In this document: in pieces, positions 1-64,000 of the stretch
How positions within the stretch are numbered: the stretch's first letter is position 1
Layout of the letters: each line of letters starts with the position of its first letter
Source of the DNA: Neofusicoccum parvum
Lineage: Eukaryota > Ascomycota > Dothideomycetes > Botryosphaeriales > Botryosphaeriaceae
Length of the DNA stretch: 64,000 bases
Direction: 5' to 3'
NCBI GenBank assembly: GCA_020912385.1
Contig: CP087210.1
Span: forward strand, 1,054,001-1,118,000
Notes under the pieces: model-generated
Told to the model about the DNA's origin: nothing
Database searches by the model: none
The model's input: the letters and a program-made list of their open reading frames with translations, nothing else
Translations under genes and position numbers: made by a program

Positions 1-312
1 CCGGAGCACAACACCGCCGCAATGATGGCCGGCTGGCTGCTGACGTTCTGCGAGACGGGTGCCGGGGGCCTGTTCATGGCGTGGACGAACGAGTCGTACT
101 CGTACTGTGCTGAGTATCGTGCCATTTCGATTGGGTTTATTGAGACCATGTCGTATACGTTCAATGCGTGGGTGCCTCTTCTGGTGTACAACACGGGACA
201 GTCGCCGCATTTCAAAATCGGATATGAGATGTGTGTGATGTTCTTCGCGCTTGAAATAGTCTTTACTCTGATGATTGTGTATGCTGAGAGGCGGTGGAAG
301 GTCAAGCGGTAG
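1..312 (+). CDS. MFS transporter, allantoate permease (Dal5) family, C-terminal end
   Basis: The frame is open from base 1 and ends at TAG 310-312, so only the last 103 residues of a gene starting outside the window are present. They read as the final membrane segments of a major facilitator permease: an AGW-LLTFCETGAGGLF helix, then SIGFIETMSYTFNAWVPLLV, then a last helix near FFALEIVFTLMIVYAERRW, ending in a basic tail. The order 'new identity after a cytosolic loop, then T-M-x-Y-x-F-N-A-W-x-P' is typical of the Dal5/Fen2/Liz1 group, which imports allantoate, pantothenate and related organic anions across the plasma membrane. The substrate cannot be told from this piece. It is tail to tail with the monooxygenase at 698. 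Confidence 0.8.
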   Translation, partial: PEHNTAAMMAGWLLTFCETGAGGLFMAWTNESYSYCAEYRAISIGFIETMSYTFNAWVPLLVYNTGQSPHFKIGYEMCVMFFALEIVFTLMIVYAERRWKVKR

Positions 313-697
313 GGGTTTGCAGTTCCTTAGTTTAGCAGAATTTGATGTTAGCGAAATGGCGAAAGATGTGCTTGGTACTTAAATTTCGTGTTTAATGACA
401 CGAGATCGTTTTGCGAAGACTCTGACACGCGCATGTCTTCATGGGTACTTGGAGCATTCGTCCGGACACGAATGTGTTGCGAAAGACATACACACTCGTC
501 CCTATGGCTGCTTCAACTGCCCATGTGTGAAATTATTGTAATATTTTCCGAGCTGACCTCGTAGGAAATGTCGGTTGTGATTCATTTCCACTCATAAGAA
601 CGCAACAGCAATGAAGAAACGGGAAACTGGAAGTGACAAAAGAAGAAAGTAGGTTGAACAGAGCCGTGAATAGTCATGGTCCAGTAGTGAAACACTA
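313..697. other. Convergent intergenic spacer
   Basis: This holds the 3' ends of the flanking permease and monooxygenase genes. It is moderately AT-rich and I see no reading frame or RNA gene in it. Confidence 0.6.
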
Positions 698-2516
698 TCA
701 TGTGGTGACGTAGTACGCCATATCAGCACCATCTTGAAGCTCATACTCGGTGAAGCCATTTCCCATGAACTGGAACCTGTTTCTGCTCCTGTACCTGATG
801 TCAAAGTCCTCTGGCCGGATCTGCTTTACCATCTGATGATACAGAATCGCGCTGCCGGGCCACGTCGCGGTGACTCTACCATTCACCCTGTTCTTCTTGT
901 ACCAGCTCCTACATTCACCCGTCCAAGTCAGTGTCTTATGAATCTGATCACCGTACCTCACGAACTCATCGACAACTTCCTGTTTCGGTGTCACGGAAGC
1001 AATGTTCTCGGCAGCCATCTTCCGCAGCCACTGAATCATCCAATCCGCCGACCAGCCCATGCTCTGGATGAGGCTACCATGGCCGACGGTTGCGTTGGGT
1101 CCGGTGAAAATGAAGTAGTTTGGCATGGAAGGGCACGCGAGGCTGAGGTAGCTTTCTGGCTCGTCTTTCCACTTCTCCGCCAGACTGACACCGTCGCGGC
1201 CGATGACTGGGTAAGGCGGCACCTGGCTGACGTCGAACCCGGTGGCGCACACAATGACGTCGAGATCATGGTGAGCACAGTCCTCCGTCTGGATGCCGTG
1301 CGTCGTGACGGAGACAATGTTGCTGTTGGTAAGGTGGACGTTCGGCTTGGTAAAAGCTTCGAGGTAGCCATTTCCAGGAGTGATCCTACGGCACCCAAGT
1401 TCCCATTTTGGAATCAGCTGTGCGCAAAGTTCAGGGTCGTGGTTGAGTTTTTCCGACATCTGTCTTACAGCAAACTCCGTGGCCGACTTGTTCGCGTCTG
1501 AGCCTTTGAGGAACAGCTTGAATGCCTTATTGATGCCGCCTTGGACCTTCTTCCTGTATTCCTTGATCTCCTCCGGATCGCGGAGGCGCTGTTTGTCCTC
1601 CTCGCGATACTCCGGATTCGGGCTGGGGTCATCGCTTCCCAGCAAAGCAGCCGGCGTCATGCGCGAAAACACCCACGTCGGGCCTCTTTGAAAGCTCGTC
1701 ACCGTGGTACCCTCCAGCTTCGCCATTTCTGGAAGAATCTGGATTCCAGAGGAGCCGTTCCCAATTATGCCAATTCGCTTGTGCGAGTAATCGAAGTCAT
1801 GATCCCAATTGGCTGAATGCACCATCTTGCCGTTGAATGAGCGCAGAGCCGGGATATTGGGCCAGTGCCAGGTGCTCAGAAAGCCTCTTGCAGATACAAG
1901 CACATCCGCATACTCTTCGCGTTCTTGCCCCTGGTGCGAGACGGTTAGGCGCCATTGCGAACGCTCTTCATCCCAACCAGCTCTTGTGACTCGTGTATTG
2001 AAGACAACATCCCGGTCAAGATTCCATTTCTTGACGGTCTTTTGCATGTACTCGAGGATCTCTTGACCGCTGGAGTAGAAGTGCGACCATTCCGGGTTTG
2101 GATCAAACGGAAATGCCTTTGCCGGTCAGCCTTGCGTGTGAGATGTCCAAGGCGGAGGTGTACAATACATAGATGGCACTTGGAACGTCACATTGGACGC
2201 CTGGGTACGTATTGTCCACCCAGGTTCCTCCAATCTGGTCTTTGGCCTCGAATATCGTGTGTTCCCAAACTGTTTCCGCTTCCTTGGCATAGGTGTGCTG
2301 AAGCCTATGAGCGAAGATCATACCGGAGTAGCCTGCGCCGATGGTGACCACTCGGAGCTTTCGGTCAGGGGTGAAAGCGGGTCTATCGTCGAGCGGCACG
2401 GTGATATCCTGCATGTCCGCTCCCCGAGCGTGCGTACTGGTGGGAGGGACGTTTGTCGGGCCATTGGACTGGAGACTACCAGAGTCCTCAGGCATCGCAT
2501 CCGTTGACGGAGACAT
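698..2516 (-). CDS. FAD/NADPH-dependent Baeyer-Villiger-type flavin monooxygenase
   Basis: Two exons, 2516-2169 and 2116-698, flank a 52-nt intron (GTATTG...AAAG, 2168-2117) and give 588 aa. The N-terminal FAD Rossmann motif GAGYSG is at residues 60-65, followed by GGTWVDNTYPGVQCDVPS. The Baeyer-Villiger fingerprint FxGxxxHxxxW is intact (FNGKMVHSANW, residues 210-220). The NADPH-binding GxGSSG (GNGSSG) follows at about 235, and an ATG-type motif (VCATGFDV) lies further on. Such enzymes insert oxygen next to a ketone to give an ester or lactone; the substrate is unknown. Without the splice, translation stops 3 codons before the conserved FDPNPEW block, so the intron is needed. The start is the first in-frame ATG. 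Plain FMO activity is the alternative, but the fingerprint favours a Baeyer-Villiger enzyme. Confidence 0.9.
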
Positions 2517-3928
2517 GTTGGAGGGGAGCAGGTGCAGATGCGTGAAATCCGAGAGCCATCTCTGCGTCGAGAAAGTGGTGTTGCCGCGTCTCGAACGGTT
2601 CTTCTCAGCGGTCCAATCAAGGCGGTCGGGATGCCGAGGTTGGATGAGGGGTTGCAGAACCAGGGTGGTGATGACGGGCTCGACTTTTCAGGCCGGCAAA
2701 ATCGATCAAGATGCGCCTGATTAGCCCGCGGGCTCGACGCCGGAGCAGGGTTTCGAGCGTGTGGTGGTGTCTCGCGCAGCTGCTCCATGCTCCCCGCTCC
2801 ATGCTCCCATGCAGGGCTGATCGGCGCGTCCCGCCTGCAGCAGCCAGCCGTGTGAACAGGCGACGCAGCCGACTTCACTGCATCCACCCGACGTCCAACT
2901 GTCACCCGGCCGGCCACCTCGCCTCCCAGCGCACCGTCAAGCCCTGAGACAAGAGATTCTCCGTGATGCGAGGTCGAGGCACGGCGTTTTCCCGGGGCTG
3001 TCGAGAGGCGGACGGAAAAGGCCCTGCGCACGTGCTTCCTTCCGTTTTCAATTCAGCCATCTCCTCTTTCTCCGCTGTTGCATTCTTGTCCTCATCCTGT
3101 TGTTTGGCCTCGTCTCACAGCCGCGGAGTGTGTTCTGCTGGCCAGGCAAGAAGGGGCAGGTGTCAGCGGCTGCGGACGGGGCCTTGGAAACGGGGAGTCT
3201 TCACCGACACGCTCCATATCACAGGCTCGCTTGGAGGCGGCCTGGAACGCGGTCTCTTTTGCTCCGAGCTGTGTGGCGAACCGCCAGGCACGGTGCTGAG
3301 AGAGAAGCGCCGAGCGGTTCGCCAGCGAGCGTATCTCGAGCTTAGCGTCACGAACGCTTTCGTTTTCCCGGCCCAGCTCCCCTTTTCCCTCTCTCCGGTT
3401 TGCCGCTTTCTGCAGTCCACGAGAGCTCTGACCGAACCCACCGCTCCCCATTACCAATCCAGCCTAGCCTCGAAATTTTGCCTCACTTATCTTCGACTTC
3501 ACCTCTCCCGTCCGCTCACGTATTTAATGCTGTTAGTTCCCGCCGCCGTGCGCCTAGCCCCCCGGACCCGCTTGCCACGGCCTTTTGCGGCGCCCTGACT
3601 TTGCCTGTCCGTATTTCTTGTGCTGCACCAGTCCGTCATGCATTCCACCCAGTCTCTTGTCAATTCCACCGTTTCTATGGACATATGAGCCGTTGAGAGC
3701 GCCCCCTCCCATAAACTCCCCACGCAACCGCCATCGACCTCGACCCCCACCCGGCCAGCCGTACGTCAGTGGAGCGGTTTCCGTCTGATCCGCCTCTCTT
3801 CTCGGTTCCCCGCGTTCGTACCGCAGCCAATTTAGCTTGCCGGTGCTGTCCCTCGACCCCGCAAGACGCCCTTGCGTTTCTGCTGCACCCACGACGCGTC
3901 ATCCAGGGTAGAGAGGAGTGCCGTCACC
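2517..3928. other. Divergent intergenic region between the monooxygenase and SET genes
   Basis: About 1.4 kb holds the upstream sequences of both flanking genes. It is pyrimidine-rich on the plus strand near 3380-3900, as is usual for a 5' leader of a fungal gene. The open frames here lack domains and overlap each other on both strands, so I take none as a gene. Confidence 0.5.
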
Positions 3929-5298
3929 ATGAGCGGAGGAGTGGGCGGGCTTCCTTGCGGCGCGCCGGTGTCTCCCCTTTTTGCCGTGCGAGACACGCCG
4001 TCTGCGGGCCGCGGCGTCTTCGCTACCCAAGACATTGCCCAGGGCACGCCGCTGTGGGTGACTGATACCCCGAGCGCCGAAGTTATCCTGCGCGAGTACC
4101 GCAGAGAACTGTGTGCGCAGTGCTTTACTTACAATCGTGGCCGCGATTGGAAAATCCGTGACAACTCCGTAGGCTTTGCATTCTGTTCGACATCCTGCCA
4201 GCAGATCTGGATGGATGCCTTAGGTGACGAGGGCGTTCGGGCCTGGAAGGAAGTGGAGAAGCTAAATAAAGGTTGCTCCCGAGAAAGAGAAATGGTGGAT
4301 GCTTGTAAGTGTTCTTTGCTCGTAGTTGCCAGCCAGCTACCTTCAATCTCGTTGGCTTGTTTCATTGAATATCCTGGAATTCTCTGTGCGTGGTCGGTCG
4401 TAAAGTCTTGCAACCTCGGGTGATACAGAAGGGGATTGAAACATTGGTGCAGAAGAGTCTGGTGTCTCACCTCCCTTCGCACCCGGATGAATGCTTCGCT
4501 CCTTGCGTGCAAGCTATGCTTGCGGCCTGCGTGTTGTAGCACTTTACGAACCGACCACGTTCTTCTCACTTGACATCTTTGGTCTTTGACTTCGTTACTG
4601 TGGAAGCACGAATCTTACATTGTACAGGTTCACCCATCCCAACGGCGGCCGACATCAACACCGCGTGGAGCGCCGCGTCAAAGCTGATGACTCTCATCAT
4701 CGCCGCACGCACCAGTAACCCACCGCCAAACAAACCCGCACGGCGCGCATTAGCTGCAGCCCTGCAAGCCCCCGTAGTCCCGGACCTCCTCTCCATGCTC
4801 CTCTCCGGAATCCTGGTACGATCACGTGATCCTGAGACGTGGGCGTCCATTCTCGCGCTCTGGCCCAACCAGGAGCCTTACAAGTCGGCAGACGACCTGT
4901 CGGAGCATGCCCGCTCCTTGCTGCACCTGGTTGCCGTCATCCCGCCATCCTTGCTTCCGTTCGCAACGCCAGAGACATGCCTCACGCTCGCGACACGTGA
5001 CAGCATGAACAGTTTCGGCATCCGCTCTCTCGACGACGACGGCGCCGAGTTCTTCGGCTACGGCATCTGGGCAAGCGCCAGCTACTTCAACCACAGCTGC
5101 TCGCCGAACATCGAGAAAAGGAGGGAGGGGCGCGCTTGGCGGTTTACGGCGGGCAGGGACATCCGGCAAGGCGAGGAGCTGTGCATAACATATCTTAGCG
5201 GGGAGGAAAGAGCGCTGGATACGGATAGCCGGAGGAAACGGCTGAGGAATTCGTGGGGGTTCACGTGTGTTTGCGAAAAGTGCATGGCTGGCGCCTAG
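3929..5298 (+). CDS. SET-domain protein (SMYD/Set5-like lysine methyltransferase family)
   Basis: Exons 3929-4304 and 4628-5298 give 348 aa. The intron (GTAAGT at 4305, ACAG at 4627) is 323 nt, long for this genome. The N-terminal part has SAGRGVFATQDIAQG, the usual beginning of a SET domain. Next comes a cysteine-bearing segment (CAQCF and CSTSC) that resembles a degenerate MYND/zinc insert. The C-terminal half has NSFGIR, YFNHSCSPN (about residues 278-286), GEELCITYL and a post-SET CVCEKC. NHSCSPN and the GEEL-ITY pair form the S-adenosylmethionine pocket and lysine channel in this family. The target, histone or other, cannot be deduced. A small internal exon within the long intron is possible, but joining the one candidate (after ACAG near 4430) gives an immediate stop. 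Confidence 0.85.
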
Positions 5299-5981
5299 GT
5301 TTCTGGAGAACAACCTTTGGGACCCATCGCAGACAGCCCATGATTCGGAACAAGAGAAGCAATAGAGCTAATCCATAGAGCTAGAGCTAGAGTTAGAGTT
5401 TAGAAGCACCGCTGGCTTTCCGTATCCTTTTGTACAACTGTAGCCGCAGCCACGGCAACCTGGAAGAATTAGAACATGCGTCTACATCAGGCATTCGAAG
5501 AAGGATCTCTGTGTGCCATTCCTCTGCTGTCGGCGGATCGAGATTGCGGGGTAGGTACGTATAGATGTCTTACGGACGCTGCGGATCATCGACGAAAGCT
5601 TCTAGCGAGGAATGCGGTCGAGCGAATCAGCGGCGTTTGCCGTGCGCGTATGCCTGCGCCTTCCCGCAAACGGTGATGCGGTTTGACGTCGAGGGTGTGG
5701 CAGACTCTGTAGCTGAACGCTGCCGCCGCGTCAATCAGCTGTTCGTGATGCGGTCTCCGGTGCGGGGAAGCGATGGCAGCAGGAACTCTACGTCATGCTG
5801 CCCTCACGCAGCATGTGCTCCCGCATGGCAGCATCGCGAAAAGCTATTGATAAGTGGCAGGCCTTGCAGGAAGTTGGGGCGACAAGATCCTCTTCTGCAT
5901 CAGCAAGAGAGATTCCTCAGATCAACTCGAACCACACTAGCACATTCACACCACTGATCCGACAGGCTACACGTTACCAGC
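5299..5981. other. Spacer with 3' end of the SET gene and leader of the next gene
   Basis: No convincing frame is seen. A short hexamer array lies in the first 110 bases and is listed separately. Confidence 0.5.
5363..5399. repeat. TAGAGC/TAGAGT hexamer array
   Basis: One TAGAGC at 5363 is followed by four adjacent hexamers at 5376-5399: TAGAGC, TAGAGC, TAGAGT, TAGAGT. It lies just 3' of the SET-domain gene, probably within its untranslated tail. Confidence 0.7.
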
Positions 5982-6513
5982 ATGTCTACGTAGGCATACT
6001 CTGCTTCCGTATCCGGCATCAGGGCTACCTCTTGGCATGCGCCGGACATCCTGCTAACGGCCCAGCAGCGGCAGAGACGAGACCATTTCTGGAGCCAAGA
6101 TCCAACCGCTTGACTCCGAGACGAAGCACAACGTCGAGCACGACCTGTCGTCTCGCGGTGCGGCTGGCACAGACCACAGCATCGACCACGCGCGCATTGA
6201 GCCACTCGGCGGCCACGGTAAGCAAGCAGCCACTGCTCCAGCTGAACTCACTGCCGGCGCAGCTCCGGAAACCAGCCACCTCGTACACGTGCAGGAGGCT
6301 GACAAGCGTACCAAAGGCCAGTTCCAGCACCCAGCCCCTCACGCCAACAGCCAGGGGGTCGTGGGCCGCGACGAAGCCTTCGCGGGCGCCAAGATCGCGC
6401 CGCTGGACGGCAAGGAGGGCCCGACGGCTGGCAAGAGCACCGGCCTGGACGACGAGGCCGTCGACGGTTCGAGGATCGCTCCGCTGGGCGAGGTGCGCGA
6501 GCAGATGCAATAA
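5982..6513 (+). CDS. Small hydrophilic protein with duplicated (A/S)(K/R)IxPL modules, unknown function
   Basis: A tiny first exon (5982-5989, ATG TCT AC) is joined across an intron (GTAGGC at 5990; CTAAC branch and CCAG ending 6065) to exon 6066-6513, giving 151 aa. An acceptor 3 nt downstream is equally possible. The protein is hydrophilic, rich in D, E, A, G and H, has no membrane segment, and is probably disordered. It has two similar halves. Each starts GRDE-x3-GAKIxPLD and ends with a second core, HARIEPLG in the first half and GSRIAPLG in the second. I do not recognise the family. Support for coding comes from the internal repetition at protein level, correct splice phase and a textbook branch site. 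Confidence 0.7.
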
Positions 6514-8395
6514 GTAAGTGCGCAGGCGATGGCAAATCTCCCGAGACGCCAAAAATAAGGTTATGAGATTCGACGGAACGGATGATCTGGTGGATAAGGA
6601 GCGTCTGCTATGGACGTGTGCGAGCGTGCTGGCCAGGATGTACAAAAATAGGAGCAGTCAGGAATGCCATCGAAAAGTTTCCTCAGGCGGCGGGCCGCAA
6701 GCTTTCGTCAAGCCTTTGCCAGAGCTGGACGCATCCCGGGCGGGCGCGCGCTCACAGCCACGGCGGTGGAGCGAAGGCCGGCCGGCGTGGCCCTGGGGCG
6801 CTGTAGCGTGTTTATTGTCGTCGCAGAGCCGCCTCGGACAGGTGTCGTCAGCAGGCGTTTCAGGTGGTTGGAGCAGACTTTTTGCATAGGTGCCCGGGCC
6901 CAGGGATGCGAAACGAGATGATCATTATTTCCAGGCTGCGGCAAACCTGCCACCCGCTGCGCGGCCGCCGACATCATGATTCGCGGCGCGCCGGAGGTGT
7001 CGGCGGCGGGAGCGCGGCAGGAGCGCGGCAAGGCGGCATCGCAGGAGCGCGATTCCTGGCCTCCCAGCCGGAACTCCGTGCTGTTGCACGTCTTCCTTGA
7101 TACGGCGCGCATCAGAAGCTTGGCTACAGCCGATCGTGACAGGCTGGCGCGTGTGGTGGCGGGTGGGCGCGGATGGTTCGGGCCTAGCGACGGCCAAGGT
7201 CGGAGGCTCAACACGCTCGCCGCTGCCGTTGCATGACAGGCCGCGTGGGCGGAGGGCTGCTTGGGAGGCGCGTCACGGTGCGCGCAGGCAGCGGCGCCGG
7301 GCGAGAGTCCAGGCCGGCGCTCGCCCCAGGGCTGCCGGGCGGCGCGGTGCGGCACAGCGCAGCGCAGCGCCGGGCTCAGGAGGCGGCGCGCCAATCTATC
7401 GACGGCCGGTTTGTTTCCTGGAGAGGAGTTGAAATTTCCTGGCGCCGTGGGGTGTGGCAAGGGCAGCAGGCGCTATTTTGGGAGGCCTGGCAGCAGGGCC
7501 GGCGGAGGGGCGGGCCCGCAGGCCTCGGGCGCGCGCTGCCTGGCTGCGCGCGCTGCTGTCTGGGCCAAGCCGCAGCGCTCAGCGCCGGCGACAATCGAGA
7601 TTGCAGTGCCGGCTCGCCGTGCAGGATAGACAGCGCGCGCGGGCATCTGCACCGGGCCTGGGGCAGCGCCTTGGTGCGCGCACGCAATCCGTCCACGCCC
7701 CAAGAGGCAGCGGCCAAGGGCCAGCCGTGCGGCGTGCTCGCTGCGTGGCGCCGGACGCGGGCGGGCGCGCAATTGGCCCTTTGCCCTTTCGCCCAAAGCG
7801 GCGGGCAGGCTGCGCGGCCAGATAACAGCCGATGATCTCTCCTTTTCGCTGCGCCGTTGCCCTCGCCCTGACGCTCGCCGCCGCGCTGCTCTCGCTGCTC
7901 GTCCTCCCTGCGGCAATTAATCGTCAGCCTGCCAATGCGGAGCGCCTGAGCGGCCGCCGTCTCGCCCGTCCAATCGTCATTCGTTTTTCGCGCGCTTGCT
8001 ACCTTCCCTACGCCGCACTGCAACCGCGTGCGGCCCCGGCGCCCTAGCACCGCACCCCCGAAAGCTTCCACGCACCACACACCTCACCGTCACCCTCCTC
8101 GACCGTCTGCCGCCCCCGACAGCAGATTGCCATTACGACGACACCGCCCAACCCAGCCCGGGCGCCCCCTCTTCCGTTTCACTCCACCCGACCACCAAGC
8201 GACTGCCGCCGCGGATCTAGTCGCCCGCAAGGCCCACCGATCACCTAACTCACCGTCTCGCGTTTCAGCCTTCAAGATTCGGGTACGTCGCGCCGCGCGC
8301 ATCGCTCCGGGCCCTGCCTGCTGACTCCAACTCTATAGTTCCGCAAGAACTCGGTGCGAGGGGAAGCTGGCGAGCCTCATGCTCAGCCTGGAGCC
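6514..8395. other. GC-rich intergenic region upstream of the DUF3405 gene
   Basis: About 1.9 kb, very GC-rich between 7000 and 7900, with open frames on every strand that have only R, A, G and P-rich composition and no domains. I read it as promoter and long 5' leader of the next gene. From about 7840 the plus strand becomes C/T-rich, as expected near a transcription start. Confidence 0.5.
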
Positions 8396-10615
8396 ATGAA
8401 ATCGCCTCTCTCCTCTCGCTTCCAGAACATGAACCCCATGAAGCTGCTGCCGCTCAAGACGGGCTTCTCTTACGAGCAGCTGCCCGGCTATGACAATGGC
8501 ACCCCGCTCAAGAAGTACCGCTGGCGCTCGCCCAGCCCGGGCGGCGACCGCTTCTCCCTGCCCAAGCTGAGCTTCTCGCGCGCCATCCTGTTCGCCATCA
8601 CCGCCGTCTTCTGCATCGGCCTGCTGGCAACCGGCGGCTACCGGAGACACCAGCGCATGATACATCAGCAACCACCGCCGCGCGAGCTCTTCCCGTGGGA
8701 GCACTTCCCGAGGTAACAAGCCACCAATCCTTTCCGTGCTGCCCGGCGACTGATCCCACCGCTTTCTAGATTAAACGGCTACTACAACGGCCTGAGAACC
8801 CTCGTCTCCTACAAAGACTACGTCCCTGAGCAGACCTTCGTCGAAGCCGACAACGAGGCGCCTCTGGACACTTATCCCTCGACCACCCAGAAGGCCAAGG
8901 CCCACAAGGGCCCCGAGCCGTCGCCCTCCGCCCGCCCGTTCCCCTTCAACCCCTATCCGGAGTGGACGTCGTCCGAGTACCTGAAGCAATACCAACCTGT
9001 GGAAGAATGCTACTTGGACGAGGGCCTGAAGACCCAGACTCCCGACATCTATGCGTACCCCGGAATCCCCCAGAACACGACCAAGCCCTTCTTCGGCTCC
9101 TACGAGCAGCTGGGAATCTCTCGGGACATGTGCTACGAGCGCTTCGGTAGGCTGAGCCCCTATGGTTATGGCTACCCTCACGAAGAGGGTGGCGTGGGAC
9201 TGGCCGACAACTCGGAGAATGTGGGCAGCGAGAGAGTCTGGGACATGGTGAACCAGAACAGAGTGGATTGGAGAAACGTTGACTGGGGCCGCGCACAGTC
9301 GGCCTGCTACGAGAAGAACAAAATTCGCTTCGAAAAGGATGCGACCACGAAGGATGGCCAGAAGCCCGCTCCCGGCAAGAAGCTGAGGCAGCGTACTGCC
9401 TATGTCCTGCGCACCTGGACTGGCTATCAGTACTCGGAATGGCAGCTTCTCAGTCTGCGCGCCATGATCAACGAACTGTCGTTGAAATCTGGCGGCGAGT
9501 ATGATGTCCACCTTCTTGTTCACGTGAAGGACGACAGCATTCCCATCTGGGCCTCCGATGCCATCTACCAGCGCACGCTCCAGGAGAACGTTCCGAAGGA
9601 GTTCTGGGGTATTGCCACTCTCTGGTCAGAGCAGCAAATGCGCACATACTACCCCGAGCCTTTCACGGACAACCTCGAGAACGACTCTGGCCTTCCGGTG
9701 CACAGCGTCTACCGTGGCGCTCACTTCGCCCTTCAGTGGTTCTCGCAGCAGCATCCCGAGTACGATTTCTTCTGGAACTGGGAGATGGATCTGCGTTATA
9801 CCGGCCATTACTACGAGTTCCACGAGAAGCTCGGCCAGTGGGCGAAGCGCCAGCCGCGCAAGGGCTCTTGGGAGCGCAGCTCGAAGTTCTACATGCCTGA
9901 TGTTCACGGCACCTGGGACAACTTCACCGAAATGGTCGAAGCAGAGATTGCCGCTTCTGACACGCCGCCGGTTTGGGGTCCTCCAAGCTACGAGGCCAAG
10001 GAAAGGATCCCTTCTCCTCCGGGAACTACACCTCCTACCTCTTACGAGCAGGACAACTACGAGTGGGGCGTTGGCGAAGACGCCGACCTGATCACTTTCA
10101 ACCCGTTCTTTGACCCTGAGAAGACTAACTGGGTGTTCCGCCACGACATTACTGGATACGATCTCTCGCTCCCGCCGCCTCCACGACGCGTCGCCATCAT
10201 CACTGTTGCCCGCCTGTCTAAGCGCCTGCTGAATCTCATGCACGAGGAGACCTTCCGCCTTCGCCACACCATGTTCCCGGAAATGTGGCCGCCGACTGTT
10301 GCCTATCACCACGGCCTGAAGTCCCTTTACGCGCCCCATCCCGTCTTCTTCGACCGCAACTGGGATCTTGACTACATGAACCAAATCTTCAACTACCCGA
10401 AGAAGGACATCGACAGCCCCTTTGGCTGGGGCGAGCATAACCTCCTTGGCAGCTCCTTCTACTACAACTCTGGATTTTCCGGTGCCCTGTGGAGACGATG
10501 GCTCGGCGCCCCTGAAAATGAAGAGGGCGGACGCTTCGAAGAAGAGAACGGCAGTGGCCGCATGTGCTTGGGGGGCATCCTATTCCACCCCATCAAGTTC
10601 GAGAGAGGAGAGTAA
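8396..10615 (+). CDS. DUF3405 family type II membrane protein
   Basis: Exons 8396-8712 and 8770-10615 surround a 57-nt intron (GTAACA...TCTAG) and give 720 aa. A single hydrophobic helix at about residues 63-81 (AILFAITAVFCIGLLATGGY) follows a cytosolic stretch of about 60 residues, the topology of a Golgi type II membrane protein. The large lumenal part carries the marks of the fungal DUF3405 family: RTAYVLRTWTGYQYSEWQ, the YDVHLLVHVKDD block, FFWNWEMDLRYTGHYYEF with an acidic D-x-R-x-T-G-H, and a C-terminal HNLLGSSFYYNSGFSG. The fold context and acidic motif suggest a glycosyltransferase-like enzyme, but the activity is not established to my knowledge. The first ATG of the frame is used. 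Confidence 0.9.
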
Positions 10616-13078
10616 GAAAACACTCGAAGGTGTACTTCTCCTGTGTTTCTTGTCTACTCTTTCACCATTCTGCGCAAACTTTTATAGACCATGTGCCGCA
10701 CTGCTTCGAGTTTTGAGCGTCTCGAGTTCTCAGTCGATTAGGTTTCTTCCTTTTTCAACCGCACCATCGGGCCGGAGTTGGACGGCGTCTCCTCGGTTTC
10801 GAAATTCCAAATATCATGTCAACAATGGCTGGGAGGGGAAACGGGTCTTGGCAAACACCTGCTTGCATTCTGCGATATCCGCACACTCAAAGGTTGGCTA
10901 GGACGCACACGCTTGTATTTCGGATCAAATGCAGAAATAAGGGTGCAAGGCCTCATTTCTTCTTCGGCTTCTCGATTCCCCCTTCTATATTTTTACACCT
11001 TTCCAAACTCGGCTCTCGGGTGGGAGACACGGTTTGTTCTCTTAATTGACTGGCCCTCGTCCTCCTTCTGCGCATGGGAGTCAAACATTTGGATTTTTCT
11101 CTTTTTTCTTCGTTTGACTCAGTCTCTCCTTATAGATTGGTTTTCGTCACCCTCGCCTGCCTACCGTTAGGATTGGAAACCTTTCTTTTCTCTTCTCCGT
11201 CTTCTCGACAACGGACCAGCAAGGGGGCAAGGTGGCGATTAAACGGGTTCATTCCTTTTTCCGTTGTTTTTACATCTAGACGTCTTGGATGCGAAGACAG
11301 CGGCGACACTCAGACATTCTTGGCTGGCTGGGCCGCTGCTGTGTGTGAAGTGTTTGAAGTTGATTGGGGTTGAGACTTTGGGCGGGTTGGGGGTGGATGT
11401 AATGACAAAAACGACCGGAAAGGAAAGAGTTTGAGACCAAACAACAATGTGGATGAGGGAAGGGTTTCTTTTTTTTGCTGCTACTCTACTACCAACAATA
11501 CCTCTTACAACTACCGACTGCCAAAATGGGGGAGTACATACAACAACTATACCGCTTTTGAAAAAGGGCTGGAAACCGGCGGAGGGATTGTGTTGATAAC
11601 AACTTTCCGTGTATATACAGTGTTCTTTAGCTTCCTTATTTCTGATTCCTGCTCTCTTCTTTCGTCGGTGCGCGTATCTGCGGCCGTCCTTGTCGACCGC
11701 CCGCTTAATCTCTTTGGTGCTCACTTATGAGTGGAAATCTCCTACACGACGTTTTAAGGAGTGCGAGCTGGAACTGCGTATCTGTTTGCGTACGGACAAG
11801 AGCAGTTGGAGTTCGAACGCGGAAATGCGTGGTTGGAATACAGAAGGAAAGGATGATAGCGACAGTAATAAGAAATGGTTTTTCGGTAAGGGTATCGACA
11901 CCCGAAACCAAAGCGCATCAGGTCTCACGATCCGTGTCTGAGTCCCCAAGCCGTGGTGTTGAGGAGTGGAAGAAGCGGCATTGTTGTCTCAATAGAAGCC
12001 CCCGCATATTGATCTTCAGACAGCCGAAGAGACGAGAATGCGGGGATGGGGAGTCTGCGGCGTGTCGTGTAAGTCACAAAGCCGGAGTACTGATTGGCTC
12101 CCTCCCTCCCATCGTCAATGCGGGTGGTGCCCATGCTCGGACGGCCTGGCCTATCCACGACGCGAACTCTATTTCTGGGGTGGAGATCACGCGGCGCGCG
12201 GGATGACCGCTCGAAACCGTCATGCCATGATTGGCGCCACACAATATTGCCGAGTGTTTCCTCGCCTACGTACCTTCCCTTCGCGGCGACGTGTTGCTGT
12301 CTCAAGTATTTGTGTCTCAAACAGCACTCCGTCCACCAATAATTGGATTACCAGTGGTGTGGATGCTGCGTGGTGGGCTGTGTCTCGCGTTGAAGGAGAT
12401 GACGCAGGATCTTTTATGATGTCGACTTGATGACGGGCGAGTACTCGGAAAAGTGTCTTTCCGTTGGGGATATATCCTGCTTTTTCTTCCTCGTCCTGGC
12501 AGGAAGGAAATTTAGTTCTTGAATGCCGGACACAGGAACCATTGCCAAGTCGGCTCGGGAATGTGTATTATATGGTCGTCGTGGACGGGCCGGTTGTGAG
12601 AGGAGTTTGAAGCTAATGCATTTATACTCTATGCTATGACCATGTCATAATCGTACATCATGTTGCTGATTTGAGTCTTCGTTCCCGTGTTAGAGTTTGA
12701 CTCCGACCCACTGCCTTCTCTTTGCATCCAAATTTGAGGAGGCTCGTGGTGAGCTGTCAGAACAGGAAAGATGAATTAGAATTCAATCCCATCCATGACA
12801 CAGGCAGTTTTTGAGCGTTTCTCCGGCTCTTGCCGAGGCGTTCGGTAGTTGAGGTGTTGTGACCGTGCAGCTTCAAGGCGGGCCAGTTTGATCCACCGGG
12901 GTTCACTGCGCCATGCTACCCGTTCAGCGCCATATTTTCCCCTGCATCAGCTCTTTTGAAGAACCATTGGGATCCCTGTCCTTGCTGCTCAAGTGGATCG
13001 ATGCTGTCCTTGCTGCTGATCTTACAGCTGATCTTATATCTCTTTTCCCTCCTCCCGTGCTCCCAAATTATCTCCTGC
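10616..13078. other. Convergent intergenic region
   Basis: This 2.5 kb lies between the 3' ends of the DUF3405 gene and the Tim17-like gene. It is T/C-rich on the plus strand near 10900-11300 and mixed afterwards. Frames up to about 160 codons exist on both strands but have no domain, no splice-consistent extension and overlap one another. I see nothing else here. Confidence 0.5.
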
Positions 13079-13943
13079 TCATGTGTTTTGCGCTGCATCA
13101 CTGCCACCGCCACGCCTTGCCAAAGCCTTTTCAACGTTTCGCTGTCGTCGCTCCTCCACACGTGTCGGTATGCGGCGGAAGTATTCGATGTATCCAAGGG
13201 GTTGTCCTCTAAGTAGTGTCACGGCATCTTGAAGCAAGCCATAGCCCAAGCCAACTACCAGACCCATCCTCGCGGTACGGGCAATCGTGATTGGTGGAAA
13301 TCGGTCTATGAAGACAGTCAGCAGAGCCCTCCTCAAGCTCGAGGTATGAGCAAAATGAAAATGAGTTCTAGCTATGCCGTGTAGGCGTAGTAGTGAGCAA
13401 CATACTCCACAAACTCCACGCGCCTGCTGTTCCCAAGCCAGCAACGACCGTGCTCCCAAAGTCGCCTCTGTCATCGCCGTGCCCCCTCACGCGATCAATG
13501 GCCTCCTCGCACATGAAGAAGCCGCTCACCCACACCGACAGCTTGAACGCCATGCGCGGGCCCTCACGCACGCCGCCCAGCATAGCGTTGTAGTTCTTGC
13601 TCTTGTGGTACAGGTACCAGCCAGTGGCGTCTTTAGGCAGCCGGTGTGCATTTTCGGCGCGGTAGCGCAGGCCCGCGGACTGGCTGCCGTGGACCATTCC
13701 TAGTGCGATGCCCGACAAGAAGGCGACGGTGCCGGCGAGGGCGACGCGGATCTCGAAGGGTGTGGAGAGGCGTGCATGGTCGAATCTGGAGGAGCGCGTG
13801 GGCGGCGAAGCAGCTGGGGCAATGGGCGCAGCGGAGACGGACGGCGTCGCGGCGGGTGGTGATGGAGGTGGTGGTGCGGGCTCAGCGGCAGGCTCCTGCG
13901 ACTCCGGGGCGCCGCTGGCGAAAGGATTCTTCCAGAAACCCAT
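13079..13943 (-). CDS. Tim17/Tim22/Tim23-like mitochondrial inner-membrane protein
   Basis: Exons 13943-13406 and 13305-13079 give 254 aa. The 100-nt intron starts GTATGT and ends CATAG, with CTGAC just upstream of the acceptor. The first 55 residues are proline/alanine-rich. They are followed by about four short, glycine-patterned helices: FEIRVALAGTVAFLSGIALG, FKLSVWVSGFFMCEEAI, STVVAGLGTAGAWSLW and MGLVVGLGYGLLQDAV. This spacing with small residues is what Tim17/22/23-type proteins and the complex I assembly factor TIMMDC1 show. A linker between helices 1 and 2 contains GWYLYHKSKNYNAMLGG. Role in import or complex I assembly is inference. A longer open frame continues upstream, but the ATG at 13943 (MGFWKNPF) is the natural start. 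Head to head with PheRS alpha. Confidence 0.75.
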
Positions 13944-14222
13944 TGTCTCAATGGCCCAGACAATATAGTGTGGCGGAAAGGGTGCGGGGCAGCTGGAGGG
14001 TTGAGCTGGGAGGTGGTGGAGATGCTGCGGCGAGCGCGGAGCAGCTCGAAGGCGGTGGGCGGCAGAATTTCTGGGTGACTGGAAGTGGGCTGTCGCGGCG
14101 TTTCGACTCATCGCCTGCCACTTTCCTCCCAGACCCCGCCAGCGACCCCAATTGCTCCCGCTCCGCTCGAGAAGACAAACGCCCGACTCTCTCGGCCCCC
14201 TCGGTCTCCAACCCCAGCGAAC
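13944..14222. promoter_or_regulatory. Shared divergent promoter, Tim17-like gene / PheRS alpha
   Basis: Only 279 bp separate the two start codons, so both promoters and 5' leaders overlap here. I see no clear TATA box. Confidence 0.6.
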
Positions 14223-15939
14223 ATGGTCGGCCAACGCGGCCCCGTGCCGGTGCCGCAGCACGGCGATGTCACCCAGCTCGTTCTCGACCTGCTGAACGAG
14301 AAGCCCACCCTGCACTCCAACGAGGACCTGCCCGGCGTGTCGCAGATCGACGTCAAGGCCGCCCTGGACCGCCTGGCATCGCGATCCTTTGTCATCTATC
14401 AGACCGCCGACTCGGAGCAGGCCGTGCTCACGAAGGAGGGCCAGACCATAACCGACGAGGGCAGCCACGAGTGGAAGGTGTGGGATGTGGTGAAGCGGAA
14501 CGGCAAGGTTGCCATCAAGGAGCTCCCCGTACGTGAAAGCTGAGGATCTGGCTGGAGGCGTGAGTACTGAGCAGCGCGTCACAGGGTCTGGCCAGCAACG
14601 CCGATGTCAAGGTCGGCCAGGGCAATGCTTTCCGCAACAAGTGGATTAAGAAGGACGGTGATGCGCTCATTCCGCTGGTCGACGAGGTGCAGGATACCAC
14701 GCGCGCAATCCTGCAGAAGGTTGCCGAGACCGGGTCCGTCGCCGACTCCAAGGTACTGGCCGACCTGAAGAAGAAGAAGCTCGTTACCGCCACCAAGGTC
14801 TTCACCTACACCGTTGAGAAGGGCCCCAAGTATGCCCGTGAGCTGCCCGTCGAGCACACCGACCTGACGGCCGATATGCTGGCCGATGGCTCGTGGCAGA
14901 CGGCTGCCTTCAAGCCTTACAACTTCAACGCCCTCGGCTCATCGCAGAATGCTGGCGCATTACACCCCCTCATGAAGGTGCGCGCCGAGTTCAGGAACAT
15001 CTTCTTCAACCAGGGCTTCGTCGAGATGCCCACTTCCCGGTATGTACCTCAGCATGGAAGAAGTTCAAACGGGACCACTAATACTCATCCTCTAGCTTCG
15101 TCGACTCCGGCTTCTGGAACTTCGACGCCCTCTTCGTCCCTCAACAACACCCTGCCCGTGATATGCAAGACACCTTCTTCATCTCCGACCCCGCCTCTGC
15201 CGACCCTCCCCGGGATGACCCTATAGCTGAGCAGCAGATGAATGAGATGGAGGAGGGCGGCCGCCATCTCTACGCAAGTGCCGACTCGGAAAAGAAGATC
15301 AAACCCCGCAACTACGAGCAGTACTGGAGCGACATCAAGGCCGTGCACCAGGACGGTGGCTTCGGCTCTATCGGCTACCGCTACCCGTGGTCTAAGGATG
15401 AGTGCCTGAAGCTCGTCCTCCGCACGCACACCACCGCTATTTCCACATGGGTGCTGCACCGGTTGGCCGAGGACCCGCGCCCGGCGCGCTACTTTTCTAT
15501 CGACCGTGTCTTCCGTAACGAATCTGTTGACGCCACTCACTTGGCCGAGTTCCACCAGATCGAGGGTGTTATCGCTGACTTTGGCCTCACGCTGGGCGGC
15601 CTGCAGAAGTTCCTCGAGACCTTCTTCGCGCAGATCGGCATCACCGGCCTGCGCTTCAAGCCCGCCTACAACCCCTACACCGAGCCGTCCATGGAGATCT
15701 TCGGCTACCACCAAGGTCTCGGCAAGTGGGTCGAGATTGGCAACTCGGGCATGTTCAGGCCCGAGATGTTGCTGCCTATGGGCCTGCCCGAGAACCTGCG
15801 CGTCTACGGTTTCGGTCTAAGCTTGGAGCGCCCCACCATGATCAAGTACGGCGTCAGCAATATCAGAGACCTGCTTGGCCATAAGGTCGATCTGAACTTC
15901 ATTGAGAGCAATGCTGCGGTGCGTTTGGATAAGAACTAG
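14223..15939 (+). CDS. FRS2: Phenylalanine-tRNA ligase alpha subunit, cytosolic
   Basis: Three exons, 14223-14528, 14585-15039 and 15096-15939, separated by two 56-nt introns (GTACGT...CACAG; GTATGT...CTAG with ACTAAT), give 534 aa, the usual size for the eukaryotic cytosolic subunit. The N-terminal 200 residues are helical winged-helix tRNA/DNA-binding-like modules ([33 protein letters not shown]). The class II catalytic core follows: motif 1 around [20 protein letters not shown], motif 2 [19 protein letters not shown] (near 392) and motif 3 [15 protein letters not shown] (near 492). The enzyme forms an alpha2-beta2 tetramer that charges tRNA-Phe with phenylalanine using ATP. The symbol follows the yeast naming for this subunit. 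Confidence 0.96.
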
Positions 15940-16542
15940 AGCGGGTAGAAGTGAAAGGGTTTTGGGGATAGTCGATGTGGTTCTGGCGTTCGCCGAGTCA
16001 AGGGTGGCTTCAGAGATATGATTGTTTGACGTAGAACGTGCCTTCTACTTGAGAGCAGAACAGAAAAAAAAGGCACTATGCGTAGATTTGAAGTATATGA
16101 AAACCAAAAGTATTCCCGATTGGATCTGGATCTCCCGTAGTGAATATCAGACCCATGATTGGCGAGCAGCTCTGTGTCCGTCTGATTGTTTATCTTGCCC
16201 AAAGATATCCACATTACTCTTCGGACCCTGCTTTACGGTTTGCTGCTTGGAGAAGTGAAGGCCACAGCCTCCCAATGAACCCCACTACCCGCTGAACTCA
16301 AATAGCGTGAGCGATGTGCGTCCTTAGGGGGCTGCGTTAGTGCAGATCTGACGCAGTGAGCGGGATACCAGAATGCGATGGATGATAAGCTCTAAAAATT
16401 TCATTGGAACAAAATCCCTTACTTTCACTTGCTCCTAAGATGATAATGATCCGAATGCTATACTGTTCCGTTGTACTCATGCAACCCGCTTGGTATCCAA
16501 AGAGAAAAGACAATCCTTCCCGACCCCATCCCGAGCGTCTAC
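15940..16542. other. Convergent intergenic spacer
   Basis: Holds the 3' ends of the PheRS gene and the dehydrogenase gene. It is AT-rich near 16040-16250, with no coding signal. Confidence 0.6.
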
Positions 16543-17977
16543 TCACAGCTTGGCCTTGTTCTCCAGGAAGTGCAGGTTGACAGGGGTCACGGCCTTGCCG
16601 GTCTGGAAGAAGCCCATGATGTTCTCGATGCCCAGCCTCTCGAAGCCGATGTGGCTCTCCACGCTGGCGCCGGCGGTGTGGCTCAGCACCTCGACGTTCT
16701 CCATGGCGGCGAGCTTGGGGTTGACGTTGGGCTCGTCGTAGTGGACGTCCAGGCCGGCGGCCTCCAGGTGGCCGCTCTCGAGCGCCTGCACCAGCGCGTC
16801 CTCGTCGATCAGCTTGCCGCGGGCGATGTTGATCAGCCGCGCGCCCTTCTTCATGGCGCGGAACTGCGCCGCGTCGAGCACCTTCTCGCCGCCGAACGGC
16901 GTGGCCACGAGCACCGTGTCGGCGACCGCCAGCATGTCCTCGAGCTTGGGGTAGAACTTGGCGTCGACGCCCCTCTCGACGTCCGAGGGCAGCTGGCGGA
17001 TGTCGTTGTACAGGATCTTCATGTTGAAGGCGCCGTGGGCCTTCTGGGCGATGCGGCAGCCGATCTTGCCCAGGCCGATGATGCCGAGCGAGAAGCCGTT
17101 GGGGTTGTGGGTGATGGCGGCGATGTTGCGGTTGGCGTCCTTGAAGCGCTCCGGGTCGCACGACCGCGCGCTCAGCGCCGACCAGGTGAACTTACGGAAG
17201 GTGGAGAGGATGAGCCAGATGGCGGCGTCGGCGACGGACTCGGTGCATGCGGCGGCGGCGTTGCAGTAGATGATGCCCGACTTGGCCAGGCGTTGCGTGT
17301 CGACCCAGTCGAACCCGGCGCCTGCGGAGGCGTAGATCTTGCAGGATGAGGGAAGCAAGGAGCTGGAGGCGATGTTAGAGAATGCAATCGAATGTAGTAC
17401 TCTTGAGCCGTAAGGGCAAAGTGGAAAGATGAAGTCCGACAGCGATGCGGGGAATGATTGCCAGTTTGGTAACAAGGAGGACTCCAGGCTGCTGTGAAGA
17501 TTGTGCAACATCCAGGAGTCGTCCATGTAGATGCAGCAACTTCACTTCTGACAGTCCATTGGCGTTCGCCATAGGAACAGGCGATCATTTCTGGGGATTG
17601 CTCTGTGCAGTGACGTTGGGAAGACCAAACGGGAATAATTTCCCGATTCGGCTGCTCTCCAGCGCAAAACCACCGGCACGGAGTCCGTCTCTTCTCGGGC
17701 AACTTTGCCAGCTTGTAGTGACGCCCAGAACGAGCAAGAGAAATAGTGCAACCTACATCAGTTCGTCGTCCCAGTTGCCCATCTCGCCGCCGGTGTTCCA
17801 GAAGGGCCGGTACATGGCGACGAAGTCGCCGAACTTCTTGTCCTTCAGGGCCTGCTTGAACTCGGCGCGGTTCATGCTGTAGCTGCGGCGGATGTCGAAC
17901 TTGGCCTGCAGCTGCTTGTACAGGTCATGGTTCCACTTGATGTCGTCGCCGAGGTGGAGAACGATTGGCTTGCCCAT
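16543..17977 (-). CDS. D-isomer-specific 2-hydroxyacid dehydrogenase
   Basis: Exons 17977-17757 and 17362-16543 give 346 aa. The intron is 394 nt, starting GTAGGT and ending CTCCAG after a CTAAC branch site; the phase fits only with this pair. Family features are in order: an N-terminal substrate-domain start MGKPIVLHLGDD, SAGAGFDWVD, the NAD-binding GIIGLGKIG (about 163-171), the catalytic arginine in NIARGKLID (about 250), the E/D pair region GLDVHYDEPN, and the catalytic histidine in SHTAG (about 300). Members reduce 2-keto acids with NAD(P)H; fungal relatives are often annotated as mandelate, glyoxylate or hydroxypyruvate reductases. The substrate is not deducible. The histidine motif is SHTAG where many relatives have PH. 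Confidence 0.92.
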
Positions 17978-18980
17978 GGTGGCGGCTGTGGAGTGGTCTG
18001 ATGCGGTTGAGCTCTGGCTGCGGGGAAGAAATGCGCGGAAGGAAGCAGCGGCAGCAGAGGAAAGGAGATCAAGGGAAAACAACAGCAGTAGACTGGGGAA
18101 TCCGGATGAGGAGCAGGGGAATTGGCGTTGGCGCAAGCCCACGAGAATATGTAGCAGCGGCGGAATCCCAATTCCTTACATGATGCTCGGTTTCCCCACG
18201 GGCTGGCGCCTCCACGCGTATAGCTGGGGTCGCCTTGGCCCGCATCCCCAGATCACCTCGGGCAAGCCGCTCCGACATGCCCCAGCCCGCCAACCAAAAG
18301 CCGATGCCAAGAACGAGGGACGCCGACCGCAGGCGCCGCACGTGACCCGCTAAGCGAGCGCCCGTCCGCGCTCACAAAATTCGGCCGCCTTCTCCTGCCT
18401 CTTCTCTTTTCTCTTCATGAAAGTTGAAATTTGAAACCCAGGAAAATTTGACGCCTTGCTCGCTTGCGTGCGCCTTAACTGGCGTGCCGTCGAAGCGTGA
18501 GCCGGGGGTTGTATTAGCTGGGGAGAGAGATGCCCCCCGCTGTCAAGAAGCAGCAGCTGTTTTTTCCATGAGCTGTTGACTCCCGTTGAAGCGGTACATG
18601 TCCCGTGGCCCTTGCGCCTTGTTCGATCGTTCTCCGCTGCTTAACTCCGGCGTTGCGACTCCCCCTCCCGCCACTCACTGCTGACTACATCTACCCTGCC
18701 GCTCCGCATTAAGCCGCATCCTCGTCCACGCGACACTCCCGCGCATCTCTCGTCCCTGCTTGCGCACCCCTCCTGCCTCATTGCAACACCTCTACCCCGC
18801 TTCTTGCTACCGCACCCTCCTCCACATCACCACCAGTCTCCCCCTCCTTGACCGCCTTCAAGATGGATGCATGAACTCAGGTCGGCCAGCGATTGCGTGA
18901 GCCGTCCGCCCGCGCCCTCACTCCCGACCCATACACATCGCCTCTACATAATATAATCCCTTGCGCGCGATCGACCGTCA
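17978..18980. promoter_or_regulatory. Divergent intergenic region, dehydrogenase / 2EXR gene
   Basis: A 1-kb head-to-head region. The plus strand from 18660 to 18860 is strongly C/T-rich with little G, typical of a fungal transcription start and leader for the 2EXR gene. Confidence 0.5.
18863..18874 (+). promoter_or_regulatory. Possible four-codon upstream reading frame
   Basis: ATG GAT GCA TGA lies 107 nt upstream of the 2EXR start codon, directly after the C/T-rich stretch. If the leader covers it, it would be a minimal upstream frame that could lower translation. Confidence 0.35.
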
Positions 18981-19895
18981 ATGGCAAAACGGCACGCCGC
19001 CCTCGCGAGAGCGCCCACCGAGGCCTACTCGTCCACGACGACGACGCTCGCCACTCGCACCGGCAAAGGCAAGGCGCCTCCCAAGCCCGCCCGGCGGCCT
19101 CCCCCACCGCAGACCTATGACGACGACATCGACGACGACGACGAAGACTACTCGTCGACCGACACGGAGGCCGCGCCCTTCGCCTTCTTCGCGCTGCCCG
19201 CCGAGATCCGCCTGCGCGTGTACGAGCTGCTCCTCGCCGTCCCCGGCGTCATCGACCTCGACCCGGCAAACTACATCAAGATCCGGCGGCGCACGCTCCC
19301 GCTCTTCCTGACCTCGCGCCGCATGCACGAGGAGGCGTACCGCGTCTTCTACGGCGCCAACACGTTCCGGCTGTTCCCCCTGCACGGCCGCTTCTTCCAC
19401 ACCAAGAAGCCGCTGCTCGCGCGCCTCCCGCCGCGCTACCGGCGCAGCCTCACGCGGCTGGAGCTGCGCCTCGGCCCCGGCTGGCAAGGGCCGCTCCCGC
19501 AGTGCTGGGACCTGTCGGCCGAGGGCGCGGCGCGGCTGGGGCTGGCCGACTGCGGCGGCGTGCGCGCGCTGCACGTCTTCGTCGAGTGCGACCCGGCGTC
19601 GGACGACGTCTTCCGCGGCTTCCGCCGCAACGGCGACGACTTCTTCACCCTCTTCTGCGGCGCCCTGCTGCGCCGCCTGCTGGCCGCCGTGCCCGCCGTC
19701 GCCGAGGTCCAGTTCGACGGCTTCCCCAGCGTCAAGCGCGACTGCCCGCTCATGACCGAGCTGCTGCGCGAGGTCCGCGCCCACGGCTCGCGCGTCGCCT
19801 ACGGCCCGGAGCGCGGCTGGGCCGACCAGCTCGCTGAGCTGGAGATGGGCGTCGCGCGCCTGCATCTGTGGGCCGGGCGGTATGCTAGTGTGTGA
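18981..19895 (+). CDS. 2EXR (F-box-like) domain protein
   Basis: One uninterrupted exon of 304 aa. A basic, then strongly acidic low-complexity head (DDDIDDDDEDY, about residues 49-59) is followed by FFALPAEIRLRVYELLL, the start of the fungal 2EXR motif. The same domain continues with IKIRRRTLPLFLTSRRMHEEAYRVFYGANTFRL. This module is abundant in filamentous ascomycetes and resembles an F-box; its biochemical role is not known, and I see no leucine-rich or WD repeats that would name a ubiquitin-ligase substrate. The C-terminal half is alpha-helical and arginine-rich. Third-position GC is extreme, which opens long shadow frames on both strands. Confidence 0.85.
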   Translation: MAKRHAALARAPTEAYSSTTTTLATRTGKGKAPPKPARRPPPPQTYDDDIDDDDEDYSSTDTEAAPFAFFALPAEIRLRVYELLLAVPGVIDLDPANYIKIRRRTLPLFLTSRRMHEEAYRVFYGANTFRLFPLHGRFFHTKKPLLARLPPRYRRSLTRLELRLGPGWQGPLPQCWDLSAEGAARLGLADCGGVRALHVFVECDPASDDVFRGFRRNGDDFFTLFCGALLRRLLAAVPAVAEVQFDGFPSVKRDCPLMTELLREVRAHGSRVAYGPERGWADQLAELEMGVARLHLWAGRYASV

Positions 19896-20393
19896 GATAA
19901 TCCCCGTGTAGAGGCGTGCGCCTGTCTGTGATATGTGACCGCGTCACCATTGCTCTAGGTAGTAGCTGCTGAATGTGTAAATGAAATGTCAAATCTTTTG
20001 AATGTTGGCCTCTTGGTGTCTCTGTAGTAATCCAGGAATCAAAAACTTGGGGCTTTCACAGCGCTCTACGAGTCCTGATTCGATTGCCTACAACATCAGA
20101 CAAAGCGCTGTCTAATCCGAAGTACCCTTGAAACCCACTACGCCCGACTCAAGGAAGGAGGTCCAAGGTGCCCTTTTGGTTTCCTTTACAGTCAACGCCG
20201 GTATGGTATCGTTCTTAAGCCGTAACCCGAAATGCCGCAAATCTTAGACACCACCACCGGCAGATAGTCGAAATGCTAAGTGGCCATCTCTCAATATCTG
20301 AACCCCGGTATGCCAGCGCCAGTACGACGTATCCTCCCAGTCCCATACTCCCAATCCATCGCTCAGCTTGAAATATGAAGCTATGGGCGAGGC
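19896..20393. other. Convergent intergenic spacer
   Basis: Holds the 3' ends of the 2EXR gene and RPD3. No coding signal. Confidence 0.6.
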
Positions 20394-22685
20394 TCATGAT
20401 GAGCTCTCCGCCTTCGCTGCGGCTTCAGTCGCCGCTTCACCCCTGGTCTCTTCTTCTTGCCTCTCCTTGAGGCCCTCTTCCTTTTGCACACCGGGCTCGG
20501 CATCGTCCATTTCGACGTCTTCTGCCGTGGTATCCGCAGTCGCCGTCGTGCCAGGCTGCGGGGCCGGGCTACCTCCCACAGGAGCTGTAGCTGGCTGCTC
20601 GCTTTCAGGCTCGACCTTTGGCTCGGGATCAGCAGTCTCAGGCTCGGCAGCCGCAGGGGTGGCCTCTCCAGCAGGCGCGGCGGCTGGTGCTGGTGCTGGG
20701 GGTGGAGATGCGGGAGGCGTGAGCGCGGAGCTGGGCTCTTCCGTCGTCGTTGCACCGGCGGTAGCAGCAGCGGCAGTGGGGCCGTCTGCGTCCTCGGTGG
20801 ATGTGCTGGGAGCCTCAGGAGCGTTGGACATGTCAACATCGCCATCTGGATCCGCAGCGGATGCTGCTGCCGCCTCCGATTCGGCGGCTGCAGGAGTCGG
20901 GGATTGAGCGGTCGACGCCGGCTGGCTGGCACTCGCGTCCGCTGCGACCGCCGGGCTCGCGCGTCTGGAGGATTTTCTTGTGTCTGGGCCGCTGGTGTTG
21001 CTGGCCCCAGCACCATTTGCGCTGCCAGGCCTAGGAGTATCGTCGCCGTCGACAGCGTTCGCGTTCTGGTAGTCCATGATGTTCATCCTGCGCTTCTTGT
21101 TCGGCTGCGCGCGCACACCTTGCCGGGAGTTCTCGCCCTCATCCTCGCTCTCACTGAATTCACCGTCCTTCTCCACTTTTTTGTCCCAGCGATGTGAAGT
21201 GTACCTGGTATCCGGGTTTTCATCCTCGTCTATGTCGTTCATCTCGTCTTCTGCTTCATCATCCATGCCGGGCATCAACGGTGACCGAGGGACGTCTGTC
21301 ATCTGCACGGAGGGAGCAAATGCAGTGCGCTTGATGTTCTCGATCACTTGAAGACGGATCTTGTCGAGGTATTCAGGCGAGTTCGCATTGTCCATATTTG
21401 AGGGGCGCACATCGAGCTCGAAGTCTGGAGCAAAATACTAGGAAGTCGTTAGCAGAATCGAGATGTATGAAGCATAGGTACGTACGTCAAAGTAGTCGTT
21501 GTACGGGAGCTGCGGTCCTAACTCAGAACCAACCAGTTGGCCAGTCTCGAAAGCCCAGGTGCGTGCGACATTGCGCATGGTGTAACCACCTCCACCAAGC
21601 ACCAGTGTAGGCAGACTGAAGCTCTTCACAAATTTGACACAGTTCGCATGTCCCCTCATGCTGAGGTTGAAGGCACCTAACCTGTCGCCGGACAAGCTGT
21701 CACCTCCACACTGCAGCACAACGGCTTCAGGCCTGTACCAATCCATAACGGCTTTGATAACAGGCTCAAAGATGCCCTTGTACGTTTCGTCGGTGATGCC
21801 GTCCCTTAGCGGGAAGTTGACAGCATAGTTCTTCCCGTTGCCAACACCAATATCACGCAACTCTCCCGTTCCTGGGAAATATTCGCCATACTTGTGGAAG
21901 GACACGGTCATCACACGGTCGGTCGTGTAAAAGGCTTCTTCAACGCCATCGCCGTGGTGAACGTCGATGTCAATGTAGAGAACGCGCTGCTTGAAGCGCA
22001 GGAGTTCGATAATGCCAAGCACAATGTCTGAGGGCAACGGCGTTAGCGCGATCTGTCGTCCGGGTCTACTCGAGTCCTGTCGTGCCGACACGTACCGTTG
22101 ACGTAGCAAAACCCACTGGCCTCGCTCTTCTTGGCGTGGTGAAGGCCACCAGCCCAATTCACAGCGACGTCGCACTTTCCTCGATTGAGACGTGCGGCGC
22201 CCTCCATGCTACCGCCGGCGCTGATGCCGCAGTACTCGAACAGGCCGTCGAAGACAGGGCAGTCGTCACCGACGTTGAACTTGCTCTGCTCCTTGGCGAA
22301 GTTGTCCATGTTGTCCGGAGTAACCTTTTGCAGGAAGTCGACGTACTCGTCGGTGTGGAACTGCGTCATCTCGAACTTGGAGGCGGGCTTCGCGCGCTAA
22401 ACCAGCTGTCAGCGAGGTGTCCATCGTGTATTGGCCTGCTGCAGCTAGGAAACGCTCGGGGCGCGTTGAGTGGGGAAGAATACGCACGTAGATTTCGAGC
22501 TTCTTGTAGAGGCCATAGTTCATGATCAGACTGTGGGCCATGCGTATGCGGTGCGGCTTCATGGGATGGCCGGCGACATATGCATAGTTGCCCACGTCCG
22601 AGTCGTAGAAGTACGCGACCTTCTTCGGCTGCGAGCTGCCGTTGACGTTGAACTCGTCGAGCGGCGCAGCACCGGCGCCCACCAT
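20394..22685 (-). CDS. rpdA: Class I histone deacetylase, Rpd3/HDAC1 type, with long C-terminal tail
   Basis: Four exons, 22685-22488, 22396-22096, 22027-21486 and 21437-20394, with introns of 91, 68 and 48 nt, give 694 aa. The catalytic domain is complete: the [16 protein letters not shown] histidine pair (152-153), zinc-ligand aspartate and histidine in [15 protein letters not shown], and the catalytic tyrosine in [15 protein letters not shown]. It removes acetyl groups from histone lysines in Rpd3/Sin3-type complexes in the nucleus. The tail of about 220 residues begins with an acidic stretch and a basic [11 protein letters not shown] block (about 461-471) and then becomes Ala/Pro/Thr/Glu-rich. 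A tail of this type is characteristic of filamentous-fungal RpdA and is reported as essential in Aspergillus. Head to head with Rpn11. Confidence 0.96.
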
Positions 22686-23134
22686 GGTTGCGGCTTGCTG
22701 GAGCTTCGGGAGGAGACGACGGGAGAGTGCGAGGGCAGCGGGCCTGGGGACTGAGCCGGGAGGAGCTCGCGGCGCGCAGAGAGATGCGAGAGATGGAGCA
22801 GAACAGCGGGCGCGCGCCAGGCCAATCGACGGCCGGCCACCTGCAAAGCGGTGAGTCGCGGGCGGCGGGGTGCTAGCCCTCATCCAGCTAGCTGTGCTCG
22901 GGCTCGGCGCAGGTTTCGCCGGTTTCCGACGCGCGCGCCGCCCGTACCGGACGTCTTTGGTCAGCTCCGCCGGGAGCTCCAGCGCCTCACTGCAGCACCC
23001 AACATCCTCCTCCCACCACGCTGGTCCATCGTCGCTCGCGCTCCCAGCCTTGCCGTGCCTGCTCCACTGCCTCCTCACCGCCCGCCCGACCTTCCTGTTC
23101 TCGTAACCCCGCCCCACCCGCAGCGTCACTCAGC
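22686..23134. promoter_or_regulatory. Shared divergent promoter, RPD3 / Rpn11
   Basis: 449 bp separate the two start codons and must hold both promoters. The Rpn11-proximal half (22980-23130) is C/T-rich on the plus strand; the RPD3-proximal half is G/A-rich on the plus strand, which mirrors it. Confidence 0.6.
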
Positions 23135-24428
23135 ATGGATCGCCTAAACCGCATGCTCGCCGCCGCGCAGGGCATGAGAGATGCCGGCCCAGCTCAAGTA
23201 CGTCCAGTCCCTGCCGTTGCACCCGCTCCTCCGCCACTGTTCTGGCGACATGGACCCCTTTCCTTACCCTGACGGGTGGTACGCGGATTGGTACTTTGTA
23301 TGCCGCCGCGTCAGAGCTCCGACATGTGCGCGCTGCTTGCCCGGCTCAGCAAGCTAATCGCAGACTTCTACAGGACACGAATCTCATCGACAACTCCGAA
23401 ACCGTCTACATCTCCTCGCTCGCTCTCCTCAAGATGCTGCGGCACGGCCGCGCCGGTGTGCCGATGGAAGTCATGGGTCTGATGTTGGGAGAGTTCGTGG
23501 ATGACTACACTGTGCGGGTGGTCGACGTCTTCGCCATGCCCCAGAGCGGTACTGGTGTCAGTGTCGAGGCTGTGGATCCTGTGTTCCAGACCAAGATGAT
23601 GGACATGCTGAGGCAAACGGGACGGTAAGGAACATCTACGTGGAAGTCCGACGCCCGCGACAATGTGCTGATATGACGCCATCACTAGGCCAGAGACTGT
23701 CGTCGGCTGGTACCACTCGCATCCCGGTTTCGGCTGCTGGCTGTCCAGCGTCGATATCAACACGCAGCAATCCTTCGAGCAGCTCACTCCCCGTGCCGTC
23801 GCCGTCGTCGTAGACCCCATCCAGTCCGTGAAGGGCAAGGTCGTCATTGACGCTTTCCGCCTGATCAACCCGCAGACGCTCATGATGGGCCACGAGCCCC
23901 GGCAAACCACGTCCAACTTGGGCCACCTCAACAAGCCGTCGATCCAGGCGCTCATCCACGGCCTCAACAGGCACTACTACAGCATAGGCATCAACTACAG
24001 GAAGACGGGTCTGGAGGAGAACATGTTGATGAACTTGCACAAGCATGTCTGGACGGAGGCATTGGAGATGGATGACTTCAAGCAGGAGGGTGAGAAGAAC
24101 GTGGACAAATTGAAGAGGCTGGTCAGCTTGGCCGAGGGCTACGAGAAGAGAGTCAAGGAGGAGACGGAGCTTTCCAAGGAACAGCTGAAGACGAGATACG
24201 TCGGCAAGGTGGATCCGAAGAAACGTACGTTTTCTCACAAAGTGGCAATCCGAAGTACCGTGCTAACTTTTTTTTTTTACAGACATCGAGGACGTCGGCC
24301 AGCAACTCATCGAGGACAACATTGTGGCGGTCTCTAGGCAGATGATCGACAAGGAGGCCTGCTTACCCAAGAACGCTGGCGCGAACGGCGCCGTGAACGG
24401 CGAGATGGAGGTCGATGATGAGCTATGA
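23135..24428 (+). CDS. RPN11: 26S proteasome lid deubiquitinase Rpn11
   Basis: Four exons, 23135-23197, 23374-23624, 23689-24224 and 24283-24428, give 331 aa. Introns are 176, 64 and 58 nt; the last has CTAAC and a T-tract before ACAG. The JAMM zinc-protease motif is complete: Glu53 in [11 protein letters not shown], then His114, His116 and Asp127 in [16 protein letters not shown]. The protein removes ubiquitin chains from substrates as they are unfolded by the proteasome, working with Rpn8 in the lid. The C-terminal part has the helical MPN+ extension ([14 protein letters not shown]) and ends in a short acidic tail. The cysteine and serine that follow the histidines in canonical Rpn11 (GCWLSS) are present, which separates it from CSN5. 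Confidence 0.97.
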
Positions 24429-25244
24429 TCGATGACTACTCAGTTGTGTAATATACACCATTACGAGGTGCTAAGGATTCGGAGTCCACAGGATAGATTC
24501 GCCTGGCATGGCTTTCGAATGATGCTTGCAAGAATAGACATGACCGAATGCGAAGGACGTGGTCGCATCTGTGCAATATGTCCGACTTATTATTTCGTGA
24601 TGATGGGTCGAATTGCTTAGCTAGCTGAGAATACTGATACCAGCTCCCGTGTTTGTATGTACTCTATCCTGTCCTGGTTAAGTAACTCCGGACTCAATTT
24701 GTAGCCAATACTGTCCTACATATCTGTCTAGGGTTCATAGCTGCTGCCGATCTCATCCGCACTGAGCACATCGAGTCTGGTACTCGTCTACCTCTCGCGT
24801 GGCGTTTGCGTAAACTTTCAGCCTTCATGTTTCAACTACACTCTGATTAACCACCTGCTCCCGGTAGCATATTGAAGGGCAGAGTGAAGCAGCTCCTCGC
24901 CTTGCATATGCACTTATGGTAGTTAGATAAATCGCCACGATTCCCTGTCATGTTCGTCTCGTGCTTCGGCGGATTGATTCTGGTCTGATTCTTACAAAAG
25001 AAGTTGAGTCTCAGAGACGAACATTCTTCACTCGTCCAATAAACTAAACCATCACTGCCTCAGTAAATATTCACCGTACACTTTCGAAAAACAGAGCCCT
25101 CATAGTTCGAATGCATATATGGTCCGTTTTCCCAACAAGCTTTGGTGTTCTTGTTGCACAAACAAATCTCGTGACTCACATCATGATTCTGCCTTGCCGG
25201 CCTAAAAGGACCAAGTACACCAACGCACATGCTCTCACATAGCC
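24429..25244. other. Intergenic spacer between Rpn11 and tRNA-Pro
   Basis: About 0.8 kb of AT-leaning sequence with many stops in all frames. I see no gene. Confidence 0.6.
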
Positions 25245-25249
25245 AAAAA
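25245..25249 (-). terminator. RNA polymerase III terminator of tRNA-Pro
   Basis: A run of five T on the minus strand begins eight bases past the 3' end of the tRNA, as expected for Pol III termination. Confidence 0.75.
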
Positions 25250-25257
25250 GAATGCTG

Positions 25258-25404
25258 GGGCCCAGCCGCGAGTCGAACGCGGGACCTCTCGCAGTTCAGA
25301 AGAAAGCTCCCAAAGCGAGAATCGTAACCACTAGACTGGATTCGGTATTAGTCATCCTGTAGGTGTTGAAGAGGGAGGGGGAATGGTCACTCACCCACTG
25401 GGCC
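25258..25404 (-). tRNA. tRNA-Pro(UGG) with two introns, one of spliceosomal type in the D arm
   Basis: Three exon pieces, 25404-25395 (10 nt), 25335-25309 (27 nt) and 25293-25258 (36 nt), add up to a 73-nt tRNA. The acceptor stem GGCCCAG pairs with CTGGGCC in all seven positions, although its 5' strand lies beyond the insertion; the anticodon stem CTCGC/GCGAG and T stem CCGCG/CGCGG are also complete. The loop TTTGGGT holds anticodon UGG (25312-25310). The 15-nt intron 25308-25294 is at the canonical site after position 37, where yeast tRNA-Pro(UGG) also has one. The 59-nt insertion at 25394-25336 sits between positions 10 and 11, inside box A. Box B (GTTCGACTC) is intact. Gene or recent pseudogene cannot be decided from sequence alone, but all pairs are kept. 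Confidence 0.93.
25336..25394 (-). other. 59-nt spliceosomal-type intron inside tRNA-Pro
   Basis: The insertion starts GTGAGT, has GACTAAT with the branch adenosine 12 nt before the end, and ends CCAG. Length, donor, branch site and acceptor match the protein-gene introns of this window. Removing it exactly restores TGG-TCTAGTGG, the normal positions 8-19 of tRNA-Pro. It has no stretch of four T that would stop Pol III. Its terminal CAG followed by TCTAGTGG partly rebuilds box A, differing from the uninterrupted box at two positions. Confidence 0.85.
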
Positions 25405-26440
25405 TCTTGCCTGTTGATGGGGGGAGAGCTGGATTAATGGAATGATATTTTGCGCTCCCCCGAGCCACTTCTTGGGGGTGATTGTGTTGAGGAGACATTA
25501 GGTTATAGCAGGAGGCGTTTGGTTGGTGGGGCTGAGCAGACGGGAAGGGTGGCGGTGAAGGGACGGGTAAGCACTGCAACCCGCAGCACGCGGTTGCCTG
25601 CGTGTAATTTCAACCATACAGCGGTTAGACCTTTTGTGATTTGGAAACCGAGCTGATTGAGGGGAGGCGTCCTGGCATTGTGGGTCAGTCTGATACTGTG
25701 CCTCAAGTTTTGTGGTCTAGCAATCCAGAGTTTCAAATCTTTCGAATGCCAGCAGCCCAGCCAGATATTTAATAAACCTTAGACTGAAGGAAGGTTGAAA
25801 TCAGTGCATACTGGGCTTTACCAGACGTGAACAGTGAAGCTCACACTACGTACGGCTAGAGAGCCGAAGCCTGAATTAACGACGGTAAAATTGAAAAGTG
25901 AAATGAGGCAAGTTACAAACCTAAACAATCTATAGTGCCAAACTACAATCAGGCGAGAGAGTCTGGAGGCAAGAAAAAAGGCAGAGCTATCGAAGTCATG
26001 TTCAGCGACTGTCAGGTTGCCCACTGCTCGAATGCGGAAGGTCTCATGAATCATGTAGCTGGCTGGAGCACTGACCGTGGCACAAGGCGCTGCGCCGCAC
26101 TAGTGCAGGTGTAATCATCAGGATGCGCGATCGTGCACTCGGATTCTCCTTCGACTGACATGAGGCTTGGAAGCGAAGGGGAATAAGCCTAGAGCTGGAT
26201 TCCATAATCAATGACGCAATCTCGATCTGTCCTGCGCTCATCGGAGGCGAATGACTCGCGCCAGCTCTGCGTTAAAAAGAAAGCTCCCGCATCCAGCACC
26301 GCAACCCCGCGTTACAGCATCCCGCATCTCTACACCCCGATTGTACCAGCACCTCGGAATCTACCAACCTAAAACGCCTACTCGCCCTCTCCGCCCTCGT
26401 CCTCGTCCTCGCTACCCTCCTGGCTGGTCCCTACACGAAC
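25405..26440. other. Intergenic spacer between tRNA-Pro and MsrA
   Basis: About 1 kb, AT-leaning, with only short scattered frames. The last 170 bases are C-rich and are probably the MsrA leader. Confidence 0.6.
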
Positions 26441-27159
26441 ATGACCACCATGAGCAGCCTCTTCACGCGCTTCATGCGCCCATTCTCCTCCGGACCGCTG
26501 CACGCGGTCGAGAACGGCGCCAACGGTGTCGCGAGCGGCAACTACCAGAAGGCGACGATCGCAGCAGGTTGCTTTTGGGGCGTTGAGCATACCTACCGCA
26601 AAAGCTTTTCGAACAAGGGCCTCATCGATGCGCGCGTCGGATATATCGGTGGCGATACCAAGAACCCGAACTACAGGCAGGTCTGCGGAGGTGACACTGG
26701 ACGTACGTATCTCCGAGGGTATCGGGAGCGATAGCGTAGCGGTATGAGACTGCGATTAGAGAGGATCCGTGCTGACGCGCGAGTGGGTGGACAGATGCCG
26801 AAGGCCTGCAAATCATCTTCGATCCGGAGAAGGTCACGTACAGACAGTTGATCGAGTACTTGTACACCATCCACGACCCGACGCAGTTGAACCACCAGGG
26901 CCCGGACAGAGGCACCCAGTATCGCAGTGCCATCTTCTTCCACTCGCCTGAGCAGGAGGCCATTGCGAAGGATGTCACCGAGCGCGCCAACAAGGAGTGG
27001 TGGAGCGGCAAGATTGTCACACAGCTGGTGCCTGCCGGCGAGTGGTACGATGCGGAGACGTACCACCAACTTTATCTTGACAAGAACCCTGGCGGTTACG
27101 AGTGCCCGACGCACTTCATCAGGAAGCTCCCGCCGTTGAGCCAGCCGGAGAGTTCGTGA
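26441..27159 (+). CDS. msrA: Peptide methionine sulfoxide reductase MsrA
   Basis: Exons 26441-26702 and 26795-27159, with a 92-nt intron (GTACGT...ACAG), give 208 aa. The active-site motif GCFWG is at residues 43-47 with the catalytic cysteine at 44. It is followed by the family blocks ARVGYIGGD, then DTGHAEG across the splice, [20 protein letters not shown] and FFHSPEQE. The enzyme reduces the S-epimer of methionine sulfoxide in proteins, with thioredoxin as electron donor. The first about 35 residues precede the catalytic domain and contain RFMRPFSSG, which could be a weak mitochondrial presequence; a cytosolic form is equally possible. Confidence 0.95.
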
Positions 27160-27457
27160 CCGGTCCATGTGTACAAAGTGATCATGTAAATAAAGCAACT
27201 GTGAGAAGGCGGCGTAAGAGTTGGGAAGTACAGCCACAGATGGCAAGTGCTACGGCAATGATGAGTTTACTTTGCGCGAAATGAGTGTGAAGAACATTTT
27301 TTCCAATGATCCTTCATTTCATGTCACTCCTATCAGGTGTACAAGTTGATTACAGCCACTGTTATACCTCATTCGCTATGCAATTTACATCATCATCATC
27401 ACCATTTCCATTCCAATCGCCTCAATGTTTCCCAGTCTGGTTCAGAACACCCCTCGT

Positions 27458-27970
27458 TTACTCCGGAGGCAGGGTCTCGAAGGTCGTGGCAACCTCCTTC
27501 TCCCAGGACAGCTTGGCCTTGCCGAAGATCTCAGCGGCCGGCTTGAACTGTTTGCCCTCGTCCAGCAGGCCGGTGCGCAGAACGATCTTGTCGTCGCCCA
27601 AGGCGGTCTGGTGGTGGTAGGGGTGGGTGGTGCAGTTGGGGCAGTAGTAGCAGTTCACCGGCTTGCCCGACTCGCCGGTGTAGGTGTATGTCTTGAGGCT
27701 GTCGCCGCCGGCCGTGAACTTCAGCGCGCTCTTGGGGATGATCTGGTTGAGCGTGAAGGTGCTGCCGGACAGGTACTTGCACGTGTCGCAGTGGCTATGG
27801 ATGGGTCAGTCGGGTGGCATGTGAAGAGGAGGAGAAACGACGGTGGATTGGGCCGCCGTTCAGGGAGGGAGGTGGCAGACGCACCAAAGGATGTGGCTGG
27901 CCTGGTCGGGCTCGAGCTTGACCTCCCACTTGGTCTGGCCGCAGGCGCAGTGGCCATGATAGGTCGTCAT
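27458..27970 (-). CDS. GFA (CENP-V/glutathione-dependent formaldehyde-activating) domain protein
   Basis: Exons 27970-27885 and 27794-27458, with a 90-nt intron (GTGCGT...CATAG), give 140 aa. The zinc ligands of the GFA fold are all visible: CACGQ near the N terminus, CHCDTCKYLSGS directly after the splice, and CYYCPNC in the middle. The splice makes the HILCHCDTC block; unspliced frames break it. Small stand-alone GFA proteins are common in fungi; formaldehyde or S-hydroxymethyl-glutathione binding is presumed from the name-giving enzyme but is unproven for most. It lies tail to tail with MsrA, 298 nt apart. Confidence 0.9.
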
Positions 27971-30124
27971 GGTGGCGAATCAAGCTGTTCTGGAGCAAGT
28001 GTTGGGATTGCTTGCGGATTGAGGGTAGAGTCAATGGAAGGGAGGGATTGGAGCAGAGTCTGGAGAGCGCAGTAGTAGCAGGATCCTAGACAGTCTTAAA
28101 TACACAGCTGGAGAGGCGCATCGTCCACAGGGCCGGCACCGGAACAGGGGAGCATTTGCACGGCGTCTGCCAGTCACAGCGGGCATTCGATGGAGTCCAA
28201 GCTTCTGGATCCATCGACCCGCAGAGAGCCGCCGATCGTGACCGCTGGGCTGTCATAAACATGGCCGGATCGAAAGCATGGCCAGGCGGGAAAGAGCGGC
28301 AACGGACGGACGCTTCCAAATACTGGCCTCGACACATTCCTATGACGTTAGCGCGAGGAGGGGCAGGGCCGTGCACGGGCCCGGGGGCGCGGGGTTGGCT
28401 TGACGCGCTAGAATTGACCTGCCAGCCGCTAGCTGCCATCCGCTGCCGCCAGCACAGCAGTGGAGGGCAGCCGCCCGCCGGCATGTCGGTCCTCCGCGCA
28501 GCCCGCTAATCAAAGAGACACAGCTGTGAGTCGTGATGCGAAACCCGCCGCCTGCCCGCGCATTAGCCGCAGGTACCTCCTCATTTTCTCGCAGCAGCGC
28601 TCCGATCCGATGTCGCCCACATCGACCGCCCGGCCCGCCGTGAACCTTCTTTCCCAGACCCCCGCCATGTTTCACAATTGCTGCATGCTGCACGCGACAG
28701 GCCAGCAGCTACATGCACACTGTGCCACTCGCCCTACTTTTCTCAACCACCACCCTGCAGCTGCCCGCGCTGCTCATTCGAGCGTCCGCTCCACCAAGAC
28801 ATGACGGCTGCACGACCTCCCGGCCGAGCATGGCCCACATCAGATCCTCCTCGCATATACGACCCCTCGTAAGAAGAACAAGATTCCAAATCGTGCCTTT
28901 TTGGCTTTCAGCTGCCCCGCCATTGATTGTCATCTGCCCGCTGTCCGGCTAAAAATTGATCAACCACCACGCGCCCGCGCTAGTGACTACGCTTATCGAC
29001 CGAGTCGCGGCCTGATCGACACCCGGCCTTGCAGTGCCGCGCCGCGGGCTGCCGTGCGGTCTTCATCCACGGCTGCTCCCGAGTCGGCCGGAGATGCCGA
29101 CTTTGCAGTATTTGCATTATGCGTCTCCCGCAGCCACGGAAGGGAAAATAGCGAGAGAGCTTCCAGACCTGCTCCCTCGACCTGGCCATCTGAAGAGAGC
29201 TTCTCGGCGGACGTCATACCTGTCCGCACGCTGGGTTTCTCCTGATAAGTTCTATGACCAGGGTACTACAGCACTCGTGTTGGTACCTCCTTCAAAGAGT
29301 AATGATAACGATAGCTCGGTGGAGAACACAACGCCCAAAAGATAGAATCATTACAGAGCACGCCATAAAATTGCTGCATCTAGAATGGCGAGTTTTCATG
29401 ACATCCCGCAGCAAAATCCAGCGTCACGTCACGACAATAGAACCCTCGGTTGCCTCCAAGGAGCCATTGGACACACGGCTTGACCGACAACTTGGGACAA
29501 CCGAGCGTGTCTAGCCAACAGCATGCGATTGCGCAAAACCTCGCTTCTTCTCTCAACTCAAAGATAAACAGAATCTCCGCAGCACTCCGCTTATCTCGCT
29601 CAGTAACGTCAACTTGCACAATCTCAAATCACCAAGCGAGCGAAACTCAAATACTCCCTCAATCCCTGCATACACATAGAAACTCAACATCACGTCCGGT
29701 ACGCACGTCATCTATTCCACCACCTGCCTGTTAAGATAAACAGGAAGTCTGGACGCGGACTCTGTATCCGCGGTCTCGGCAGGTTGCAGAGAGCCGCTGA
29801 TTCAGCTAGGAGGTCCCGACCACCGGAGTCATCTGGCTCGATATCTCCCGGGTTGATTTACATGTCACAGAGCGGGAGAGGCCCGGGGGCGAATCTGGGT
29901 AGGAGCTTTCGTCGAGCCGGCTCCAGGGCGATTTGCGGAGCTGGAAACTGCTGCTTGGCAATGGGCTGTTGACGCATCGTCTGGTTTTGCTGGACACTAG
30001 TGGCAAAGGGAGAAAACTCCCCGAGAAAAAAAAAGGAGGAGCAGGGCACAACAGAACGGCGGGGTCAGGAGCAATATCTCTCTATTTTGTTGTCCATTTT
30101 TCTGTCATTCTCCTCAGCGTACAC
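27971..30124. other. Intergenic region between the GFA and amidase genes
   Basis: About 2.1 kb. The first half is GC-rich with domain-free frames on both strands, the second half is more mixed. I see no gene, repeat or RNA. Confidence 0.5.
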
Positions 30125-32048
30125 CTAATCAACCTCAAGCAGCTGGTACTTTCCTCCATTCTTCTCCAGAGCATCTTCTATTCTCTCCATGACGGCAAGC
30201 ACCTTCTCCTCCTCGAGCCGCTGTCCGACGACCTGGACGGCTACGGGCAGACCCTCCATCTTGATGGCATCGTAATGCGTGTACGCACCCTTCGCAATGC
30301 CATTTAGCTTCTTGAAGTTGAATGAGGCCGGTAGCGCATCAAGGACGCGGTCAACGTGCGTGACCGGAAGGATGCCGCATGTGTAGTCGAGCTGGGGGTG
30401 AGAAACTGTCAGCGAAGAACATTTGGAGAGAGTAAGGAAGTTTCCTTGGTGTGGACTTACCAAGTTAAACAAGAAAGTGTAACCACAGCTGCTGCACGCC
30501 TCCTTCATGCCGTCGTGTGGGACAGCAGGTGTAGCATTCGGGACCGTGAGCAAAAAGTCCATCTTCGCCTCTTGCTCCCACCAGTCGTGCCATGAAGCCT
30601 TGTACGCCTCGCGCTTCGACACCAGCTTCCATTGCTCGAACGCGCTCTTCTCGTGCCAGCCGTCCAACAGATCCGCCCATAGCGGGTCACGCCTCACGTA
30701 CTTGACCCAGAGGTAGTGCAGGTACTTGAGCGGGCGCGGCAGCTTCGCGTAGAAGGTCATTTGCGCGGCGCCGGGATCGTTCCACTCGCCGGTGCGGAAA
30801 AAGGATAGGAAGGTGCGGCAGCCGTCTGTGTTGAGGAGGTGCGAAGCGATCTTCAGCGCTTCATAGGGAGATGGTGGCGTCACGTCGAAGACTTCGTGTC
30901 CTTCGGCACTGAGGGCGGCTGCGACTTGTTGCAGGGCGCGGGCGCAAGCAGGGGCAGGATCAACAACCCCTTGTCGGATGTTAACCAGAAATCAGTGAAC
31001 AGAGTAACAGCAAGGTGTTACTCACCATCAGTCCTCATTATGCCGACACGGAACCTCTTCTTCTCGAGGTACTCTTCGGTGACGTCCTTCCTCCATTCAA
31101 GAGGGTGGACGGTGTGGTCATACTTCCAGGGCCTCATGCCAATGAAGCTTGCAGTGAAGTATTGCAGGTCATTGAGGGTGCGTGCCATAGGGCTGAAGAC
31201 ACTGGCAATGCCTTCCTGGCCCGGCATACTCGTATTCATACCCATCTTCGGCCAACGGCCCGTTGAGCAACGTAGCGAATAGCAGCCAGAGAAATGTGCT
31301 GGCGCTCTTACGGAACCAGCAACATCTGACCCAATGCCAATGCGGCTACCGCCGAAAGCAAGCAGGGCAGATTCCCCGCCTGTCGAACCGCCAGGCGAGT
31401 ACTTGTTGTTGTGCGGGTTTGTGGTACGGCCCCAGACATCATTGGTCGACTCGAATGACAGCAGGGTGACTGGGAGGTTGGTCTTGACGAACGGGATGGC
31501 ACCTGCATCCTTGAGGAGGCGGACCATGGAGCCATCCTTCTCGTACGGCTTGCCGGTGTTGCAGGAGTAACCCACGCTCACGTCAAAGCCGCCGACGGCG
31601 ATGGAGTCCTTCAGTGACACGGGAATGCCGGCGAGAGGCCCTTGCAGGTTGATCTCGCCCTTTTCAACCCAATGCTCGGCTTCGGGGAACAGGATCTCGG
31701 TCACGCAGTTGGTCGCGTCCTGGGCTTTAATGGCGACCTTGCCGTAGGTGCGCAGAATGTCGATGGGGCTCGTGACATTGCCCTGGACATCTTGCACGAG
31801 CTCTTGGATGGGCTTGCGCAAGATGGTCCGTTCTGACTGCAGCAGCGGGTACTGGTACTCGGCTGGCAGCTTCGCGATTTTGGAGGCGCGCTCGGCTTGC
31901 TTGCGCTGGCTGTGCTTGGGTGAGCAATTGACTCGGGAGATTGAGGGTCTGTGAGCTTGCGGAGATGCGGGGAAGTTGCGGAGGAGCTCCAACGCGTCCG
32001 TACGTACCAGTCGCGCCGATGCTGGAAGTAATCGAGCGGATACACCAT
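30125..32048 (-). CDS. Amidase-signature family hydrolase (acetamidase-like)
   Basis: Four exons, 32048-32004, 31905-31026, 30969-30461 and 30391-30125, give 566 aa. Introns are 98, 56 and 69 nt; the last is a multiple of three and open, so it is easily missed. The catalytic triad has canonical spacing: Lys114 in GIPVSLKDS, cis-Ser189 in SPGGSTGGE and nucleophile Ser213 in GSDVAGSVR (75 and 24 residues apart, as in FAAH). The C-terminal part has MDFLLTVPNATPAVPH and the late block GLPVAVQVVGQRLEEEKVL. Such enzymes hydrolyse amides to acid and ammonia, often for nitrogen supply; the substrate is unknown. For intron 1, an alternative donor six bases earlier with another acceptor also fits the phase, but it loses the conserved tryptophan of RRDW. 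Confidence 0.93.
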
Positions 32049-33353
32049 TTTGCGTGGGTTTCTGGTCAGCGCCGTCAGGAGACACGCAGGAATTCAGGCT
32101 GAGGAGGCGGAGACATGGCGAAGAGTGGAGGACAAGCTCGGAGGGCTGGTGCGGGAGCCGTGAGGGACTTCCAAAGCCGACGATAAGCTCGGCTGGACTC
32201 GCCTGATGCGGACTGGACACTCGCGCCCTGACATGCCGTGGCCCCGGAATGGCACGGCGAAGGAGGGCGAAGGAAGACAGCTCACACAAAGTTCTCTTGA
32301 CCGTCGGACAGCCACGCTAATGCTTGCTGTCAGTGCATGACGGAGTGTCCTGGCGCGTTGCGATGCCGATGGCAGCGCCAGGTCGGCCCGGGGCCCAGCG
32401 CCAGCGGCAACCGGAGGCGGCGCAGCACTCGCCCAACACCGGCCAGCACAACCACAACACACCCGCCCGCCCTGCCGCAACGCGTTCCAGACCTCGAGCT
32501 GTGGGACGCGGCACGGTCGTGATCCTCTCTCCACCCGGCGCATCCTCCTCTCGCTGCTGATCGGGCGGCTGCCACTGATCCTCTCAGGTTAGATCCCCCG
32601 CGCGATCTCCATCAGCGCGCCAGCGGAACCCACTGTGATACATCCGGAGCGGCGCCTCAGCGGGTGCAGAGTCATGTTTCTTCAAGAGGTGGCTGAGCGG
32701 CGCCAGATGCGACAGAGCCGCACGCGTCGAGGCCGGGCGGCGAGTGGCTGTCGTTGTCTGTCGCTGGCGCTGGCTGGTCAGAGCTTCATGCAGCTCTTGT
32801 GCGAGCCCTGCCAGAATAGCCGCCCGCCCAGCCAGCCTCGCAATTCGCCCGCCAGGCCACCGCAGATTTGCAGCGGCCCGTGGAGTGAATCGCTGATCGC
32901 TCATTGGACCCACGCGCGTCTGCTCAGATGCTCTTGAAACCATCTGCTTTGCCTGTTGGATCTACCCACCCTCGCAAGAATAGAAATGGCCAGTGCGCGT
33001 TGAGCACTGGAGTTGAGCTTTTTGGCCTGAAGGTACGTATATAAGATGCTGAGACGTCGTCGCTCAAGCTAGATCATCAGTCCATCAATCAGTCATCTCA
33101 GCAAACAGTCTCTTCACGAATTTCCTACTTTTTCCTCTGTTTCATTTCGTCGGTCCCTCTTGAACTGCATTCGGCGCAAGTCATTCCCTTCGAAGAAAGC
33201 ATACAGCTGCTGCCTTTGGCATTCTCTTCTATACCGGCCAGCAGCCACTCCAGTCCTTAATTGCTTTGATAGCAGTCCATCCTCACCCAGGAGTTGATTT
33301 CCTGCAATTTTGTTCCTTTCCTCGTCCTCCACATTTCCACCACTTCAGCAAAA
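32049..33353. promoter_or_regulatory. Divergent intergenic region, amidase / MARVEL gene
   Basis: About 1.3 kb, GC-rich to 32900 and then AT-richer. The MARVEL-proximal end has a TATA box (listed separately) and a long C/T-rich leader. Confidence 0.5.
33038..33044 (+). promoter_or_regulatory. TATA box upstream of the MARVEL gene
   Basis: TATATAA lies about 310 bp before the start codon and is followed by CA-rich sequence (ATCATCAGTCCATCAATCA) that could hold the transcription start. The leader would then be about 250 nt. Confidence 0.5.
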
Positions 33354-34066
33354 ATGCCTGTTCCCGCCTACGGTGCCGCTCCCCTCAGCAAGACCTTTGC
33401 TCTGGTCAGAGTCTTGGAGGTCATCAGCATGATCATCGTTGTTGGTATTGCTGCCAACTTCGTCAACGACATTGTCTCGAGTGGCATTGAGCCGCCGAAG
33501 GAGGTTGTTGGTACTCTCAGCGTTGTAAGTTTACCTCAACAATCATGGTATACAGGAGAATACTGACCTTTGAAGACTTGCATTGCCACGCTCTACTGCA
33601 TGGTCAGCATCGCGTTCTTCTATTCTGAGGCCCACCTCGGTCTCCTGGTCATGACGGCTGTCGACTTCCTCCTGCTCATCGCCTTCATCGTCGTCGCCGT
33701 CTGCCTGGGCAAGCCCATTTCCTTCCTCAACTGCTACATGGTCCAGAGCACCTCCGAGTCCGTCACCTCGTCTAATGCCTACACCTACTACAACTCGGTC
33801 AAGGCAAACCTGAACATCAGCGGAGCCGGCATTAATTTGGGTGCTTTCGCCGGTGCGACCAAGGCCAACTGCTTTGAGACTAAGACCATCTGGGGTCTGA
33901 GCATTGCGCTTTGGTAAGTCATTAGACAATCCGCAGTTTCGTATTGAGTCAGTTGCTGACTGTGAGACAAAACAGCATCCTGTTCACTACCTCTTGCGTC
34001 CTGCTCCCCACGCTGTTCATGAAGAACAAGAAGGCCAACGCTGCTCCCCCCAAGGCTGAAGTGTAA
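33354..34066 (+). CDS. MARVEL-domain four-helix membrane protein
   Basis: Exons 33354-33524, 33576-33913 and 33976-34066, with introns of 51 and 62 nt (GTAAGT donors), give 199 aa. There are four membrane helices at about 14-36, 52-73, 78-102 and 161-184. The short N-terminal tail, the long loop between helices 3 and 4 with two cysteines, and the lysine-rich C terminus (KNKKANAAPPK) fit the fungal MARVEL group, which acts in membrane apposition and trafficking. Which member it is cannot be said. Strong splice sites and the TATA box suggest solid expression. Confidence 0.85.
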
Positions 34067-34468
34067 ATGACTTACGATCACTACAACACTCGGGTCCTTT
34101 TGACAATGGGCAAAATTGTCGCGGCGCAAGTACTCGCCGCTGAAACATCTGTCTCATTCAACAAGATTGTTTGAGCATTGCATTCCAAGGAGTTGAGCGG
34201 TCATCCTCTTATTTTCTCGTTTTCAGTCTGATTTCTTGTTCTGCATTTTCTTCTGCTCTCTCGTTCTTACATCTGTCGATTTTCCCAGCGCGCATCAACA
34301 GACATTGAATGTCCTAATGTAATGATTACTACAAAAAATGGAAACACGGAGTTTTGGGGTTATTTTAAAATTGCAGTCTGTCTATTATGGCAGACCTCAT
34401 GTTAATTTCGAAGTCTGTCCCACGCAACTAATATCCACACCAGGGCATCCGCTTTCCCACCCCCGATC
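34067..34468. other. Convergent intergenic spacer
   Basis: Holds the 3' ends of the MARVEL gene and the permease. T-rich near 34200-34270; no coding signal. Confidence 0.6.
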
Positions 34469-36076
34469 TCACACCCCGACCTCCATCCTCGCCTTCCTCC
34501 GCTTATCCCTCGCACTCAGCAGCGCCATGACGGGCACCAGCGCAAACTGCGCCACCGCCGTCACCAGCACGGACACGAAGCCCTTCGCGAAGCGCGGCGC
34601 CTCCACGGCCGGGAACTGCAGCAGCTGGCTCCAGGCCGCGATGGCCTGGCCGATGGCGTTCATGCTCGCGGTGACGACGGCGCGCTCCTCGGCGTCGCCG
34701 GCCATGGCCACGGTGGCCCAGCCCATGGTCAGCGGGCTGACGGCGCCCTCGAACCCGCAGACCACGAACGCGGCCACGCGCCCGGCCTCGCCCACGTCCC
34801 ACGCCACCAGCAGCGACACGCCGACCAGCACCGGGACGGTGACGGCGAGCGTCGGGATCCAGAAGCGGCCGCCCAGGCGGTCGGCGGCGGCGCCGGCGGC
34901 GAGGGCGGCGACGACGGAGAGCGCGGTGGCGACGGTGGGCAGGGTGTTGACGCGCGAGACGGAGTAGACGGCCGGCGACTTGGCCTTGAGGTAGAGCGAG
35001 AAGGGCGTCGAGTAGGGCTGGAAGTTCTGGTCCATGAGCGTCCACTGTAGCACGAAGACGTACCAGTGCCACCGCCCGAACACGCGCCCGAAGATGTCGC
35101 GCGTCACCCGCAGCTGCGGCGGCGCCGTCAGCCCGGCCAGCCGCGCCCGCGCGAAGGCGTGCTCGGCGGGCGTGAGGACGCGGGGTTTCTTGCGCGCGGG
35201 GACGTCCGGGAAGATGAGGAAGCCGCTGGCGGGGGAGGCGGGTTGTCAGCCGGTGGGCGGTCTGGGTGGATGGGTGGGTGACTTACAGCAAGGAGATGGG
35301 GATGGTGATGATGGTGTCGACTATGAACAGCCATCTCCAACCGGCCAGTCCGTGCGTGCCGCTCAGGTTGGTGTAGGCGGCGGCTTGCAGGTAGCCGGCG
35401 AACATGGTGCCGAGGGGACTGGCGATGAAGAAGAACGCAACTCGTCGGCCAATTTCAGGAGGTTTGTACCATGAACCAATGACGTAGATGACACCGGTGA
35501 AACTGCAGCTTTCGAAGAGACCAACAAGGAAGCGCATGGCATACACGGTGTCCACATTCTGCGCCCATGCCAGGCCGAATGTCGCGAGACCCCAACCGAT
35601 TTCGAGGGTGGGAAGAACCACGTTGATCGGATAGCGCGTGAGATAGTAGCATGCCGGGATCATGGACGTGCAGTAGGAGGCCCAGAACACGATTGTGATG
35701 TAGTTTAATTGATTGCCATGGAGATGGAGATCTTCCCTCATTCCTCTAAGAATTGACTGGTCAGTGTCATGGCCATCGACTGTAGGGTGTTAAAACAGGA
35801 AACTCACGAAACGTAAGCGTTCGTTATGGACTGCTGATCCAGATACTTGGTGAAAAAAGACAGACATCCGAAGATGAGGATCATGAGATCGAGCTTTAGG
35901 ATAAGCTTCTTCTCCAGGCTCGGCATGCTCTTGGGATACCAATGAACGATGGTCATGAACCGGATCCATGCCCCCTCTCTTTCATCTTCCACAAAATCAC
36001 CCCCCGAGCTGGAGACCACACCGGGCTCCTCTGCAATCACAGATTGGGAGACATTCTTCTCCTGATCAGCCCCCAT
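34469..36076 (-). CDS. MFS transporter, allantoate/pantothenate permease (Dal5/Liz1) family
   Basis: Exons 36076-35808, 35745-35287 and 35225-34469, with introns of 62 and 61 nt, give 494 aa, the usual family length. The cytosolic N terminus of about 55 residues is acidic and ends in LEKKLILKLDLMILIFGCLSFF, the first helix. Family landmarks follow: FTKYLDQQSITNAYVSGM, LTRYPINVVLPTLEIGWG, MRFLVGLFESCSFTGVIYVIGSWY, and the last helices with ASMNAIGQAIAAWSQLLQFP. It should be a proton-coupled organic-anion importer in the plasma membrane. The last exon is far more GC-rich than the first two. The partial transporter at the left edge belongs to the same family but is a different protein. Confidence 0.93.
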
Positions 36077-37857
36077 TTTGGCAGTCTCGGAAATGGGGAA
36101 GGGAAGAAGCGCTGCGACAATCAGACGGCATTGCAAAGTCGAGCAGCAGCAGATTCTTTATAAAAGGCTAGCATGATCACCGATATTCGCCACTTTTCCC
36201 ACATTTCAGCAGGAAGCAGTCGCCAGATGTTGTGTTTGAGGGTGGGATTTGTAAATCGCATCATCGTGACCCCACTTGGGCTCATCGACTGCGATCACAC
36301 CTCAACTCGTGACTGGAGATGTACATCATCTTGCCCCAGATTGTGTCTTTATGTGCACTGCACGTACTCATGCATTGACTCCTGCAGCTGCTCGGTGTCG
36401 ACTCGTTCCAGACCCGTCAGCAGGGCCGTGTTTTCGGGTGGGCGAAGATGCAAAGATCCCTGAGGATGTCGTGGCCGGCGGGACCCGACAGGTGCTGTAC
36501 GTGTTATGCGCGAATCCTTGGAGTTTTGCTCCGTCTCCGAGACTTGACTGGGTGTGATGTTCTCTCAGCAGAAACATTTTGACGGCGAGAAAAGATGCAT
36601 CACCCCGACTCCGTACGTCAGACACTGGCTACGACCGGGACGAGCATCACACGGAGTGACGCGCAAAGATTGGAGAAAGAGAATAGCAGCGACATGTCCT
36701 CCCAGCAGTTGGGAGCTTCCGAGGAGGGGCTACGAGGATGAGTAGCTCGACAGAGCAGACGGCATGGTTTCTTCTTTGAGAGGAGGGGTTGCTTCCACGT
36801 TCCCAACGCGCCGCTTGCTCCCTTGATATGAAGCACCTTGCTGAGTGCGCTTATCTGCTCTGGGCGGCCAATCAGCCCTGCCTCGCGGGCTGCAAGCATG
36901 TGAGTCTCTCAATTCCCGCCTCTCGTTGCGTCATTCTTTATCTCGTCGGCGTTGGGACATGCTCCGGACCAGGTGGTTGGCGCGTGCCGGGCAGGGCGCC
37001 GCGGCGCATCGGCAGGCGGGAGGCGGAGGGCGCTCTTGACGCCTGTATCTCGCGCGGTGGCCTCCGCCGGAGTTTGGGCACTCGCCTGGCCGCAGACGTA
37101 TCGTGAGCAGAAAATTCTGCGATGAAGGTTTGCGTCCGGGGCCTGGACGGCGCAGGGCTCCGCTAAAATTCTCCACCGTTGCCGTCGGCGGCCAAAGCTC
37201 CTTGCCGCTCCGGGCATGGCGGTCGGCCTTGGCCGCAAATCAGGCAAATCAGGCGGGCGCCGCGAGCGTTGCGCCACCAGAAGACCGCGACTCCCTCAGC
37301 CGCGGCCCAGCGCATCGGCGTCGGAAGCGCTCCTGGTGAGCCATGAGAGGCGCATGGCCGGCCTCTTTTTTCAGCCATATGACCTGCCCGCCCGCCTATA
37401 TGGCCTACCCCTCCTCGCGTTCCTGCGCCCAGCGCCAGCAAACTCCGCGCCGGCTCCCATCCATCGCGCCCCTCCACATTCAGCCGCCGCTCCCCGCCTC
37501 CTCTGTGTCGTCATTCGCCAATCGCTCTGCCTTCCGCGCGGCTCCACCAGTCTACCCCAGCTTTCGCCAGCGCGACCGCCGGCTTCCCCTCGCAACCAGC
37601 GCCCTAGATCCCGAGCAATCCGCCGACATACCGAGTCCGACTCGTGGAGTGGACGCCTCAAGCGCTCTGAGGTCGTGCATCACAGCCGCGCTTGCGCCGC
37701 GCCTCCGCAATTGAGCACCACCTGATCACCTCCGCCTTTTCCTGCGCCCGCCGCTGCCTTGTACCCGCCGCCGCCTTGTACCCGCCGTGTCGCCACTTCC
37801 AACGAGAGCCAAACCTCCTGCGACCAGTGCGACGGCCGCACACACAATCCACCCACC
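36077..37857. promoter_or_regulatory. Divergent intergenic region, permease / Fmp42-like gene
   Basis: About 1.8 kb. From 37480 on, the plus strand is C-rich, typical of the leader of the downstream gene. Frames up to about 170 codons in 36900-37720 lie on both strands and have no domain. Confidence 0.5.
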
Positions 37858-39843
37858 ATGGCTATGATACAGCGTGTTTCGTCGATGGAGGCTATACAGC
37901 CGTGGAGAAGCCGGTCCGTGTCGCCCGCTGGCAGCGAGCGCCGCAAGCTCAGTTTCAATCCAGTCCAAGAAGGCTCCTGGGGTCCTGCTGCCCATGAGGA
38001 GCTGGTGCCGGCGTTCGAGGTCTCCAGAGCGAGGCGCATATGTGAGTCCTGACACGTGCTGGGGAGGGGGAAGCAGCAACAGCTGGCAATGAATGCTGAC
38101 AGCCGCCGCAGTGCAGGTCTCCGCCGCAGTCGTGTACTGCCTGCTGGCTGCCGGAGTCGTGTTCGGATACGCTGCGCTCAAGCCTGTCCTGATCGAACAG
38201 GGTGTTTACAGAGACCGATGCACGGAGCATGAGTTGAAAGAGGGTGTCAGAGTGTGCTACGAGCAGGAGATCAGGTACGGCATACCACGGCGTGATTGCG
38301 CCCTAGCGGGAATGCAGAGAGCTGACGTTCCACAGGCTCAACTTTATGTTCACCCTGGCCGCAGTGTCCACTAATGTCTGCGCACTGCCAGTCGGCACCA
38401 TTCTCGACCGATTCGGGCCTCGCGTCAGCGGCTTGATGGGAGTCGTCTTTCTCACAGTCGGATCACTCTTCTTCGCCTTCTCCGAGGATCTTCCCTTCGA
38501 CGGATATATTCCCGGCTACCTTTTTCTTGCATTGGGTGGCCCATTCGTGTTCATCTCCTCATTCCAGCTCTCCAACACCTTCCCGCGCTATTCAGGTCTC
38601 ATTTTGGCCCTGCTCACCGGAGCTTTCGACACTTCATCCGCCCTTTTCCTATTCTACAGGTTGATTTACCAAGCCACCGGTGGAGACCTCACCCCCAAGA
38701 AATTTTTCTTGATTTACCTGGTCGTACCTGTATATATCCTTATCGTACAGATTACCCTCATGCCCAGCAAGTCTTATGAGACGGTGGGAGAGCTTGCCAG
38801 TCGCGCCGATGACGCTACTACTGATTTCCACGAATCGGACGACGACATTTCGGACAGGTCCTTCGTTCAGAGCTTGCGCAACGAGCGGAGAGCTCGTCGG
38901 GAGAGTATTGCCAGCGAGATCACCGCGCTTCTGGACGGCAAAGACGCAGCCAAGCGGGCCGAAGAGGATGAGAAGAAGAAGGAGACCAGCGGTGTCTGGG
39001 GTGCTCTGCATGGCAAGACCGCTGCACAGCAGATTCGAACGCCTTGGTTCATCCTCATCACGCTTTTCACTGTCATCCAGATGACCCGCATCAATTACTT
39101 CGTCGCAACCATCCGAGCGCAGTACGAGTATCTTCTGGGAGACTATGAGAAGGCGGTGCAAGTGAATTCGTTCTTCGACGTTGCATTGCCTCTTGGTGGT
39201 GTCATTAGTGTGCCTTTCATCGGCCTTATCCTCGACAACACCAGCACTCCTTTCGTGCTGGGGCTGTTGGTAACCATCGCAACGTCGATTGGTATTCTAG
39301 GTGTGATCCCTCAAATGTGGGCGGCCTATGCGAACGTCTGTCTCTTCGTGGTGTACCGCCCCCTGTACTACACCGCAGTCTCGTGAGTTTCTTCCTTCAC
39401 TACCTCTATCATACTTCTCACCTACAGCAAGCTAAACTAACTTTTTATCCAACAGAGATTACGCTGCCAAAGTCTTTGGGTTTGCTACCTTTGGTAAGGT
39501 CTACGGTCTGATCATTTGCCTGGCCGGCCTTCTTAACTTTGCCCAATCCGGTCTTGATGCCCTCACTCACCGCGCCTTCAACAACAATCCCATCCCGGTT
39601 AACATTATCCTCCTGGGAACTGCCTTCACGGTTGGCATCGCCCTTGTTGCCTTCGTTTCCTGGAAGACTAAGGTTATCCACCGCGAGCGTGTCGAGGAGG
39701 ACGCCGAGGATGCTCGTGAAGTCCTCATGCCCGGCGCCGAGATGGGCTTCGAAAACGCCGACTATGCAAATGGCGGACAGAATGGAGATGGAGACAGTGC
39801 GCATAGGGGCAGGGGTTACGGAACGATTAATGGAAGCACTTGA
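37858..39843 (+). CDS. MFS transporter, Fmp42/nodulin-like family
   Basis: Four exons, 37858-38041, 38112-38274, 38336-39382 and 39456-39843, with introns of 70, 61 and 73 nt, give 593 aa. A hydrophilic serine-rich head of about 60 residues precedes the first helix VSAAVVYCLLAAGVVFGYAA. The core has GTILDRFGPRVSG, the loop between helices 2 and 3 that carries D-R-x-G in the major facilitator fold. A long charged central loop of about 90 residues (SDDDISD...KRAEEDEKKKE) separates the two six-helix halves. The overall plan resembles yeast Fmp42 (YMR221C) and fungal relatives, whose substrates are unknown. At the start of exon 2, a second acceptor nine bases upstream also keeps phase but lies too close to the branch site. 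Confidence 0.9.
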
Positions 39844-41286
39844 AATGGTGAGCAAATGGCACTGTGATGGAGGGAGTCGACATGTTCAGGAACAAAAGAA
39901 AAAAGAGTTGGACGTTCATTTCGGGTACAAAAAATTGGGTAAATGGCAGGGCATATGGGTGGGATTGTCTCGGTTGCATGCGATATATCCTTGGTTTCTT
40001 TTTCTATGACCCGGAGAGGAGAATTCTGTCTTGCATCCCGGCATAATATGGAGTTGGGGACTGGTCTTTGCTTGCTTCTAACTGCGCATAGTGGCTATCT
40101 GGCGCGTTCAGTGTCTGGCTTCTTGTGAATTCCTACTGTTTTGTGTTCATATGAGATTGCGGAGACAGTGTGAGTACTGTATAGCTGAATAAAGTGCACT
40201 TTTTGCGATGGCCGACACGCCTTCCATGCGGGATGACCGGTCTGTACAAAGTTACTGGGCCTCATTTGGTATGGGCCTCGAAGGAAACTGACCGTTCTAA
40301 TATGCTGCGTTGCTGCAGGTCCAAAAAGAGTAGCCAGGCCATCGGGTGCACGTCGGCCCCGGCGCATGCGGAAGGTTTCTGCTCTGGTTCTGGCCAGCCA
40401 CTAAAGTGTAATTGATGAATCCAGCGACCTTTGCGTTCATGAAGGTCTTTTACTTTGAGAGATGGACGTAGAATCTAGAGTCGATGTAGCATCTTTGGCC
40501 TAGTCTCTGTACTACACGCTCTGCACCGCTGTAGCCAAGCAAATCCGGATGGGTAAGAGTCACTGCGGATTATGGAATCACCGAAGTGATATTCTCTCAG
40601 GTCCGCGAAGGATGAGGTGATGCATATGCTAATTGAGTTCCCTTCTTCTGCGAACGAGTGTCTCCCTTTCAAAATTCAATCCATCGAGGTCGAAAGTATT
40701 CCAGGTGCGCCGAAAGCAAAATAGATGAAGGAGGAAGTCAGCTGAGAACCGTTGAAGGGAAGACGCGGATAAGCAGCAGATGAGCCGCAAGACACTGCGC
40801 CACAAGAGCGGAGCTCAAGGTTATATCCGTAGGCTGCTCGTCATGATCCGCTCCGTCCCGCAGGCGCCGTTGCGCTGGCGTGTTTGCTCCGAGTTCCAGA
40901 AATAGTAATTTGCGGGGGAGTGTCTCCGGGGTCGGCGGACAGACACCCACACCGGCCGGACTTCAGTTGCACCTACTCCATATGCCATGCTTTCCGCTTG
41001 CCACTGTGCGCTCTGTAAACAGATCGAATACGAGGAACTGGTGGCGCCATGAGAGATTGGATCATGGTGTTTCACAAAGTTTATCGGACAAAGTTTTGCA
41101 ACTCCCAATTTTAACAACCTCATGCTCAGCGGGGCTCGTGCCTGGAGGACTGTGTAGAGGAAGGAAATGTAGACGTTCAGAAGAATATAAAAGAACAGTG
41201 TTTGTCAATCCATCTATTCGACAAACACAAGCCATCAGATCCAACTCTTCTCAACACCAGCAGCATCACCTCAAAACAACACTGCA
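39844..41286. other. Intergenic region upstream of the PhiA-like gene
   Basis: About 1.4 kb with the 3' end of the Fmp42-like gene and the promoter of the next gene. No further coding signal. Confidence 0.55.
41186..41192 (+). promoter_or_regulatory. TATA box of the PhiA-like gene
   Basis: TATAAAA about 95 bp before the start codon, followed by a CA-rich leader, fits a strongly expressed secreted-protein gene. Confidence 0.65.
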
Positions 41287-41949
41287 ATGTTCTTCTCCAA
41301 AACCTTTTTCACCACCTTCCTCCTCTCGGCCCTCGCCCTGGGCGCTCCCCTCGCCGACCCGGACCCCGCCGCCGACGCCCTCGAGGCGCGCGCCACGCCC
41401 GCGCCGCCGGCCACAGCGTTCGGCCTCGTCGCCATCGCGCCGGGCACGCCCATCCACCAGCACCGCATCTCGGCGTCGAACTCGGGGCTGCACCTCCTCT
41501 CGCCCAACCGCGACGCGCAGTGCGGGCCGGACAGCACGCAGCGGCGGCCCTTCGCCGCCTTCACGCTGCGCGACGGCGGCCAGTGGTTCCTCTGGGACCC
41601 GAAGACGGGGTCGCGCCGCCAGCAGCTGTGGTCCGACGTGTCGGGCATGGGCCAGGGCGCGCTGCAGTACACGCGCGACCGCAGGGAGGCCAACGGCCTC
41701 AACAAGAACAGGATCACCACCGAGGAGTTTGGCTTCATGGGCGCGGGAACCAAGGAGCGGCCGAGCTACCTGACGTGGAGGGGCGATCACGAGTTTATCG
41801 CCTGCCCGAGCGCGGGTGGCGGCGAGGGCGCGTGGAGCGTGTGGTTGAGCGCGGGCGTGGCGCAGCCCGGTGGGAACAAGGGTTGCAAGAAGTTCAGGGC
41901 GAGGGCCGTGGAGCTGCCCAAGGCGCTGGGGTGCAAGTACTCCAACTGA
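41287..41949 (+). CDS. Secreted PhiA-like cell wall protein (IgE-binding protein family)
   Basis: One exon, 220 aa. A clear signal peptide (FFTTFLLSALALG, cleavage near 19-20) is followed by a short acidic propeptide-like stretch ending LEARAT, a usual kexin-site context. The mature part resembles the family of Aspergillus PhiA, a wall protein needed for phialide development, and related IgE-binding antigens: FGLVAIAPGTPIHQHRISAS, then HLLSPN, and a late ITTEEFGF block. Four cysteines remain after processing. GC at third positions is very high. Family assignment rests on pattern and domain order and I could not search; a generic secreted wall protein is the fallback. Confidence 0.75.
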   Translation: MFFSKTFFTTFLLSALALGAPLADPDPAADALEARATPAPPATAFGLVAIAPGTPIHQHRISASNSGLHLLSPNRDAQCGPDSTQRRPFAAFTLRDGGQWFLWDPKTGSRRQQLWSDVSGMGQGALQYTRDRREANGLNKNRITTEEFGFMGAGTKERPSYLTWRGDHEFIACPSAGGGEGAWSVWLSAGVAQPGGNKGCKKFRARAVELPKALGCKYSN

Positions 41950-44650
41950 AGGGCCGCGTGGGTGCGGTAATGGATCTATGTTGTCACGTCTGTGCTTTCA
42001 CTATCAAATGTCATCGCGGATATCTTCAAATTCCTGCAAAAGAGACAGTCACACCTTCCCGGACATGCTATTATCATAACACTTGATGGTGAGCTTGAGT
42101 CCCTCAATACTGCCAAAGCCAGCGCTTGCTCTCTTAGTGGCTACTGCTCGGAGCGGTTGAAATCCCCCAACTCTTCGTTGATCAGCTTACACATGATACT
42201 CTGATGTTGTAGGCCATTGTTGTTTCCTGATACTATATCCGTGCATTCTATGCTTCTGATGATTGAGGATGAGAGCAGCATCGAAAAACTACATTCCTCT
42301 GCCTGAAAAACACCCTACCGCTGGATAAGCCCACGGAGTGTTGATCATGTACCTAGGCACAAATATGATGATCTCAGTAGAATTATCTAGTGAGGTGATT
42401 CCTGGTGTCATTCAGAAGTGAAAATTTACAAGATATCTTGAGAAACACTTAACGCAAAAATTTTGTAGTATAGATAAACGGACTTCGCGGTCACTTCCTC
42501 CAACAGACGCCCCCGATAAGTCAACAAAAACATTCATTATGATCAGAAGATTACGGCCCCGATATCATAAAGTACATGTCATTTCGCATTGAAATTCGAA
42601 AGCATAACCTCATCCTATAAATCTACGCTTACTATAACTCTCTTAAGTTTTAACTGTGTGAAGACGAAACTTCAGGGCGCGTCGGAGGAGACATGGTAAC
42701 GTACACTCTGGCCTGGCCCTTCCACTACCTATGCGGGCAAGGTAGCTCAAATAAATATTAATATCCCAGCACGTCCGGTTTAAATTTATTCAAAGTTGGG
42801 CTGAATTGATGAGCCTCAGCAGAGCTACACTATCATTTTCGATAATAAGCGCTCCTATTTACAAAACATGCCCGATTTTCATTCGAAAATTATAAAAAAA
42901 GATATATATAAAGATACAGAAGTAAGATATTCATTTTCAGATGCAAATTTTGCGTTTACACTCTTATAAGAGAACCAATCGAAATATCCAGGCAGTGCAA
43001 ACAAAACGCAGATATTTCAATGCTCTCAGGAAGCAATCATCAACACCGCAGACTTTCTTATTCGGCGCCCAAATATTCCTACTATTAATCTGACGTGGAA
43101 ACGGTACTAAAAAGAGACCTAGTGTGCCAGATAATGCAAAGCCGGTGTAGCACAATGTCAGAATTCCGAAGAGCCATCTCCCAAAACATAATTTTGCCGC
43201 ACAACACCCACACAAGCTAGACAAAACAATATTCTAGAAATCATATCATGTTGGAATTCTGAAGAAATCAGGCTTGAACATAGTTCCAGACTCAAGCTTG
43301 GAGGGCCAATTGCAATGTTGCCTTTCCCACACGATGAGCTCAAAGTTCCGTGAAGCTGGAGTGTCGCTGCTGCGAGGATTTCTTCCGCCCTCATAGTGTC
43401 ACCAAAAACCACTGGCAAGATGTAATATCTGAGGAAAATTGACGGTACGATTGTTAAAGGCACTGGACTTTCTCGTAGGCCCACCAGACATAGTATCGAT
43501 CAAATAACCGGATTCTGTAATGCCCGCAGTATTCCTAAAGTAACCGTTCTGGAGAGAAAATTTGTCAGAACAGTCTAATGATTTCATAAACATGAAGTCA
43601 ATGAGTTAATGCAATGGTGATGAGTGCATAATGGCTTCTTGAAGACGAATGCGAGCACTGATGTGGTCCGGCGTCTTGGTTCTAATCCAAACGCCACCCG
43701 CAAGGCTCGAGAAGTCAAATCTATCCATTGTAGCTTCGGGGGACTATATTATCCCGTGTTTGATTTCTCCCAAGGCAGTTTTACCGCACTTTAGTGATTA
43801 AGGTGCGTCGTTGCATTTTCGCTGCGAAGCCGTACGGCCCTCTACCTCCCACGTACGCGAATAATAAGTCCAAGTTGACGCAGTAAACAAACCCGCTGCT
43901 GATAAATTCGGAAAGATAGTATGCAAACGCTGGATACGAGAAAGGAAGCTATTCAGAAGTGGCAACGCGCTTGCATTCCAGACAGAGAAAAGGCATTGAG
44001 GAATACAACTCTACAGAATGTCAGAAGAAGGCGACATGCATGCACTACTGCGACTTACACCTAACGAAAAGAATCTAAATACTTCAAATTGAGACAGGTA
44101 TTCCTGGTCTACAGTTAGACTCAAATTTTTGTGCATCTATCATGGCTCGACAGCTTAGCCATTACTGCCGGTTCCATCAGAACGCTTCAGAACGGCGAGA
44201 AAAACAACGGTTTTAGTTGCGAGACCTATTCTCAAAGCCACAAAAGACGACTCTTGTTGTTCTACGGGCTCCCACTGCGCCGCTCGGTACCCAATCATTA
44301 AGTGACGTCAAAAATTAGGCAAGTCATTTTGGCTAAAAGCGGTTTTGTGAATCTCGTATCATCTCATTTCACTAACGTTCACACGAGCTTGTCTTTGAGG
44401 TGACTGAGACATGATCTCGCAATGTCTTTATTTCACTCTCGCAAGATGGCTCTCTGGTTAAGATGGCAAAAAGTGAAAACAGGGAGGTGACCCTTCAAAA
44501 AGCAGGATATTGAAAAGTGGACTCAACTTGAATGCCACCACCACACTAGCGTTCCAAACCACTGCCCGAAGACGCTTTCCTGGGCCACAAAAATTGGAGA
44601 TACTCCACATAGCGTGTGATGACAAGAGGAAAAGTTTGAAACCTCTCGCA
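41950..44650. other. AT-rich gene-free stretch
   Basis: Base composition changes visibly to AT after about 42200 and back near 44650. Stops are dense in all six frames and the longest frames are about 100 codons. One hydrophobic frame on the minus strand at 42964-43224 and one at 43158-43484 overlap and show no family; I do not call them. The stretch may be a decayed element or simply a gene desert. Confidence 0.6.
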
Positions 44651-47600
44651 TCCAGACTATAGGTTCTCTTAGTCGTGATCCTGCAATAATACCTCCATTA
44701 AGACCGACAAGGGTGTCATCAGTGGCGATGGTTTCTCACCAGTGGCAGGTATTGCCGGAAAATGAGAACTCACCTTGCGAAGATGACGTCTGCCTGCGCG
44801 CCCGAGTCGCACGCGTTCCGGCGTCGGGCGCGAGAGGCCGACACACTGACCATGGATGTGATCAAATCCCAATTCTTTCACTGTATCGTCCGATCCACTC
44901 TCATCAACCGGTTGTCCTCGCCAGGCATCCTGTCCTACCCACCGGAAGGCCCCGCTGACGGCGGCAACAGACAATGAGGCTAATCAGGGTGGTCGAACAA
45001 CTGCGTGCGGCGGAGCTCCACCACCGCAGCGTCGGCCTCTGTGGCAAGCCCCGCTCCCAACAAGAGCTCTTGGCGGGGCAACGGATTCATTGCCCTCCGA
45101 GGCGTCCTCGGTGAGTCCCTGGAAGCCTCGAATGGTTCCAGCAGCTCACGGATTCCTTCCCAAAGCCCTTGTCCGAGTCGTCGCCGTGGCCGAATCGTCG
45201 TCGGCGGCTATAATGTTGCTGACAAAAAGGCTCTGTGGAAGCGCCGGACGTAGGCCGAGTGGAGACGATATCTAGCGCCCGGAGCATTGGGATTCACGAT
45301 GCAGCTTCCCCGTCATGCCGCCCGTTCGAATCCACGTGGGAATTGTAGAAATATTGGTGGCGTTGACTCCTGCATAGAGGTGCGTAGGGAGCGGGACGAA
45401 GCGCGGGTGGCAAGCGTCTGCGGCGGATTGTCCGGAAGGACAAAGTGGGATCGAGAGGAGCAGTCCACTCGCGCATGTCGACCGACCGAGTCCGGTGGAC
45501 CTGCAGGTGCCGTCTGCGCATGTGGTGGTGTACGGAGTCCGTAGAGTGGCCGCCTTAATTTCAGGGCACTGAAGTTTACGGTTGCCGTGTCATGTGGATG
45601 ATGACTTGACTTGGGATCAAATGGCGCGTTCGAATCTGGAAGCTGATGCGGATGACACTCTGCAAAAGTGAAGGTGTCTACTCCTGAACTGTTAGGGACT
45701 CTCTACTGCAGGATGAGAAATGAAGGACAGTCCAAGAAAAATTGACGTTACCAAGCCTACTTCACTAGCAAGAAGATGCGGGCGTTATGATATGAAGGAT
45801 CTTTGAATTCCAGTTGTAACATATGCGCCTCTTTATCTTGGAAGTGTCTGACAAGTAGTCGAGTGACGCACAGCAGGGAGAAGGTGTCAAAGAATCGGCC
45901 ACAAATACAAAGGAAAATTCCAGAAGTTAAGACAGCCACACTGACTTCGCAATATGCACTGTAGCCACTCAGACCACAAGCCGTGTGTCACGCCCCTGTC
46001 AAACCCAAACATCAACTGCCGCAATCCCAGATGCATTCATGCGGCAGTGATAACAGATGTCAGCGGGACAAGACGATGCCGAACGATCATGTTAGTGGCA
46101 AAATCACAAGGTCACCACGTGGCTCTATAGCATATGAAGTTATACTAATCTGCTGTATTAAGAAAAATCTAGATTCTAGAAGATGGATGTTGTGCATGCC
46201 GATGACGCACACCACAGTGTTGGACACCAATCCCATGGCCTCGGATACCTGAGAGAGGATACTGGTAAATAAAAGTGATGATATGTGCTTATACTGCGGT
46301 TAAGCCTGACCGACCACGGACCTGGGAGTTATATAGGACACTGTCCGCGTAAGCATCATGTTCGATGTGTGCTGAGCTCAGGCAAAATCGCAAGATAAAT
46401 AGGAATCAGTGGCCATGGATGCTATCATGGACGCAGCTCAGTCTGAACCGCTCAGAAACAACTCAGAGTATAATCATCTTCCCCAGGGCAGCGAAGGAAA
46501 CGAGTTTCTCACCGGTAGTAACCGAGTGGAAGAGCCTCTGCTAACTTGTATAGGTCGAACTCAATTTGTGAGGCGCCTCTGAAGTCGACAACTTGTGGGA
46601 ATGCCTAATACTGCACCGGGGCGAGAGCGGTCCTGGATGTGATGTGAAAAGATTCCACAGAGAGGTGTCAGAACAAGGCGTTCAATCCGATGTTCAAGTC
46701 CGTATGTCTCTTTCCCATCTCTGTTGTGAGTCTCCTCATCCCACACTCGTCCGTAACCCAGCCCAGCAGAACCCTCTGACCATCTCGCATCAGGTCGGGA
46801 GATGAGCTCACGTCAACCAGCCAAGGCAATCAGCCACCGCAGAGCCCTACGAATGACTGCGCAGGCGGAAGAAGCGCGGGAGTGCGTCCGCGGACGATTC
46901 CGACGAGAGCTCGTGCGGGTGACCGGAACAAGGTCATGAGCACGCAGGGCTGGAAGCACACACCTACGGATTCGCCAGCGCGCAGACCGTGTTACATCGC
47001 CAGACTGCAGCCAAGCGGAGGGCGTCATCGGCGTGTAGCAGACGTGAGATTGCAGGGCGTGAGGGCACGCAAGTTGCCGCCGCGACGGCACGCAGCTCAT
47101 TTCGTGGGCTCACCGGCCATTCTCGGGGCTCAGTAGTGTGACGGCAGCGGGCGAGATGGCGGTTCTGTGCGGCGGTGATGTTGAGTTTGGGCGAGGGCGC
47201 AAAAGTGGGAAGCTTCGGCGTTTCTTCTTGTGCAACACCAGAAAATCTCCGAGGCCAAGGGAGCGCGTCCACGTCCTCGACCTCGACCCACGACTTCGCC
47301 GCACCCGCGCGCGCTTGTGCGCCCAGCACCCCCCGGCACCAACGCCCGTATGCCTGCCGCTCTTGTTTCCTGGCTCTTGGGTCGCCCGTCGTGTCACAGG
47401 CGCCTCTGGCGGTGTGCTGCTGCTGCCACCACCACCACGCCCACCACCACCACCTCGACAAACGTATTTCGATCGGCCAATGCTGCGCCGCTCTCAGTCT
47501 TCACGCCCAGTGCCGTCCGCTGCTCTGGAAATTTGCCTCACCGCTCACTCGCACGTTCCGATGGATCCGGGCGCTCAGATGGTTCGATGATCGCAGTGTC

Positions 47601-48213
47601 AGCCCTGCTGCCCTACAGAAAGCCAATGAGGGGGATTTACGAGGAAACATGATGGGCGACTGGGCCCAGCCCAGTTGATCACAGCCCTGTGGAGGATGTG
47701 AACCTGGATGCTACCCACCCTCGCAGAGAGATCTTCTGGAAATGACGATGATCAGACTCACCTAATCTGCCTGTAATGAGTCACTTTTGCTGCGAACCTC
47801 GCGCTCCGCACCCGGTGCCAGGACGACCTTGACGGACGAACGAGAGTTTTTCGAGGCGCACAACCAGGAGCAGGAGACCGGCCGCCGCAGAGAACAGGTT
47901 CTGGTTGCGTCGTAAGCTCGCGGGCTCCGCAGCTGCACGCCCGTCGCAGACATCACAAGCGTTCGAAACCGCGCGCGCAGTCCCGTTCTTTTCGTCTCAG
48001 AAGCCCCAACGTCGGTCGCTTCCGCACGACTCTACTGGACGCTCATTCACCGCCTCCCTCACCACTGTCTCAAGCTTCTGGTCGGCCAGCCATTGCGGCT
48101 TGGCATCAGCATCATAGGCTCGAGACTCTCTGCGCCCGGCGGCCGGCCCGCTACCCGCCCCGCTGTGCGGTGGTCCAACGGGGCGCGCATGATGCGAGCT
48201 TGGCCGGCAATCC

Positions 48214-48497
48214 AATATCAATAAGGCTCCGGCATAATCCACAGGCCGGGATGTTTGGTGGAGAAGGAGGGTCCGCAGCGTTCGAGGCAATATCGACAGG
48301 GCCAGCGCGCGCATGAAGGAGCAGCGGCGTGACCGGTTCATCACGGTCGAATCGGGCAGGCATCGCAGCTTTGCCGCAGCACACCGGTCAAATGGCATTA
48401 ACAATCAGCCCATGGGCCAGAGTGTCATCGACGCGCATCGGCGCCAATCCAATCACCACAGGGCTCCGGCAAATATCAGTAAGGCTTCGGCATAATC
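48214..48497. repeat. Pair of 26-bp direct repeats
   Basis: The copies at 48214-48239 and 48472-48497 agree at 24 of 26 positions (AATATCARTAAGGCTYCGGC is the first 20 bases). Both are preceded by a CCAATCCA-type stretch at different distances. Spacing is 258 bp. Confidence 0.75.
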
Positions 48498-48913
48498 AGC
48501 TTTGGCATGGCGCTAGGGCAGCGCAGCGGTTTGGCGTCGACCGAGTTTCAAACGGGCCACCACGGGCAGTGGGGCGTGCGGCGCGCTCGAATCAACGGCG
48601 GCGGGAAAGTTGAGAGCGTTGGGCCAGGTGACCCGCGCAGGGTGAATGCATAGGGCGCTCGTTCGCTCGCTTGCCGTCAAGGGTGGGGCGGCCGGTCTCG
48701 AAGGTTTGCTCTCGAGCCCCTGAGCGTCGCTTTGGTGTGGGATGGGCTTGGGACGTTGAGATAGGCAGCAGGTGGAGACGGCTGATCGCACACCTGGGGG
48801 AAACAGGCTGGCAGCGCTGGAGTCGGGCCGGCGGGCATCATGCGACGGTGAGCTGGGTACCGGTGAGCTGGACGAGCTGTCGCCGGTCTGGCGCGTGCGC
48901 GGTCGCGGCCGCC

Positions 48914-48940
48914 GCTGCTGCTGCTGCTGCTGCTGCTGCT
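48914..48940. repeat. GCT trinucleotide tract, nine units
   Basis: Nine perfect GCT units in non-coding sequence. Confidence 0.9.
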
Positions 48941-51900
48941 CGCCGCGCGCTTCTTTGGCGTGTACGAAGTTTCAATAAAAAAGAGCTTTGGCGCGCCGGC
49001 AAGCGAGGGAACGGCGCATTGAAAAGCTGGCGGGCGAGGACGACGCGAGGTTGGCAGTTGCTAAATACGGCGTGTTGCGGAGTCAAGCGCGCTGGTGGTT
49101 GGCTTGCGGCGCGCGGGTGATGACGCAACGGGCGAGCAGCACTCTATCTCTATTGATTTCCGAGTCAACGACGGGCACGGCGGCGGGCATCCAGCTGGGG
49201 CAGCGCAGCCGTCGTACTCGCCTCGCGTCGGCGCTGGCCCGTGGGGCGGCCGAGCTGGCTGGGACCTTCTTCAGCCATGCGGGCATGTCCAAGGCCTGTG
49301 CCGCGCCTGTTCCTGAGCGCGCAGGCCGCGCCCCGGCCTCCGCCCCCTTTACCCTTTGTTTTCCCTTTCCCGCCATATGAGCGCATCTTAAGCCTCCACA
49401 GCCGTCAACATGTCCTGACACCACCGTCGGCACTTCTCCAACGGCCAGCTATACCGCCCCCGGCCCTTACTGCCTGCCCTCTTCGGGCGCCAGACGCCTC
49501 GCTTGCCCCGACTGCCCGTCCCCAGAGCCCAAAGCGGCGAGCGCGCTGCCCCGGCAGGGAACATGCCTGGCCGCGCCGGCGTCGCCCAGCATCCCTCGAG
49601 CAACTCGCTGACCGGCCCAAGCGGCCAATACTGCGGCCTCCGTTAGGCTCGCCTGCCGTGCTGCTGTGCCCGGGGCCGCGTGCGCGCGCGCGCTGGGGGG
49701 ATGGCGCAGAAAAGGGCAGCCGGCAGCGCCCAGCGCAGGGAGCAGGGGTGGTGCGCGACAGCTGGGCCCGGCTGTAGATCCACGTCTATAGCACGCACCC
49801 GCGCCGAAGCCACTCACAACACACTTCGCCGCCGCAAAGCATACACCACCCAACCCGGTCGCCCGTCAAGCTCCCCCGTTTCATGACGCGTTTTGCTCGT
49901 CTGCTGGCGCTCTCGCGATGGAGCCATTGGCATGAGGTCGCCATCGCCTCGCCCTGGCGCGCTCATGCGCCGGAGACTTGAGACGTGCTCGGGGTGCGTG
50001 TTTCCTTTTTTTTTTTGATTTATCATTTTTTTTTAATTGTTTCGTTTGGTATCCTTTCGAGCGGGCCGGCCGCCAGCCAGTCAGCGTTTTTCATTTGGGC
50101 GGCCGGCGCGCTGGTTGGCTGGGCCGTCAATCGGGACATGCGCAAGTCAGAGTCAGAAACACATTCCATCATAGTCGTACCACCCCCGCTTTCTTCCTCA
50201 GTCCTCGCCCAGTCGCCATGTTCCATCCGACGGCGGAGCTACTGTCCGTACGTACCAAGCATTTCTAAGCAAGACCAACCCGGCACATGGCGGCACCTGC
50301 CCTCGAACAATGGCCCTCGCCGGCTATCGAAGCCGAGAGGGGGGTGGTTTTAAGCATACAAGCTTCGAATCAAATCAATTGGAACCGGCCCGGCTCGGGA
50401 GGGAGGGGGGGATGAGGGCAGTCAAGTTGCAGGGAACAGGAGAGTACGAGAGAGGAGTGAACGAAGATGGGGAGGGGGGGAAACTATTGACTCGGCATCT
50501 CCGCTCTCCGCGCGCCTCGCCGGGACCAACCAGAACCACCGAAACACGACCGGAAGGAGAACGGGGAGGCGGTGGTTCGGCGGCGGGGAGGTGGGAGTTG
50601 CGGATAGAATCAAGATGCGTGACGGGGTAGCTGTCATGAGGGAGCGAGGGACGGGGCATGGGAAACACACCCGCCGCCGCCACGCCGGTGCGGCCTCCAG
50701 TGTGTCGCGCGTGCAGAGTGACAGCGGCAGCGCTCTACTTCGTGCCAACATTTCCTTCCGCGGAAAGACCTTCTTTCCTACACTATCGTGCGGCCTCGCT
50801 TACGTTTCATCCTGCCGCAACTCCTATGATCTTCCAATATTCAATAGCGCGGTGGAAGGGACGGAGTGGTGGCGGCGGCGGCGGCGCAATCGGCAGCCGG
50901 AGGAGCGGGCGTGAAGCGGGAACATGCCGAAAGAGAGACAGGACAGGCCGGCTGGCCACGATCGTCAGGAAAAAGCGGCAAGGACTTCGGAGATTCTGCC
51001 AGCATCTCATCGCCCATCTCTCGTCTTCAGCTCTCGCGCACACCCACCGGCGTCGGCATCGCCCCAAGCGGGACGGCGCCATCAATGCCGTGCGTTGGTA
51101 TTTATCGGCCGGCAGGGACCAGGTCCCGTCGACCATCACTCACCTCCGCCCTCCGGTGGCCGGCAGAGCCCAGTTCAAGGCGGAGGATCACCGGCGTAAG
51201 CGACGTTGATTTCCTTGTCCGATGGACACCTTCTCTAGTCTGTTCCTTGCCGATGCCAGTGGGCCGGATGGGCCGTCGGCAACGGGGGTGACGGGGCGTG
51301 GCGGAGGCAGCAAGAAGCGACTGGGGGGAGACGGCGGAGCGGTGCTGCCGCACTGCTGTGTGCGTTGGTGCATGTGCGTGGTGTGCGTGCGCGCACGCGT
51401 TCTGTGTGTGTGGGTGTGGGTGTGGGTGTGTGGTGAAGGAAAAGGCGCGACTGCCGGCGTCAATCCCTACTCTCTTCTGCATCTGCGTCGCTTCTCTCTC
51501 GCCGCTCGCCCTCGTCCATGCGGCAGTTCGAGGCGATGCCGTTGCGGCCCCCCCTCCCTCGCCTGCTGTTAGTGGCTCTTTTAGGGTTTTTGGGCTTGGT
51601 GGGCTGCGGTCTCTCCTGCCCGCCCGCAAAGCCCGCCGCCGCTGCGCCTGTCCTGCTCCAGTGCCAGCCAACGGCTCCTGGCGCCGGCACCCGGGCCCAC
51701 GCTGCGTTTGCGCTACCGCCGCCGTGCAGCGAAGCAACCGCCGGCGGCATGGGCGAGCTGCGAGACGGGCGCGCATATGCGGGTGAGCAAGCAACGGCGA
51801 AGCAAAGCGACGGCAGCCCTCTTGCTGCGGCGCCGAGCCAAAGCATGTCAACGTCGCGGCCATGCGAACCGGAAGCGACGAGTCAGCTGGCTGGCGGCGG

Positions 51901-54900
51901 CGACGGACGCGCCGTCGGGCTCGAGTGGTCAAAAGTGGGTGCGTGGGTGGTGTGGCAGTCAGCGGGCAGGACAATCACGACGTGCGTGCGTGGTGTCGGC
52001 GGCGCGCGTGGCAAAGTAGACGGCGAGAAAAAAAAACAATTCAAGCATGGTTCTCGTGGCAAGCAGAGAGCAGCAGCAAGCAGCAGCACGCCCGCATTGG
52101 GACGCGAGGTGATGGTGTTGCATGTTGCATCCAGCCTGTTCTGTGCAATGGGGGGATAGTAATCACGGGCGCCGTCATCCGTCATCCGCCATCCGCCGTC
52201 CGCCAGCCGTCACCGTCATCGGTCGTCCGCCAGGTCAGGCAGCCAGGCCACTCGCCGCTGCCGTGCTGCGACGGCCACGGCCACGGCCACGGCAGAAGGC
52301 CGGGCGCGGCGCGGGCGCAGGGTGCGGTGTGGCTGAGGCGTTGGCTGCCCGCATGCCGCCGCGCTCTGCTCGTCGACCGCGGCCGTGTCGCGCTCTCCAT
52401 CTCCGCGCGCATGAACTTGTAATGTGACTTCGTGGCGCGTAGATGGCTTCCACGCACGCTACCGACGTGTTTTCCGGGCCTGGTCCTTGTGCTGCACGGC
52501 GCAAGTCTTGGTTCCTTTTGGTTTTGTGCCTGTCGCGCGCCCGCGTCCGCGTCCGCCGCTCGTCTGCTTGCCCGCGAACGGCAAACGCGCGGGAGCAGGT
52601 TGCATGAGCGCACGATTCGCAGGGTGACATCGTCGGCCGCCGACACGACAGAGCAGCCGGCTGCTGCTCTCCATGCCTTGCTCCGTCCCGCCGTCGGCCG
52701 TCGTCCGCCCGCCGTTTCGAGGCCGTTGGGTCGCCGCCCCGTTTGGCACCGCGCTATGACTGTTCCTGAACACCTGAGGCATGCCATGTGGATCCTCCAG
52801 GTCTCAGTCGACCCGCGGCTGTCCTGCGTGGCGCTCGCGCAGCACCGCATTGCGCAGCGCAGGACAGGCACGCTCCGCACACGTACCGGCCGGCGGCCGG
52901 CCGGGACGCGTCGCAGCAGGCGCATGGGGGCATCGTCGTCGCGCGCGTCGTCGTCGTCGCCGGAGAGTCGGTGGGTTCCGCGGGTTTCGTCGCTCCGTCA
53001 GGTCGTCCGGCGGGCGGAAAATAGAAACATTGTCCCTCGAAAGCGGCCGAGCAGCCAGAGCGTCCGCGTCAGAGGAGGGGTGCGTGTCTTGCGGAGCAGG
53101 ATAGAGTGGCTCGCCTGGGGCGTCCCTTCAACGGCCGTGCCGAAAGCGGCAATGTGTGATGGTGGCCCACTTGCCGCGCCCCTGATGGAGGGCGGCCTGA
53201 CGCCACACGGCAGACAACGTTGCCCTGGAGAGAGCAAACAGGCACGAACGGAACGGAAGGTCGACCTCAAGAGACGCAGCGGAAAGGATAATACGGCCGC
53301 CGCCGACCGAGAGAACCGGCCGCCAGAACAACACAGCCCGAGCAGTAGGGCAAATCCCGTCCGTGGAAGTTGCCGCACCCGCTTTTTTCCCTGTTCTTCT
53401 TTTTTTACACCTTCCATCGTCAACAACAACCCATCGCCAGAGCCGTGCCCAGCGAGTGTAAATCCGATAGGCCGATATGCTATGGCGATCCGGAACAAGC
53501 TCGCGTGCCTATAGCGGGCTGCGTGTATCGTGTCCGTGGCAGATCGCCCGGCCGGCCGCCGCCAAGATTATTGATATAGGTCTAAGGGGTAATCAACGCC
53601 GCTCCTATATAAAGAGATCTGGGGAACTTTCCGAGCGAAGCAGCGGTAATCCGCGCGCGTATACGTCAGACGAGGCACGCAACCCACACGCGAGGCCCGA
53701 CGAACGGGGGTTCAGGTTAGTGTAGGATCAAGGGCGCAGACGGGGCACGGTAGGGTAAGGGTAGGGTAAAAGGGAAGGGTACAACCCTAAGGCACGATTC
53801 AGGATACGACGCCCACGCAAATGCAGGTCCGCGGTGGCGGCGTCGGACGCACACGCCACGTGCGATTTTTTTTTCTCTTGCTTGCCTGCCCCGAGAGACA
53901 AAAGAAGCGGAGCAGATGATGGCATGCTGTGATGTGCGCGTGTGCGCTGGTAGCGTTTCGCTCGCCCTCTGGCTCCTCCCGCACCCTGGTGCTATCTCAT
54001 CGCCGCGCCGGGGGCGGCGCTTTCCTCCCAAAAAAGAGTATTGGGAAATCCCAGACCGATGGCGTTGCGTGTTGCGCCCCTCCCCCCACCTCCCTTCCTC
54101 CTGCCTTTCCTCCCCACACGCGCAAACGGCCGCAACACGCGCGGTGCATGCGCGCGCCCTGCTGCCTCGTTGGTACCTGTGACGCTGTTTCGGCCGCTCT
54201 TCCCACTTTCTCTCTCCCTCCCCGTCTGCTGCCTCTCCCCTCGCTCGCTCGGATTCCTCCTCGCTCGGCTCGTGCCGAACGAGATGCACGCATCAAGCGA
54301 AAACCACTCCGCTGTTGCTTCTTTTAGTAGCCCTGTCGCGCTGGAATAGGGAATTCTTAGAGAACAATAAAAATACTTGACTCGGCTGCTGATGTGCCTT
54401 TCCTTCGCTCCGACAACGGCAGAAAGCGAAATGCTATAGTATGCTATCCTAAGAAACGGAAAAGGGGGACTTGTGCTCGGTTGGCTTGTGTGGACTACAG
54501 GTTTTTCGTTTTTTTTGTGGGCTAGCTATGAGGGAGAAAGGGAAAGCAAGGAAAGAATAAAAGGAATTAAAAATAGTTCTACCCTGTCATCTACTCGTAG
54601 TCATCCAAAAAAATAAAAAAAAAATAGTACGAGTGAGATGTCCAATCTATCCTCATCATGTCCCGTCCCCGTATGAAATGTGTGCGTGTGTGCGTGTGTG
54701 TGTCCATGAGGTCCGCCAATTTGTGTGCTTGCAACTCCGAATCCCCACGCTATGCGATTAGTGATGATGATGTGTGCTGGTGGTAGGGAAAAATGTTAGA
54801 CAGATGACGCCGCCTGTGCCCCGCCGAGTGTTGTTCTGACTGAAAGGGTATCGTAGAAGTCGAAGAGAAATAAATCTGCGAAGAGAAGTAGGAAGACATA

Positions 54901-55195
54901 AGGGTGAAGTAAACATGCAATTCAACGCAGACGTGAGGTGGTGCAGGGGGCAAATGAATTTGTGATGTGATGAAGGGATCCGGAAGTACAAAAGAAATGA
55001 CAAAGGAAATCCAGTCTGTTTATAGTCTGTATGCCAGGTCGTTTCGTGAAGCGTTGCAATAGATGGTGGGAGTTGAGGCATTCATCCGAACGAACACTCC
55101 AGCCTTCCACGCGATTGTCCTGCCATTGCAACACCCTGTGCGGTCTCGGCGGTTTTTTGTTTTTTTTTTTCTCTCTTTGAACCTCCCCTCTCCTC

Positions 55196-56480
55196 CTATT
55201 GAAATGCAACGGTGGGATCGCTCTCGCTGGACATGCTGACCATTTCTTGGGCGAAACTACTGCCGGCGCCGCCCTCCTCGGTGTCTTGCGGCATGGGCTC
55301 GGGATCATCTTCAGGAGCGGGCAGCTCGCCATTCAGCTCCGCGATCTTGTCGCGGCATGCTGCTGGCGAGAAGCCACTGCCGACTTTGGCGGAGATAATG
55401 CGCCACTTGTCGTTCTCGTACTCTTGCATGGCATTGCGAAGTTTTTGGACCTGTGGGACAGCAATCTGGTTAGCAGCTTTGTCTTGAAGCAGGAAGAGGC
55501 GAAAGAGGAAGAAGCAGGCGGACGGTTGCGGGGGAGCGAGCGCCCAAAAGCAACGGCCTCGCGAGAAGTGTTTGGCCTTCTCCGCCCGAGCTGAGACGCA
55601 GGCAACCGCAGCGCGGTCTCACATCCCAGCCCCACCAACGCCTCTCCCACCAAGGCCGGAGACAATTGAAAACACTACGTACCATGTCGTCGGTCCAAAC
55701 GGTCGTCTTGGCCTTTAGCTTGGTGCAGTACCTGACCTGCAACGTCCCAGAGCTCCTCCCGGGAAAGAACTCGGCGATCTGCTTCCAGGTTAAGTTCTTC
55801 TTCTCCTTCAGCTCCACGAGCAGCGAGTCGTCCTCGGGCGTGAACTTCAGCTTGGGCCCGCGCGGGCGCGGGGCGGGGGGAGGCATCCCCTCCTGGCCCA
55901 CGACGCTGGGCGGGCCGTGGGAGGTCGAGGGCGGCGACAGGTCGCTGCCGTAGCTGCCGCGGTGCATCTTGTGCGGCGGCGCGGTGTTGGGGAGGCGGTG
56001 GTGGTGGTGCTGGGTGGGCGTCTGCTGGTGGGCGGGCTGCGGCGTGTAGTAGTGGGCGTGGTGGCCGTGGGGGGTCAGCGACGACATCGGCACGTCCTGT
56101 GGCGCGTCGTCGGGATGCAGAGCATGGAGGCCTTGGAGGTCCAGCTGCAGCTCGTCGCGAGGACGGCTGCGCTTGCGGCCGCGCGGTTGGTACGGGTCTA
56201 GGTGCGGGGCGCCATAGGGCGACGGGGGCTGCTGCTGCTGCTGCGGCGGCATGTGGCGGATCGGATAGGCCTGGTACAGGTTGGGGTGGGCTTCGGGGGC
56301 GGTGGTGACCTGGACGAGGTGATGATGGCCGCCATGCTGCGGGTGCTGGTGGTGGAGCTGGTGGTGCTGGTGGTGAGGCGCGTGCTGCAGGAACGGGTTT
56401 TGGGCGGGCGTCTGCGGCAGGCCGTACTGGTGGAGGCCATGTTGGATGTCGACGTTTGAGGAATGTCCTTCTTCTCCCGG
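55196..56480 (-). CDS. Two-repeat Myb/SANT-like DNA-binding protein (5' end unresolved)
   Basis: Exon 55450-55196 is joined to a long upstream exon ending at 55683 (intron 232 nt, GTACGT...CACAG, phase 0). The first in-frame ATG is at 56252, giving 274 aa, but the frame stays open upstream and its H/Q-rich composition (HHQHHQLHHQHPQHGGHHH) continues to about 56480. A start codon on a further 5' exon is therefore likely, and I mark this as 5' partial. After the low-complexity part comes FTPEDDSLLVELKEKKNLTW then KQIAEFFPGRSSGTLQVRYC, a Myb/SANT repeat with its spaced aromatic residues. A second repeat across the splice is MQEYENDKWRIISAKVG then FSPAACRDKI. It ends in an acidic tail (PAPEDDPEPMPQDTEEGG). 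A nuclear DNA-binding role is inferred. Confidence 0.8.
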
Positions 56481-59386
56481 GTGTTCTTGCACTTGGCCGT
56501 AGTCGAGGGAGAAGTCTCGATAGGTTCTCGCCAGCGTTGCAAATATGCATGGAGACTGCCAGAGCGGACTAGCTCTGGCAGGCCGCCCGTGTAAGACCTG
56601 AGCCAGAATCTGGAACTGCCTGGGCGCGGTCCCGGCCGGGTGTCGCGACGTGTGTGGTCGCGATGGAGGGCGTGGTGGTGGTGGCCGTGTATCGCACGTG
56701 TTTTGGGTTGCCTCTGCTCGCGTTTTGCTATATGCTGTCCGGGCCGGGCTGGGGTCCAATAGCAGGTCACAGCTATACGGCGCTGGCTGGCTTGGGGACG
56801 GGCGGCGCCGTTATATCATGGCAGTGGCGCCGGCGCGGTGGTGTCAGTCAGGAGTCGTCGACAAAATAGAGGCATTGGAGAGCCTCGGAGCGGTTCTCCA
56901 CGCAGCCCTGTGCAATGAACCCACGGACACAGGCACAGGACGCTCTCTCCTACGGCCTTGGTTCCTGAAGAGTAGCGGGCGCGCTGAGTCGGGCAAGCCT
57001 GGCGACGCATTCTGCTGGGAGCATAATGCGGTGATCATTTGCCGGGATGGGCACAGATCTCTACGGCCATCGCTGTTGTAATGCGGCGGGCCCTGCCTGC
57101 GCCGTGAGTGGCTGGGCGCACAAATTGGACGAGATAACCACGCTGACGCAACGGCACCGCGCGGGCAGCGCAGCCGCGCCCTGCGCCGTTCTAGAATGCC
57201 CGCAGAAGGATCTTCCGCACGGAGGCCCTTGGCGGCGAGCATAGCCTCACGCGGCCGTTGCATTGATGGCTGCCTCGTCAGCAGGAGATGAGTCTCTATG
57301 CGTGCGGGCAGCCCGGGGGGCCGAAATGAGTACGACCGCGGGCGGGCAGCGAAGTGCGCCGCCGTCAACCTTACGCAGAGCATCGCGCACCGCAGCGCCG
57401 GCACGGGACCGCCGCGCAGGGCACCAGCGCGCCCGCGATGTGCGCAGCCGGCGGCGCTGCTCTGACGCAAAGAGCGGACGAGGCTGGGCGAGTCGCCCAA
57501 ACGAATGCCGTTTCAGGCGGCACTATATGCGCGACCCCGGCCTATATGCGCTTAAACATCCCAGGCGAGGCGCGCCGGAGGCCCTGCGAAGATCAAGCGA
57601 CGCGAGCGCGCCCCTTGGTGGCGCGACGAAAACACGGCCGCGAGATCTGCCGGCTATACATAGCAGCGCGGCGGCCGAAGGGGCAGGTCGACGGCGAGGG
57701 CAGCGAGCGCGGGGCGATCAGGAGCGCTGGGGGGGCGGCGTGGCGGCGACGATGGTGGCCGGTGGTGTTGGCGCAGGGACGGCGAGGTGTCGTCTGCCAG
57801 CGCGCACGTGAGGCGCACAGTCCGGGATCATCAGCGCGAGCAGCCCGCCGCGAGCCATGAGCCGTGAGCCTTTAGCCTGTTCGACGCCCCAAGCCTCATG
57901 CCACTCATGACCCGCTCCAAGCACGCCCGCCTGAAACGTCGGCCCTTTGCCAGCGCGCGCGCCCACGCCACGGGCGGCCCGCCAGTGCCCGCCAGTGCTG
58001 GTGCCCGCCCGCGCCCGGCCGCCGAGCACGCGAAAACACCACCGTTGTTGACAAGACCCGTCCCGCCCACGCAACATCCAGCGCCAGCAGCGTCCAGCGC
58101 GCCGGGCCGCCTGCGCGCGCCCGCCTGCGCGCCCTCACCACCACGCCCGCAGCCGCGCCGTGTGCGCCCACGCCCGCCGCTCGGCTGCCCAGCCGAAGCG
58201 CGATCTCAGATCAGGGCGCCGGCACAGGACGCGCGCAGCACCGCTCCGGATCGTGGGCTCCAGCCACGTCGCCCGAGTCCGCCGCCGCTGCTGCTGCTGC
58301 CGCTCCCGCTGCCGCCGCCAAACACGCACGCGGCCGCGCACTCCGCCGCGCGCCCCAAGGCCTCACCATTTGCCGAAATGTCGAGCGGAGGGAACTGACC
58401 GGTGACAGTTACAATTTCGCCCTGCGTGGGCCAATCGCAGACTAAGAGGAAGCCCGACCCTTGAGGATGGACCTTCTGCCAAAATCCCTCGAAATGAATA
58501 ACCAATTTCCACAGGGCGTATGCATAATACTATGCTTCCCGCATGGCCCGCTGCATGGCCCGCTACATGCAACCGCGGCCCGCGGCCACATTCCCATGGC
58601 CAGCCACCACCTAAGCAGGCAAGCAGAGAGCGACGGAAGCAACAGCGCCGAACAGCAGCCAACCAGACGCGCACTGAACCAGGCAGAGACAGACGGAGAT
58701 GAAGGAACTAGTGTTACTGGCACAGACCCAACAAGAAAGAAACATCGTCCAACCGAATGCAACCCCGTGCTGCGTGCGTACCGCGTCATCTTGGTACCGC
58801 CATACTGATCCGTCAGCCCGGTCCGAGAGGGGCTGGTGACGACGAGCGCGTGCAGCTGTGAGGCACAGAGGTACAGAGGTGAACAAGTGTTGCCCAGGGA
58901 AAAACAAAAACAAGTGAAGTGAGAAGAAGCACGATCCAAGTTTTAGTTGCTGCAGATGCATGCAATAGCTCCTGTCAAACCGTCGCCCCCAAATCCCACC
59001 CCGGACACTCCTGCCCTTGTGTGCTTGCTGCGCATTAGAAAGAAAAAAGACACTTCGCTGGCCGGCATGATGAACAAGATGAACCAGAACAAAGGAGAAA
59101 CCACTGGTATCATACTCGCCAATGATCGGTATAGGAAAAAGCCCGGCATTTCCGGAACCGGTAGGGGGTTGTGGCAGGTGGGCGGGCGCCGAGGAGGAGG
59201 CCAAAAGGAAAGCATGCCTGGAGGTGTTCCGTAATACCGGGAGGGGGATGCAGCCCACCAGTACTGCTACCGCTACGAACGTCTTCGTCAATACTACTTT
59301 TGTCCGTGTTTTCGTGCGTCCATGCCGTCGTCAGCATCGTCTTCGTCGATCGCCGTCGTCCTTGTCGAGAAGAGGCACGCGTGTCC
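56481..59386. other. Region between the two Myb/SANT genes
   Basis: About 2.9 kb, GC-rich, holding the unresolved 5' part of the first gene and the 3' end of the second. Frames on both strands lack domains. A short direct repeat GCATGGCCCGCT occurs twice in succession at about 58540-58565. Confidence 0.5.
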
Positions 59387-61126
59387 TCAGAACTTTCCGC
59401 CAAAGTGCTCCTTTGCGTACTGCTCACAAGCCTGGCCGTGACGGCTTAGGTTAGCGTCTGTTTCTTCAGCGCTTCAGCCGCTTCCGCAACGCCCTTTCCT
59501 TGGCTCCGAACGCCCGCCATAAGCAGTATAAGACAGATGGCCCGGTTGTTTGGCTAGCCGTGGTCCAGAACTACACCATCTTGCTTGGATCTGCTCCAGC
59601 ATTTGGATCCGCAAGTCTGGACCGTCGGCTTTCGGTCACCACCTATCCACGCTAAAGAACGGCCCGCCCAGCTTCCCACCTGCAACCTGTTCCGTTTCAT
59701 GATCTGCGAGTGGGAAAGGGGTATAAAGGGAAAAGAAGAAGAGCACAGTGAAGGAGAAACAGTGGCGTTTGTGGGAGATACACCACCGCGTCTTTTGCCT
59801 ACCTTTGCAGGTTTCCCCACCTTTGCGCCAATAACCTTCCACTTGCTAGCCTCGTACTCCTTGATTGCAGCGAGCAGTGCGGCGCTCTGTACGTCCCACA
59901 ACAAAGAAGGAACACCATCTGATCAGCCCAGGTCCAGTCAATTGTATGACGAACATGAGTTCATGCGGCTTACCTCGTCTTCTGCGAACTCGGCGTAGTG
60001 CATGTCCTGGTGCACGTAACACGATACAGTCAGTTGGGTACTACGTGACGCAGTGGCTTGCAGTCTTGAGACGGTTTGAATGGTGAAGAGGGGGATGAGA
60101 GGTAGTGTGGGAGAAGGGCAGTGAAGTAGATGTGGTGAGGATGCTCGGTGGTGTGTGTACTAACCTTGTACCAGTGCTTCTTCACGCTACCTTCAGTTCG
60201 GGTCGGAAAGGTCTGGATGATGTGCGAAACCAGGTCAGTAAGTGGTCATTCGGTAGGTCTTTCTTCCCTCCTTACTCCTCCATCCCTCCCTGCTGTGCAT
60301 TTCTTCCCGCGTTCTCTTCATTCTCAAAGCAAAAGAAATCTCAAAGTCTTTCTCCTATTTCTATCTTGTATCTTCGTCACTTGGACCAGGGGTGTTCGTG
60401 GCCAACAGCCTCCGGCAGGAGACCACGCTGCTCGTTCGTACGGGAAGCTCTCATGCTCGTAGCCGCATGCCTACAACCAGCCGGGGCAGCTGCTGCGGAG
60501 ATGCTTCCTGGACGGGCGTACTCGTGCCAAGGGGGGGGAGGTTCTGGACCTATCTCGACCAGAAGTTTCACCAACACCACGTCACCCCGCCACTGCCCAT
60601 CAGCAGAGGTGGAAACAAAACATGTCACCTGCAAGAAACAAAGGCAAAACAAAAACAAAGCTCAGCACCGTACCTTTGCAATCTCGCTCCAGCTGTTCCC
60701 GGCGTCTCTCATGATCTTCAAGCGCTGCTCCTCGGCGGCAGTCCACGGCGTGTTGGTCCTCCCCTTCTTGGGCGGCGGGGGCTGCACGGGCTGCTGGGCC
60801 TCGCCCTCGCCCAGGCCCGACGGGTCCGCCCCGTAGGCGGACGAGCCACCGCCGGCGCCGGCCGTCACGCTCGATGGAGCTATCGTGGCGTTGGGGGCCA
60901 GCTGCTGGTGCTGGGCGCCCGCGGTGCCGGACGCGCGACGCTTGCGCGTGTTGGTCGGCGACGTGGGCGAGGTCGTCGACACGGACGACGCGCCGCCGCC
61001 TCCAACGGGCGGGGCCACGGCGTAGGGGGTGCCGCCGAAGGGGTCTGCCGTGGTTGCTGAGGAGGTGTTGAAGGGGCCGGTGGTCGGGTCGCCCGACACG
61101 GTGAGCTGCGAGGGCGACGCCGACAT
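59387..61126 (-). CDS. Two-repeat Myb/SANT-like DNA-binding protein
   Basis: Five exons, 61126-60674, 60212-60165, 60006-59974, 59886-59803 and 59431-59387, all joined in phase 0, give 220 aa. Introns are 461, 158, 87 and 371 nt. The head of about 120 residues is serine/threonine/proline/glycine-rich and has a basic NTRKRRAS patch and PPPPKKGRTN. The first repeat is TPWTAAEEQRLKIMRDAGNS then WSEIAKTFPTRTEGSVKKHW; the second is AAIKEYEASKWKVIGAKVG then KACEQYAKEHF, ending at GGKF. The three small exons are supported because joining them yields this unbroken domain. The start is the first ATG of the frame; the open sequence further upstream has none. A nuclear regulatory role is inferred. Confidence 0.9.
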
Positions 61127-64000
61127 GGGGTTGGGCTTCAGGCTGCGCTTGGAGTGGTGCGGCGAAGTCCTGTTCGAGCGGGATCGAGGTCGCGTGTTAG
61201 TCTTGGAGGTGAGCTCGGCGGCGGCTAGACGCGTTTTGTTTGGGTAGAGGGTACTTCGGGAGAGCGACAAGGCTGACGCGTGTGTGATGTATACAGAATG
61301 TAGTAGCGGGCAGCTAGCGGCAAGTAGGGGGAGGTGGGAGCTAGTGTGCCTCTGCACACGCGCAGTAGGCGCCGAGAAAGACGGCGGGCGAGATGAGCGG
61401 GCGGTTGGTTCAGGTCACGGCGACACTGCTGCTGCGCGCGATGTGCGTGTGGAGGTAGACTCACGACATGGTTGCTGCCACAGCTGGGTGGCTCGCGAGC
61501 TGCGGCCCCCGTCCAAATGGCGAGGTAGGGTGCTGTACGGGGGGGCGGCGGCTCCACGGTGGTTCTCTCGGTGAGTTGCGAGGAGTAGAGTTCTAGATGG
61601 GCAGCGGCGCGTGCCGGGCGGGCATGCTGCTGCTGAGAGAGGCTTCTTGGGGAGTGTTGTTGGCTGCGCGCGGGTTGTCTCGGGCGACACTTCTCGATAC
61701 TTCCGCAGCCGTCGCGTTCCACGGAAGATGATGAGGCTGCAGCGTGCGCTGCGGAGTAATAATCTCAGCGCGCGTGAAAGAGGGGCCAAGGGGCGCGCGC
61801 TCAGCAAATAGTGCTTGTCTTCTCCTCACGTCTGCTCTCCCACCAGCCACATGATTGAGGTGTAGAGGCGCGCGGGAAGTCGCGATTGAAACAGGCGTTT
61901 GTAGATTCACAGATGACGGCGCGGTCGATCATCAGCGAGCAACCAAGGTCAAGCCAAAGGCAGATCGTCGCAGCGGTTGCGGGCGGTGATCAAGTACATG
62001 GGTCTACCAGCTCCAGGCCTGCAAACAACGCGCTACCGAGCAGCAGCGCCGCGCGTGGTTGGCCGGCGCGGTGCGGGCGAGCACGAATGGCAGGGCCGGC
62101 AGTCCCGCGGACGGCGAAGATTGGCGAGAGGGAGCAGCTGGGTAGGGTTGTGGGGGGGTGGGCAAGGTTGGTGGTAGGCGGGGGCAGTGCGGAGAGGCAA
62201 AATGCAGCACGATGTGCAGCATGCAATTACGACAAAGGCACCGCGCGCCCGCGGGCGTGCAGTATCGGGTACAAAACACGCGGGCCTGGCGCGCGGAGGC
62301 GTGCGGTAGAGGCACGTCGTTTCTTCCTCCGCGCTCGTCGCGAGCGGGTGACAGGCCATGGCAAAGCGGGGTAGCTGGGAGTAGGCTACCTAGGCCGTGG
62401 GCTGCGCATCGATGCCATGCAGCACGCAGGCAGTCAGCCCCCCTCAAGCGGCAGCGTGCAGGCGTGTCGTCACGCGCGCGGCGAGCGCTGCGACGGTTTC
62501 TTCATGCACGCGCAGTCGCGGCGGCGCTGGCGATGACGCTGACTGCGCCGGCCATGACGACGACGGCGACGGGCGCGGGCGCTGGGCCGGAGCGCGCCCC
62601 AGCGGGTGGGGGCCGCGGGACTGCGCTGCAGCAGACGCAGAGATCGCGATGGGCGATGCGGGCGGGGGCGGCGTCGTCGACGGCAACGGGTGGCCGCTGG
62701 GCGGTGGTGGAGGTGCAGCGCTGCGGGCTGGGCCTGGGGCGTTCGTCCGTGACTTGAAGGATCACCGGCGCTCCGCTTCCCCACATGTCTCGCCGCTAGC
62801 GCTAGCGGCCGCGCCTGCTCGCCTGGGCCGCGTCGCTCGAAAAGAGTTTATTGACCAGAAAGTATGCCGCCGTTTCGCCATGTACCTGCGGCGCTCGCCG
62901 CGCCTGGCTTCGCAGGCCGTGGCCGTGGCCGTGGCCGTGGCCGTGGCGGCGTTGCGTTTTGATGGCGCACATCACAAATACCCGCCGTGGCCGTTATTGC
63001 GGTCTTGGCCTGCTCGTGCGCGGCGGGCGTGCTCGCCGGAAGGGTCCACGCTCAGCGGCCAGCGGTGCCGCGCTGCCGGGCACTGCGCCGATAGGGCCCC
63101 GGGCGGCCTTCACATGCAATCTGCCTCGACGACGTCCACCACGCCCGCGCAGCGACACAGCGCGCGCGCCCGCCTCTACGCGCGCCCACAGCCGCCACAA
63201 ACACCCGCCCGCCGCCGTTCTCACCGCACGCGCGCCCTGTGTCTCGGCTGGCGCCGGTCAGCGCGCGCCCAGTCGCCAGTGACGGCAGTGACGCCCATCT
63301 CCAACGCACAACGTCGTGTTTCTCGCCGCCAAGCACGGGGTCCGCGCCAGCAGGCCCTTGAGACGGCGCTCGTGCCAGACCTCAACCACGGCCACGCCCT
63401 AGGCGTTTGAGCGTCCCGCTTGCCCCAGCGGAGCATCTCAAATCCTCTGCCCCAGAAGTGCCAGTGGGTTTGCCATGCGTTCTGCCACTGCCTGAACGGA
63501 TGGCGCAGCTTCCGAATAAACTTCTGTCGCTTTGTTCGCCCAGTTTGACGTCTGCAGCAATGTTCGACAGGGCAGATGCAGGCCGCGCCGGACGCGCATC
63601 CCAGCCGCCATCGATCCGTATCTCGCCTCTCACCGCGCCGCGCCACGGGCCACCGGCGAGCCCGGCCATTAAGATTGGTATTATGGTTATATTCACTCAG
63701 CACATCGCCCGCGCCTGTTTCTGCATTCTGCTAGCGCCCGGTGTCTTAGCAGCGCGCATCAAGGCTTGATCTGCCTCGCCAACGCGCTCGCGTGCATGCC
63801 AACACGGGGCTCTCTAACCAGTCGAGTTTTGAAACTGCTTCCACCCCACCTCAGAACGGTGGCAGAATTCATGCATCCGTGCTTCATCGCCTTTGCCCTG
63901 ACTGGCTGGATCTGCATCTCATATTGCCCCTGCCCCCAATGCGGCAAGGCCGCGGGGCGCCTATCTGCTGTCAGCTCCCGCCGCTACCCCAACAGGAAGC
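61127..64000. other. Upstream region of the second Myb/SANT gene to the window edge
   Basis: About 2.9 kb, GC-rich, with overlapping domain-free frames on both strands, the largest 62397-63410 (plus). I see no gene. It probably holds the promoter and 5' leader of the Myb/SANT gene. Confidence 0.5.
62915..62944. repeat. GGCCGT hexamer tract, five units
   Basis: Five perfect GGCCGT units. A similar but shorter GGCCAC run lies near 52274-52290. Confidence 0.85.

Follow-up and report, generated by a model that had tools for sequence, protein, structure and literature searches.

Spliceosomal-type introns in nuclear tRNA genes of Neofusicoccum parvum, including all tRNA-Pro genes found

A tRNA-Pro(UGG) gene with two introns

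We analyzed a 64,000-nt stretch of contig CP087210.1 of Neofusicoccum parvum (hereafter, the window). Its minus strand carries at positions 25404-25258 a tRNA-Pro(UGG) gene, read directly from the sequence, in which an extra intron in the D arm accompanies the canonical tRNA intron. Exon 1 (25395..25404) covers tRNA positions 1-10 with the acceptor 5' strand, which forms 7/7 pairs with the 3' acceptor strand. Between positions 10 and 11 lies a 59-nt intron of spliceosomal type (25336..25394; GTGAGT...GACTAAT...CCAG), delimited by its splice signals, the possible cut registers, and a decoy scan (see below). The motif GACTAAT, which we take to be the branch site because of its likeness to the consensus, places the predicted branch-point adenosine at 25348, 12 nt before the intron end. 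Exon 2 (25309..25335), assigned from the cloverleaf, contains the remaining D arm, the 5' strand of the anticodon stem, the anticodon TGG, and G37, and is followed by a canonical intron of 15 nt at 37/38 (25294..25308), for which a 4-bp exon-intron helix is possible. Exon 3 (25258..25293), likewise assigned from the cloverleaf, contains the 3' strand of the anticodon stem, the variable loop, the T arm, the acceptor 3' strand, and the discriminator. The B box GTTCGACTC (25270..25278) is intact, before splicing an A box (CAGTCTAGTGG; one mismatch to TRGYNNARNGG) is re-formed over the 3' splice junction (25328..25338), and a Pol III terminator of five T residues is present at 25245..25249; all of these features lie on the minus strand, and the B box and terminator were read directly.

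Removal of both introns leaves 73 nt with 7/7 acceptor pairs, 5/5 pairs in both the T stem and the anticodon stem, and the anticodon TGG. The sequence-only reading of the window had reported the 59-nt insertion at 10/11, the 15-nt canonical intron, and a distance of 12 nt from the branch-like motif to the intron end; direct reading reproduced the coordinates, the cloverleaf, and the T5 terminator, and 12 nt follow the presumed branch adenosine. The ViennaRNA minimum-energy fold of the unmodified spliced sequence (Pro-1; 72 and 73 nt, with G37 omitted or replaced) contained no cloverleaf, and minimum-energy folding is uninformative for an unmodified tRNA.

Neither ARAGORN at default settings nor Rfam reported a tRNA in the window, and ARAGORN with introns allowed misnamed the locus as a Glu tRNA with a 54-nt intron. 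Thus, a tRNA finder that allows one intron near 37/38 can overlook these genes or name them wrongly, as the ARAGORN result shows. The window also contains, at approximately 30.1-32.1 kb, an amidase gene with three ordinary introns starting with GTACGT, GTGAGT, and GTAAGT, as judged against homologues. Its best named matches were in Botryosphaeriales (Diplodia seriata and Aplosporella), and a 534-residue Neofusicoccum parvum protein is identical to it over stretches of 199, 64, 109, 31, and 88 residues.

Interrupted tRNA genes across the genome

We searched the assembly containing the window (44.0 Mb, 18 contigs) for further genes of this kind. When the spliced Pro tRNA served as a DNA query, the window copy was the sole match and the paralogues were missed; therefore, we used pattern searches (B box plus terminator, anticodon arms, and a T-loop splice motif) and then read the matched stretches. 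One B-box/terminator pattern matched at 157 places, with the contigs after C10 sampled less fully by that pattern. We found at least 29 spliceosomal-type insertions in at least 28 tRNA genes for Pro, Ala, Leu, Arg, Ser, Phe, Glu, Val, and Trp. Here, we discuss a tabulated set of 28 insertions in 27 genes; the 29th insertion, in a third Phe gene (L081), is 54 nt long and has the same signals. Two of the 28 introns, both in Arg genes, were found solely through the pattern containing the splice motif, and the other 26 came from the tRNAs' own patterns, from neighboring matches, or from the sequence-only reading. For comparison, the Rfam tRNA search of the genome gave at least 52 places, at least 49 of them above the cut-off (63 of 860 candidates scored), and ARAGORN gave at least 101 matches on the collected loci after de-duplication, which become approximately 92 presumably uninterrupted genes when eight interrupted genes and one odd locus (L104) are subtracted.

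The tabulated genes comprise Pro(UGG) (two), Pro(AGG) (four), Pro(CGG) (three), Ala(AGC) (four, one of them with two insertions), Ala(CGC) (one), Ala(UGC) (one), Arg(CCU) (two), Leu(CAG) (three), Ser(GCU), Ser(AGA), and Ser(UGA) (one each), Val(CAC) (one), Trp (one), Glu(UUC) (one), and Phe (two). The extra introns, 50-65 nt in length, lie on the 5' side and in the D arm, in the anticodon stem, or in the T loop, namely at 9/10, 10/11, 11/12, 16/18, 18/19, 19/20, 24/25, 25/26, 30/31, and 57/58 in the numbering used here. Most interrupted genes also have a canonical intron, and the 27 tabulated genes span 133-212 nt. In one Ala(AGC) gene (L133; C4:464460-464950, minus strand), the introns at 19/20 (D loop) and 57/58 (T loop) occur together with the canonical intron. 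As a separate observation, introns at the canonical position often have a length of about 48-80 nt, which is long for a nuclear tRNA, and they vary among copies of one tRNA (L033, L039-L041, L082, L097, L107, L142-L144, and L174).

The second tRNA-Pro(UGG) gene has a 54-nt intron (GTAGGC...AACTAAC...TAG) in the T loop at 57/58, and its D arm has no insertion. Hence, when this genome's tRNA-Pro(UGG) genes were compared for the insertion seen in the window, both proved to carry an extra intron, but the D-arm site at 10/11 was specific to the window copy. The interruption extends to all nine tRNA-Pro genes found, which represent three anticodons, and all three Leu(CAG) genes found carry an extra intron at one and the same site. 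A search with anticodon arms allowing three mismatches yielded two Ala(CGC) genes and eight of the Pro genes but not the window copy, which was caught by another anticodon-arm search, and intron-free Pro copies of unusual sequence might escape both. Because all nine tRNA-Pro genes found carry an extra intron, every proline codon should need the removal of a spliceosomal-type intron to be read, unless undetected intron-free copies exist.

Several loci were set apart from the 28 insertions. L104 (C10:1506140-1506660, minus strand) is an Arg(CCU) gene with a D-loop insertion (GTAAGT...CACTAAC) whose 3' end, as placed by the tRNA structure, is TCG and not AG; a pseudogene or dead copy, an assembly error, or an odd splice site are all possible. 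The second copy at L145 and the upstream piece at L176 are partial copies with remnants of T-loop introns. The latter belongs to a pair of tandem Arg tRNA 3' halves with T-loop introns (L174/L176; C4:2796560-2797060), whose upstream half, read from the 3' half only, has an altered T loop (CTCG) and a weak branch site. Among the tabulated genes, Ala-AGC-3 has GC at the 5' site and a B box two mismatches off.

Other pattern matches were rejected: L092, L109, L111, L138, L139, L153, L154, L159, L160, L161, L163, and L167 were not tRNAs by eye, L093, L125, L126, L135-L137, L155, and L156 were repeats, and L173 and L175 look like protein genes. Four of the repeats (L093, L135, L136, and L137) form a dispersed family of about 200 nt that ends in a T run, followed by the B-box-like GTTCGATTCC; Rfam gave no matching family for it, and it is perhaps a short Pol III element or another RNA. 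Another repeat, in which GGTTCAATTCCCAGCGGGGGCGGATC or a near variant is followed by T runs, occurs at about nine places, including L125, L126, L155, and L156; it is not a tRNA by eye, Rfam had no match for L126, and the repeat is perhaps a transposon end.

Splice signals, internal promoters, and paralogues

The 5' end is GT in 27 of the 28 tabulated insertions and GC in one, with G at position 5 in all 28, and the 3' end is AG in 28/28; the insertion in the third Phe gene is alike in its signals. A branch-like motif, for which a script picked the best one per intron, was present in 28/28 (CTAAY or CTGAT in 27 and TTAAC in one), and its A lies 9-15 nt upstream of the 3' end of the intron. In each gene, one to four cut registers yield the identical mature tRNA, and exactly one of them is GT/GC-AG, compared with 0/25 for the canonical introns of the same genes. 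Log probabilities summed over the introns presuppose independence and equal base frequencies; since paralogues are not independent, these sums were not taken as a P value. After splicing, 7/7 acceptor pairs formed in 25 of the 27 genes and 6/7 in Ala(UGC), with Glu scored without its discriminator base; at least 6/7 acceptor pairs together with a 5/5 T stem were present in 26/27, the exception again being Glu, owing to this scoring. The Glu and Trp insertions were taken from sequence read-outs; the script misread the Glu end and the Trp anticodon arm.

We also scanned 352 kb of collected loci (overlaps counted repeatedly) under strict rules, namely 7/7 acceptor, 5/5 T-stem, and 5/5 anticodon-stem pairs and an A-box-like D arm across the junction. 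With the real motifs, 1473 candidate introns were reduced to 22 distinct introns with a full cloverleaf in 21 genes, one of the 22 being an alternative 3' end within a single Leu gene; six of the 27 genes in the table, as well as the third Phe gene, did not pass these rules. Decoy motifs gave 0/1024, 0/1444, and 1/1595, the single hit lying inside a canonical intron. These near-zero decoy results, together with the 28 further insertions in tRNA genes of this genome, indicate that the insertion in the window is not a chance event, and the earlier claim of a spliceosomal-type D-arm intron in a nuclear tRNA-Pro(UGG) gene is thereby backed by sequence. By eye, the extra introns also resemble introns of protein genes (the three in the amidase gene and one in each of two probable protein genes). 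Judged by their ends, 5' consensus, and branch motif, they look like U2-type introns.

Canonical tRNA introns are removed by an enzyme different from the spliceosome, and the extra introns could in principle share that route, with GT-AG being coincidental. Cutting by the tRNA splicing endonuclease has been proposed for the red alga Cyanidioschyzon merolae and for nucleomorphs, algal systems whose tRNA genes are known to have additional D-arm and T-arm introns, and helices of the bulge-helix-bulge type do arise by chance in some of the introns found here. Such a helix of at least 4 bp was possible in 1/28 extra introns, 7/25 canonical introns, and 14% of random pairs, in a weak test that did not separate the two kinds of intron. 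The co-occurrence of GT/GC-AG and a branch-like motif in 28/28, set against no GT/GC-AG register among the 25 canonical introns, and the narrow ranges of length and branch distance argue against removal by the endonuclease, which we consider highly improbable.

The introns also stand in a regular relation to the internal promoter. Those at 57/58 interrupt the B box after TTCG (or TTCA), directly ahead of the A that follows. A perfect GTTCRANYC occurs 11-12 nt inside the intron in 10 of the 14 T-loop introns and a one-mismatch B box at 12-13 nt in three more (13/14 within one mismatch in total), whereas none of the 14 introns at other sites contains a B box within one mismatch. In 2000 shufflings of the T-loop introns, the mean number of perfect B boxes was 0.15 and the maximum was three. 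Hence, the T-loop intron seems to bring a replacement Pol III B box. Seven insertions lie in the A box or adjoin it, and in 7/7 (a raw count with no random comparison) the gene before splicing still has an A box with at most one mismatch, placed in the exon, over the 5' site, or, as in the window gene, over the 3' site. In addition, a run of at least four T residues lies within 46 nt downstream of all 27 tabulated genes.

Spliceosomes usually act on Pol II transcripts, and the introns might accordingly be spliced from Pol II precursors, arising by read-through or from host genes. The downstream T runs, the B boxes that are kept or replaced, and the A boxes within one mismatch in 7/7 D-arm cases speak against such precursors, as does fission yeast U6, which is made by Pol III and has a spliced mRNA-type intron according to the part of PMC10484740 consulted; we give Pol II transcription little credence.

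Comparison among paralogues showed where an intron is present in one copy and absent from another. Over 25-28 nt, the spliced junctions of Ala(AGC), Ala(CGC), Ser(GCU), and Ser(AGA) were identical to intronless paralogues, and those of Trp, Phe, and Arg(CCU) differed from theirs at one position; Glu(UUC) genes with and without the intron matched side by side by eye. For Pro, Leu(CAG), Ala(UGC), Ser(UGA), and Val(CAC), the search turned up no intronless paralogue, so the intron ends in these genes were placed from the cloverleaf alone. The Ala(AGC) copies exist in four states, with no extra intron (L043), a D-loop intron (L146), a T-loop intron (L134 and L145), or both (L133). Among 11 chosen pairs of paralogues, mature tRNAs were identical in eight, and intron sequences agreed at 214/248 signal positions and at 218/357 of the remaining positions. 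Higher conservation of the signals than of the rest is what selection on splicing would leave, although gene conversion may also even out copies. Across families, similarity over the first 27 nt was highest between a Pro(AGG) and an Ala(AGC) T-loop intron. This likeness may reflect movement from one tRNA family to another, but part of it is explained by the splice and B-box signals that both introns share, and the comparison had no control.

The least probable alternative, to which we attach hardly any weight, is that the interrupted copies are pseudogenes left by chance intron insertion while intact copies do the work: it draws on the intronless paralogues in Ala(AGC), Ala(CGC), Ser, Trp, Phe, and Glu, on the partial or odd copies (L104, the second L145 copy, and L176), and on a review of eukaryotic D- and T-arm insertions, as far as its text was available (PMC4090602), but it conflicts with the interruption of all nine tRNA-Pro and all three Leu(CAG) genes found, with mature parts that are identical in 8/11 pairs while the introns differ, least at the signals, and with the substitute B boxes in most T-loop introns. 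The sequence-only reading had named intact tRNA-Pro(UGG) copies elsewhere, combined with silence of this locus and its divergence in relatives, as the sign of a pseudogene; with 0/9 tRNA-Pro genes intron-free, the pseudogene reading fails for the group within the reach of the search.

Proposed maturation and known precedents

The introns and splice signals read in these genes, the restored cloverleaves, presence and absence among paralogues, the lack of an intron-free gene among the Pro genes found, and the substitute B boxes are best accommodated if these are functional Pol III genes. Very probably, the spliceosome removes the 50-65-nt U2-type intron, and the tRNA splicing endonuclease cuts out the usual one at 37/38. 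We infer the following order of steps. TFIIIC would bind the A and B boxes, the B box being intron-borne in the T-loop genes, and Pol III would transcribe a precursor containing one to three introns, from which the spliceosome would take out the GT-AG intron or introns. The tRNA could then fold, and its ends and canonical intron would be processed. In genes with a T-loop intron, removal would have to precede folding for end processing.

A wider reading, for which we claim some plausibility but which we would not call probable, is that the T-loop introns are a spreading family. By carrying its own B box, such an intron would keep a host with a split B box transcribable, and it may have moved among the Pro, Ala, and Arg families, with reverse splicing and gene conversion as conceivable routes. 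In the end, every proline tRNA would have come to need the spliceosome, which would tie the translation of all proline codons to splicing.

The spliceosome is not known to mature tRNAs, and we know of no report of spliceosomal introns in nuclear tRNA genes. Among the papers listed in searches of the open literature, no title or opening of an abstract reported any. A spliceosomal intron in a Pol III gene as such is already known, with U6 as the precedent: the U6 snRNA of Schizosaccharomyces is a Pol III transcript with a spliced mRNA-type intron (PMC10484740, in the part consulted), and a paper of 1990 cited there (Frendewey et al.) refers in its title to a B-box match inside U6 introns. The intron-borne B box of the T-loop tRNA introns would work alike in principle. 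Unlike U6, however, which is itself a spliceosomal RNA and whose intron is thought to stem from reverse splicing near catalytic nucleotides, the hosts here are tRNA genes for nine amino acids, interrupted at several sites and mostly carrying a second, canonical tRNA intron. As far as we found, the new elements are the tRNA host class, the number of introns, the apparent need for splicing in all proline tRNAs, and the intron-borne B boxes.

Extra introns of other kinds offer further comparisons. According to the accessible portion of one review (PMC4090602), eukaryotic D- and T-arm insertions mostly occur in one of many copies and are supposed pseudogenes, with nucleomorphs and C. merolae as exceptions, and how the shortest nucleomorph introns are excised is not understood. 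From the excerpts consulted, one C. merolae tRNA has three introns (PMC9602550), and bulge-helix-bulge (BHB)-mediated disruption is described for this alga, with TFIIIC-independent transcription suggested (PMC3978253). In contrast, the introns of the present genes bear the signals of spliceosomal introns, and each promoter box is either retained or substituted. The canonical 37/38 introns occur in most of the same genes but differ from the extra ones in place and in having no GT-AG register in 25/25. Spliceosomal-type introns are also on record, by the title of a 1993 paper by Rogers, in fungal nuclear rRNA genes (18S rDNA); these hosts are likewise non-coding RNA genes, but Pol I genes rather than tRNA genes.

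Maturation of tRNA and splicing of mRNA are treated as separate pathways. In this fungus, the spliceosome is seemingly required for the proline tRNAs, and two splicing machines would act on one short precursor. These genes thus provide natural tests of the spliceosome on Pol III transcripts, of internal promoters that survive interruption, and, through pairs with and without the intron in one genome, of intron gain at exact sites.
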